Positions 1-49,335 of a stretch of DNA of 49,335 nucleotides are shown here, piece by piece. The notes below the pieces were generated by a model. That model ran no database searches, had not been told where the DNA came from, and saw nothing but the letters and a program-made list of their open reading frames with translations. Positions within the stretch are counted from its first letter, which is position 1. Every line of letters starts with the position of its first letter. Source of the stretch: Leptolyngbya sp. DLM2.Bin15 (lineage in GTDB: Bacteria; Cyanobacteriota; Cyanobacteriia; RECH01). The stretch is taken from the NCBI GenBank assembly GCA_007694125.1, contig RECH01000250.1, positions 1-49,335 on the forward strand, read 5' to 3'. The translations under genes were made by a program, and so were the position numbers.

Positions 1-19
1 AATTGACCAGGGAACTACT

Positions 20-69
20 ATGATGCCTCAGTCATGATGCCTCAGTCATGATGCCTCAGTCATGATGCC
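20..69. repeat. 14-bp tandem repeat, about 3.6 copies
   Basis: The unit ATGATGCCTCAGTC occurs three times without mismatch (20-33, 34-47, 48-61), and a fourth copy breaks off after eight bases. It lies just past the 3' end of the cyclase-TIR gene, which ends at 81 on the minus strand. A perfect short tandem array suggests recent slippage. No function is visible. Confidence 0.9.
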
Positions 70-80
70 AGCGATCGCCC

Positions 81-2198
81 CTAGCGACTGGGTAAGCGAT
101 CGCGCAAATAATGGCGATACAAGTAGCAGCGGGGCACCACTTCATTGCCCTGTAAATGCACCAAGCCGATGCTGTGCAGCTTAAAAGCCTGGGTTGCATC
201 GAGCCGCACCGGCCCATCCGCCGCCACCACCCGCGTCATGGCAGCGAGAAGGTCAGGATTCTGCTCCAAGTTCCACAAATGCCGGCGCAGGTGATCCCCA
301 TAGAGCCCTGATTCCGTCGTCCCTTGCTCCAGAAGCTGCGCTAGGGTAATGTCTCGCCGGGCCAAGTGGTAGAGCGCTAGACGCACCAAGTAGGGATGCC
401 CGCTAATGAGCGCCATCAGCTGATCCACATCGCCCATGTCCCACGCGAGGCCATGGAGTTTGGCGAGGCTATAGATTTGATCACTGCTAAATTCCGGCAG
501 GGCGACGGGGGTGCCAACATTAAAGGGAGACTGGTTGATGTCCATAGGAACATAGACTTCCGTGGCATGCACCACCACTAGGCGCAGCTTCTGCCAAATA
601 TCACGACTTTTGGCATCTTCATGCCAGGCCCGCAGCAACACGAAAAAGTCGGCGGCAATCTCGGGATGCTGAAAGATGTAGTCCACTTCATCCAGCCCAA
701 TCACCAAGGGAGCATCCAACTGGCTGAGCAGATATTCCTCAAAGTAGGCGGTGCAGTTATCTTTGCTGCCAAAAATATCGTCCCAGTAATCCGCCAGGCG
801 GTTGGGCAACTGCAGCCGCCGGCCCACACTGGCACAAAACCATTTGAGAAATTGATCTAAATCCCGCAACGCTCGATCATCGGCTAACTGCAAGCTCAAT
901 GGCACGGTGTGGTAGCCCTGCTGCTGGGCATAGTGCAACACCCGCGTCATCAACGATGTTTTGCCCATTTGACGTGGGGCCTTGATGCGCAGGAGCGCCC
1001 CCGGCTGGCTGATGGCTTCCTGGCAACGCACCTCCACGGGGGGGCGTTCGGTATAGAAAACCGAGGCTAGGTTCACCTGGCCCTCAGGCATTTCAGGCAC
1101 AGCGATCGCGGGCAGGTGAATCACCCCGCTCCAAGGCTGGTCATCGGTGGTCGCTTCCTCCAGCGATCGCCCCTCCGACAGCAGCGCCAACATATCCTGC
1201 ACGAGGCTAGGCGTGTCGGCATCGGAATGCCATTCCCAATGCTGGATGCGATCGAGGTAGCCCTGCAAGTTAATGAAGCCACTCAGGTTATAGTCCAGCA
1301 GGGCATGGCTAGGAAAGTTCACCCGAATGGGCACAATCTGCGGCTTGCGATTGCTGTTGTAGCCGCGCAGCTCCTTGGCACGGCGCACCTCTTCAATGAT
1401 CATTTCACTGCCCGCCGACTGGGCAGACAGAAGCAGGACGAAGTAGTCGCACTGGTTCAGCTCTGTTTCCAAGCGCTGGGCCCAGTGGTCGGAGAAATGG
1501 GTGCTCTCCCCAGCCATGAAGGCAGAATGCCCCGCCGCTGACATGGCCGCATAAAGGGTATGGGCAAGCCTGAGATCCGGCGATTGATCGCGGTAGGACA
1601 CATAGACCCGCTGCCGCAAACTGACGGAGGGAGTGGGCGGGGCAATGTGGTAGATAGGTACAGCCGACTGGATGCCCTTGAGGGAACGTAATCCCAGATA
1701 GGTGACGGGCGATCGCACCTGATTACGCACGGCATCGTAGACCGATTGGGAAAAGCTAATGCCGCCGGCTAGGGCTTCTTTCTGCAGACGGGCGGCCATG
1801 TTCACCCCATTGCCCATCACATCCGTGCCGCTAAAGATCACCTCACCGAGATGGATGCCAATGCGATGCTTCAAAATATCCTCGGGTGGGCAACCCACCG
1901 CATGGTCTATAAAACGCTGCTGAATCTCGATGGCGCACTGCACCGCCTGCTCAGCATTTTCAAAATAGACCAGTAGACCATCCCCCAGCGACTTGAGAAT
2001 TTTTCCGTCCCACTGCTGGCAGACCTGCTGCATCACCCCATAGTCTCGATGGATCAGGGTAAACGCATGGGCTTCGTTGTGCGCCATCTTAGCGGTGAAG
2101 GATTCCACATCCGTAAACATAATTGCCGCCAAGGCTCGTTGTCCAGAGAGCAAAGGCGGGAGGGTAATGTTTTGGATGGGCTGGTCGTCAAGATCCAT
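81..2198 (-). CDS. adenylate cyclase - TIR - AAA-like ATPase fusion protein
   Basis: A 705-aa protein with three modules. Residues 20-185 are a class III nucleotidyl cyclase: metal-binding Asp30 (FTDVES) and Asp73 (SLGDG), purine-selecting Lys69 and Asp126, and transition-state Asn133 and Arg137 (GVNMAARL). The Lys/Asp pair points to ATP, so cAMP is the likely product. Residues 196-300 resemble a TIR domain, opening with VYVSYRD and holding the hydrophobic strand YFVLLLS and an acidic helix (EMIIEEVRRA) where the NADase glutamate usually lies. From about residue 380 there is an AAA-like (AAA_35-type) ATPase with Walker A PRQMGKTS (409-415) and Walker B VIGLDEVD (Asp503/Glu504), ending in a winged-helix-like tail. 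All key cyclase and ATPase residues are present. TIR plus AAA_35 proteins are familiar in cyanobacteria; a cyclase at the N-terminus is less usual. The role, signalling or defence, is inference. It stands alone, not in an operon. Confidence 0.88.
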   Translation of the reverse strand: MDLDDQPIQNITLPPLLSGQRALAAIMFTDVESFTAKMAHNEAHAFTLIHRDYGVMQQVCQQWDGKILKSLGDGLLVYFENAEQAVQCAIEIQQRFIDHAVGCPPEDILKHRIGIHLGEVIFSGTDVMGNGVNMAARLQKEALAGGISFSQSVYDAVRNQVRSPVTYLGLRSLKGIQSAVPIYHIAPPTPSVSLRQRVYVSYRDQSPDLRLAHTLYAAMSAAGHSAFMAGESTHFSDHWAQRLETELNQCDYFVLLLSAQSAGSEMIIEEVRRAKELRGYNSNRKPQIVPIRVNFPSHALLDYNLSGFINLQGYLDRIQHWEWHSDADTPSLVQDMLALLSEGRSLEEATTDDQPWSGVIHLPAIAVPEMPEGQVNLASVFYTERPPVEVRCQEAISQPGALLRIKAPRQMGKTSLMTRVLHYAQQQGYHTVPLSLQLADDRALRDLDQFLKWFCASVGRRLQLPNRLADYWDDIFGSKDNCTAYFEEYLLSQLDAPLVIGLDEVDYIFQHPEIAADFFVLLRAWHEDAKSRDIWQKLRLVVVHATEVYVPMDINQSPFNVGTPVALPEFSSDQIYSLAKLHGLAWDMGDVDQLMALISGHPYLVRLALYHLARRDITLAQLLEQGTTESGLYGDHLRRHLWNLEQNPDLLAAMTRVVAADGPVRLDATQAFKLHSIGLVHLQGNEVVPRCYLYRHYLRDRLPSR

Positions 2199-2563
2199 GA
2201 TGAAATGAATCGCAGAGGAAGATGGCTGGTCTCACGGCAGAGCGATCGCTCAAGGGTTGGCTTATGGGAAGGGCCTATAGAAGGAATGGTATACCCATCA
2301 AGCACCTGTGCACCCTAGCTCACGTGCAGACGTTTGTTGTTTACAACCTGGGTCATTCCCTCTTGGATCATTCCATCCATGGCCCCGCTAGCAACCTAAT
2401 CTTAGACGGCAACAGCCTTCAGCGTAACCATCTTGTATCGCAGACGAGGGTAGACCTTGGTATGAACCGAGCATACCCCAGACATGCCTAGACCATGACC
2501 GCAGCCGGGCCGCTTCTAGGCCCATGGCCTGCGATCGCATCCTCACACCAGCATCTTCTAACG
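2199..2563. other. intergenic region, no gene seen
   Basis: 365 bases between two minus-strand genes. Short open frames here overlap each other and lack family resemblance or a ribosome site. It presumably carries the promoter of the cyclase-TIR gene at its left end. Confidence 0.5.
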
Positions 2564-3982
2564 TCAATCCTCGCCAGCCAAGAGGGTTCGCAGGGTCAAC
2601 ACCTGCGGCGGGGTTGAATCTGGAGGATAGAGGAAGCTCACCTCCACAGAGCGGCGATCGCCCGGGGGCAGGGTCAGGGTCACCAAGGGTTCACTTTGAT
2701 CGCCCCGCCGCTGCACCAGGTGGAAAAAGCGCGATTGGGGACGCCCATCGTCATCGACATAGCTGACCTGTACGGTGCCGCGAAAGAAGGTCTGGGTGGG
2801 CAAGGGATCAAAAAAGCGCAGCCCATCTTGAGTAAGCACGTCTTCTTTGATCGGCGTTTGCAGGCTTAAGGTGACGGTTTGGGCCACCGCCGATGGGTTA
2901 TGGAGCGGCATGAACAGGTTGTACTGAATGCCATAGTTGCCGTGGGCCTGGTAGGCCGTATCGGGATAGCGCACCAGCATCGGCGCAGTCTGCACTTGCC
3001 CTGTTCCCAAGCGTCCTGCCACCAAGGTACTCAGCCCATAGGACACCGCCTCGCCTGGCTCAGGAATCGTCAGGTTGGCGCTCTCCGGCGTATCAGACAC
3101 AAAGGCATCCCATTGGGAGCCCTGGGCCACCCCCGCCACTCGTCCGTAGATGATCTGTCCTGGGGCACCCAGCGGCGTGGGGGGGCGATCGCGTCCACCG
3201 GCCAAGTCGCCCGTTTCCAGCAGCGCCACCCAGTCCTCTAGGGAAGGTGCTTGCTCCTGCACCCTGGGCATCTCGGCATCTGGGTCACCCATCTGATCCG
3301 CATCCGCATCCGTCTCAACCAGCACATCGGCATAGTGGGCCAGACTCGCTAGATAAATCGGCTGATCACTCCTGAGCCGCATCAGGGTCGATCGCCCGTT
3401 CAGCGGTGGATCTAGTTCAGCCACGGGAATCGGTTCATTCAACAACAGGCGATATTGCCCTGGCGGAATGGTCACCTGTGCCGGAAACCGCTCCTCCTGC
3501 CGTCGATTGCGCAGCACATCAGACATCACCCGACTGCCTGGCCCCGCAAACACATCCCCCCGAGCATTGTCCTCTAGGGGCGGCAGGGGAAAGAAGGGGG
3601 CATCGGGCTGACTTAGATAACTAGCTCCGTGCAGAATGCTGATGGTGGCGTCGTCGTCGCCAGGGTTATAGGCCACAATGCCGATATACAGGCTAGTGAG
3701 ATCCTCTGGATCAACCGCCCGATAGACATGGTGGGCAAAAATATCGAAGCGTCCCTGAAAGGCAAAGTCGAGATGGGCGCTGGGATCGGCCATGCCCATG
3801 GGAGGAAAGGTGGAGAGCAAAATACCCTCCATTTGTACGAGTTCTGGACTGTTGCTGTTGAATACCGGCACAGAGTCGAGTTGCCCCGGCAGCGATCGCA
3901 CCGATTGGGGCACCACAATCTCTTGGGGCTCGGGGGGAGCCGGTAGGTCAGCTAGCGTGAGAGTCGAGAGCAACATCCACAT
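2564..3982 (-). CDS. DUF3370 family secreted protein
   Basis: A 472-aa protein that matches the cyanobacterial DUF3370 family as I remember it: after a short hydrophobic N-terminus (MWMLLSTLTLA) comes the family opening with EIVVPQSVRSLPG, then PVFNSNSPELVQ and FQGRFDIFAHHVYR. The rest is beta-rich, with many aspartates and prolines and no transmembrane helix. It is probably exported, although the signal segment is short. The family has no established biochemical role to my knowledge. The start overlaps the 3' end of the upstream pyroglutamyl-peptidase-like gene by 35 bases on the same strand, which suggests translational coupling or that the two are co-transcribed. No other in-frame start is convincing. 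Confidence 0.85.
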   Translation of the reverse strand: MWMLLSTLTLADLPAPPEPQEIVVPQSVRSLPGQLDSVPVFNSNSPELVQMEGILLSTFPPMGMADPSAHLDFAFQGRFDIFAHHVYRAVDPEDLTSLYIGIVAYNPGDDDATISILHGASYLSQPDAPFFPLPPLEDNARGDVFAGPGSRVMSDVLRNRRQEERFPAQVTIPPGQYRLLLNEPIPVAELDPPLNGRSTLMRLRSDQPIYLASLAHYADVLVETDADADQMGDPDAEMPRVQEQAPSLEDWVALLETGDLAGGRDRPPTPLGAPGQIIYGRVAGVAQGSQWDAFVSDTPESANLTIPEPGEAVSYGLSTLVAGRLGTGQVQTAPMLVRYPDTAYQAHGNYGIQYNLFMPLHNPSAVAQTVTLSLQTPIKEDVLTQDGLRFFDPLPTQTFFRGTVQVSYVDDDGRPQSRFFHLVQRRGDQSEPLVTLTLPPGDRRSVEVSFLYPPDSTPPQVLTLRTLLAGED

Positions 3983-4562
3983 AACGGCGATTAGGTAACA
4001 GGTCTAGACTCTGTAAATACCTTGATTCGTCAGGGAAGTCAACCAAGGGCTGGCTATGACAGACTCGGTGCAAAATCTTTTGAAAGTCGTTCAAGATGAC
4101 CCAACGGTTCGCCTCTGTCAAAATGGGCACATGGATGAAAAGGCATGGCAGATTGAGGTGCTGGTCTCGAACGTAGCGCAGCATGGCGTAGTACAAATAG
4201 TTGCAAACAAATCGACCGGCATCATGGCTGATCTGGGTCATGGTTAAACCATCCACCAGCCGATCTAAGTTAAACGGCGTATACAGCGTCTCGCGGGGAG
4301 CGATCGCCCGTGACTCTAGATTCAAGGTCTGGCTGCGTTCACTCATGCCGCAGCAGAGCAACACATGGGGACGTACCCGATTCACGCCAGCGATCGCCTG
4401 TAGCGGAGCCTGCTGAAAATTTACGGGCAAATGCCGCAGGGTTTGCAACGTGGGTGATACGGTTCGAGAGCGCAACAGCTCGGCAATCAAGTCATCTGAA
4501 GAATTCGAACGCTGATGAGGCATCCAAGTCTGGAAAGACGTCAACAAAAGGGTTTTACCCAT
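3948..4562 (-). CDS. pyroglutamyl-peptidase I-like protein (peptidase C15 family)
   Basis: A 204-aa protein resembling pyroglutamyl peptidase I, the cytosolic cysteine peptidase that removes N-terminal pyroglutamate. It opens with LLLTSFQTW, the family's first strand (often TGFEPF in the classical enzymes). The nucleophile Cys is in SHDAGRFVCNYLYY and the catalytic His in FIHVPIL. A Glu in the stretch NLESRAIA is the candidate third residue. The start at 4562 is chosen because AGAGGAG lies seven bases upstream; a longer frame begins at 4625 without such a site. The classical PGF and RxAxN signatures are altered, so substrate specificity may differ. It is followed by the overlapping DUF3370 gene. 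Confidence 0.75.
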   Translation of the reverse strand: MGKTLLLTSFQTWMPHQRSNSSDDLIAELLRSRTVSPTLQTLRHLPVNFQQAPLQAIAGVNRVRPHVLLCCGMSERSQTLNLESRAIAPRETLYTPFNLDRLVDGLTMTQISHDAGRFVCNYLYYAMLRYVRDQHLNLPCLFIHVPILTEANRWVILNDFQKILHRVCHSQPLVDFPDESRYLQSLDLLPNRRYVDVALDSHAS

Positions 4563-5128
4563 CGGTGTACTCCTCTTGAAACCCAGGTTTATCAACCGAA
4601 TTGATGAGTAGATGCAGTGATGCAACCCCGTCTACCCTGCCCCGATGCTTGCTGGGATTCCCCTATCCATCTAGACCATGCAACCTAACCCGGATCCTTC
4701 GATGATGATGGCTCTACCGATCACGGGTTTAAGCATGACAGGCCCATGGACTGAACCATGGACAGGTGTTCTTCAATACCCCACGTCATGATGTAGATGC
4801 TAGGACTAAAGCCTCGGACAGAAGCGATCGCCCGTCTTGGCTCAGGAACCCTAGAGGCACGTTGACGCCCCTACAGCCCCAACGATCGATCGACCTTCCC
4901 ATGTCAATCTCCATCCTTCTGACTTTAACCTGCGTCTGATGATGAAGATAATCATTCCCTAGATTTCTTTGATCATGTCAGCTCAGGTAGCCTCAGATAC
5001 CTAGGGAACAAACAATTTTTTTTAATTGGTCAAAAATCTTAGCGAAAACATTACAATTCGAGACCTATTTTCAGCTTAGAAATGCTACTGTTGTGGCCGC
5101 TTCTCCAGTTACACTCCCCTCACAGCGC
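4563..5128. other. intergenic region with AT-rich block
   Basis: 566 bases. The left part holds the promoter of the minus-strand peptidase gene. Around 5011-5060 there is an AT-rich stretch that could be a promoter for the small frame at 5129. CCATGGAC occurs twice near 4744-4765. Nothing else is recognisable. Confidence 0.4.
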
Positions 5129-5257
5129 ATGATCGGTATCAGTGGGTCACAGCTAGCGTGGATTTCGTTCACATCAATCGCCATCACCGTGGGTGTGTTC
5201 GTGCTTTTGGTGGTGCGCGATCGCTTGGCACCTCCCTCTGACGACCAAGATTCCTAA
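5129..5257 (+). CDS. possible 42-aa single-span membrane peptide
   Basis: A 42-codon frame from ATG at 5129 to TAA at 5255-5257. The protein has one strongly hydrophobic segment (WISFTSIAITVGVFVLLVV, about residues 11-29) followed by RDRLAPPSDDQDS, the layout of small thylakoid or plasma-membrane subunits. A short hairpin with a T run begins at the stop codon, as expected of a real small gene. An in-frame GTG at 5093 could extend the N-terminus by 12 residues. I compared it from memory with the Psb, Pet, Psa and Ndh small subunits and recognise none. No clear ribosome site is seen. Confidence 0.4.
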   Translation: MIGISGSQLAWISFTSIAITVGVFVLLVVRDRLAPPSDDQDS

Positions 5258-5271
5258 GCGTTTCGCTTTTT
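5256..5271 (+). terminator. short intrinsic terminator
   Basis: AAGCG-TTT-CGCTT followed by more T. The stem starts inside the stop codon of the 42-aa frame. The stem is only five pairs, so strength is uncertain, but its placement supports the small gene. Confidence 0.45.
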
Positions 5272-5363
5272 GGTATATTTGTACTAACCCATAAATCATG
5301 AAATCCGGCCTTCTGGTAGCAAGAGGCCCTGCTCAGCCATAGTCTGAATCAGCACGACCTGAG

Positions 5364-5383
5364 TCGGAACCATTCGGAACCAT
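5364..5383. repeat. tandem 10-bp repeat upstream of the ParM-like gene
   Basis: TCGGAACCAT occurs twice back to back, about 145-165 bases before the ParM-like start. Plasmid parC centromeres are arrays of direct repeats upstream of parM, but two copies are too few to call this one. Confidence 0.5.
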
Positions 5384-5527
5384 GAGAATGGCGATCGCTC
5401 TCCTCAATGATCAGGAGATGCGTTATCCAGTTGGCAGTAGGGCCACGAGCACCATGCCATCATCATGGTTAAATCGCTCTATGATGAGCGGTGTACGTTG
5501 ACCTTTTATCGCGCTTCCCAGTCACCC

Positions 5528-6637
5528 ATGGCGCACTATCAATGTTTTGTTGACCTCGGTAGCTCCAGCACCAAAGCAGTCATGAGCGACGGCATTGGCC
5601 TGCACGCCTTCAAATGTTCGCCCCTGGTTGCAGATATGCCACCTTCTGAACTCACGATCATTGAAGCGCAAGGAGAACAACTCGGCACGGGGCTAGAATC
5701 TGTGAGCTATATCCAGCTCGCCCCCGACGATCCGGTCTATGCCCTAGGCGTTGATGCCCAAGGGAAACCCAATAAATCCACCAGCAATCTTCCCAAAAGC
5801 GCCCTCGCTCACTTGAAGGTGCTGGGGGTGATCGGCGAATTGGCCCATCGCTACGACCTCACTCGGGTTCCCCTCGATGTGGGCGTAGCGCTGCCGTTTA
5901 ATGAATACCTAACGGACTATAAGCCCCTCACCCATCGTCTGCTGGGTCAAAAGTCGTTCACCTATCGCGGCCGCGAGATTGACTTAGATCTAGAGCAGGT
6001 AAAAGTCTTGCCGGAAGCCGCTGGTCTCGTCCAGTGGCGCAAGGTGGAAATAGCCCAGCATGGCGGGCTGAGCAATCAAACCTTTGCTGTCCTCATGTTT
6101 GGGCATCGTGACCTGAGCTTTCTCTTTTTCCGGGAAGGGAAGCCGCCTCGGGGAGAACCGAGCAGCACAGAACGCCTTGGCTTCCAGCAGGTTTTGGTTG
6201 CCATTTCCCAAGATATGCCCTGCAATTCCGATGATCCTTTTCTCTATGAGGCCTTGATCAAAGGGATGGGCAGTGTCACCTTCCCGTCTCGCCCAGGGCA
6301 AGTCTACCGATTGAGCGATCGCTTTGAGCAAGCCAAGGCCTACTATTGGGATCTGGTGAAGCACCGTCTCGATGAATGGTTTGCAGCGGTGGATGTCCCT
6401 CACTACGAAGTGCTGATCAGCGGCGGCGTAGCGGCTATCCTACAAGCCGATTTAGAAGAATATTTTGAGGATCGATCCGCCTTTTGCACCGTCAACTGGC
6501 TCGATCATCTCAAAGAAGAGGTGGCGGGCGCGCTGAGTCTGCCATCGGAGATTGAGCAAATCCGCTTTAGCGATTGCTATGGCGGCGCAAAGTGGATGGC
6601 TCTGAAATTTCAAAAACCAGCCAAGGCAGGAGGTTAG
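5528..6637 (+). CDS. ParM/StbA family actin-like ATPase
   Basis: A 369-aa actin-fold protein. The phosphate-1 loop is VDLGSSSTKAV near residues 8-18 and the adenosine motif is VLISGGVAAIL in the C-terminal half, both typical of the ParM/StbA group that forms filaments to move plasmids apart. The phosphate-2 loop, usually DIGGGTTD, reads MFGHRDLSF here, so nucleotide handling may differ. The start at ATG 5528 places the phosphate-1 loop at the usual distance; an in-frame ATG at 5465 would add 21 residues and neither has a good ribosome site. The next gene begins three bases after the stop with a perfect ribosome site, so the two are an operon. No plasmid replication gene is nearby, so a chromosomal role (cell structure, or relic of an integrated plasmid) is possible. 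Confidence 0.85.
   Translation: MAHYQCFVDLGSSSTKAVMSDGIGLHAFKCSPLVADMPPSELTIIEAQGEQLGTGLESVSYIQLAPDDPVYALGVDAQGKPNKSTSNLPKSALAHLKVLGVIGELAHRYDLTRVPLDVGVALPFNEYLTDYKPLTHRLLGQKSFTYRGREIDLDLEQVKVLPEAAGLVQWRKVEIAQHGGLSNQTFAVLMFGHRDLSFLFFREGKPPRGEPSSTERLGFQQVLVAISQDMPCNSDDPFLYEALIKGMGSVTFPSRPGQVYRLSDRFEQAKAYYWDLVKHRLDEWFAAVDVPHYEVLISGGVAAILQADLEEYFEDRSAFCTVNWLDHLKEEVAGALSLPSEIEQIRFSDCYGGAKWMALKFQKPAKAGG
6628..6633 (+). promoter_or_regulatory. Shine-Dalgarno site that sets the ParR-like start
   Basis: AGGAGG lies within the last codons of the ParM-like gene, six bases before GTG 6640 and nine before GTG 6643. It decides for a GTG start rather than the longer in-frame ATG at 6574 inside the upstream gene. 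Confidence 0.8.
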
Positions 6638-6639
6638 CG

Positions 6640-7080
6640 GTGGTGGCACGGAAACGAATTTCGATTCGGTTTGAAGCCGAGGCACACACGGTTGAAGGAC
6701 GATTGCTGGACTACCTCAAGGAACATAAACTGCTCAACTATCGAGACGCGATTGTCCGGGCGACCAAGGCCTACTACGTGCCGTGGGTCTACGAGGGAGA
6801 ACTCTCGGAGGAGGAGCTGCGATCGCTGGCCCAGGGAGCGATCGAGGAACTAGAGTTTCGCATCTTCCAAATTCGTAAGCACTTTTTAGGCGAGGGCAGT
6901 GAGCCGGTAGACATCCATGCGCTGTCCCCCACAGCAGACCGCAATTCAACCCGGACAGAGGTCTCTCGGGAGACCCCAACCGCCGATCATGCCACCAGTT
7001 CTACGCCGGTGCGCCCCCTATCGTTGAAAGACGTGATTGACCATACCAACGTGGATCCCTCGGTGCTGGATGACTTCTAG
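6640..7080 (+). CDS. candidate ParR-like adaptor of the ParM-like actin
   Basis: About 146 aa. The N-terminus reads ARKRISIRFE, a basic beta strand, followed by two predicted helices (LLDYLKEHKLL and YRDAIVRATKAYYV). That is the strand-helix-helix order of ribbon-helix-helix DNA-binding proteins, including ParR, the protein that links parC DNA to ParM filaments. The middle is an acidic helical segment; the C-terminus is low in order and ends with a short conserved-looking peptide (LKDVIDHTNVDPSVLDDF, with the final acidic residues), which could be the actin-binding tail as in ParR. Assignment rests on fold pattern and on sitting three bases after the ParM-like gene, not on recognised homology. 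Its stop shares a CTAG with the convergent peptidase gene. Confidence 0.65.
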   Translation: MVARKRISIRFEAEAHTVEGRLLDYLKEHKLLNYRDAIVRATKAYYVPWVYEGELSEEELRSLAQGAIEELEFRIFQIRKHFLGEGSEPVDIHALSPTADRNSTRTEVSRETPTADHATSSTPVRPLSLKDVIDHTNVDPSVLDDF

Positions 7081-7973
7081 CGACGCATCAGCGACGTTTG
7101 GGGGACATAGTCTGACGGATCCCGCGCCACCCAACCTAGATCCGAGTTGGTGCGCACTTCAAAATGCAGGTGCGGAAAGGCTGCTAGCCCTGTTTCCCCC
7201 ACCGTTCCCAGTTGATGCCCCTGCTGCACTTGCTGCCCTACGGTGACCTGAAGGCTATCGAGGTGAGCATAGCGGGTTTGCAGCCCCTGGCTATGGTTAA
7301 TCACAACTAAGTTGCCGTAGTTACCTTGATCAGCCGCAAAAGCCACGATACCATTGCCCACCGCCAACACCGGCGTTCCTAGGGCAGCTACCAAATCTAC
7401 GCCGCTGTGAAAGACGACCTCCCCACTCACCGGGTCAAGTTGCCAGCCATAGCCGGTAGCAACCTCCGCTGGCTCCGGTAGGGGGTAGCCGTTGATGGGT
7501 GAGTCTTCTAGGGTAGGAGACGTGGCGGTGCCCGGTGACCAGTTCACGCCAGGAATAAATGTTGTAGCGGCAGGCGATCGCGCACAGCCGTTTACCTCAA
7601 ACAGCACGTCAGCCCGCACGTTATATTGACGAGACAAGTCTTGCCAGGTGGTACCGCTGGGCACCGTCACCCGGATGCCGTTGTAGGGCGGAATCTGGAG
7701 AGACATACCGCTAGAGAGACTGCCTTGCTGCAACGCTGGATTCAAACCCATCAGCGTTGAGGGAATCAACCCATACTGAGCGGCGATCGCCTCTAGGGTT
7801 TCCCCAGGCTGCACCACATGGGTTTGAATGCGCGACAGGGCCGGCAGACCACACAGATTCTCAGCGTCACCGGTTGGGATGTCTTGAGCGATCGCTCGTC
7901 CACTGCTACCCATAGCCAGCGCTAGGAGAACGGCGATGCTACCCAACTGTTGATATCGTTTACGCCATCGCAT
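7077..7973 (-). CDS. LysM domain M23 family metallopeptidase
   Basis: A 298-aa exported protein. The N-terminus has a basic stretch and hydrophobic core ending at GRAIAQ, a signal peptide. A LysM repeat follows (HVVQPGETLEAIAAQYGL with LNPAL), then a second degenerate LysM (TWQDLSRQYNV). The C-terminal M23 (LytM) domain has the metal and catalytic motifs HSGVDL and HLHFEVR. Such proteins bind and cut, or help cut, peptidoglycan in the periplasm, often at division or cell junctions. Start 7973 is preferred because it places the signal peptide at the N-terminus; an in-frame start at 8027 adds 18 residues. The stop overlaps the stop of the ParR-like gene by four bases on the other strand. Confidence 0.9.
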   Translation of the reverse strand: MRWRKRYQQLGSIAVLLALAMGSSGRAIAQDIPTGDAENLCGLPALSRIQTHVVQPGETLEAIAAQYGLIPSTLMGLNPALQQGSLSSGMSLQIPPYNGIRVTVPSGTTWQDLSRQYNVRADVLFEVNGCARSPAATTFIPGVNWSPGTATSPTLEDSPINGYPLPEPAEVATGYGWQLDPVSGEVVFHSGVDLVAALGTPVLAVGNGIVAFAADQGNYGNLVVINHSQGLQTRYAHLDSLQVTVGQQVQQGHQLGTVGETGLAAFPHLHFEVRTNSDLGWVARDPSDYVPQTSLMRR

Positions 7974-8286
7974 GGTACTGGCCCTGCACTGTGTCTTCCA
8001 ACCGTGTCTTCCAACTGTGTCTCCCATTTCATCATATCGAATGCTTCCAGCAACGGTGGCCTTGGCCTATGCAACCCAAGCAGCTCCCAAGGCTACCCAG
8101 GCATAGCGTCCATAGGTCAAACCCCAGGGCGATCGCTAGCCCACCCCACTAGGACAGTCCTACCCACCCCCACCCGATCCATCCGGACAAGGACAGATCC
8201 TTCGGCAATTACACCCCTGACCTTCCTCGAAAATTCGCTAGACTTGTGCCATAGAGATGCGGTGAGTACACCGATGGGCAAGAACT
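7974..8286. other. divergent promoter region
   Basis: 313 bases between the M23 peptidase (minus) and the HtrA gene (plus). It must hold both promoters. A HIP1 site is present near 8130; no operator or RNA was recognised. Confidence 0.5.
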
Positions 8287-9519
8287 ATGGGCACATTGAC
8301 TCGACAACTTGGGATTTATCTCATTCTCCTGGCGGCTGGAGGGGGTGCAGGCTGGGCCGGCAACCAATACCTCAGCGCTAGGCAAGCAACCCTGAATCCA
8401 AGCCTACAAGAGACCTCAGAGGCTGAGTTCATCACACCGCTCGTCGCCCGTCCTGAGCCCAGTGACTCCATCAGTCCCTCGATTGCTGCTGTCAACAACA
8501 ATCCCAATTTCATTGCCGATGCCGTGGAAAAAGTTGGGCCGGCCGTTGTGCGCATCAATGCCTCTCGTCGCGTTGCATCCGGCATTCCTGATGGCTTCCC
8601 CAACCCCCTGCGCCGCTTCTTTGAAGACGACTCCCTACGCTTGCCCGAAGAGCGCATTCAAGAGGGGACTGGCTCCGGATTTATCTTGAGCGCTGATGGG
8701 CAAGTGATTACCAATGCCCACGTCGTTGAAGGAGCCGATACCGTTGACGTCACGCTCAAGGATGGACGCACCTTTCAGGGTGAAGTCCTGGGTGCCGATT
8801 CAGTCACCGATATTGCTGTGATCAAGATTGATGCCGTTGAGTTGCCCACCGTCACCTTGGGCAACTCAGAAACCCTGATTCCAGGACAATGGGCGATCGC
8901 CATTGGTAACCCCCTAGGATTAGACAACACCGTTACCGCCGGCATCATCAGCGCCACCGGACGCTCCAGCTCTCAAATTGGCATTCCCGATAAGCGGGTA
9001 CGATTCATTCAAACCGATGCGGCTATCAATCCAGGCAATTCTGGCGGCCCCTTGCTCAACGATCGCGGCGAAGTGATTGGCATCAACACAGCTATCCGCG
9101 CCAATGCCCAAGGTCTTGGGTTTGCGATTCCAATTGAAACAGCTCTAAGAGTTGCCCAACAGTTGGTGGAAACGGGTCGGGTTGAACATCCCTTCTTGGG
9201 CATTCAGATGGTTGATCTAGACGCCAACACCAAGACTCAGTTGTCCAACGATCCAACGATCCAGCTCGACGACGATCTAGACGCAGGCGTCGTGATCATC
9301 AAGGTGATGCCAAACACCCCTGCAGATAATGCCGGACTGCGGACTGGAGATGTCATTCTCAGCATGAATGACGTACCTGTAAGCACCGCCGCTGACGTGC
9401 AGGCCCAGGTTGAGATCAGTGGCGTTAACAACACTATTGACATGGATATCAACCGCAATGGCGAGCTGGAAACCATTTCAGTACGCACCGGCACCATGCC
9501 CGATCGCAGGATTAACTAG
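8287..9519 (+). CDS. HtrA/Deg-type trypsin-like serine protease
   Basis: A 410-aa protease of the cyanobacterial HhoA/HhoB/HtrA group. Residues 5-25 form an uncleaved signal anchor or signal peptide. The catalytic triad is His145 (TNAHVVEG), Asp175 (VTDIAVIK) and Ser252 (GNSGGPLL). A single PDZ domain covers about residues 300-405, with GVVIIKV and AGLRTGDVIL. These enzymes degrade or refold damaged proteins in periplasm or thylakoid lumen. Length and one PDZ fit the family. Which of the three paralogues it is cannot be told from sequence alone. The gene stands alone between a divergent peptidase and a convergent DUF4079 gene. Confidence 0.93.
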   Translation: MGTLTRQLGIYLILLAAGGGAGWAGNQYLSARQATLNPSLQETSEAEFITPLVARPEPSDSISPSIAAVNNNPNFIADAVEKVGPAVVRINASRRVASGIPDGFPNPLRRFFEDDSLRLPEERIQEGTGSGFILSADGQVITNAHVVEGADTVDVTLKDGRTFQGEVLGADSVTDIAVIKIDAVELPTVTLGNSETLIPGQWAIAIGNPLGLDNTVTAGIISATGRSSSQIGIPDKRVRFIQTDAAINPGNSGGPLLNDRGEVIGINTAIRANAQGLGFAIPIETALRVAQQLVETGRVEHPFLGIQMVDLDANTKTQLSNDPTIQLDDDLDAGVVIIKVMPNTPADNAGLRTGDVILSMNDVPVSTAADVQAQVEISGVNNTIDMDINRNGELETISVRTGTMPDRRIN

Positions 9520-9544
9520 TCTCAGGTTATCAGCCCAAACCCTA

Positions 9545-9577
9545 AGGGCGATCGCTCTAGCAGGAAGCGATCGCCCT
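9545..9577. terminator. hairpin built from two HIP1 sites between convergent genes
   Basis: AGGGCGATCGCT at 9545-9556 and AGCGATCGCCCT at 9566-9577 form a perfect 12-bp stem with a nine-base loop. It lies between the ends of the HtrA and DUF4079 genes, so it could act as a two-way terminator. There is no T run. The arms are HIP1 octamers plus flanking bases that also pair. Confidence 0.55.
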
Positions 9578-9637
9578 AGAGTTGAGCCAGGATGGCCAGC
9601 GAGATCGACCGATCCCCAGCTCATGCCGCTCGATGCG

Positions 9638-10108
9638 CTAAAGTTTTTCGATGAGACGCTGCACAATTTGCATCCCAGTCAGCGCCTGCCAACCAAAGAG
9701 CCCCACCAATCCAATATTGAGCACAATATGGGTATAGCGGGCCCAGCCTTGCCCTTTTTGCATAAATGGCGACAGGGCAGCGGATGTAGCAATCAACCCC
9801 GTCATGCCTAAGCCAGCCAGCAGGTGAGGGCCCACAAACAGCTTACCGTTGTTGATGTAGGTCACCCCCATGCCGCCAATGGTGCCCAACACCATCAGAG
9901 CTAACAGCACCGCCCCAATTTGATGGTGCTTGATATTGAATTTGCCTTTGATCAGTTCTTTCTTCGCGTCTCCCTCCGCCGCCCGAGTACGACGAATCTG
10001 CACCCCAAGATACAGCGCATAGACCGTGAGACCAAACAGCACCCACATCAACACCGGGTGAAAAAACTGGCTCCACACTTTAATCGATTCTGGAATTTCA
10101 AAACTCAT
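9638..10108 (-). CDS. DUF4079 family membrane protein
   Basis: A 156-aa protein with four predicted membrane helices (about residues 14-32, 62-80, 92-112 and 125-145). The family is widespread in cyanobacteria. Histidines sit near helix ends (FFHPVLMW, KHHQIGAVLL, VGPHLLAG, THIVLNIG), a pattern like cytochrome b561-type haem ligands, though haem binding is inference. GAGGGG lies about eight bases upstream of the start, which supports it. The C-terminus, facing the HtrA gene, is separated from it by a hairpin. Confidence 0.8.
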   Translation of the reverse strand: MSFEIPESIKVWSQFFHPVLMWVLFGLTVYALYLGVQIRRTRAAEGDAKKELIKGKFNIKHHQIGAVLLALMVLGTIGGMGVTYINNGKLFVGPHLLAGLGMTGLIATSAALSPFMQKGQGWARYTHIVLNIGLVGLFGWQALTGMQIVQRLIEKL

Positions 10109-10228
10109 ACGATCTACCCCTCGATTAGAATACCGTCATAAAACTTATCATACACAGTTCCCCTAGGCTCGATGGCGATCGCCCCACCACCCAGGTCAGC
10201 CGGATAGCAAGTTGTATCTCTTCAGACC

Positions 10229-11686
10229 CTAGAAGGATGAAGAATCTTCGTCTAGTCCTGCAAGATGGGTGCTGTCACTAGACGAGCGATCGCTCTCTTG
10301 AGGGGAGTGATCCTCAATCAGCTCATCAGGAACACTCAGATCTAGGCGACGAATTTGCACATGGTGGAGGCGCGGCCCCTCGGCGGAGCAAATCGTGAAC
10401 TCCAGGTTGCCATAGATAAAGGTTTCTCCTTGGGGCGGAATTTTTTGCAGATGGTAGATGATAAAGCCCCCCAGGGTTTGGTACTCTTCCGTAAACGGCA
10501 GGTCAAAATTCAAGAGATCATTGACCTCCTCCAAATCCATTTGAGCCTGCACCAGCACGGTGCGATCGTCCACAATCTGCATCTCTGGATCTTCAGAACT
10601 TTCGCGCTCCGGTGGGTCTCCAATAATCTCGTTAATCACATCCTGAAGCGTGAGCAGACCAGCCGTACCGCCAAATTCATCCACCACCATCACCATGGCC
10701 TGCCCCGATCGCTGCATTAAGTGCAGTAGCTCATTCAAAGGCGTATATTCTGGCACAAACCGCGCAGGACGAATCCAATCTTGAATGGAGCTATCCAGGG
10801 TAAGACGCCCCTGGGCCAAGGGTTCTGCCAATTCCTTGAAGTAAATGACGCCACAGACATCATCTAACGACTCCCCTGTCACCGGATACCGGGAATGCCC
10901 CGACTCAGCCACTTCCCCCAACAAGGTACGGAAAGTGGCATCTTTAGGAAGTTCAACAATACTGGTGCGCGGCACCATGACTTCCCCTGCGGTCACTTCG
11001 CCAAATTCAAACACATTGCTGAGTAACTGCCGCTCTTCTGCCTCCAACCCCGGCGATTCTGCCGAGGTGTTGATAATCAAATGCAGTTCCTCTGGGGTCA
11101 AACGGTTCGACCAAACCTGTCCGGTATATTGAATACCCACCAGCCGCAGCAGCCAGCGTGTCGATTGATTGAGAATCCAAATAAACGGGTTAAAAATACG
11201 GGCGATCGCTAAACTAGGCGTTCCCAAAAATCGCGAGATCTGCTCCGCATATAGCATTGCTACGGCTTTAGGACAGAGTTCTCCTAGAACAATCTGCAGG
11301 TAGGCAATCAGCAGAAAAGCCAGGGGAACCGCAATGGAATGGGACAAAAAATAGCTGATGGGGCTCGGCAGGGGCGAGGCCGCCATGGATCGCACCAGCA
11401 ACGTCGCCATGGTACTTTCCCCAATCCAGCCTAGGGCCAAACTCGATAGGGTGATGCCCAGTTGCGTCGTTGATAAGAGTCGCTCAATACTGCGCTGCAA
11501 ATCTTGAACGGTTTTCGCCTGAACATCACCCGCAGATACCAATTGATTAATCCGCGATCGCCGTACGGAAACAATGGAAAACTCTGCAGCAACAAAAAAG
11601 CCGTTGATAGAGATCAACAGCAGGACAAGCAATAACCGCATACCTGCATCCGTAGCCGTCAAGGGCAAAGGAGACGTAGCGGTCAT
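10229..11686 (-). CDS. CNNM/hemolysin C family protein (DUF21, CBS pair, CorC_HlyC)
   Basis: About 485 aa. The N-terminal DUF21 domain has several membrane helices, beginning LLLVLLLISINGFFVAAEFS, the family signature. Then come two CBS domains (around MVPRTSIVELPKDATF and MVMVVDEFGGTAGLLT) and a C-terminal transporter-associated CorC/HlyC domain. The group is implicated in magnesium or cation efflux; the hemolysin label is historical. The tail after residue 460 is Ser/Asp-rich. The start is uncertain: ATG 11686 gives the usual short N-terminus, while ATG 11707 and GTG 11749 are also in frame; none has a good ribosome site. It stands between two unrelated minus-strand genes. Confidence 0.9.
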   Translation of the reverse strand: MTATSPLPLTATDAGMRLLLVLLLISINGFFVAAEFSIVSVRRSRINQLVSAGDVQAKTVQDLQRSIERLLSTTQLGITLSSLALGWIGESTMATLLVRSMAASPLPSPISYFLSHSIAVPLAFLLIAYLQIVLGELCPKAVAMLYAEQISRFLGTPSLAIARIFNPFIWILNQSTRWLLRLVGIQYTGQVWSNRLTPEELHLIINTSAESPGLEAEERQLLSNVFEFGEVTAGEVMVPRTSIVELPKDATFRTLLGEVAESGHSRYPVTGESLDDVCGVIYFKELAEPLAQGRLTLDSSIQDWIRPARFVPEYTPLNELLHLMQRSGQAMVMVVDEFGGTAGLLTLQDVINEIIGDPPERESSEDPEMQIVDDRTVLVQAQMDLEEVNDLLNFDLPFTEEYQTLGGFIIYHLQKIPPQGETFIYGNLEFTICSAEGPRLHHVQIRRLDLSVPDELIEDHSPQESDRSSSDSTHLAGLDEDSSSF

Positions 11687-11881
11687 GACACAAAAAGGTT
11701 GAGGCATGATGAACACAGAGGAGGCCGGAAGCGCGTTGTACCAAGTCACCCAACGAGAGCAACACCATGAGTTAGACGTCGAGACATGCAGACCTACGTC
11801 CTAGCTGAACTCTACAGCAGGACGCTCTATCATGGCTATCCAATTGTGAAGCATCCGTCTGGGAATGCTTAGACGGCATCT

Positions 11882-12415
11882 TCAAAAGCCTTCACCCAGT
11901 GGCTCCATCCCCTCGCCCTCGCCAGAGAAAGATGGTTCATCCAGGGCATCAGGTTCATCCATCCAGTCGTTCTCGGTTGGAGATGGATCAGACAGGTTAT
12001 TCACCGGGGTTACAGCTTGCCCATCCACAGACTCATCCACAAGGGCATCTGACGTACCACGATCCTCTTCCAATCGTTCCTCCACCCCAACCACCGGCTC
12101 ACTGGATGGCTCACGTTGGCTGCTAGCCGGAGGATCAGATACTGGCGATGGCACGGCGGCGGTAGGTGTGTTGCCGGCCATGCGGCTTTTGGCGTTATTG
12201 ATCAATTCTTCTTCATTGAGAATGGCTAGGCCACTCTGGGGCGCACTTTCGCCATCACTGACCCCCACATGCCCCGGACGAGTTTCAGGCTGGGTGACAC
12301 CGCGCAGCGCTTCCCGTCCTAGGGTGTAGCCCCAGGAGCCGCTGACGACCCCGGCACCGATCATCATGGAGAGCAAAATGAGGGTTAATCCGAGCGTGGG
12401 GTTAATTCTGATCAT
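11882..12415 (-). CDS. hypothetical membrane-anchored acidic protein
   Basis: A 177-aa protein. Residues 8-28 are a single hydrophobic segment (LGLTLILLSMMIGAGVVSG), followed by SWGYTLGREALRGVTQPETRP, a stretch that looks constrained. The rest is low-complexity, rich in Pro, Ser, Asp and Glu, and likely disordered on the outer side of the membrane. I do not recognise a family with a known role. The start ATG 12415 puts the membrane segment at the N-terminus. It is followed on the same strand by the CNNM gene about 195 bases further on. Confidence 0.7.
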   Translation of the reverse strand: MIRINPTLGLTLILLSMMIGAGVVSGSWGYTLGREALRGVTQPETRPGHVGVSDGESAPQSGLAILNEEELINNAKSRMAGNTPTAAVPSPVSDPPASSQREPSSEPVVGVEERLEEDRGTSDALVDESVDGQAVTPVNNLSDPSPTENDWMDEPDALDEPSFSGEGEGMEPLGEGF

Positions 12416-12511
12416 GGGGGACGTTGAAAACTATGGGGAGTGGCGACATGCACAGCCAGCCCGTTCAGCTTAGGAAAACCTCATACCAATTTAAGATGCA
12501 GCACTATTGGA

Positions 12512-12620
12512 TGTAGGGTGTGTTAGCAAAGCGTAACGCACCGCAAACCCTCAGCTATGACGCGTTGTTTCGCCCACGCATCCTACTACGATGTGCATTG
12601 TTCAATACATTGGGTTTTGG
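12512..12620. repeat. dispersed cyanobacterial hairpin repeat, degenerate copy
   Basis: GGGTGTGTTAGC-AAA-GCGTAACGCACC folds into a near-perfect hairpin at 12518-12541. A related sequence occurs at 49232-49265 (CTGTTAGGCGAAGCCGTAACGCACCG). The downstream bases (GACGCGTTGTTTCG, then CATCCTAC) resemble non-autonomous repeats that I have seen widely in cyanobacterial genomes. No coding frame spans it. Confidence 0.55.
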
Positions 12621-12764
12621 CAGCTTAGGGTGCTAGGCCTATGAGCATAGCAACTACTGCTCGAAGATGCTACGCACCGCCGGACGAAAATGCACCGTCT
12701 AACGAAAATCTAGATTAACACCCACTCCAAGCACGGGTTAAAATAAGAGCGATATTAGTCTATC

Positions 12765-12837
12765 CCAGGGTTGGCCGAGCGGATTAGGCAGCGAACTCAT
12801 AATTCGCTTTAGGCGGGTTCAACTCCTGCACCCTGGA
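12765..12837 (+). tRNA. trnI: tRNA-Ile(CAU), lysidine type
   Basis: 73 bases fold as a cloverleaf. The acceptor stem is CCAGGGT with ACCCTGG (12765-12771 and 12830-12836), then discriminator A. The D arm is GCC/GGC, the anticodon stem GCGAA/TTCGC around loop CTCATAA (anticodon CAT), and the T arm GCGGG/CCTGC with loop TTCAACT. No CCA is encoded. It lacks the C-A mismatch and three G-C anticodon pairs of initiator tRNA. The ACTCATAATT loop context and the TGGCCGAGCGG D arm resemble chloroplast trnI-CAU, so the C34 is probably changed to lysidine to read AUA. An elongator tRNA-Met is the alternative. Confidence 0.85.
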
Positions 12838-13028
12838 TTCAACGTTCATCACGAGGCATTCCCGATTAGGATTGAAAGAATGCGATCGCTGCTATCCTCA
12901 CCCATGGATCTGCCACAGGTTGATGGTGCTGGTTGCCGCTGCAGTCTGATAACTTGCGGTTATCCCAGAGGTTGATCCGGGGTGCGATCGCCCGTGGTCA
13001 CCCATGTTGTTCCCTTTTCTTTTCTCCG

Positions 13029-13649
13029 ATGCCAGATATTCAGTTTCAAACCGAGCCGACTCTATCCCTGACGACAGCTCCCATCGCCGATCTGCGGGCC
13101 TATTTGCTGACCCTGATTTGCCAAGTGGCCTATCGCGAAGGCGACTTTTTGCTCACCTCCGGTCAACATACGGATTACTACATCAATGGTAAACAGGTCA
13201 CCCTCCATCCCCAAGGGGCGATCGCCGTGGGGCGGGTGCTCTTGTCCTCCATTCCAGACCAGGCGATCGCCGTGGCAGGGCTGACCCTAGGAGCCGACCC
13301 CATGGTGACCGCTGTCAGTGTCGTCGCGGGCTATGAGGGGCGATCGCTGGCAGCGCTGATTGTGCGCAAAGAAGCCAAGGGGCACGGTACCCAGGCCTAT
13401 ATTGAAGGCTTGCCCCTGCCGGCGGGCAGTCCGGTGGTCGTCCTAGAAGATGTGGTGACCACAGGACAGTCGGCCCTAAAAGCTGTAGACCGTCTACGCA
13501 GCCATGGCTACCAGGTGGATCGGGTGCTGGCCTTGGTCGATCGCAACCAGGGCGGCCGCGAGCTCTACGAACAGCACCAGCTTCACTTCGAGGCCATCTT
13601 CACCGTGGACGATCTGCGCCAGGAGTGGGCTGCCCAACACGCTGACTAA
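13029..13649 (+). CDS. pyrE: orotate phosphoribosyltransferase
   Basis: A 206-aa enzyme of pyrimidine synthesis that joins orotate to PRPP to give orotidine monophosphate. The PRPP-binding motif is VVVLEDVVTTGQSALKAV, and the substrate loop region has LIVRKEAKGHGT. Other family marks are LLTSGQHTDYYINGK and GLTLGADPM. Start 13029 (MPDIQF) gives the usual length; an in-frame GTG or ATG start at 12933 would add 32 residues that look unrelated. No strong ribosome site precedes 13029. The stop TAA shares bases with the stop of the convergent secreted-protein gene. Confidence 0.93.
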   Translation: MPDIQFQTEPTLSLTTAPIADLRAYLLTLICQVAYREGDFLLTSGQHTDYYINGKQVTLHPQGAIAVGRVLLSSIPDQAIAVAGLTLGADPMVTAVSVVAGYEGRSLAALIVRKEAKGHGTQAYIEGLPLPAGSPVVVLEDVVTTGQSALKAVDRLRSHGYQVDRVLALVDRNQGGRELYEQHQLHFEAIFTVDDLRQEWAAQHAD

Positions 13650-14809
13650 CGCAGCCGCTGGTATCGCCAAACCATGGGGGGCAGTTCCGGCTCCGGATTG
13701 TCGAGCACCACCCGTAGCGATAGCTGATTGCCCCGACAGTCGTAGTCCACGATGCCATCCCCCAGTTCCGACTGGGCCGGGCCGTTGTAGTTGGTTTGGC
13801 GATCGCTCAGCCGCTGGCCATAAACCTGAGCCTCATAGTCTGAGATCATCTGCTGGTTGACGTCCGTCATGTCCATGGTGATCCAAAGCAATTGCTGCGG
13901 GTTGCGACGATAAACGGCCACATTACCCGCACCAGCTCCCTCTAGGATGCTTTCTTGGGTCATGTCCACCCAGTCTCCCGTCTCGGTGCGCAGCACGGCC
14001 CGCGATCGCATCGTGAAGGTATTCCATTCTGTCCAAATGCTGCCATCCGACTCCACCGTCATCAGGTGAGTGCCGGTCATGGCTGGTTCATCCAGTTCCA
14101 CCGCCAGTTGATCCGACGACAGCAAATGTTCTGCCTGCCGAAACAGCGCCGTATCAAACGGTCGATCCAGCAACGACCAGGTTCCAATTAGGCAATGATC
14201 CATGCCTACCGGCTGCGCCCCAGACAAAATGCGATCAACGGGAATATCGGCTGGGGCAGGCACGGGCAACTGAGCCTGATCGGTTTCAAAAGACAGCTCT
14301 TGGCTGAGCAGCGTCACCAAGGACGTAAATCCGCCTTCCCCACAGCCTTCCCCGTCCGCCGCCGTCATGGCAGTCAACGAGACGAGGAAATCGTCTTGAA
14401 GGAAGTTCAGCGATCGCTCCTGCTCCATCCCATCGCGATCAACACTGATGGACAATACGCCGCCCTGCCCCACCACCACCCGACGAACATCACGGCGAGG
14501 ATTCTCTAACCCTGCCACATAGGCCTCATCCAACTGCGATCGCACGGCTCCATGCCCACCCAGATGCCGCACCGGCACCACCATGATGCTAAAGCCAAGG
14601 AACTGACTACGGGCTAGGGGATACACACCCATGCCACCATGCACCTCGCTAATGCGTAGGTCATCTACATCCTGAAGCGCACTGCGACAGAAGCTGGCGA
14701 TCGTTGCGCCATCAATGGTCAATTCACGGGTTTGGGGCTGGGCTACAGCGGCTAGGTGCAGCCCGACGACTCCCGCCACAGTTAAACCGATCAAAGAAAG
14801 TTGCTTCAT
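13646..14809 (-). CDS. secreted protein of unknown function with lipocalin-like motif
   Basis: A 387-aa protein with a signal peptide (MKQLSLIGLTVAGVVGLHLA, cleavage likely after AVAQ). The N-terminal half (about 25-190) holds SFCRSAL and GGMGVYPLAR; the second half opens with CLIGTWSLLD, a phrase typical of lipocalin-like beta barrels, and ends in beta strands. There is no catalytic motif I recognise. Start 14809 is chosen because it puts the signal peptide first; a longer in-frame start at 14878 adds 23 residues. The stop overlaps the pyrE stop by four bases. Confidence 0.75.
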   Translation of the reverse strand: MKQLSLIGLTVAGVVGLHLAAVAQPQTRELTIDGATIASFCRSALQDVDDLRISEVHGGMGVYPLARSQFLGFSIMVVPVRHLGGHGAVRSQLDEAYVAGLENPRRDVRRVVVGQGGVLSISVDRDGMEQERSLNFLQDDFLVSLTAMTAADGEGCGEGGFTSLVTLLSQELSFETDQAQLPVPAPADIPVDRILSGAQPVGMDHCLIGTWSLLDRPFDTALFRQAEHLLSSDQLAVELDEPAMTGTHLMTVESDGSIWTEWNTFTMRSRAVLRTETGDWVDMTQESILEGAGAGNVAVYRRNPQQLLWITMDMTDVNQQMISDYEAQVYGQRLSDRQTNYNGPAQSELGDGIVDYDCRGNQLSLRVVLDNPEPELPPMVWRYQRLR

Positions 14810-14977
14810 AAAATTTCTTGGGTACCTTAAGACAGAATGCGTGAATACCCTAATCCTCCCTGGGGGGATAAACGCCACCCATAACTTGCTCGTTCCTAAA
14901 AGCTAGACCGATCCAAGGTCAAGCCCCAGCCTTCAGCCTGCCGCTTGCAGAAAAACTTTCGCGATCGCTAACGGGCA

Positions 14978-15010
14978 CTGTGGCACACCTGTGGCATACC
15001 TGTGGCATAC
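14978..15010. repeat. three 11-bp direct repeats
   Basis: CTGTGGCACAC, CTGTGGCATAC and CTGTGGCATAC follow head to tail, with a weaker fourth unit (CTATAGATAC) after them. The 11-base period puts each unit on the same face of the helix, as in binding sites of OmpR/PhoB-type response regulators. The bases do not match the Pho-box consensus I remember, so the binding protein is unknown. Confidence 0.6.
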
Positions 15011-15356
15011 CTATAGATACCCGCTGATATTGCGAACGATGCCGCTAGAATTTAGGAACTAAGCACACCTTCATCAAAGTCCTAGGCCATGGGTCGAACA
15101 TGTCTGATGGTTCACGACCCCAGAGCGATCGCCCAGGGGCAGCCCCATTAGCCCAGACCCGAACTGTGAATTGGAGGATATCTGGCTAGTCATACCTATC
15201 GTGCTCAGTGGAGCCGCCGGGATCAGGCGGCGATCGCCAGGTCAGGGGTTGCTGACGAGTAACGAACCACCCGTTGCTCACTAGTAGATATCCAAAATCA
15301 GGGGCACCAATTCCGCATGGGTTTCCTTGGGGGCGATCGCTCCCTCCCCGGCTGCC

Positions 15357-15384
15357 GAAAGAACCCTTGCCCGCGGGTTCTTTC
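15357..15384 (+). promoter_or_regulatory. perfect 10-bp stem-loop before the 266-aa gene
   Basis: GAAAGAACCC (15357-15366) pairs with GGGTTCTTTC (15375-15384) around an eight-base loop. It ends 36 bases before the ATG at 15421. There is no T run, so it is more likely a leader structure or operator than a terminator. Confidence 0.5.
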
Positions 15385-15420
15385 ATGCCGATCGACATCT
15401 ATCCACCTTTTGATTGATGA

Positions 15421-16221
15421 ATGGCTGGAGCTATGTACCTGTCAGACGATGGCAAGTTAACACCTGAAATCCTACAAATTGGCAGCATTTTCGGCAAACT
15501 GCCACCGGAGGCCAAGGATTGGTTTGAAAGCTTGCCGTGGCATCAACGGCGCTATGTGTTGCTGCTCTGCCATCTGATGCGAGTCTCTTCGCCCGATGTG
15601 CAGGCCGAATTTTTAGACGAATATACCGCCGATGGGCTAGTGTCTCGCAAGTTGGACGATCGCGATACCCAAAATCGCGTTACCCAATACCTCCGGGACT
15701 TTCATATCGATACAGAATTAGATGAAGCCCTCCTGCGCAGCTACATTCGTCAGTTCTACATCCACTCCGCCCAAGACACGCGCCGCCAGCCGGATATGTA
15801 TCTAGAATCGGCCCTCAAGCTGGTACTCAGTGCCGAAGAGCGCAACAACGTCTTCAACTACATTTTGGGATTTGAGCTGCTAAAAATGATGTTTTGCATG
15901 AGCTGGCTAGAGCACGAACGCCTCTACCGCCTGCAGCGCAACCAAGAGGAGTTTATTACCCTCTACATCAAACCCATTCAACATGCTCACCGGGTGAATG
16001 GCATTGTGGTGCCTCGCGACGAAGGCATTTTCTTCGCCCGCCGCAGCTACTTTGTGCAAAAACCAGAGCTATCGGACAAGAAACTGATCGAGTTGGTGAT
16101 TGCCACCTTCACCACCGACACGGTGACGAACTTTGGATTTTCGATCATCCGTCACATCAACTCGCTACATTTTGACTACGACTTCATCTTCCGTCCTGAA
16201 ACCGAGCCCATTTTTCAATAG
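15421..16221 (+). CDS. conserved cyanobacterial protein of unknown function
   Basis: A 266-aa soluble protein, mainly helical, without signal peptide or membrane span. It resembles a cyanobacterial family that I remember being loosely labelled as cobyrinic acid a,c-diamide synthase, but it has no P-loop or amidotransferase motif, so that name is not supported. Notable stretches are PWHQRRYVLLLCHLM, EFLDEYTADGLVSR and FEPETEPIF-like C-terminal phrase FRPETEPIFQ. ATG 15421 or ATG 15433 could start it; GGAG before 15433 is too close. It converges with the RMD1-family gene, one base apart. Confidence 0.75.
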   Translation: MAGAMYLSDDGKLTPEILQIGSIFGKLPPEAKDWFESLPWHQRRYVLLLCHLMRVSSPDVQAEFLDEYTADGLVSRKLDDRDTQNRVTQYLRDFHIDTELDEALLRSYIRQFYIHSAQDTRRQPDMYLESALKLVLSAEERNNVFNYILGFELLKMMFCMSWLEHERLYRLQRNQEEFITLYIKPIQHAHRVNGIVVPRDEGIFFARRSYFVQKPELSDKKLIELVIATFTTDTVTNFGFSIIRHINSLHFDYDFIFRPETEPIFQ

Positions 16222-16222
16222 A

Positions 16223-17032
16223 TCACAGCGCGGCGGGCGGGCCAAAGAGTTCGTACAACGACAGCAGAATTTCCACCACAATCAAAATCACGATGTACCA
16301 CTCCACCCGATGACTGGTGTTGTACTGCAGCAGCTCAAGGGCCGTTTCGGCGGTGCGAGAAATCAGATCCAGCTTGCGTTCTAGGGCATGGTTGCGCTCT
16401 CGGATCTCGTATTCATCTTCTAGGCGTAGGTAGATGCGCTCCAGTTCTGGTGCATCCCATAGCAGTTCAGGCTTGTCAATAATTTCCACCCGTCCCACAA
16501 TTCGATTTTGAATCGACAGGGTGCGCCCAATTTGCCGCAGCAGTTCCTTGCCCATGCTGGCGTTTTTGGCGGTGAGCTGTAGGCTATTGGCAAAGGGTTC
16601 AATCTGATCAAAAATCTTGGCGGTACCGGCCTCGTAATGCTCCAGCACCACACTTTTGGCCAGCACATCAGCGACGAGCTGCAGTTGCTCGACGCTAAAG
16701 CCCGATAGCCAGATGACATCGTTTTCCACCCGTCCTACGCCGGTCGTATCGAGGCGCAGATTGACATCCTCCGTAGCCGGATCGGGCAAGGGTTTGACCA
16801 CCAAGGTATCCAGTTGCTGAAGAAAGGTCACCTGCTCTAGGGGATCGAGGCCAAACAGCACCGCTGCTCCATACCGAAATAGCACAGCACAGCCATGATC
16901 CCCCGCTGAGACAACGAGAGGATCGATAGCTAGGGGATCGGTTTTTTCGAGGAGTTTAAGATCTAGGCTTTCGCCCACAAACAAGGCCCGGACAGACACC
17001 AGGTCGTTATCACTAAACAAAAGCTTTTCCAT
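16223..17032 (-). CDS. RMD1/DUF155 family membrane protein
   Basis: A 269-aa protein of the RMD1 (DUF155) family, known from yeast mitochondrial proteins RMD1 and RMD8 and from bacteria. The body is soluble; near the C-terminus one membrane helix (YIVILIVVEILLSLYELFG) follows a coiled region (RLEDEYEIRERNHALERK). The family phrase WLSGFSVEQLQLVADVLAKS is intact. The molecular function in bacteria is not established. It ends one base from the convergent 266-aa gene and lies downstream of gatC on the same strand with 36 bases between, so it may be the last gene of a ycf3-gatC-RMD1 transcript. Confidence 0.8.
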   Translation of the reverse strand: MEKLLFSDNDLVSVRALFVGESLDLKLLEKTDPLAIDPLVVSAGDHGCAVLFRYGAAVLFGLDPLEQVTFLQQLDTLVVKPLPDPATEDVNLRLDTTGVGRVENDVIWLSGFSVEQLQLVADVLAKSVVLEHYEAGTAKIFDQIEPFANSLQLTAKNASMGKELLRQIGRTLSIQNRIVGRVEIIDKPELLWDAPELERIYLRLEDEYEIRERNHALERKLDLISRTAETALELLQYNTSHRVEWYIVILIVVEILLSLYELFGPPAAL

Positions 17033-17068
17033 TAGGGATAGGCAGGGGGCTATCTACGGGGGCGATCG

Positions 17069-17365
17069 CTATTCGTCAGCCATAATCTGAGGAACTTTGA
17101 AGAAATCATCATCGCGATCGGGGGCACAGCCGAGGATGGCCGCCCGATCAGTGCGGGTCTGCAGTTGATCGAGACGGGTGACGTTGCTCACCTCGATCGC
17201 CCGAGTGGTTGGCTCAACATCCTGGGTATCCAGCTCGCTCAACTGTTCTACATAGTCCAGAATATTGCTGAGCTGGGTGGTGAGGGCTGCTTCCTCTTCG
17301 GGCAGTAGCTCTAGGCGAGCTAGGTGCGCCACTTTTCGTACTTCGTCTTGGGTGATGTTAGACAT
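17069..17365 (-). CDS. gatC: Asp/Glu-tRNA amidotransferase subunit C
   Basis: A 98-aa subunit of the amidotransferase that converts Glu-tRNA(Gln) or Asp-tRNA(Asn) to the amide form. The start MSNITQDEVRKVAHLARLEL and the middle LSNILDYVEQLSELD are standard GatC. The C-terminal part (VEPTTRA, LRxD-like RTDRAAILGCAPDRDDDFFKVP) wraps GatA in known structures. Start 17365 gives the usual length; a frame from 17404 would overlap ycf3. It follows ycf3 by 22 bases, likely in one transcript. GatA is encoded about 15 kb away. Confidence 0.93.
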   Translation of the reverse strand: MSNITQDEVRKVAHLARLELLPEEEAALTTQLSNILDYVEQLSELDTQDVEPTTRAIEVSNVTRLDQLQTRTDRAAILGCAPDRDDDFFKVPQIMADE

Positions 17366-17387
17366 GACAGGGAACGTTTTGGCAGCC

Positions 17388-17909
17388 TTAAAAGTAAACG
17401 TCAATTTTGGCGCGGCCCGTGGTTTTCAGCCAGTTTTGCGCTTCGATGTAGTTATTGGGCGCTAGGCGAATGGCCCGCTGCCAGAATTCTGCCGCTTGGT
17501 CATACCACTGTTCGGCATCGTCTTTATTGCCGGCTAGCTCCGCCTGTTCACCTAGGTAGTGATAAATCACGGCAATGTTGTTGAGAGCCTGGGTCATGCG
17601 AGGGTTACATTCCAGGGCAGCCGTGTAGCGATCGAGGGCGCGATCATGTTCACCATTACTGGCGTGGATCAGCCCCATGTTGTACAGCACAAAGCTGCGA
17701 TCGAAGGGATCCTGCTCTAGGCGCAGGGCTTCTTCGTAGTTGGACATGGCTTCGGCATATTCCCCATCCCCTTGGGCCGACATACCGTCTCGATAGTAGG
17801 CAAAGGCTTCTTTAGACCGTTGGTTGGTCGGCAGCATTTTTAGAATCATGTCTGCCATGACCGTGAAGGTCTGGTCAATAAAGTTATCGTTGCGTTGTGT
17901 TCTGGGCAT
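17388..17909 (-). CDS. ycf3: photosystem I assembly protein Ycf3
   Basis: A 173-aa protein with three tetratricopeptide repeats, needed for assembly of photosystem I at the thylakoid membrane. The N-terminus [20 protein letters not shown] is highly conserved. TPR phrases include [37 protein letters not shown] and [15 protein letters not shown]. The C-terminus ends AKIDVYF, close to chloroplast Ycf3. Start 17909 is chosen by conservation; an in-frame start at 17942 adds 11 unrelated residues. Confidence 0.96.
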
Positions 17910-18343
17910 AGGTGTCTCAAGTAAGCGACTTGAATGGGGCAAGGGGAGGCCGATCGCTCCCGTCTTAAGGATCTCGGGAAAACCATGAGGCGATCGCCCC
18001 TTGGACGACAGACTGGGGCACTGAACGTAGCTGATGGAGCTAAAGGTGCCTGCTATCGCTTGATTTTAACAGATCCCTTTGCCGGGGGCTGGCCGAGATT
18101 GGGCCTCCATGACGATCCGTAGCCCATGGCCCTGAATCGCCCCCTCATCCCTCTCTTCTATCTCTCATCTATAACTATCTATACTATCTATCCAACTATC
18201 CAACACTATCCAACAACGCCCAAAACCTGCCCAACACCATCGTTGACCTGGGGGGACGTCATGAATTGGCATGACAAGACACCACGATTACAAAAAGACA
18301 ATGCCATACTGAAAACCTGTCCCTTCTCCCCTCAGTTGTGCCC
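17910..18343. other. intergenic region with CTATC-type low-complexity tract
   Basis: 434 bases between divergent ycf3 and the PPK2 gene. From about 18150 to 18225 the plus strand is a degenerate run of CTATC and CTATCCAAC units, almost free of G. It would give an unstructured leader for the PPK2 transcript. No gene is supported. Confidence 0.55.
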
Positions 18344-19831
18344 ATGCTGGATACCCTTGACCTCTCGGTTTCCCTCGATAAAGATACCTACCGCAGCCAA
18401 ATGCAGGCGTTGATGATCCAACTGCGATCGCTGCAAAATGCCTGTTGGGAGCAAGGTCTTACCGTGGTGCTGGTCTTAGAAGGCTGGGCGGCGGCCGGGA
18501 AGGGCAATCTGGTCAAAAAACTAGCCAACTGCATGGATCCCCGAGGCTTTGCGGTCTATCCCATCCTCGAACCTTCGGAGCTGGAACAACAGTACCCATT
18601 TCTTTGGCGGTTTTGGCAAAAGCTGCCTCCGACGGGCAACATCGGCGTGTTTTATCACAGTTGGTATACCCATGTGCTGGAAGACCGGCTGTTTGAGCGG
18701 GTGGAGGGCGATCAGGTACTGAGCCACATGCGGCAAATTAATGCCTTCGAACGCCAGCTTACCGATGACGGAGTGGCGATCGCTAAATTTTGGGTTCACC
18801 TCAGCAAGCCGGAACTGAAATCTCGCCTAAAAAAATATGCCAAAGATCCCCTGGATGCTTGGCGGGTGCGCCCAGAAGACTGGAAGCAGCAAAAAAAATA
18901 TCACGAATACACGGCCCTGGCTGAAGACATGTTCATCCACACCAGCACCGGCCCAGCCCCTTGGACCTTGGTGGAGGGCGACTGTCAGCGCTGGGCTAGG
19001 GTTAAGGTGCTCAGCCACGTGGCCGCCCTGATGACCGAAATGCTCGATCGCCGCCAAGTTGCCCCGCCGCCCATCCAGCTGCCGCCCCAGTCACATCTCG
19101 ACCCGACGGAACCCAATGTCTTAGCCCGCGTCGATCTCAGCCGCAGTCTGTCCGACGATGAATACAAACATCAGCTCAAGCTCGAACAAATTCGGTTGCG
19201 CAAGCTGCAGTTGAAAATCCATAAACACCAAATCCCGGTACTGGCGATTTTTGAAGGCTGGGATGCGGCGGGCAAAGGTGGAGCCATCAAGCGCTTAACC
19301 GACACCCTCGATCCCCGTAGCTATAGCGTTCAGCCCTTTGCCGCCCCCACCGATGAGGAAAAAGCCCGGCAATATCTCTGGCGCTTTTGGCGAAAACTTC
19401 CCACCGCAGGCACCATCGGCATTTTTGACCGCAGTTGGTATGGACGGGTTTTGGTGGAACGGGTGGAGGGATTTGCCACCGATGCAGAATGGCGACGGGC
19501 CTACAAGGAAATCAATGAATTTGAATCCCAATTGGTGACCGCAGGCTATGTCTTGCTGAAATTTTGGCTCCACATCAGTCCCGAAGAACAGCTCCAACGC
19601 TTTCAAGATCGCGAAAAAGATCCGTTTAAGCAGCACAAACTCACCGACGAAGACTGGCGCAATCGCGATCGCTGGCCCCTCTACGAAGTAGCGGTTAATC
19701 ACGCCCTGCAGCGCACCCATACGCCCATGGCACCCTGGCACAGCATCGCCGCCAATGATAAATACTACGCCCGCGTCACCATTCTCCAGACCTTCTCCAA
19801 CGCCGTTGAACAAGCCTTGGAAAGCCTCTAA
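18344..19831 (+). CDS. pap: polyphosphate:AMP phosphotransferase (two-domain PPK2)
   Basis: A 495-aa protein with two fused PPK2 domains, the layout of class II PPK2, which transfers phosphate from polyphosphate to AMP. Domain 1 (about 1-235) has Walker A GWAAAGKGN; domain 2 (about 255-495) has GWDAAGKGG, the lid phrase FDRSWYGRVLVERVEG and LDPRSYSVQPF. In domain 1 the equivalent of FDRSWY is FYHSWY, so the Asp-Arg pair is lost and domain 2 is likely the active half. ATG 18344 is preferred over an in-frame GTG two codons upstream. It stands alone. The symbol is the family's common one. Confidence 0.9.
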   Translation: MLDTLDLSVSLDKDTYRSQMQALMIQLRSLQNACWEQGLTVVLVLEGWAAAGKGNLVKKLANCMDPRGFAVYPILEPSELEQQYPFLWRFWQKLPPTGNIGVFYHSWYTHVLEDRLFERVEGDQVLSHMRQINAFERQLTDDGVAIAKFWVHLSKPELKSRLKKYAKDPLDAWRVRPEDWKQQKKYHEYTALAEDMFIHTSTGPAPWTLVEGDCQRWARVKVLSHVAALMTEMLDRRQVAPPPIQLPPQSHLDPTEPNVLARVDLSRSLSDDEYKHQLKLEQIRLRKLQLKIHKHQIPVLAIFEGWDAAGKGGAIKRLTDTLDPRSYSVQPFAAPTDEEKARQYLWRFWRKLPTAGTIGIFDRSWYGRVLVERVEGFATDAEWRRAYKEINEFESQLVTAGYVLLKFWLHISPEEQLQRFQDREKDPFKQHKLTDEDWRNRDRWPLYEVAVNHALQRTHTPMAPWHSIAANDKYYARVTILQTFSNAVEQALESL

Positions 19832-20091
19832 AACAAGCGATCCCAGGCTGCTGAGCCTTGCCCAGTCAGGGGCCGTGGGCTGATTTTGTAGCGCTGCACA
19901 CTGCTCAATCCCAAAACTTGCTGGAGACTTTAACAACTTGCAAGCTTTTGTAAAGCGATCGCAAACTTTGAACTAAAATCGTGACAATTCGTCATCAAGC
20001 TAGTTATAGTTGCGAACATGTCCATGGTCTAGAACATAGGTACTTAAGTCCTAGCCTAGATCAGACCGTTTAGAGTGTGAGGATAGTACAT

Positions 20092-20424
20092 ATGAGCGTT
20101 GTCGTCTCTACTTTCCAGCCTATGGTCATCCAGCCCCCCGAAACTCTCGATGTTTCCACTGCTCCCGTATTTCAAGCTGATCTGATGGCAGCGATCGCTG
20201 CATCATCAGCAGACATTTGGGTCGATATGGCTGAGGTAACCTCCCTCGATAGCGCCGGGCTTATGGCGCTGGTGACAGGGTTGACCCGGGCCCAGTCCTT
20301 AAATCGTGAGTTCTATCTCTGCAATGTCTCGTCATCGGCGCGCATTGTGTTTGAACTCACCCAGCTTGATCGCATTTTTGCGTTCAAAGAAGAGAGTCTG
20401 CCTGCCAAGCCTCTAGCTGCCTAA
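20092..20424 (+). CDS. STAS domain anti-sigma factor antagonist-like protein
   Basis: A 110-aa single STAS domain. The phosphorylatable serine lies in VTSLDSAGLMALV, matching the DSSGL motif of SpoIIAA-type proteins, with PPETLDVSTAPVFQADL before it. GAGGAT lies eight to twelve bases before ATG 20092, which fixes the start; a GTG at 20077 lies within that site. Such proteins switch partner kinases or phosphatases by serine phosphorylation. The partner is not encoded nearby. A second STAS gene lies at 40067-40471. Confidence 0.88.
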   Translation: MSVVVSTFQPMVIQPPETLDVSTAPVFQADLMAAIAASSADIWVDMAEVTSLDSAGLMALVTGLTRAQSLNREFYLCNVSSSARIVFELTQLDRIFAFKEESLPAKPLAA

Positions 20425-20619
20425 GATCTGCTGAAGGATCCCCTCAAGATCCACGTAAGTCCATCTAGGCTCTATCTAGGATAGGTAGTTTCCACGCCGC
20501 AGTGCCGACTCAATATGAGCGATCGCCCCTAGGAGGAAGGTTTCCGCATCCAGGCATTCGGTATAGTGAGGAGGTAACAGTCGGTTACAGATGTTAGCTC
20601 TTGTCTGGTAGTAGAAATC

Positions 20620-23301
20620 GTGGCGATCGCAGTTGAATCCCTCATCACCCCCAACATTGCCCGTCCAGCTCGTTATCTTGGCAACGAACTCGGCGCGGTG
20701 CACAAACCTTGGCAGTCTGCCCATATTCGCTGGGTGCTGACCTACCCCGAGGTGTATGAGGTGGGTGCATCTAACCTTGGGCATATTATTCTCTACAGCA
20801 TTATCAACGCCCAACCTCGGCAGTTGTGCGATCGCGCCTATCTACCCGCCCCTGACCTAGCCGCCGCTCTGAGAGATAGCCAGACACCGCTATTTGGGGT
20901 TGAGTCGAAGCGATCGCTCCCTGAATTTGACATCCTCGGCTTCAGCCTCAGCTATGAGCTAGGAGCCACCAATATTTTAGAAATGCTGGACTTGGCTGGC
21001 ATTCCCCTCACCTGGCAAGCACGACAGGCTGACGGCGCTTGGAACGTCGACCAGGGCAGCTATCCCCTCATTTTTGCGGGAGGGCAAACCGCCACCTCCA
21101 ATCCCGAGCCCTACGCCGACTTTTTTGACTTCATTGCCCTCGGTGACGGGGAAGAGCTGCTGCCAGAAATTGGTCTGGTTTTAGACGAAGGTAAAGCTGC
21201 CGGGCTCAGCCGGACGGAGCTGCTGCTCGATCTGGCCCAGGTGCCAGGGGTCTACGTACCGCAGTTCTACGACATGGCCGACGACGGCTCGGTGCATCCC
21301 AACCGTCCCGACGTGCCGCCCCGGATCCTGCGCCGGGTGGCCACCCCCATTCCCGCCTACTCCATCGGGCTAGTGCCCTACGTGGAAACGGTTCACGATC
21401 GCCTCACCATTGAAATTCGTCGGGGCTGCACGCGCGGCTGTCGCTTTTGCCAGCCCGGCATGTTGACCCGCCCCGCCCGCGATGTAGCTCCAGAGCAAGT
21501 TGTAGACGCCATCGAAACGGGCATGAGAGCCACGGGATACAACGAGTTCTCCTTGCTCTCCCTGAGCTGCTCCGACTACCTAGCACTGCCGGCCCTGGGC
21601 GTTGAGCTGAAAAATCGCCTCAAGGACGACAATATTTCCCTATCCCTGCCCAGCCAGCGGGTCGATCGCTTTGATGAAAATATCGGCAATATCATCGGCG
21701 GCACCCGACAAAGCGGTCTCACCTTTGCCCCAGAGGCCGGCACCCAGCGAATGCGCGACATCGTCAACAAAGGGCTGACCAATGAAGAACTGCTGCGCGG
21801 CGTAAAATCTGCCTATGAGCAGGGTTGGAGCAAAGTGAAACTCTATTTCATGATCGGTCTGCCAGGGGAAACCGACACGGATGTCCTCGGCATTGCCGAA
21901 ACCATTCGCTGGCTAAAGCGCGAATGCCAAAACAAACACCGGAAGCCGCTCAACTTCAACGTCACCATTTCCAACTTCACCCCCAAACCCCACACGCCCT
22001 TTCAGTGGCACTCAGTTTCCACGACCGAGTTCAGCCGCAAGCGATCGCTCCTCCATGACGAATTTCGCACCATTCGCGGCCTCAAGGTCAATTTCACCGA
22101 TGTGCGGATCTCCGCCATGGAAGACTTTGTCGGCCGGGGCGATCGCCGTCTAGGAGCCGTGGTTCGCCGCGCCTGGGAACTGGGAGCCGGCATGGACTCC
22201 TGGTGGGAAAGCCTCGATCGCGCCTTCGAAGCCTGGACAACAGCCATCGACGAAGCCGGACTCAGTTGGAAATATCGCCAAGTTGAACAGGGCGAATGGA
22301 ATATTTTCGCCGATGACAACGGCACCCGCGAGCAGGGCTCAACCAACCTGGAAGCCCCTCTGCCCTGGGATCACATCGATACCGGCATCGATAAACAATG
22401 GCTGATCGATGACCTGCAACGCGCCCTTGAAGCAGCGACCGTTCCCGATTGTTCATTTGACGGATGTTCCCACTGTGGGGTATGTGGCACCGACTTCGGG
22501 CATAATGTAGTAGTTCCCCCACCACCCATTCCAGACTTTGCGGGACATTTTGTCCCCAATACAGCCCGCCAGCAACGGATTCGGCTATGGTTTGGGAAAC
22601 AGGGAACCATGGCACTGCTCAGTCACTTAGACTTAGTACGACTCTTTGATCGAGCCCTGCGACGGGCGGCGCTGCCAATTTCATTTACCGGTGGGTATCA
22701 CCCAGGGCCCAGGATTTCACCTGCCAATGCCCTCCCCCTCGGAGCCACCAGCTCTAGTGAGATTGTGGACTTCGAGCTTACCCAGCCCATGTCAGTGGAA
22801 GACTTCCAAGTAGCCTTAGCAGCCCAGCTTCCCGCCGACTTACCGATCTATCGAGCCGAAGCAGTCCCCTTAGCGGCTGGTGCAGCCACCCAGCTCCTTG
22901 AGCAAGCGGAGTATTATGTCTGGGTAAGTGCGGATGTTACGTCAGGTCAAGCACCTGACTGGAGTTCCTGGATCAGCGCAGTTTGTGCTGCGTCTGAGCT
23001 GACCATGAACCATACCACCAAGTCAGGCAAAACTAAGCTGGTTAACCTTCGCGATCGCCTCCACGAGTTGGAGTGGGTATCTCCCCAATCTGAATCCGTG
23101 CCGAATGCGATACCCCAACGGCTCACTGATTCCTCGCTAGCCATTTTGCGCTACCGAGGCAGTTGCCGAAACGATGGCACCCTTCTCCGCCCGGAGCATT
23201 TGGTGGTGATGCTCGAACAGGTCGCATCCTGCCCGGTGCATCTTCACCACGCTCACCGCAACCAATTGATCCTGTCAGACGCGTCATCGTCTAACACCTG
23301 A
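20620..23301 (+). CDS. radical SAM protein with DUF2344 domain (TIGR03960-type)
   Basis: An 893-aa protein. The first 230 residues resemble the B12-binding-like domain of the TIGR03960 group (YPEVYEVGASNLGHIILY, DILGFSLSYELGATN). The radical SAM core has the iron-sulfur motif Cys270-x3-Cys274-x2-Cys277 in RRGCTRGCRFCQPGML. A cysteine cluster CSHCGVCGTDFGHN follows near residue 615, and the C-terminal 240 residues are DUF2344 (GTMALLSHLDLVRLFDRALRRA). Start is GTG 20620. In many bacteria this pair of domains lies next to RNase E/G, as here, where rne starts about 590 bases downstream. The substrate is unknown; a role in rRNA or tRNA modification is a guess from that linkage. Confidence 0.9.
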   Translation: MAIAVESLITPNIARPARYLGNELGAVHKPWQSAHIRWVLTYPEVYEVGASNLGHIILYSIINAQPRQLCDRAYLPAPDLAAALRDSQTPLFGVESKRSLPEFDILGFSLSYELGATNILEMLDLAGIPLTWQARQADGAWNVDQGSYPLIFAGGQTATSNPEPYADFFDFIALGDGEELLPEIGLVLDEGKAAGLSRTELLLDLAQVPGVYVPQFYDMADDGSVHPNRPDVPPRILRRVATPIPAYSIGLVPYVETVHDRLTIEIRRGCTRGCRFCQPGMLTRPARDVAPEQVVDAIETGMRATGYNEFSLLSLSCSDYLALPALGVELKNRLKDDNISLSLPSQRVDRFDENIGNIIGGTRQSGLTFAPEAGTQRMRDIVNKGLTNEELLRGVKSAYEQGWSKVKLYFMIGLPGETDTDVLGIAETIRWLKRECQNKHRKPLNFNVTISNFTPKPHTPFQWHSVSTTEFSRKRSLLHDEFRTIRGLKVNFTDVRISAMEDFVGRGDRRLGAVVRRAWELGAGMDSWWESLDRAFEAWTTAIDEAGLSWKYRQVEQGEWNIFADDNGTREQGSTNLEAPLPWDHIDTGIDKQWLIDDLQRALEAATVPDCSFDGCSHCGVCGTDFGHNVVVPPPPIPDFAGHFVPNTARQQRIRLWFGKQGTMALLSHLDLVRLFDRALRRAALPISFTGGYHPGPRISPANALPLGATSSSEIVDFELTQPMSVEDFQVALAAQLPADLPIYRAEAVPLAAGAATQLLEQAEYYVWVSADVTSGQAPDWSSWISAVCAASELTMNHTTKSGKTKLVNLRDRLHELEWVSPQSESVPNAIPQRLTDSSLAILRYRGSCRNDGTLLRPEHLVVMLEQVASCPVHLHHAHRNQLILSDASSSNT

Positions 23302-23895
23302 TCCACCCTCCCAACGAGATCTAGCTCGAAGCCTGACTCGGCGGGTACAACCATTGACTACTAAGCACAGCCACGCTGTCAGACGCGATGGTTGAGCCAC
23401 GGGGTCACCCACCTGATTGTGAAATTTTCAGCCAAAATTAACCTTTTTTGATAGCGCTGTTCGATTGCCACGCTATAATGCTTGACATATGAGAAGCGGT
23501 TGCGAATTGACTATCCTGCGGTTCTTCGACGATTCGATTAACCGTGGAGCCAATTAGGTTCGCTTCTGCCAAGCTTTTTGCGAAAGTTAGATTAAGACTG
23601 GGTGTCTGATATTTAAGGGCGATCGTCGCTGAGTAACCCATACTCTTGACTCACGTTTTGGTGGTTGCAACCACCCGGTTGGGTGGTTGCCATTGAAAGA
23701 GCCTATCGACAGGACGCAGGTCGTATCACCCGTGCATTCCTCCGAAAGGTTGTTCGATCAAGGAGCAGCTTCGTCGCCTCCCTTCACCATTGCGGTCAAG
23801 ATTTTTGGTTGAGTCAATTTCTACTTCAGCAGAGTGAGTGGCCGAGCACTGATGACGTGAGAGCCCCCTGTGCTAGAGATTTTTGAGGAACTTGA
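23302..23895 (+). promoter_or_regulatory. long leader region of rne
   Basis: 594 bases without a supported gene. TATAAT at 23474-23479 is a good -10 box; TTGATA at 23448-23453 is a possible -35 but with a 20-base spacer. Transcription from there would give a leader of about 410 bases. The leader contains the competing hairpins at 23660-23690. RNase E genes in bacteria, including cyanobacteria, have long 5' leaders through which the enzyme limits its own mRNA; that this leader does so is inference. Confidence 0.6.
23660..23690 (+). promoter_or_regulatory. mutually exclusive hairpins in the rne leader
   Basis: GGTGGTTGCAACCACC at 23660-23675 is a perfect 16-base palindrome. Its right half is also part of a perfect 10-bp stem with tetraloop GGTT: GCAACCACCC (23667-23676) with GGGTGGTTGC (23681-23690). 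The CAACCACC segment can pair with either copy of GGTGGTTG, but not both. Confidence 0.7.
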
Positions 23896-26091
23896 ATGCC
23901 AAAGCAGATTATTATTGCGGAGCAGCATCGAACGGCTGCGGTCTTCTCAGAAGACCAGATTCAGGAATTGATTGTTGCCACAGGAAGTCATCAAGTTAGT
24001 GATATTTTCCTGGGCATTGTAGAAAACGTTCTCCCCGGCATTGACGCTGCCTTTGTCAACATCGGTGATTCGGAACGTAACGGGTTTATTCATGTCAGTG
24101 ATTTAGGGCCTTTAAAGCTGAAACGCTCCATGGGCCCGATTACGGATCTGCTCGTACCTCAGCAGAAAGTGCTGGTGCAGGTGATGAAAGAGCCTACGGG
24201 GAACAAGGGCCCACGGCTCACCGGCAACATTAGCCTGCCGGGGCGCTACTTGGTGCTCATGCCCTTTGGACGTGGGGTTAACCTTTCCCGCCGCATTCGT
24301 AATGAAAATGAGCGCAACCGCCTGCGGGCCCTGGCCATTTTGGTCAAACCTGCGGGCATGGGGCTGCTGGTGCGCACAGAAGCGGAAGGCATGGATGAAG
24401 ATGCCATCATTGAAGACCTCGAACTGCTGCAGCGCCAGTGGGAGAATATTCAGCAGGAGGCCATGTCTACCCGCGCGCCCAGCTTGCTCAACCGGGATGA
24501 TGATTTCATCCAGCGGGTTTTGCGAGATGTGCATAGTGCTGATGTCAACCGGATTGTGGTCGATTCCCACACGGGGCTGAAGCGAGTCAAACAGCATTTG
24601 ACCAACTGGAGCGGCGGTAAAACCCTGCAAGGGGTGATGATCGATCACCACCGCGATCGCACCTCCATTTTGGAATATTTCCGAGTCAACGCAGCCATCC
24701 GAGAAGCTCTAAAACCTCGGGTTGACCTGCCATCTGGGGGATATATCATCATCGAGCCCACCGAAGCCTTAACGGTCGTTGACGTTAACTCGGGCTCCTT
24801 CACGCGATCGTCTAGCGCTCGGGAAACGGTGCTGTGGACGAACTACGAGGCAGCGGCAGAAATTGCCCGGCAGCTACGCCTGCGCAACATTGCTGGAGTC
24901 ATCATCGTAGACTTCATCGATATGGATTCACGCCGCGACCAGCTTCAGGTACTAGAGCATTTCAACAAGGCGCTCAGAGCGGATAAAGCTCGCCCCCAAA
25001 TTGCCCAGTTAACCGAGCTAGGGCTGGTGGAACTCACCCGTAAGCGCCAAGGGCAAAATATCTATGAGCTGTTTGGGCGTACTTGCTCTACCTGTGGTGG
25101 TCTGGGTCATTTAGTGCAGTTGCCGGGGGATACGGAACCCCTGACCCGCACGATTGTGGAAGTTGGGGTTGGGCGAGACTATGTAGCCCCCGCTCTCGAT
25201 CCATCTTCTCCACCTCAACTGCGAGAGAGCAGCGATCGCACTGACGATGAGGAGTTCGATGCCGAGGGTCAAGATCTGGACTTGGTGAACCACCCCAGCT
25301 ACCGCGAACGCAACAATGCCAATAATCGCCGTCGCCGTCGCCGTCGGGTTGTCGAGACCCCCAGCAAAGGTACGACCAAGGCAGTCACCTTAACACCTCG
25401 GGACACAGACGCCGCTCCAGAGGTAACGCCGTTACCTGCCAAGCGGGAGATCAAGATTGATCGCAGCGATCGCACGCCAGAGCCTCGCACCGAGCAGCCA
25501 GACCGCTCCGAGCGAGAGCAGCGCAGTGAGCGGGCAGACCGCTCCGAGCGCAGCGAGCGTGCCACCGAATCCCGTACCGAACCTCGTACAGAATCCCGTA
25601 CTGACCGCAGTCGTTCGGGGCGGCGCGATAAGACGCCACCCTCCTCACCCAAGGTTGTGTCCGTGGAAATGACCGTGGAAGAGCAGGATATCTATGCCTT
25701 AATGGGCATTTCTCCGCTAGTTTTGTCCACCGATACGGTCAAGGATCCTAAAAACACCATCATTAGCATCGCCCTACCTGGTCAAGAGAATCGCTTGGGC
25801 AGCATAGATGGGTCGATCACGATGGAGCCTGATGAGGCGATCGAAGCACCATCCGATGGGGCATCCGATGACGTAGACGACAACGGTATGGATGAACCAG
25901 AACCCGTCAGCAAACCATCTGCGATCGCGGATACGCTAGTACTCCGCAACACGCCAAACGCCGAATCGGACGCAGAAAATGATGCAGAGAACGACGTAGA
26001 CGACTCAGCGGACGCTTCTGCCGACAGCACATCCACCGGTCGTCGTAGACGGCGGCGGCGATCGTCTGCCAGCAGCTCACGGCGATCTTAG
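23896..26091 (+). CDS. rne: ribonuclease E
   Basis: A 731-aa RNase E of the short cyanobacterial type, the main endonuclease of mRNA decay. The S1 domain covers about residues 35-120. The catalytic domain has the magnesium ligands Asp296 (TVVDVNSGSF) and Asp339 (IIVDFIDMD), and the zinc-link CSTC at Cys397/Cys400. After residue 420 the tail is disordered: an Arg run (RRRRRRR) near 475, a Ser-Asp-Arg-rich stretch, then acidic repeats. It ends in a seven-Arg run followed by SSA, matching the C-terminal Arg-rich peptide that binds PNPase in cyanobacteria. GAGGAA lies about seven bases before the ATG. No rnhB follows, unlike many cyanobacteria. Confidence 0.95.
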   Translation: MPKQIIIAEQHRTAAVFSEDQIQELIVATGSHQVSDIFLGIVENVLPGIDAAFVNIGDSERNGFIHVSDLGPLKLKRSMGPITDLLVPQQKVLVQVMKEPTGNKGPRLTGNISLPGRYLVLMPFGRGVNLSRRIRNENERNRLRALAILVKPAGMGLLVRTEAEGMDEDAIIEDLELLQRQWENIQQEAMSTRAPSLLNRDDDFIQRVLRDVHSADVNRIVVDSHTGLKRVKQHLTNWSGGKTLQGVMIDHHRDRTSILEYFRVNAAIREALKPRVDLPSGGYIIIEPTEALTVVDVNSGSFTRSSSARETVLWTNYEAAAEIARQLRLRNIAGVIIVDFIDMDSRRDQLQVLEHFNKALRADKARPQIAQLTELGLVELTRKRQGQNIYELFGRTCSTCGGLGHLVQLPGDTEPLTRTIVEVGVGRDYVAPALDPSSPPQLRESSDRTDDEEFDAEGQDLDLVNHPSYRERNNANNRRRRRRRVVETPSKGTTKAVTLTPRDTDAAPEVTPLPAKREIKIDRSDRTPEPRTEQPDRSEREQRSERADRSERSERATESRTEPRTESRTDRSRSGRRDKTPPSSPKVVSVEMTVEEQDIYALMGISPLVLSTDTVKDPKNTIISIALPGQENRLGSIDGSITMEPDEAIEAPSDGASDDVDDNGMDEPEPVSKPSAIADTLVLRNTPNAESDAENDAENDVDDSADASADSTSTGRRRRRRRSSASSSRRS

Positions 26092-26136
26092 ATCTAGACT
26101 CATCAGGCTATATCTACGCCACTCTTCCATGAGCAT

Positions 26137-26158
26137 CCCCCCTAGCTGTCTAGGGGGG
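26137..26158 (+). terminator. strong hairpin after rne
   Basis: CCCCCCTAG (26137-26145), loop CTGT, CTAGGGGGG (26150-26158): a perfect nine-pair GC-rich stem 46 bases past the rne stop. It lacks a T run but is the best terminator candidate there. Confidence 0.65.
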
Positions 26159-26247
26159 CACTGCGTCACACTAGAGATGGTCGATCGAGCTTGCCAAAAC
26201 CGGCAGCCCGCTAGTCCTCAACGATGTTCGACGGATCCACGCCACCT

Positions 26248-27948
26248 ATGCCTAAGACGACGTCTAACCGTTCATCGGCTTGGCAGCAACTCCGCCATGG
26301 AGATCTCACCTGTGAACAGGCGCTACAGTTCTTGGTCGATGACCAGGGCATGGTTAACCTCAGCCTGCTAGACACAGAAGTGAGCTATCGTTTTTTACGA
26401 GAATTTCCCAACCCCAGTGCCCTACCGCCGGTGATGCCGCTGCTGCTATGGCGCAACTGCTATTACCTGGGCAGCCCCATTGACCTGCCACCAGAAACGA
26501 TTCAACAGTTAAGCGATCGCACCTTTACCAACGTCAAGATTATTGCGATCGCCGACCGTAGCTATCGAGCCTGGTACCACAGCCAAAACTTTGATCAGTC
26601 GGTGATTAGCTCTGATCCGCTGATCAATCCCCTCACAGGCGAAGTGGAAACCGAGAACATTGGCGAAGTCACGGAACTGTATTTATCCAAAGCTGCTGAT
26701 CAAATCAGCCGCATTAAAACCATCATTTCTGGGGCCCTGCGCAATCGGGCTAGCGACATTCACCTAGAACCCGTCACGGAAGGGTTACGGGTGCGCTACC
26801 GCATTGACGGCATCCTGCGAGATATTACTACCCTGCCCCCAGACATCAGCCGACGGGCGATCGTAGCCCTCAAGGTCATGTCAGATATGGACATTGCTGA
26901 AAGCCGCCGTCCCCAAGATGCCCGCATTGGTGAGCGCTATGCTGCCGGCAGTGACCTCAACCTCGGGCTCGATATGCGGGTGAGCACCCTGCCCTGCGTG
27001 GGCGGGGAAAAAGCCGTGATCCGCCTGCTGCCCAACGAAAATCCCTTCACCTGTATTGAAGAACTAGGCTTTACTCCCCAAACCCTCACCACCTACCAAA
27101 ACTGGCTGCAGCAACCCCAAGGCATGGTGATTTTCACCGGCCCCACCGGCTCTGGCAAAACCAGCACCCTCTACACCAGCCTACAAACCGTCGCCACCGA
27201 GCATGTCAACGTGGTGACCGTGGAAGATCCGGTGGAATACGTCCTGCACCGGATTACCCAAACCCAGGTGCATGAAGCAGCCGGCATGACCTTTGCGGCG
27301 GGTCTTCGAGCCATTTTACGCCAGGATCCAGACGTCATCATGGTGGGCGAAATTCGTGACCATGAAACAGCCGAAACGGCGGTGCGCGCAGCCCTGACGG
27401 GACACCTAGTCTTTACCACCCTCCACACCAACGACGCTGCCAGCGCCATCCCTCGCTTGAAAGATATTGGCCCCGACCCCGGATTGATTAGCGATGCTCT
27501 CCTAGGCATTGTGGCCCAGCGCCTGGTGCGGCGGGTTTGCCCCCATTGTTCTGCCCCCCACATACCCTCCGATGAGGAGTTGGCCATGCTGGGTCTGACG
27601 CGATCCCAGATTAATCCTCAAACCTGGCGCAAGGGTCGCGGTTGTGCCCGATGTTTCCAGTCGGGCTATGCCGGGCGGGAAGCCATTATTGAACTGATTG
27701 ACATGGACGATACCCTGCGACAGATCATTTATGAAGGCACGATGACAGAGCTGAATCGCTACCTGCAAGAAACTCGATTTTGCTCGTTCTACGATGCAGC
27801 GATCGCTAAGATTACCGCCGGGGCAACCACTGTGGAAGAAGTCATGCGAGTCCTGCCTCGCAGTGCCCTACAGCGCTATCGTCCTAAACCCCTAGCAGGC
27901 GGTGCCAGACACCATCGTCAACGCCAAGAGCAACCCTCCGTTCCCTAG
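26248..27948 (+). CDS. PilB/GspE family secretion ATPase
   Basis: A 566-aa hexameric ATPase of the type II secretion / type IV pilus family. Walker A is GPTGSGKTST near residue 297, the Asp box follows (VTVEDPVEY), Walker B is PDVIMVGEIRD and the His box is TTLHTNDA. A four-Cys zinc site is formed by VCPHC and GCARC. The N-terminal region is short and does not show a full MshEN domain, so it may be the second PilB-like copy rather than the main pilus motor. ATG 26248 is preferred over 26224. No pilC, pilT or pilin gene is nearby. Its stop codon lies within the dispersed repeat that follows. Confidence 0.9.
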   Translation: MPKTTSNRSSAWQQLRHGDLTCEQALQFLVDDQGMVNLSLLDTEVSYRFLREFPNPSALPPVMPLLLWRNCYYLGSPIDLPPETIQQLSDRTFTNVKIIAIADRSYRAWYHSQNFDQSVISSDPLINPLTGEVETENIGEVTELYLSKAADQISRIKTIISGALRNRASDIHLEPVTEGLRVRYRIDGILRDITTLPPDISRRAIVALKVMSDMDIAESRRPQDARIGERYAAGSDLNLGLDMRVSTLPCVGGEKAVIRLLPNENPFTCIEELGFTPQTLTTYQNWLQQPQGMVIFTGPTGSGKTSTLYTSLQTVATEHVNVVTVEDPVEYVLHRITQTQVHEAAGMTFAAGLRAILRQDPDVIMVGEIRDHETAETAVRAALTGHLVFTTLHTNDAASAIPRLKDIGPDPGLISDALLGIVAQRLVRRVCPHCSAPHIPSDEELAMLGLTRSQINPQTWRKGRGCARCFQSGYAGREAIIELIDMDDTLRQIIYEGTMTELNRYLQETRFCSFYDAAIAKITAGATTVEEVMRVLPRSALQRYRPKPLAGGARHHRQRQEQPSVP

Positions 27949-28077
27949 TACCGCAAGACAGAAGAACGAAGACAGAAGAACGAAGAACGAAGATAGAAGA
28001 ATGAAAAGGCATTCCAGAACACGAAAGGTTTCTCGCCTCAGCCCATAGGCGGGTTACTGACGCCTCAGAGGACTAGG
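27945..28077. repeat. dispersed repeat, copy A
   Basis: About 133 bases starting CTAGTACCGCAAGACAGAAG and ending GAGGACTAGG, so its ends are inverted (CTAGT/ACTAG). Inside are several AGAACGAAG units and a CGCC/GGCG hairpin. A second copy of about 113 bases lies at 37033-37145. In both, the left end contains the stop codon of the upstream gene. Confidence 0.8.
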
Positions 28078-28325
28078 CACAGAGAGTTCTGAACGGCATA
28101 GCAGGCGGCACGTCCTGTGTCACAATAAGTAGCGGTAGGAGATAATGCGATCGCTCCCTTGACCTAGGGTCGATGGGGTGAGGATCCGTGCAGATGGCCC
28201 ATGGGGTCTCAGAACCGCGCTGATTCTGCTAGACATCGCTGATCTACCGCCACCTTAAATTCTGGGTGTCCACTCGGTGGTCGATACCTATAGATGTAAA
28301 CCTTTTTGACGGTTAATAAAGTCCT

Positions 28326-29438
28326 GTGTCTTCAACTGTTTCTGCACCTCCCGTTTCTACACCACCTCGTCGCGCTGTCTTTCCATTCACGGCCATCGTG
28401 GGTCAGGAAGAGATGAAGTTAGCGCTGTTGCTCAACGTCATCGACCCCAAGGTTGGCGGTGTGATGATCATGGGCGATCGCGGCACCGGAAAATCCACCA
28501 CGATCCGCGCCCTAGCTGATGTGCTCCCCGAAATCGAAGTGGTGGCAGACGATCCCTTCAACAGCGACCCCTACGACACCAGCCTCATGAGTGATGAGGT
28601 GCAAGACCGGGCCAATCAGCAGGAATCTCTACCCACGGCTCGCAAAAAAGTGCCCATGGTAGACCTACCGCTGGGCGCAACCGAAGACCGAGTCTGCGGC
28701 ACCATTGATATTGAAAAAGCGCTAGCGGAGGGCGTCAAAGCCTTTGAGCCAGGGCTGCTGGCCAAGGCCAACCGGGGCATCCTCTACGTGGATGAAGTCA
28801 ACCTGCTCGATGACCACTTGGTAGACGTGCTGCTCGACTCCGCTGCCTCGGGCTGGAATACGGTGGAGCGGGAAGGCATTTCCATTCGCCACCCGGCTAA
28901 GTTTGTCCTAGTTGGCTCCGGCAACCCCGAGGAAGGAGAACTGCGCCCCCAACTGCTCGACCGCTTCGGGATGCACGCCGAAATTCGCACGGTCAAAGAT
29001 CCGGCGCTGCGGGTGCAGATTGTGGAACAGCGATCGGAGTTTGACCAAGACCCCCAAGCCTTCCTCACCGAATATGCTGACGCTCAAACCGAACTCCAGC
29101 AAAAACTCATCCAAGCCCAGCAGTTGCTCAAATCCGTCACCATCGACCACGACTTGCGGGTGAATATTTCCCAGGCCTGTGCTGAGCTAGATGTGGACGG
29201 TCTCCGGGGCGATATTGTCACCAACCGCGCCGCCAAGGCGATCGCTGCCCTAGAAGGTCGAACGGAAGTGACCGTTAACGATATTCAGCGGGTGATTGTC
29301 CTCTGCCTGCGCCACCGCCTGCGCAAAGATCCCCTAGAATCCATTGACTCGGGCTATAAGGTCAACAAGGTCTTTAGCCGCATCTTTGGTCTACCGGATC
29401 CCGATGAAGCCGCTCAGATGAATGGAGCAGCGCGCTAA
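28326..29438 (+). CDS. chlI: magnesium chelatase ATPase subunit I
   Basis: A 370-aa AAA+ subunit that, with ChlD and ChlH, inserts magnesium into protoporphyrin IX, the first committed step of chlorophyll synthesis. Walker A is GDRGTGKST near residue 56, Walker [12 protein letters not shown], and sensor phrase [20 protein letters not shown]. The redox-sensitive Cys of [11 protein letters not shown] is present. The start is GTG 28326, since no in-frame ATG fits the conserved N-terminus. ruvC begins five bases after the stop, so the two are probably co-transcribed. ChlD and ChlH are not in the window. Confidence 0.96.
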
Positions 29439-29443
29439 GCCTA

Positions 29444-29941
29444 ATGACGCGGCGCATTCTAGGACTTGATCCTGGGCTAGCCATTTTAGGCTTTGGAGCC
29501 ATTGCCTGCGACCCCAGTCAGGACAGGGATGCGGCTTCTAGTATCTCTGTCCTCGATTTTGGCGTGATCCAAACACCGGCTAAAACCGCGGTGGGCGATC
29601 GCCTTTGTACCATCTACGACGACCTACACCACCTGCTCAACCAATGGCAACCCGACTTGGTAGCCATTGAAAAACTCTTTTTCTATCGCATGGGCAACAC
29701 CATTTTGGTAGCCCAAGCCCGAGGGGTGATCATGCTCGTGCTGGCCCAGCATCAGGTGCCCTTTGTGGAATTTACCCCCGCTCAAGTCAAGCAGTCTCTC
29801 ACCGGCTACGGCAATGCCGACAAACGCGAGGTGCAGGAAGCCGTCGCCCGAGAGCTTGACCTCGACACCATTCCCCGTCCCGATGACGCCGCCGATGCTT
29901 TAGGGTTGGCGATCGCCGCTTGGTTCCAACGAGAGGACTAG
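29444..29941 (+). CDS. ruvC: Holliday junction resolvase RuvC
   Basis: A 165-aa endonuclease that cuts Holliday junctions in homologous recombination. The acidic catalytic residues are seen in [13 protein letters not shown] (Asp), LVAIEKLFF (Glu) and [15 protein letters not shown] (two Asp). Length is normal. It follows chlI by five bases. The stop TAG is shared with the convergent 162-aa gene in a CTAG. Confidence 0.95.
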
Positions 29942-30426
29942 CCGCCAGCCTTGAGCTTCACGTTTAACTGCCCTGGCTTACGGCGGGCCAAACGCACCGT
30001 GTAGGGCAAAACGCCCACCAAGAGCGCAAACGCATCATCGGGCACGTCGGCTACGGTTTCAGGGCCAAAGTAGGTTTCAAACTGATTGAGAATCATCTGG
30101 GCACGCTGCAGCGGTACCGGACAGTCGGTGAACTGTTGGGTGAGGCGAATCCACTGCCGCCGAATCTTAAACGCCCGCTGCCGTGCTTCGTGATCGGGTG
30201 GGGTGAGAATAGAGAGGGTGCCCACAGGAATCAGCCGCGTGCAGTCCATGTCAAACAGACCGCCCACCGCAGCACCGGGCCCAGCAAACTCGGCATAGTA
30301 CTCTTTGCACAGAATCAGACCGCCACGGCGGCGATCGTTGACCATCATCAGCGTGCCGTTATGGAGCCAGTCTAAGGAATGGCTAGAGGTCTCACCGGTT
30401 GTCGGGTCACGAGTGGCTGGTTTCAC
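29938..30426 (-). CDS. conserved hypothetical protein
   Basis: A 162-aa soluble protein from a GTG start; an internal ATG near 30348 is possible. It has phrases such as [22 protein letters not shown] and [25 protein letters not shown] (given in part: [19 protein letters not shown]). No membrane span, signal peptide or catalytic motif is recognised. It shows codon use like its neighbours and ends by sharing its stop with ruvC, which supports a real gene. I do not recognise a named family. Confidence 0.65.
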
Positions 30427-30785
30427 GGCACGTTACGAAGGAGTCCAAAACGGACAAAACAGCATGGGTCTACCTCCCGGACTGTTGCAGTTTGTTGGCC
30501 CATGTACCGCCCTTCTCTGATATCAGAGGCTACAGGATCCCTGGGTTCAATCACCTTGCCCTCAGGCAAAATCCTTGGGGCACGCAGGTCTTTAGAGAAG
30601 TGACATGGGGCACGTAGATAGCAAACAGACGATCGAGGTTCAGAGCGATCGCCCCCATCTTAAGATATCTACGGGTACCCAAGACGGGCTCAGACAACTT
30701 TCTGGACAACATCTGGGCAATCACGGGTCTTGTCCCAGCATCCCATATTTTTCAACGTGACGGAGGGGATCATCCCACAGGATCA
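30427..30785. other. intergenic region, no gene seen
   Basis: 359 bases between a minus-strand and a plus-strand gene, so a divergent promoter region. CATGGG near 30461 and CCCATG near 30500 could pair. Several short plus-strand frames overlap each other and are not supported. Confidence 0.45.
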
Positions 30786-31622
30786 ATGCAAACAGTCACC
30801 ATTCTCGGTTGTGGATACGTCGGCCAAGCGATCGCTCCCGTGCTGGCTCACTTAGGCCATCGAGTCACAGCCACCACCACCCGCGCAGAGCGGGTTCCAG
30901 AGCTAGAGGCGATCGCCCAACAGGTTCACGTCGTGCGGGGAGATGATCGAGAGCGCCTTGCTCAGATCCTAGCCGATCAACAAACCCTCGTGCTCACCCT
31001 AGGAGCAGCGAGCGCCGATGCCTATGCCGACACCTATCTAGGTACCGCCCAGGTGCTCGCCGATCTGCTGCCCAGCTTGCCCCAGCTCACCCAGGTGATC
31101 TACACCGGCAGCTACGCCGTCTATGGCGATCGCCAAGGGACTTGGGTAGATGAAACCACAGCGATCGCCCCCAGCACCGACAATGGCAAGATTCTGGCCG
31201 ACACCGAACGGATTCTGCTCTCCACCGCTACAGACCAGCGACGAGTCTGTATCTTTCGCCTAGGCGGCATCTACGGCCCCGGTCGATCCCTGGTGAAAAT
31301 TTTTCAGCGGGCAGCGGGCACCACCCGACCCGGCACGGGCCAAGACGCCAGCAACTGGATTCACCTAGACGACATTGTGGGGGCGATCGCCTTGGCCCAC
31401 CAGCAGGGTCTCCAAGGCATCTACAACCTCGTGCAGGACTCACCCACCACCGTCAAGCAGTTGATTGACCTGGTCTGCCAGCGTCACCAACTGCCCCCCG
31501 TCACCTGGGATGCCAGCCAACCTAGCACCCGTCCCTACAATGCTCGGGTGTCTAATCAAAAACTGAAGGATGCTGGCTACAGCTTTCAGCACACCACATT
31601 GGAGGCAGGGCTAGTGCTATAG
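30786..31622 (+). CDS. NAD-dependent epimerase/dehydratase family protein
   Basis: A 278-aa extended short-chain dehydrogenase. The nucleotide-binding loop is ILGCGYVGQAIAP at the N-terminus, a GxGxxG variant. The usual YxxxK pair is not seen; the site reads YTGSYAVYGD, so activity may differ from classical sugar epimerases. Later family phrases are FRLGGIYGPGRS and WIHLDDIVGAI. The group includes YeeZ-like proteins of unknown substrate. AGGA lies five bases before the ATG. The 3' end overlaps the convergent hydrolase gene by 37 bases. Confidence 0.82.
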   Translation: MQTVTILGCGYVGQAIAPVLAHLGHRVTATTTRAERVPELEAIAQQVHVVRGDDRERLAQILADQQTLVLTLGAASADAYADTYLGTAQVLADLLPSLPQLTQVIYTGSYAVYGDRQGTWVDETTAIAPSTDNGKILADTERILLSTATDQRRVCIFRLGGIYGPGRSLVKIFQRAAGTTRPGTGQDASNWIHLDDIVGAIALAHQQGLQGIYNLVQDSPTTVKQLIDLVCQRHQLPPVTWDASQPSTRPYNARVSNQKLKDAGYSFQHTTLEAGLVL

Positions 31623-32521
31623 GTATCTAGACTATCCATACCGGGGTAGTGGGATTGCAGCCACTGAATCAAAGCAGCCCGGTAGCGATCGCCCCCCACT
31701 TCCGCCACATTATTGTGGTCGGCTTCTGGGATCCAGACCAGTTCTGCTGGAGCTGCCGTTGCGTCATGCAGCACGGCGCTGAGATCGGGAGGCACCACCG
31801 GATCCGCCGTCCCGTGGATATAGATCACCGGCGACGTGAGCGATCGCACCTTGGTGAGGGAATCAAAGCGTTGGGTCAAAATCCAATCAATGGGAAACAG
31901 GCGATCGTAGACCGTGGCGCGGGTGACCATCTCCCGCATGGAGGTAAAGGAACTTTCGATCACCAAACCGCCGACATCGGGATGGCGCGTGGCCAGTTCA
32001 ATGGCGATCGCGCCGCCCAGGGAATGACCATAGAGCACCATCTGCTCCGGTGCAATCTGGCGCTGATCGGTGAGGTAGTGCCAGGCGCGATCGGCATCTT
32101 CATACACCCGTTGCTCGCTGGGAAACCCACCAGAACTTTCGCCATAGCCTCGATAGTCGATCATGAAAACCGAAAGACCCAGGGCATGGAACCGCGCCGC
32201 CGCATTGACATTGGCCCCCATGTTGATGCCATTACCATGGAGGTAGAGCACCGTGGGCCCATGGGGGCGATCACTCGGTATCCACCAGCCCTGCACCCAT
32301 TCCCGATCCTGAGCATAGGGCAACTGGATCACGTCGTAGGCCAGCCCTAGATCAGCCGGCGTACAGGTCACCGTCGGCGATGGACGAAAGATCAGTCGGC
32401 GTTGGTAGGCAAACAGCAGCAGCATTAAGGCTCCATACAGCCCAGCTACCCCAACAGCACCGCCGCCTACCACCGGCAGTAGGCTCAGGAGATCAAGCAT
32501 GGCAATCAACCCGATAAACAT
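31586..32521 (-). CDS. membrane-anchored alpha/beta hydrolase
   Basis: A 311-aa hydrolase of the BEM46/ABHD13-like group. Residues 8-38 are hydrophobic (a membrane anchor), then RRLIFRPSP. Oxyanion phrase is YLHGNGINMGAN, nucleophile Ser in YGHSLGGAIA, acid Asp in HGTADPVVPP and His in PEADHNNVAE. An internal ATG at 32500 is an equally good start. Substrate unknown; an esterase or thioesterase role is likely. It shares 37 bases with the convergent epimerase gene. Confidence 0.88.
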   Translation of the reverse strand: MFIGLIAMLDLLSLLPVVGGGAVGVAGLYGALMLLLFAYQRRLIFRPSPTVTCTPADLGLAYDVIQLPYAQDREWVQGWWIPSDRPHGPTVLYLHGNGINMGANVNAAARFHALGLSVFMIDYRGYGESSGGFPSEQRVYEDADRAWHYLTDQRQIAPEQMVLYGHSLGGAIAIELATRHPDVGGLVIESSFTSMREMVTRATVYDRLFPIDWILTQRFDSLTKVRSLTSPVIYIHGTADPVVPPDLSAVLHDATAAPAELVWIPEADHNNVAEVGGDRYRAALIQWLQSHYPGMDSLDTYSTSPASNVVC

Positions 32522-32548
32522 CTGGATACAGGATACCCGCGATCGCCC

Positions 32549-34012
32549 CTAAGCAACCGTATCCAAGGAGGGGCGACGTTTATGCCAATCTGTGGCTTGT
32601 TCATAGGCATAGGCGACCTGAAGCAGCGAGGCTTCTTGCAGAACATTGCCAATCAACTGCAGACCAATGGGCAACCCCTGGGCATCCCAACCGCAGGGCA
32701 GGCTCAGGGCCGGCAGCCCTGCCAAGTTCACCGGAATGGTCATCAAGTCTGACAGATACATGCTGATGGGATCGTCTACCTTTTCCCCAGCCTTAAAGGC
32801 GGTTGTCGGTGCTGTGGGGCAGACCAACACGTCCACCTGCTCAAACGCCCGCTCAAAGTCTTGCTTAATTAAGGTACGCACCTTCTGAGCCTTGAGGTAG
32901 TAGGCGTCGTAATAGCCAGCCGACAGGGCGTAGGTGCCGATCATAATCCGCCGTTTGACCTCGGGGCCAAAGCCCTCCGCCCGCGTTTTGGCATACATGG
33001 AGATCAGGTTATCGCCCTCATCACTCCGAAATCCATACTTCACCCCGTCGTAGCGGGCCAGGTTGGCCGACGCTTCCGACGGCGCAATGATGTAGTAGGT
33101 TGGCAGGCCATAGCGGAACTTAGGACAGGAAATTTCAACGACCTCCGCCCCCATGGCTTGCAGTTGCTGCACCGCTGCCTGCACGGCCTCAGCCACCACC
33201 GGATCCAGCCCTTCACCAAAGGTTTCTTGGATGATGCCAACTCTTGTGCCAGGCTTCAGCTCTGGCGTTAAACCCGCCGTATAGCTAGGAACGTCAACCT
33301 TCAGGCTGGTCGCATCTTGGGGATCATAGCCAGCGATCGCCTCCAGCAAAATCGCCGCATCTTCCACCGTGCGTCCGAAGGGGCCAATCTGATCCAACGA
33401 GGAGGCATAGGCCACCAGCCCATAGCGAGACACCCGCCCATAGGTAGGCTTCATGCCCACCACACCGCAGAAGGAAGCAGGCTGACGAATGGAGCCGCCC
33501 GTATCCGATCCTAGGGCCACCACACATTCACTCGCCGCCACCGCCGCCGCCGAACCACCGGAGGAGCCGCCAGGCACCCGCGCCAGATCCCAAGGATTGG
33601 CCGTCAGTTGATAGGCTGAGCTTTCCGTCGAGCTGCCCATGGCAAACTCATCCATGTTGGTTTTACCCATCATGATGGCTCCGGCATCCGCCAGCTTTTG
33701 GGTCACCGTAGACTCGTAGGGCGGCACAAACTGTTGCAAAATCCGCGATCCGCAGGTGGTGGGAATTCCCTGGGTGCAAAGATTATCTTTAATCCCCATG
33801 GGAATCCCCGCCAAGAGCCCTAGGGTTTCTCCCGCAGCCAGTTGGCGATCGACCTGCTTGGCTCGTTCTAGGGCTAGCTCAGCCGTGATGTGCAAAAAGC
33901 TATGAAGCTGGGGCTCTAAGGCTGTGATCCGATCCAGGGCATCCTGGGTAATCTCAACAGCCGATCGCTCCTTACGGATGAGTTGATGGTGCAACTCGCG
34001 GATGAATGACAT
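32549..34012 (-). CDS. gatA: Asp/Glu-tRNA amidotransferase subunit A
   Basis: A 487-aa amidase-signature enzyme that frees ammonia from glutamine for tRNA-dependent amidation. The Ser-cisSer-Lys triad is seen in [11 protein letters not shown] (Lys), [14 protein letters not shown] (cis-Ser) and [14 protein letters not shown] (Ser). Length is normal. GAGG lies seven bases before the ATG at 34012. Its partner gatC is at 17069-17365; gatB is not in the window. It is downstream of the arginine deiminase gene on the opposite side and upstream of the hydrolase on the same strand. Confidence 0.96.
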
Positions 34013-34231
34013 GAACTAACCTCACGAAGCAGATAATGGAATACTCTAACGCTACCCTCCATGGGGCTGGGCGAAGGATGCGCAGGCCAACCTGGAGGGC
34101 GATCGCCCCCGTTCAGGACAATCCTAGCGATACCGACAGGGACATCACAGCCTCTAGTTGAGCCATGATGAACAAACTAGAAGACCGTTCCCTAGCTTAT
34201 CAATCCCAGGTGTACTCTGTCTGATATTCCC

Positions 34232-35944
34232 CTAACTGGGTGCGAGATAAGACCAAAACTGGGGACGCAGGGTTTGTCGTTTGGTGTTGGTAGCACAGTG
34301 GACATTGCCATGATTGGCTTGGTAGGGACTGTCGTCTACAAACTCAACCCGAATTCTAGCCTGGGCTAAGCGCTGGCGAATCATCCATTGAACATAGTCT
34401 TCGCCGTTCACCAGCGGCGCGTGGGGATCGCCAAGAATCAGCGTGCCGTTGACAAACACCGAGTTCACCGAATTCGACCAGAGCGTAGAAGCATTACGCA
34501 GCCCCGTAAACACTACCGGCAAGCGAATAATTCGATCCTCATCAATCTTCAGGTCTTGCTTCACCATACGGATGATGCGATCGAGCACCGAGCGCTGCAT
34601 CCGGGAGCTGATCGAACTATAGGTTTGGAGCGCTTCGTTGACGGTGATCGGCGGCTCCCCAATCCATTCCTCCCCTGCCCCCTGGGATCGCAGATCCTGC
34701 AATAGTTTAATCCCGGCTTCCATATCGTGAACCAGCACATAGGGCTGCCCCTCCGGAGCCGGAACGAAGCTGATCAGCTCATCCACATGCTTAATCAGCA
34801 GCCAAGAGGTGTCAAACCACAGGGGCGTTTGCACCCCCTGCCGTCTTAGGAAATCCACGATCATCGGGTGCATCTCAACCCCGGTTTTGGTGTTGCGCCC
34901 ATAGTACGATCGCCCTAGGGGAAACCCTTTAATCGGCGGCGTCACTTCTAGATTGCCAAACCAGTCAGCTAGCTCATCCGCCACATTTAGATTACGCGGC
35001 TCACCCACGGTGATATAGCCAACATTGGGGCCCAGCAAGGTCTTGGGATATTGCTCATCCTCTCGATTGGCGCGCAATACCACATGCATCCCCGGATGCC
35101 CTGGTATTTCCTGGTAGCCAATTTCCATCATGTCCTGGGTCCACATGTCCTGCCAGTTGTCGCTTTCATACTCATGCAGGGTTACCCCCAAGGGTGGCAG
35201 AATGCGCTCTAGCTGCGATCGCATTTGGTCATTGTCGTAGTAGCCCACACCGATATAAAGATCCGTGGTGCGGGCAGAATTGGGCAGCATCAGCCAGGGG
35301 GCCACCCGCATGGCGATCGCATCGGTGGCGATCGCTCGTCGTTTTTCATCCTGCAGGCGCACCGTTAGACGCGCTACCCCAGGCCAATTGGTTTGGGCAA
35401 ATTGCTTAGCCTCAAGTCCCAGGGTCAACACTATGGGCTCCTCCAACCGGGCCGCCCCAGGCGGAAGTGTTAAGGGCACCGGACGACTGAGATCCAGGAA
35501 CTGCCACTGATCGCCCACCCGCTGGAAGAGGTTGACGGCCAGACGCGATTCCAAATTCACATCCACAAACAGCTCCGAGGAGGGCGATAGTTGCTCAGGC
35601 GCGAGGGTGATGGTGGCGATCGCTAAATCCTGTTCATCCGCCGGGCCGTTCACCACCGTATCCGCCGCATCAGCGAGGCCGTTGCCGTCATCATCATCCA
35701 CATTCGCCAACAGCAACATCCCAGCCGTCCACGACCATGTGTGGCGATCGCGGAGATCATCCCTAGACAGTCTGCCATCACGATTGGTATCGCCCATCAC
35801 CACCAAGGGAGTATCTGGGCGAACAAGGCGCGCACTCAACGGACTCCAAACCCAGGTATGCAGCAGAACCATCAGCATTACCAACATGCCGATCACACCA
35901 ATCATGCGCACCCAGGGTCTTCGCCTTCGTCTTCGTCGCTGCAT
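34232..35944 (-). CDS. protein-arginine deiminase (PAD) family protein
   Basis: A 570-aa homologue of animal peptidylarginine deiminases, which turn protein arginine into citrulline with calcium. The N-terminus has seven arginines then one membrane helix (about 14-33), so the enzyme is likely anchored and faces outwards. Calcium-type acidic loops follow: DTNRDGRLSRDD (52-63) and NVDDDDGNGLADAAD (81-95). The PAD middle domain ends in MRVAPWLMLPN (212-222), close to the animal RVAPWIMTPN. The C-terminal catalytic domain has all four active-site residues: Asp271 (WTQDMMEIGY), His386 and Asp388 (KHVDELISFVP) and Cys550 (HGNVHCATNTKR), plus FGNLEVTPP. Cyanobacterial PADs have been described as related to the source of the animal genes. 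No substrate is evident from neighbours. Confidence 0.93.
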   Translation of the reverse strand: MQRRRRRRRPWVRMIGVIGMLVMLMVLLHTWVWSPLSARLVRPDTPLVVMGDTNRDGRLSRDDLRDRHTWSWTAGMLLLANVDDDDGNGLADAADTVVNGPADEQDLAIATITLAPEQLSPSSELFVDVNLESRLAVNLFQRVGDQWQFLDLSRPVPLTLPPGAARLEEPIVLTLGLEAKQFAQTNWPGVARLTVRLQDEKRRAIATDAIAMRVAPWLMLPNSARTTDLYIGVGYYDNDQMRSQLERILPPLGVTLHEYESDNWQDMWTQDMMEIGYQEIPGHPGMHVVLRANREDEQYPKTLLGPNVGYITVGEPRNLNVADELADWFGNLEVTPPIKGFPLGRSYYGRNTKTGVEMHPMIVDFLRRQGVQTPLWFDTSWLLIKHVDELISFVPAPEGQPYVLVHDMEAGIKLLQDLRSQGAGEEWIGEPPITVNEALQTYSSISSRMQRSVLDRIIRMVKQDLKIDEDRIIRLPVVFTGLRNASTLWSNSVNSVFVNGTLILGDPHAPLVNGEDYVQWMIRQRLAQARIRVEFVDDSPYQANHGNVHCATNTKRQTLRPQFWSYLAPS

Positions 35945-36211
35945 CTCAATCCTTATATCCAGACCTTAGCATCGCCAAGCCAACTCCCTATGATGGTTTG
36001 CCATACTCATCAAAATCCATAGCAGGCTAAGCTAAACAACAGAAGCACTCACCTAGTGCCCAACCGTCGCAGTATAAACGGAGATTTAGAGCATTGCCAC
36101 TACATCTAGTGATCCCTAAGGGATAATGGCATAGATAACACTCTACCGTCCTCTCCTGATTGGCCTATCTAAAAACCCTTCATCCACGGGCTCATCCTAG
36201 CCCACAGAACG
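35945..36211. other. divergent promoter region
   Basis: 267 bases between the PAD gene (minus) and a hydrolase (plus). No repeat, hairpin or RNA was recognised. Confidence 0.4.
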
Positions 36212-37036
36212 ATGCCCATAGCCCTTAATGTGCATAGAACCGGCCAAGGATTTCCAATCCTATGTCTCCACGGTCACCCTGGCTCTAGCCGCTGCATGGA
36301 GGTGTTTACGCAACCCCTATCACAGCAGTTTCAAATGATTGCGCCAGACCTGCGCGGCTATGGAGGCAGTCCTGCCCGCCATGCCTTTACCATGCAGGAT
36401 CATCTAGCTGACCTGCATCAATTGCTCGATCACTTAAACATCGATCGCTATATTGCTTTGGGCTGGTCGCTGGGAGGCATCTTAGCGCTGGAACTAGCCC
36501 TGTCTCACGGCGATCGCCTGGCTGGACTCATCTTAGTGGCCACAGCGGCCCATCCTCGCAGCAACCACCCGCCGGTGGGCTGGGTGGAGGTGGCCAATAC
36601 AGGCATTGCCTCAATTGTGAATCGACTCGTTCCTGGCTGGCAGTGGAACATTGACACCTTTGGACGGCGATCGCTCTACCAATATCTCATTCAGCAGCAT
36701 AAAGCCAGCACCTACCAATACCTTGCCGATGCTGCCCTCAGTGCCTACCTACAAACCTCACGCCATGCGACGGCTGCCCTCAACCAAGCCATCCGATCTG
36801 GCTATAATCGCACGGCAGACCTGCCCTCCATTTCATGTCCTAGCCTGGTGCTAGCTGGAGAATGCGATCGCCACATCATGGCTAGCGCCAGCGCTGAAAC
36901 AGCCCAGCAGCTACGCCAAGGGCAATTTAAGCAGTATCCCAACACTGCTCACCTCTTTCCTTGGGAAGTGCCTCAGCACGTGATCACAGATATTCAAACC
37001 TGGCTAGCAGATGTTCAGCTTCATCCCAGGGACTAG
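36212..37036 (+). CDS. alpha/beta fold hydrolase
   Basis: A 274-aa soluble hydrolase. Oxyanion phrase is LCLHGHPGSS, then DLRGYGGSPA; nucleophile Ser in GWSLGGILALE; acid Asp in AGECDRHIM; His in NTAHLFPWE. The cap region is helical. It resembles the large group of cytosolic esterases and haloperoxidase-like enzymes; substrate cannot be inferred. Its stop codon lies inside the left end of dispersed repeat copy B. Confidence 0.88.
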   Translation: MPIALNVHRTGQGFPILCLHGHPGSSRCMEVFTQPLSQQFQMIAPDLRGYGGSPARHAFTMQDHLADLHQLLDHLNIDRYIALGWSLGGILALELALSHGDRLAGLILVATAAHPRSNHPPVGWVEVANTGIASIVNRLVPGWQWNIDTFGRRSLYQYLIQQHKASTYQYLADAALSAYLQTSRHATAALNQAIRSGYNRTADLPSISCPSLVLAGECDRHIMASASAETAQQLRQGQFKQYPNTAHLFPWEVPQHVITDIQTWLADVQLHPRD

Positions 37037-37145
37037 TACTGCAAGACAGAAGAACGAAGACAGAACAACGAAAAGGAATTCCAGGAAAAACAAGGTTTCC
37101 CGCCTTGGTAAATAGGCGGTTGACTTCCGTCTCAGAGGACTAGCC
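37033..37145. repeat. dispersed repeat, copy B
   Basis: About 113 bases, starting CTAGTACTGCAAGACAGAAG and ending GAGGACTAGC. It matches copy A (27945-28077) nearly throughout; copy A has about 23 extra bases, a further run of AGAACGAAG-type units. A CCGCC/GGCGG hairpin lies in the middle. Confidence 0.8.
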
Positions 37146-37279
37146 TGATCGTCTATGCCTAGACTACGCCCAGATTACGCCTAGAGCATATCTGCTCAAA
37201 GCACCCTTGATGGAGTCGCGCCAACGATCCTCATTGCCGGAGCGATCGCTAGCGCCAGTCGTCTCCCGCCCAACAAGCA

Positions 37280-37570
37280 CTAGCTGCTAAAGATAGGCAA
37301 GCCCCCAACATGCAAGGCAGCATCATCTTCCTCTGCGCCCTCATAAAGAGTGAGATCTTTGGGATCCGGCTTACAACGCTTAATCGTCACTCGAATATTG
37401 GTTGCACCTTCTTGCCGCAAATCTGCAACATAGCCAGCCTTCGCTGACTCGGCTTCACTCGAACTTGCAAATGGGCCAAAGTAGTAAGTGCAGCGAGGGT
37501 TGTCGGTCACAACCTCAGCCCACCAAGCTTGTCCCAGAAATTCCAGCATACTTAACCAAATATCACTCAT
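37280..37570 (-). CDS. DUF1816 domain protein
   Basis: A 96-aa protein. The phrase AWWAEVVTDNPRCTYYFGPF, then AGYVADLRQEGA, is the DUF1816 signature, a small cyanobacterial domain related in appearance to CpcD-like linker domains. The C-terminus (after KRCKPDPKDLT) is acidic. The function is not established; association with phycobilisomes is conjecture. It stands alone. Confidence 0.85.
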   Translation of the reverse strand: MSDIWLSMLEFLGQAWWAEVVTDNPRCTYYFGPFASSSEAESAKAGYVADLRQEGATNIRVTIKRCKPDPKDLTLYEGAEEDDAALHVGGLPIFSS

Positions 37571-37652
37571 AAGCCCTACAGCGCCCCGTTAAGCATTCTT
37601 GCGTAAGTTTGAGTCAAAAAGTTTATTCACCTTAAAGAAGGTTCAAGCTTCG

Positions 37653-38942
37653 TTATACTCCGTTGCTCTTTTTTTGTAAAGCATTCATATGCACCGTATT
37701 GTTCCATCGCTGCCGATAGATCTCATACAGCGCCATCCCTGCCGCAACCGACGCATTCAAGCTAGGAGTCCGTCCCTGCAAGGGAACAGACACTAGTGCA
37801 TCACAATGGCGTTGAGTTAACACGCTTAAACCTTCTCCCTCTCCGCCAATCACCAGTACCGTTGCACTATCAAAGGTCACGGTGTGAATGGGTTTATCGG
37901 CGGCATTGGCGGCAGTTCCATAGATCCAAAACCCTGCCTGCTTCAATTCTTCCAAGGCTTGGCTAAGATTGACAACCCTTGCAACTGGAAGAGTTTCTAA
38001 AGCTCCGGCCGCTACCTTCATCACCGTTGACGTGATCCCCACCGATCGCCGCTGGGGGATCACGATCCCCTGAGCACCGAGCGCCTCCGCAGTGCGAGCG
38101 ATCGCCCCTAAATTATGGGGATCAGTCACTCCGTCAATGGCAATCAGGACAGGCTTTTCAGCCTTGGTCTTAGCCGTCGCAATCAGCTCTGCTAAGTCTA
38201 AATACTGGTAGGGTGTGACCTGGGCCGCTACCCCTTGATGGTTAGCATGACGAGTTAGGTGACTAATGCGCTGTGGGGTCACTTCATCAATGACCGTTCC
38301 CTGACGTTTAGCCTCTTGGAGCAGGGTATAAAAGCGGGGATCGTAACGTAACTTAGCAGTAATCCAGATGCGATTGAGGCTACGCTCGCTTTCTAGAGCC
38401 GAAACCACACTATGCCGACCATAGATCAAGTCAGACTGCTGATCATCATCGGATAAGATATCGCTGGGATCAGCCTCGGACGGCAAGGATTCCACCGGGC
38501 GGCGAGACGACGTAGACTCAGATCGACGAGACGGCGTGGCCTCAGCTCGGAAACGGGGGGGGCGATCGCGCCCTGATTTCTTCAGATATGGCCGAGGAGC
38601 ATCATCGGAGATCGGTGCTTCTTGGTCAACCCGACGCTTGTAGGGCTTAGCATCCGACGCAGAATCAACCCGACGCTTGTAGGAGGGCTTGACATCTGAC
38701 TCAATCCGACGCTTGTAGGGCTTAGCATCCGACGTAGAATCAACCCGACGCTTGTAGGGCTTAGCATCTGCAGCAGGATCAACCCGACGCTTACGCTGAA
38801 TGGGCTGATCCGTTGAGGAGGAGGACGATGGAGCACCAGGACGAGCTTTACCCTTATAAGGACGGCTGCTGGATGATGGACGACTGGCCCGATCATAGGG
38901 GCGATCGCTGGATGATCTCGAACGATTAGGTTTAGGAGCCAT
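37653..38942 (-). CDS. rlmB: TrmH family 23S rRNA 2'-O-methyltransferase with repetitive N-terminus
   Basis: A 429-aa protein, far longer than the usual 240-260 aa RlmB. Residues 1-165 are a basic, probably disordered extension. Within it residues 51-107 hold five imperfect repeats of the type [11 protein letters not shown]. The enzyme part begins near 172 with [13 protein letters not shown] (substrate-binding domain); the SPOUT domain has motif 1 [11 protein letters not shown], motif 2 [10 protein letters not shown] and motif 3 [20 protein letters not shown]. It methylates a guanosine of 23S rRNA in known homologues. GAGAAAG lies seven to eight bases before the ATG. mrnC lies upstream on the same strand, as in Firmicutes. 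Confidence 0.9.
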
Positions 38943-39357
38943 AGAACGCTTTCTCGCAAATACGGTGGGTGTAGGGAATTAAAAGGGAGTGTTAGCCAAG
39001 AGGGGCATCTCGATGCATCGCTGCTCAGCGATGGGCTCAAGACAGCCCTCCTCTCAACACCCAATACAGTCAACGTTAGAACCTGACGCCCAATCACCTT
39101 CTAGACCAGAAGCGATCGCATTCACTGGGCCGTCATCTATTATGCGTTGAACTAAAACATCTTTTAGAAAACTATGAGAAACAGCCTCTCAGCAGCAGTC
39201 CTGGGGGATCAACGGTGACCTGGAACCATCAACATCTAAATCTTCTAAGACCTCTACAGGACAGGTGACAGGGGCAATCATCATCTCCAATCAGCACCAG
39301 CATCTCCCCATAAAATCATCTTAGAGCGTGCTCCACAGAGAACCTTCAGGCTGCCTG
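38943..39357. other. region between mrnC and rlmB with stem-loop
   Basis: 415 bases on the transcript path from mrnC to rlmB. CATCGCTG (39016-39023) and CAGCGATG (39026-39033) form an inverted repeat; weaker outer pairing (AGAGGGGC near 38998 with GCCCTCCTCT near 39045) could enlarge it. It may be a terminator or leader element. No gene is supported. Confidence 0.45.
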
Positions 39358-39771
39358 CTAAGAAGCACTAGCCGACAGAACCTCCGGCTTGAGAATGTCC
39401 AAGAGTTGCTGCAGTCTCTGGGGATTAGTTAAATGCAAATACCCCACTAATGCTTCTAAGCCTGTTGATTGTTGATATGTGCTTTGGTCGTGGCGCGATG
39501 GGCGGTTGGATGCAGCGTTACGGCCCCGTCGAACCATGTCCTTCTCATGCTCTGTCAGAAAAGGTTGCAACAAATCAAGATAATTCGCCTGTCGTTCTGC
39601 CCGCACTTGAGCCACCACTAGCTGATGGTACAACCGAGGCCGCTTGGGGGGAAATAGGTATAACTGCCTTACATACAGCTCATAAACAGCATCACCTACA
39701 TAGGCTAAGGCTGCCGGGGAAAGGCACTGAACTTGCTCGCTAGACCAGGTCAACGATGGGTCAGTCCCCAT
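39358..39771 (-). CDS. mrnC: Mini-ribonuclease III
   Basis: A 137-aa RNase III catalytic domain without a double-stranded RNA-binding domain, the Mini-III type that matures 23S rRNA in bacteria. The first acidic motif is LAYVGDAVYELYVRQ and the second STGLEALVGYLHL; RGRNAAS lies between, as in the family. ATG 39771 is preferred over an in-frame GTG two codons upstream. rlmB is the next gene on this strand. Confidence 0.93.
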   Translation of the reverse strand: MGTDPSLTWSSEQVQCLSPAALAYVGDAVYELYVRQLYLFPPKRPRLYHQLVVAQVRAERQANYLDLLQPFLTEHEKDMVRRGRNAASNRPSRHDQSTYQQSTGLEALVGYLHLTNPQRLQQLLDILKPEVLSASAS

Positions 39772-40066
39772 AAACACTCAATGTCATCATATTATCAAGT
39801 TCAATACCAACATCAATGAACAGGAAGGCGGTAGAGCACCATTATAGACGACGCCCCCACTTGTTTTTTTGCCCCCGACTCTGCCCCACAACTCCATAGT
39901 CGATGCCCATGATCAAAACCTGCGGCTTAACTCGCATCACCTACTAGGCAAACAGCAGATCATCCGATTTAAGCATTCTAGATGACCTAGGCATGGTGGA
40001 ATTTTGGGGCAGATTACAGATTTTCTTAGCTATCTTCAGCCCAGCGATGGCAGGCAGATCGGGGGA

Positions 40067-40471
40067 CTAGTCTGCAGGCTTGTTGACATTCTCGATCGCG
40101 ACATCCACAGACGGCTGCAGCGCCAAGAACTTCTCTAGCCGCACAAGCTTAACCGTTTGCGTCACACGGGGGTTGGTCACAATTTGCATACTTCCCCCAG
40201 CAGTTTGCACCTTTTTAACGAGCTGGACAAGCGCCCCCAATCCAGAGCTGTCTACAAAGTCAATCTGAGACAAGTCTAGAATGAGGTTTTTGGGATCTTC
40301 ATCGGCGTAGGCGCTGAACACTTTGCGGAAAGTCGGTTCAGAAAAGGCATCCAGCAAACCAGCCAGCCGAAATAGCTGATAGCTGCTTTTAACCTCTCTC
40401 GTGCCTCGCAAACTGACCGTTAGAGTGAGTGTTTCCGGAATGGCGGCCTCCTTATCATTTAACTCAATCAA
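40067..40471 (-). CDS. STAS domain anti-sigma factor antagonist
   Basis: A 134-aa STAS protein if read from TTG 40471. The phosphorylation motif is IDFVDSSGLGALVQL. The N-terminal part (YQLFRLAGLLDAFSEPTFRK) matches a cyanobacterial subgroup. There is no ATG at the expected start. AAGGAGG at 40447-40453 is a perfect ribosome site five bases before an in-frame ATT at 40441, so translation may start at that ATT and give 124 aa. The upstream TTG has no good site. Such proteins are switched by serine phosphorylation; the partner is not seen here. Confidence 0.88.
   Translation of the reverse strand: MIELNDKEAAIPETLTLTVSLRGTREVKSSYQLFRLAGLLDAFSEPTFRKVFSAYADEDPKNLILDLSQIDFVDSSGLGALVQLVKKVQTAGGSMQIVTNPRVTQTVKLVRLEKFLALQPSVDVAIENVNKPAD
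40447..40453 (-). promoter_or_regulatory. Shine-Dalgarno site pointing to a non-AUG start
   Basis: AAGGAGG on the minus strand, five bases before ATT at 40441-40439 in the STAS frame. No ATG, GTG or TTG lies at a usable distance. Confidence 0.6.
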
Positions 40472-40825
40472 TCATCTGAGTTGACATTCTCCCATCGCTC
40501 AAGCGATAGGGTTCCTAGACCTCACGATCTAAGTTTCTGCTTCATAGCAACTGCCTCTACCCTTACGGAGTTTTATGGTCTTATGTTCGCTCCACAGACT
40601 ATCCCCGCATGCCCTGCGGTTTTTAAGTGTCGATTTCCAACAGAAACCCTGTTGTTGGATGAACCTAATGCCACCGTGTGCTACTCAGAGCTTGGCCAAA
40701 GCTATAAAACCACATAGCTCTAGCATAATTCGAGGCTTTAGTATACGTCAGGATGCTATCCTGTGCAACCGGTTCAGCAACGAATCCTCGTCACCACATC
40801 AGTAGGGTTTTATCCTGCTTCTATC
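40472..40825. other. intergenic region, no gene seen
   Basis: 354 bases between radC start-side neighbours: it follows the 3' end of radC and precedes the STAS gene region, on the minus-strand path. CTTGG/CCAAAG near 40692 could form a small hairpin. Two plus-strand frames here overlap and lack family resemblance. Note that the radC gene reads away from 41557 to 40826, so this stretch lies downstream of radC and upstream of the STAS gene. Confidence 0.4.
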
Positions 40826-41557
40826 CTAGTCTCCCTGAGGAAGTTCATGCCATAACGACGTCAGTTGGCGAAGGCTAGCGTGGGTGCCGTTGCCCAAAAT
40901 TAAATGATCCAACAGCGGCATACCAAGGAGTTGCCCTGCCTCTAGCAGTTGGCGGGTGAGATAGAGATCTTCCGGACTGGGGTCTACGCTACCGGAGGGA
41001 TGGTTGTGGGCCACAATCAGGCGAGTGGCTCCTTGGCGAATCACTTCCCGAAAGATTTCGCGAGGATGGGCCAGGGTTTCGGTAGCTGTACCAATGCTGA
41101 TCACCTGGGTACCGATTAGCCGATTTTTAACATCGAGCAAGACCACGGCAAATCGTTCTTGGGATTGCCACATCAAGTCTGGACTCAAAATCGAGGCGGC
41201 GATCGCTGGATCGTCAATAATTGGGCGATCGCTAGGACGAGAGTGCAAGACCCGCTTCCCCAGTTCAATAGCCGCCAAGATGGTGGTGGCTTTGGCTGGG
41301 CCAACCCCCTGGATTTGCATCAGCTCCGAGGCGGTGATATCGCGCAGCACCGTCAGAGCATCCCGCTGATGTTCGCTAATTTTATGCAAAATATGCTGAC
41401 CCAGCCCCACGGCAGACAGCTTGCCTGGGCCTTGCCCCGTACCCAACAAAATTGCAATCAGCTCTGCCGTAGACAGGCTTTTGGCTCCGTGGAGCATCAA
41501 TCGTTCCCGAGGGCGTTCGCTACTCGGTAAATCGGTCACCCTGAGATGGTAGGTCAT
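40826..41557 (-). CDS. radC: RadC family (JAB/MPN domain) protein
   Basis: A 243-aa protein. The N-terminal half has a helix-hairpin-helix ([19 protein letters not shown]) after [19 protein letters not shown]. The C-terminal JAMM-type metalloprotease-like domain has [15 protein letters not shown], with His, His, Ser and Asp of the motif. Despite the name, a role in DNA repair is not proven for the family. ATG 41557 gives the usual start; a longer in-frame start at 41605 is not needed. Confidence 0.93.
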
Positions 41558-41821
41558 GACTGCACCCCATAGACGCGGCAAATGGCGATCGCCACCACAA
41601 GTCACGCCCCAATGCGATCCTTGAGGATATCCTCAGTAATCCCATTTTCGCGTATCATGTAACACGAACAACGAGGTGACTCACCACGGATATCCTCTGA
41701 TTAACCGTGCTAAACATTCACTGGTTTATCCCAAGCATCAGAGGTTGGCGTAGATTTATTGTCTCTAGGCTCAAACTAGGCTCAAACCAAGTCCTTGCGG
41801 CTCAGTAGACACGATCTACCA

Positions 41822-42826
<1,005 letters not shown>

Positions 42827-42865
42827 CTATCCCCACATACACCGCGACTTCCATGCTCTGCAGCA

Positions 42866-42920
42866 TAGCCGATACACATGATGCGCTAAGAGAGTGCATC
42901 CAGTGTATCGGCTAGCGCAT
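42866..42920 (-). promoter_or_regulatory. interleaved inverted repeats in the hetR leader
   Basis: Arm A TAGCCGATACAC (42866-42877) pairs perfectly with GTGTATCGGCTA (42903-42914). Arm B ATGCGCTA (42881-42888) pairs with TAGCGCAT (42913-42920). The order A-B-A'-B' is that of a pseudoknot or of two alternative hairpins; A' and B' share two bases. It lies 145-199 bases before the hetR start. Confidence 0.65.
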
Positions 42921-43242
42921 GGAGTAGAGCGATTGTAGTTGGAAAGCAACCTACTCAGGGGGGTACCCATTGGATGAGAGCATAGACGCTAGCGGGACAA
43001 AAGGGGAAAGCAACTACGTTCCTGTTCAGCGATCGCTATGCTCTACCGTTAGGATTCCCATCAATATCCTAAGAATCAGCAGTGGGCTAGGAAGATCTGG
43101 ATGTCTGTATGTAGACATCTATTCACCTAGCGAACTGAGAACCGATGCTTCTCTGGAACACCACACTAACGGCATAGCCTGTGGTTAATGACTCCAGAGT
43201 ACCCCTATACTTCCCAAAATAGACTGGAAGATTTGCCTTTTT

Positions 43243-43260
43243 TAGAACAATTTTGTTCTA
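43243..43260. promoter_or_regulatory. palindromic operator candidate between patX and hetR
   Basis: TAGAACAA-TT-TTGTTCTA, perfect 8-bp arms with a two-base centre. There is no T run in the direction of patX transcription, so it is not a terminator. A dimeric regulator site is possible; the protein is unknown. Confidence 0.5.
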
Positions 43261-43382
43261 TTGTTTAGGGGGATGCACTGATGTATTTGCTTTAGTCTAA
43301 CCTCTGCAGTACCAAACAGCACCTAACCCACTCGGAGATTTCTAGCGAGGTCAAGGGTTCTTGAGGATGACATCCACTGGCA

Positions 43383-43592
43383 TTAGGTACATTCTGAAGC
43401 ATCGCGACGACCACTCCCTCGATAGGCAGAATCTTGAGTGTTATAAGTCGCTTGAGATGATGGATTCAACGGTTGGCTGATTGCTGGCTGAGTGGGATAG
43501 AGGTAGACCGATGCACAACTGCTGCTCGTTTCGTTAAAGGGAGTCGCGATCGCAATTAGGGCGCTAGTCGAGAGAAGGACGGCAATAGACAT
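43383..43592 (-). CDS. patX: PatX-type RGSGR peptide precursor
   Basis: A 69-aa protein. It opens with a hydrophobic segment (MSIAVLLSTSALIAIAT) that can act as a signal sequence, has a Ser/Thr/Gln-rich middle, and near the C-terminus contains RGSGR at 43407-43421 in the context SAYRGSGRRDASECT. RGSGR is the pentapeptide core of PatS and HetN that binds HetR. PatX proteins carry a signal peptide and RGSGR close to the C-terminus and occur with hetR in filamentous cyanobacteria. The start is fixed, because an in-frame TGA lies three codons before the ATG. The location upstream of hetR on the same strand strongly supports the call. A processed peptide would be exported and act between cells. 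Confidence 0.9.
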   Translation of the reverse strand: MSIAVLLSTSALIAIATPFNETSSSCASVYLYPTQPAISQPLNPSSQATYNTQDSAYRGSGRRDASECT

Positions 43593-43690
43593 GGCAAATG
43601 TTCATTTAGAAGTGTCTAATTCCAAATACGACTTGGGGGTTGCCATGTCAGGACAATTGCCTTTCTCGCCCATAACTTCTCAAGTTTTTT

Positions 43691-43722
43691 TCACGTTACG
43701 CCATAGTCACGTTACGCCATAG
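43691..43722. repeat. perfect 16-bp tandem repeat in the patX/YCII divergent promoter
   Basis: TCACGTTACGCCATAG occurs twice head to tail (43691-43706, 43707-43722). It ends 11 bases before the YCII start and begins about 100 bases before the patX start on the other strand. It may be a paired regulator site or a recent duplication. Confidence 0.75.
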
Positions 43723-43733
43723 ATTGATTAGAT

Positions 43734-44003
43734 ATGCCGAAATATGTTTTGTGGGGTCGCTACTGCGAGAACGTGCTAGAGAAGCGCGCTCCATACCGCC
43801 AAGCTCATTTGGATGGGCTGCAACAGCAAAAAGACTTGGGTGTTTTGCTCACGATTGGGCCCACCCAAGATGTCACCCAGGTGTTCGGTCTCTACGAAGC
43901 CGAGGATGAAGCCACCGTGCGTCGTTGGATCGAAGGGGATCCCTATTGGCAACACGGTATCTGGACGGAGTATGAGGTGAAGGAGTGGATCCAGGCGTTT
44001 TAG
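43734..44003 (+). CDS. YCII-related domain protein
   Basis: An 89-aa protein of the YciI-like family: MPKYVLWGRY, conserved His in RQAHLDGLQ, TIGPTQDV and the Asp in EGDPYWQHGIW. The fold is a ferredoxin-like barrel with a His/Asp pair; family activity is mostly unknown. It is read away from patX, sharing a short upstream region with the 16-bp tandem repeat. No good ribosome site is seen because the repeat is so close. Confidence 0.88.
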   Translation: MPKYVLWGRYCENVLEKRAPYRQAHLDGLQQQKDLGVLLTIGPTQDVTQVFGLYEAEDEATVRRWIEGDPYWQHGIWTEYEVKEWIQAF

Positions 44004-44199
44004 CCAACCCCAAGCACGGCCGAAGACTCTAACCACGGACGAAGACTAAGTAGGCGGACTCCATAACATGAGGCTACGTTGCCGGGTTTCGACTCCGCTC
44101 AACCCTCTTTTCATAAAGATTTGAGCATTGAGCGATGTCGAAATGAGCGACGTCAAAACGCTTGCCCATCGTTACGTCCTGCCACGAATCGGTAGAAGA

Positions 44200-45792
44200 C
44201 TACCGGAATAACTCAGGAAATTGAGCCTTCCACTGCTCTGAACCAAATTCAAGCTGAAATTCTTCAATCACCCAGGTGAGCGGTTTGCGCTGCTGTTGGG
44301 CGATCGCCATCAGGTATTGCTTGTAGCGTTGGCGATCGCTGTCGGTGGGAGCATCTCCAAAAATACAGCCTCGCAGCCATTCATCCTTAGGATGACAGCC
44401 AAATTTCTCAAAGAAAGCGTGGCGCGTCCAGTTGGGTGAGCTATTGTCGCGAAAATCCTTGGGGCGGCGGCGTTTCAAAAAGCGGCGCATCCGCTGTTCT
44501 CGCAACTGACGCAGTTGTTCATCGCTGAGCAGTTCCACCAAGTCATCGGTGAGCAGTTCTGCCTCGCTGGGCCATTCATGGCCACAGTCAGGACATTCCA
44601 ATAAAAACGACCAGACCAAGCGGTTGCAAGACGGGCATTGCTTGGCCGGCACCGTCGGTTGACCGTTCGTCTCTTTAGAGGTGGGCAGCCGGTAGGACTG
44701 AATATCATCTGGAAACCCCAGACGCTGCAGATTGCCCGCCTGATCCAAAATGATGCCGTGGGTTTTGCCCGTGGCGGGGGAGATGCGCATCACCCGGCCA
44801 ATTTGCTGTTGGTGCAGCGCCTTCGACTGGGTTGGACGCAGCAGCAGCCCTACCTCCACGCTGGGCTCATCAAAACCAATGCTGATCACGTTGCAGGAGG
44901 TCAGCACCATCAGCTTGCCCTGCTTGAGATCCGCATAGAGCTGCTGTCTTTCTTTAATCGGCGTGTTGCCTGACACCACATCCGCCGGAATCCCCGCAGC
45001 CGTAAAGGCTTCCGCCACATGGCGAGCATGGTCGATATCCACACAGAAGGCAATGGTGCGCTTATTTGGCGTCAGCCGCTGCCACTCATCCACGATGCGC
45101 TGCACAAGTTCAGGGCGATCGCAGGCATTTTTTAGATCCCGCTCATCATAATCCCCCGCCACCGTCCGCACGCCTTCCAAGCTCACCTGGGTACCCTTCG
45201 GCATGCCAAAGTACCTCATCTTGGCCAAGAAGCCCATCTTTTGCAGTTCCGACGGTACCGGCGAATGCACCAGGGTCTCCATATGATCGCCCAGTTGATC
45301 TTTACCCAACCGATAGGGCGTGGCGGTCATGGCGAGGTGAACCGCCTTGGCATGGGTGGTGTAGAGCACCTCTTGGCCAATTTGGCTAAACACCGTGGTG
45401 TGGGCTTCATCGTAGAACACCATATGGGCCGGCCACGTCCGCCACCAATCTCGCTTGGCCATGGTTTGGATGCTGGCGATCTGAATGGGTGCGGTGGGAT
45501 CTTCGGGCCAACCTGCCTTGATAAAGCCGCAGTGCAGACCAAAGGACTGCATTTTCTCGTAGGTTTGCCCCACCAGCACATCTAAATGTACGAGAAACAG
45601 AAGCCGACAGCCCCGCGACTCTGTGTGGGCACAAATCTGCCCACTGATCACGGTTTTCCCCGCCCCCGTCCCGGCAATAATGGCAACGCGCCGATGCCCT
45701 GCCGCTAGTTTTTCGTAGAGATCTTTAATCAATTGCGATTGATAGGGACGCAATTGGGGAGCAGAGGTGGATGAAACCGGTGGGGCAACCAT
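44200..45792 (-). CDS. DEAH-box superfamily 2 helicase with zinc ribbon
   Basis: A 530-aa helicase. Motif I is IAGTGAGKTVIS, motif II FYDEAHT (DEAH), motif III MTATPYRL, and motif VI QQIGRVMRIS, after SIGFDEPSVE (motif V). Between 385 and 410 a four-Cys zinc ribbon CPSCNR and CPDCGH follows the helicase core. The tail (after 430) is Arg-rich and then resembles a separate helical domain, WTRHAFFEKFGCHPKDEWLR. It resembles RAD25/SSL2-like and phage-type helicases; DNA or RNA as substrate is unknown. Start 45792 lacks a clear ribosome site. A near-LexA box is found 102-115 bases upstream. Confidence 0.88.
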   Translation of the reverse strand: MVAPPVSSTSAPQLRPYQSQLIKDLYEKLAAGHRRVAIIAGTGAGKTVISGQICAHTESRGCRLLFLVHLDVLVGQTYEKMQSFGLHCGFIKAGWPEDPTAPIQIASIQTMAKRDWWRTWPAHMVFYDEAHTTVFSQIGQEVLYTTHAKAVHLAMTATPYRLGKDQLGDHMETLVHSPVPSELQKMGFLAKMRYFGMPKGTQVSLEGVRTVAGDYDERDLKNACDRPELVQRIVDEWQRLTPNKRTIAFCVDIDHARHVAEAFTAAGIPADVVSGNTPIKERQQLYADLKQGKLMVLTSCNVISIGFDEPSVEVGLLLRPTQSKALHQQQIGRVMRISPATGKTHGIILDQAGNLQRLGFPDDIQSYRLPTSKETNGQPTVPAKQCPSCNRLVWSFLLECPDCGHEWPSEAELLTDDLVELLSDEQLRQLREQRMRRFLKRRRPKDFRDNSSPNWTRHAFFEKFGCHPKDEWLRGCIFGDAPTDSDRQRYKQYLMAIAQQQRKPLTWVIEEFQLEFGSEQWKAQFPELFR

Positions 45793-46602
45793 GGGTAAGC
45801 AGCGGCTAGAACAAAGAGATCCCTCGAAGGATAGCGAACATTAGGGGCGATCGCACTCCCTTGCACCGCTCATCTCTTGGGCTCAAGTATTTTAGTACAA
45901 AAGAACTACTAAAATCTATTTCAGCAGGGGCGATCGCCCTCTGGTGTTACGGGATAGCCATGTCAGATTACAAAGCGTTACAGGATTACCCGCCCCTCAT
46001 GATTCGTAACAATTACAAACGTCTTCCCCATGACCCGCCGACCTTTTCCCAGATCATGCCGTGATCTATAAGACTTTATTTATGTTTGCCACAAAAAGCA
46101 TCGATTTTTGCCCTGATTTTGCAGGTCAATAGACCCAGCTCATCCCGCCATAAGCCTTGACCTCTATAGGGTTCAGTAGACTGCTATCCCCCAAAAATCA
46201 GGTTCTCTCCTAGGATTTTTTTGTTTATTGTTCTGATTTTTATAAAAATCAATTATAAAATTTTGTTGTATTGATTTTTTAGACTTTGAAACTGAATTTA
46301 AGAGATTTAAAGCCGATTATAAAATTCAATCAATTTTTAGCAGCTATTTACAGGGTCTTTTGATTAGCGATCGCCTTTTCATTCCCAAGGGATTCATGAA
46401 TAATGCTGTTCAGTAACCGATCGAGGCTAACGGTTTAGGTTTACAGAGTCGCATCGCGGCTCGCCCCAATCTTCACTCCCGCATTCATTCCCCCCTTTCT
46501 AACGGCATCTCTCAAAGCTTTTCAAGGCTACAGACGATGACTCTAGCCCTAGCTCCAGAGCTGCCCGCCCCGTCCTCAACGAACACAACAGGAGAACCCA
46601 GC
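45793..46602. other. divergent region upstream of chlL, partly very AT-rich
   Basis: 810 bases between the helicase (minus) and chlL (plus). It holds the LexA-like site at 45894-45907 within a 9-bp inverted repeat (45889-45915). From about 46200 to 46345 the sequence is very AT-rich, unlike the rest of the window. A perfect palindrome GATTTTTATAAAAATC sits at 46235-46250, and ATTATAAAATT occurs twice (46252-46262, 46317-46327). This is probably the chlL promoter zone. A 67-codon frame at 45861-46064 is not supported. Confidence 0.55.
45889..45915. promoter_or_regulatory. LexA-like box within a 9-bp inverted repeat
   Basis: ATTTTAGTA (45889-45897) and TACTAAAAT (45907-45915) are perfect inverted arms. 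Inside, AGTACAAAAGAACT (45894-45907) fits the cyanobacterial LexA consensus RGTACNNNDGTWCB except for one base. It lies upstream of the minus-strand helicase start, where an SOS-type operator would be expected. Confidence 0.5.
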
Positions 46603-47466
46603 GTGAAACTAGCTGTTTATGGAAAAGGTGGTATTGGTAAGTCCACCACAAGCTGCAATATCTCCGTGGCGCTCGCCAAGCGCGGCAAGAAAGTTCTGCA
46701 AATTGGCTGTGATCCAAAGCATGACAGCACCTTCACCCTGACAGGCTTCCTCATTCCCACCATCATTGATACGCTGCAAGAAAAGGACTATCACTACGAA
46801 GATGTCTGGCCGGAAGATGTGATCTACAAAGGCTATGGCGGCGTGGACTGTGTGGAAGCGGGTGGCCCCCCCGCAGGAGCAGGCTGTGGTGGCTATGTGG
46901 TGGGTGAAACCGTCAAGCTGCTGAAGGAACTCAACGCCTTTGATGAGTACGACGTAATTTTGTTTGATGTGCTCGGTGACGTTGTCTGTGGTGGCTTTGC
47001 CGCACCCTTGAACTACGCCGACTATTGCATGATCATCACCGACAACGGCTTTGATGCCCTGTTTGCCGCCAACCGCATTGCCGCGTCGGTTCGCGAAAAA
47101 TCTCGCACCCATCCCCTACGCTTGGCTGGATTGATCGGCAACCGCACCAGTAAGCGCGACCTGATCGACAAATACATCGAAACAGTGCCCATGCCGGTAC
47201 TGGAAATTCTGCCCTTGATTGAAGACATCCGCGTCTCTCGGGTCAAAGGTAAGACCTTGTTTGAGATGGCGGAGACCGATCCTTCCCTCAACTATGTCTG
47301 TGACTACTACCTCAACATTGCCGACCAAATCTTGGCCCAGCCCGAAGGCGTTGTGCCTAACGATGCTCAGGATCGGGATCTGTTTGCCCTCCTGTCGGAC
47401 TACTACCTCAACCCCACCACACCGCAAACCCAGCGGGAAGAAGCACCAGACCTGATGATGGTCTAG
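46603..47466 (+). CDS. chlL: light-independent protochlorophyllide reductase iron-sulfur ATP-binding subunit
   Basis: A 287-aa NifH-like protein that passes electrons to ChlN/ChlB for dark reduction of protochlorophyllide. The P-loop is [15 protein letters not shown]; the two [4Fe-4S] cysteines are in [12 protein letters not shown] and [12 protein letters not shown]. The GTG at 46603 is chosen because AGGAG ends eight bases upstream and the protein then begins (V/M)KLAVYGKGG as in other ChlL. An in-frame ATG at 46537 would add 22 residues (Ala/Pro/Thr-rich), without a ribosome site, and may be annotated elsewhere. ChlN follows after 224 bases. chlB is not in the window. Confidence 0.95.
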
Positions 47467-49103
<1,637 letters not shown>

Positions 49104-49125
49104 TACCAAGTCTTCTTGCCCTGAT

Positions 49126-49150
49126 ACCGGGAGTACGCCGCACTCCCGGT
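49126..49150 (+). terminator. hairpin after chlN
   Basis: ACCGGGAGT (49126-49134) pairs perfectly with ACTCCCGGT (49142-49150) around a seven-base loop, 22 bases past the chlN stop. No T run follows, as is common in cyanobacteria. Confidence 0.65.
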
Positions 49151-49231
49151 CACCCTGAACTGGTCGCAGGGTAGGAAATAGGGGGCGATCGCCGTTGTAG
49201 TGGTACGTCCACGGACTTCAATGAATAGGCG

Positions 49232-49265
49232 TAGAGTGCTGTTAGGCGAAGCCGTAACGCACCGT
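49232..49265. repeat. cyanobacterial hairpin repeat, second copy
   Basis: GCTGTTAGGCGAAGCCGTAACGCACCG resembles the element at 12512-12620, with which it shares the end GTAACGCACCG. Local pairing of GGC with GCC and of the flanks gives a small hairpin. It lies past chlN near the window end. Confidence 0.55.
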
Positions 49266-49335
49266 CTCATAACATCATCCAACCCCTAACCTAGAACCGT
49301 CCCCACCATTGCCCACCCCGAAATCGCCAGCGGGG

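Follow-up and report, generated by a model that had tools for sequence, protein, structure and literature searches.

A predicted membrane-anchored peptidyl-arginine deiminase of Leptolyngbya on a bacterial branch separate from the animal-type enzymes

Does a cyanobacterium make a complete protein-arginine deiminase (PAD) of the kind found in animals, and, if so, on which side of its membrane would the enzyme work? The question is raised by one gene of Leptolyngbya sp. DLM2.Bin15, lying in a 49,335-nt stretch of DNA that was analysed as a whole (the window, in what follows). The original prediction for this gene was a membrane-anchored PAD with a complete active site, facing away from the cytosol.

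Gene, fold and active site

The gene is one complete minus-strand open reading frame (ORF) of 570 amino acids that exactly fills 34232..35944, with its ATG at 35944 and its stop at 34232; all features of the gene given below are on the same strand. A Shine-Dalgarno-like AAGGA lies 5 bases before the ATG (35950..35954 in plus-strand coordinates). The gene is single-copy in the genome, and counterparts are found in both sampled congeners and in the one sampled family member of this organism. Purifying selection is clear, with dN/dS of 0.19 and 0.14 against the two congeners.

The protein is a genuine PAD of the family of the human PADI enzymes. PAD (PF03068) is the sole Pfam family over threshold, with E 8.5e-64 for a catalytic domain at residues 205-564 (34253..35332), and the match is full length (profile positions 2-394 of 395, score 216 for a cut-off of 25); no NCBIfam model matches at E 0.01. 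A phmmer search of the PDB aligns residues 35-566 with chain residues 106-664 of human PADI4 (E 2.9e-55), followed by PADI3, PADI1, PADI2 and the inactive PADI6. The AlphaFold2 model, generated from a 41-row alignment of the Leptolyngbya PAD and fetched loci, has a mean pLDDT of 91.4; the 50 best Foldseek matches to it in the PDB are all human PADIs, and VIA-align places it on PADI4 with a Z of 42.1 and an rmsd of 2.0 over 500 residues. Residues 41-568 of the model superpose on PADI4 80/112-663 as a two-domain fold, the middle (M) domain occupying approximately residues 45-214 (35303..35812, from this structural alignment) ahead of the catalytic (C) domain. The likeness to animal PADIs over both domains, for which a structure prediction had been proposed as the check, is thus confirmed far above chance by the Pfam and PDB E-values and by a fold Z of 42.

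The active site is complete, as had been claimed, and all four of the motifs quoted for it are found: RVAPWLMLPN at residues 213-222, WTQDMMEIGY at 268-277, HVDELISFVP at 386-395 and HGNVHCATN at 545-553. Asp271 (35132..35134), His386 (34787..34789), Asp388 (34781..34783) and Cys550 (34295..34297), the nucleophile and the protein's only cysteine, align with D351 (D350 of PADI4), H471, D473 and C647 of PADI2. The two congeners, the family member and locus L044 likewise have all four residues. A catalytic core of this type is common to the guanidino-modifying superfamily, and a deiminase acting on small molecules (free arginine, agmatine) instead of proteins might share it. We regard such an activity as highly improbable: both PAD domains are present, Pfam searched to E 1 returns PAD and no agmatine or arginine deiminase family, and the structures that match best are those of PADIs, including histone-peptide complexes. 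The suggested phylogenetic check agrees, in that the protein does not group with agmatine deiminases.

Calcium ligands, N-terminus and cysteine content

The Leptolyngbya PAD keeps the Ca1 ligands (Q270, E274, E333) and, by alignment, the entire Ca3-5 loop (N81, D83, D85, D92, D95, D103 and D106; 35627..35704), together with E178. An EF-hand- or dockerin-like loop, D52-N54-D56, stands at the PADI2 Ca6 position (35756..35791; seen in the alignment and as a sub-threshold EF-hand_5 match at residues 52-65, E 0.13 in Pfam), with Ser where PADI2 has E131. Acidic loops of calcium type had been placed ahead of the middle domain; the loops are present, at 52-63 and 81-106 (aligning with PADI2 123-131 and 154-180), and they lie inside the middle domain instead. 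The ligands of the Ca2 site are missing, E352, D370 and S371 being replaced by M272, R291 and A292. The Ca4 "switch", D389 of PADI2, is N307 (35024-35026) and is Asp in both congeners (L034, L035); calcium control may thus be weakened in DLM2.Bin15. PMC8826395 names D125, E131, D389 and some regions of PADI2; the remaining ligand numbers follow the usual assignment.

Relatives were labelled animal-type or no-Ca2. Because E352 and S371 also defined these labels, the split in Ca2 ligands is one of definition; a tree built without the labels yields the same split. The Ca3-5 ligands are widely kept across the no-Ca2 PADs, with N154 in 71, D156 in 69, D166 in 70 and E253 in 71 of 74 (PADI2 numbering). 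D389 is confined to the animal-type clade on the actinobacterial and fungal samples of PMC8826395, as far as the accessible part of that paper goes. As a mark of the animal type it fails here, being Asp in 53/74 no-Ca2 PADs and in 20/27 animal-type PADs, a count that depends on the alignment; it is the Ca2 ligands, not D389, that separate the two.

About 45 residues precede the M domain, comprising in the model an Arg stretch, a helix and a low-confidence linker; a PAD_N domain is absent (Pfam searched to E 1). Seven consecutive Arg, R3-R9 (35918..35938), lie on what would be the positive-inside side of a predicted membrane helix, a putative signal anchor, at residues 11-32 (35849..35914). It is the lone helix of this region in the AlphaFold2 model, with a low-confidence stretch, 31-43, behind it, and the hydrophobicity agrees: the mean KD is 2.26 over the 19 residues starting from open-frame residue 21, which is protein residue 14. 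The Arg-rich start and the single helix are therefore as originally described, and on these predicted features a location outside the cytosol is likely. RRPWVR was considered as a candidate Tat-type export signal.

Were the helix inverted, the enzyme would face the cytosol from the inner side of the membrane and would modify cytosolic proteins in the manner of animal PADs. These reside mainly in the cytosol or nucleus, and the lack of an obvious cleavage site and the shortness of the N-terminus are compatible with such an orientation. The positive-inside rule, applied to the seven Arg ahead of the helix, speaks against it, as do the N-terminal signals of relatives, which are either lipoboxes or of Sec type with what looks like a cleavage site, and the intact cyanobacterial members, which are entirely without spare cysteines; we hold a cytosol-facing enzyme to be quite unlikely.

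The extracytosolic placement that we prefer has its counterpart among the relatives. A home-made hydrophobicity rule for export (a net positive n-region, then 10 uncharged residues of mean KD >=2.2, near an in-frame start) is positive in 52/69 readable no-Ca2 PADs and in 0/27 animal-type PADs; the Fisher p of 1.3e-12 for this contrast is overstated, since the compared sequences are related. The Leptolyngbya PAD stands outside both the 69 and the 74, and the N-terminus of five further no-Ca2 loci, also outside the 69, could not be read. To the eye, several of the 17/69 that fail, such as L100, L101, L106 and L122, have what resembles a signal peptide, and six of the export-positive no-Ca2 PADs have a lipobox. 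Among cyanobacterial no-Ca2 loci besides the Leptolyngbya PAD, 21 of the 24 readable ones are positive; L039, L047 and L053 are negative. An earlier form of the rule (15 residues, KD 1.9), applied with duplicates included, gave 46/76 and 0/29. We thus note a sharp dichotomy, new to us, within the compared set: no-Ca2 PADs usually carry a predicted N-terminal export signal and animal-type PADs never do. Exported or periplasmic cyanobacterial PADs were not found in the literature searched (subscription papers and preprints being outside its scope). The main text of PMC8826395 does not mention the terms transmembrane, signal peptide, secreted or periplasm, and the accessible part of PMC3482391 makes no mention of deiminase; in none of the searchable papers is a location described for the PADs on this branch.

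The number of cysteines in the M and C domains provides a check that is independent of the N-terminus. No cysteine besides the nucleophile occurs in any of the 13 catalytically intact cyanobacterial no-Ca2 PADs, the Leptolyngbya enzyme included; among those that have lost the nucleophile, 11/13 have none at all and 2/13 have one, whereas cyanobacterial animal-type PADs have 2-8 spare cysteines in 24/24. Since no-Ca2 PADs from outside the cyanobacteria do carry spare cysteines (mean 2.5, range 0-10), the argument is limited to cyanobacteria; and the 13 are not 13 independent events, because they are closely related, forming two sets in the tree, that of the Leptolyngbya PAD and a Geitlerinema/Microcoleus set. 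The 24 other long ORFs of the window have 1.04 Cys per 100 amino acids, a rate from which 5.9 would be expected in 570 amino acids, and the PAD has one. Two further long ORFs of the window, 2564-3982 (-) and 8287-9519 (+), are cysteine-free, the latter beginning with a hydrophobic, membrane-helix-like stretch. We read the loss of spare cysteines as a probable adaptation to an oxidising compartment, and the Leptolyngbya PAD as a putative signal-anchored, calcium-loaded deiminase facing such a compartment.

Relatives, tree and loss of the catalytic cysteine

A PAD match is found in 26/388 sampled genomes of the class: 12 with bit scores of 491-535, 12 (DLM2.Bin15 included) with 186-242, and two, G161 and G349, in pieces. 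One of the G161 loci, L025:1-3129 (-), is a PAD (E 7.2e-54, PAD_M included) that has a ubiquitin carboxyl-terminal hydrolase domain (PF00443, E 4.4e-16) joined to its C-terminus, a domain pairing that looks eukaryote-directed; L026 and L027 (from G349 and G161) are divergent PAD-like ORFs of 946-955 amino acids with insertions within the catalytic domain. The animal-type PAD of G038 (L002/L045) is broken by an in-frame TGA and is a pseudogene or an assembly error.

A scan of genome contigs by the single protein yielded 15 stretches, none of them a relative. The alignment-based scan gave at least 485 relatives among at least 578 pattern stretches; the best 80 of these, which were kept, come from cyanobacteria, Planctomycetota, Myxococcota, Aminicenantes, Sumerlaeota, Bdellovibrionota, Actinomycetota and others. 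The 40 pattern matches in viral contigs include no relative. The alignment left out L001 (the window itself) and the broken L045, took the longer loci L034-L045 in place of L002-L006 and L018-L024 from the same places, and never contained L025-L030. Duplicates (L046, L069, L089, L109) were excluded from counts, and fragments (L048, L079, L086, L114, L120) additionally from the cysteine count.

The midpoint-rooted tree has 82 rows, 26 of the 108 aligned rows having been omitted as duplicates, fragments or near copies. A 100/99 branch sets apart the 21 rows with Ca2 ligands, human PADI2 and PADI4 included. The Leptolyngbya PAD sits in a 38-row set (100/99) without animal-type or actinobacterial PADs and, within it, in a four-member set (100/99) with a congener, the family member and L044. 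A cyanobacterial lineage has been proposed as the source of the animal PADI genes (PMC8826395, accessible part), and the original prediction had related the present gene to it. That link does not stand: the 100/99 branch separates them, and PAD_N and the Ca2-site ligands are absent. The proposed source must thus be another cyanobacterial clade, and the clade of the source type has three domains, a Ca2 site and no export signal. The Leptolyngbya PAD is a variant of a known family, on a separate bacterial branch, and predicted to be exported. Animal-type PADs, by their Ca2 ligands, also occur outside cyanobacteria, in Paenibacillus (L104), Bowmanella (L123) and a Campylobacteraceae MAG (L114); L104 and L123 branch beside the animal plus cyanobacterial set, and L114 is outside the tree.

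Both congeners keep the neighbours of the PAD gene, a gatA-like amidase and alpha/beta hydrolases. An alpha/beta hydrolase is the only match on the 7.8-kb contig of the family member, gatA and a hydrolase are matched in Microcoleus (L047), and none of the tested neighbours is matched in L044, L037, L039 or L043. An all-against-all comparison of flanking ORFs from 87 sources gave no recurrent partner distinguishable from GC-rich shadow ORFs or common regulators. The neighbours are unremarkable genes, retained chiefly by close relatives, and no conserved one hints at a substrate. Two-component system genes flank the PAD gene L031:3629-5614 on a linear Streptomyces plasmid (NZ_CP108735.1).

On a sister branch, 14 cyanobacterial loci (L040-L043, L048-L053, L055-L058) have Asp or Ser at the position of the nucleophilic Cys: Asp in eight, from Trichodesmium, Okeania, Hydrocoleum and a Microcoleaceae MAG, and Ser in six, from four genomes of one family, Kamptonema and an Oscillatoriaceae MAG. 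Several also lack the active-site His or Asp. Most keep the calcium ligands; L041 and L042 have lost most of those of Ca3-5. Because the Oscillatoriaceae MAG locus, L053, pairs in the tree with the catalytically intact L047, more than one loss of the Cys is likely. These exported-type proteins are candidate secreted pseudoenzymes, parallel to the inactive PADI6, and their loss of catalytic residues indicates that the PAD fold can be retained for a role other than catalysis. The Leptolyngbya protein might, by extension, be an exported binder, its PAD fold serving as a surface module for arginine peptides or calcium and its catalysis incidental or weak; the 14 loci, with fold and mostly calcium ligands retained, and the D389->N replacement in DLM2.Bin15 lend this some support. 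Weighed against it, the tetrad is intact in this protein and in its congeners, family member and L044, and the catalytic losses fall on another branch; we judge a binding role unlikely.

Mode of action and comparison with known systems

As a whole, the Leptolyngbya protein is probably best explained as a membrane-held, extracytosolic, calcium-dependent peptidyl-arginine deiminase. The analysis establishes the protein's family and active site, its predicted fold and ligand residues, purifying selection and the lack of spare cysteines; its location, calcium use and activity are inferred as follows. The single N-terminal signal-anchor helix would hold the enzyme in the membrane with the Arg-rich end inside and the enzyme domain beyond the cytosol, in either the periplasm or the thylakoid lumen. 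Ambient calcium, bound at the Ca1 site and in the Ca3-5 loop, would assemble the active cleft, in which Cys550, with Asp271, His386 and Asp388, would convert Arg side chains to citrulline and ammonia. Envelope or passing proteins would thereby lose positive charge; the cell's own envelope proteins are our first guess at targets, and arginine-rich peptides from outside are possible ones. We propose that a Ca2 site and PAD_N, which the cytosolic animal-type enzymes have, are absent because the cell does not hold external calcium at a low level, and that every spare cysteine is gone because the compartment is oxidising.

PMC9174705, in its accessible part, describes the role of bacterial and fungal PADs as completely unknown; the export and cysteine pattern points the search to the envelope, the lumen or the medium, not the cytosol. 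Beyond the single enzyme, it is possible, though we advance it only tentatively, that there is a third widespread class of bacterial PAD acting outside the cytosol, without PAD_N or a Ca2 site and, in cyanobacteria, with the nucleophile as sole cysteine. On this view, citrullination outside the cytosol would be its older use in bacteria, and the animal enzymes would descend from a lineage in which export was lost and PAD_N and a further calcium site were acquired, a safety catch suited to the low-calcium cytosol. The export and cysteine pattern would in this way also account for the additional calcium control seen in animal-type enzymes, and the cyanobacterial PADs whose only cysteine is the nucleophile, with their natural Asp and Ser relatives, make the idea testable. 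For the exported no-Ca2 grouping proposed here, the Leptolyngbya PAD has an N-terminal helix, no Ca2 ligands and no spare cysteine.

With human PADI1-4 (3b1t, 1wd9, 4n2b, 5hp5, 7dan) the Leptolyngbya PAD shares the M and C domains, the catalytic tetrad, the Ca1 and Ca3-5 ligands and the fold (Z ~36-42); it differs in lacking PAD_N and the Ca2 ligands, in the D389->N switch, in its predicted membrane helix, and in having one cysteine where the human enzymes have 13-15 in M+C. The animal-type PADI of Cyanothece sp. 8801 (clade Ai) is reported to be active and calcium-dependent (PMC8826395, accessible part). Family, catalytic residues and the RVAPW.M.PN linker are common to clade Ai and the Leptolyngbya PAD; the latter belongs to another clade, is two-domain, carries a predicted export helix (0/27 among animal-type PADs) and has no Ca2 site. 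Actinobacterial and fungal two-domain PADs resemble it in the absence of PAD_N and of the Ca2 ligands (PMC8826395 and PMC9174705, accessible parts), and those of Streptomyces look exported by eye, as it does. The actinobacterial and fungal linker has a His triplet at PADI2 300-302 (THHH in L032, L108, L122 and L124), where the Leptolyngbya PAD has LPN within its animal-like RVAPWLMLPN, and the actinobacterial PADs lie on the opposite side of a 100/99 branch from it. The PAD of the filamentous cyanobacterium CCP2 (L046, identical in sequence to L044) is 49% identical and has the same N-terminal helix layout, with Gly at the switch position, unlike Asn307. The Porphyromonas enzyme PPAD is likewise bacterial and exported, and it citrullinates proteins. 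It is of an extended agmatine-deiminase type without PAD_M (PMC8826395 and PMC9174705, accessible parts); unlike PPAD, the Leptolyngbya PAD has, in the model, a fold of the PAD_M type.
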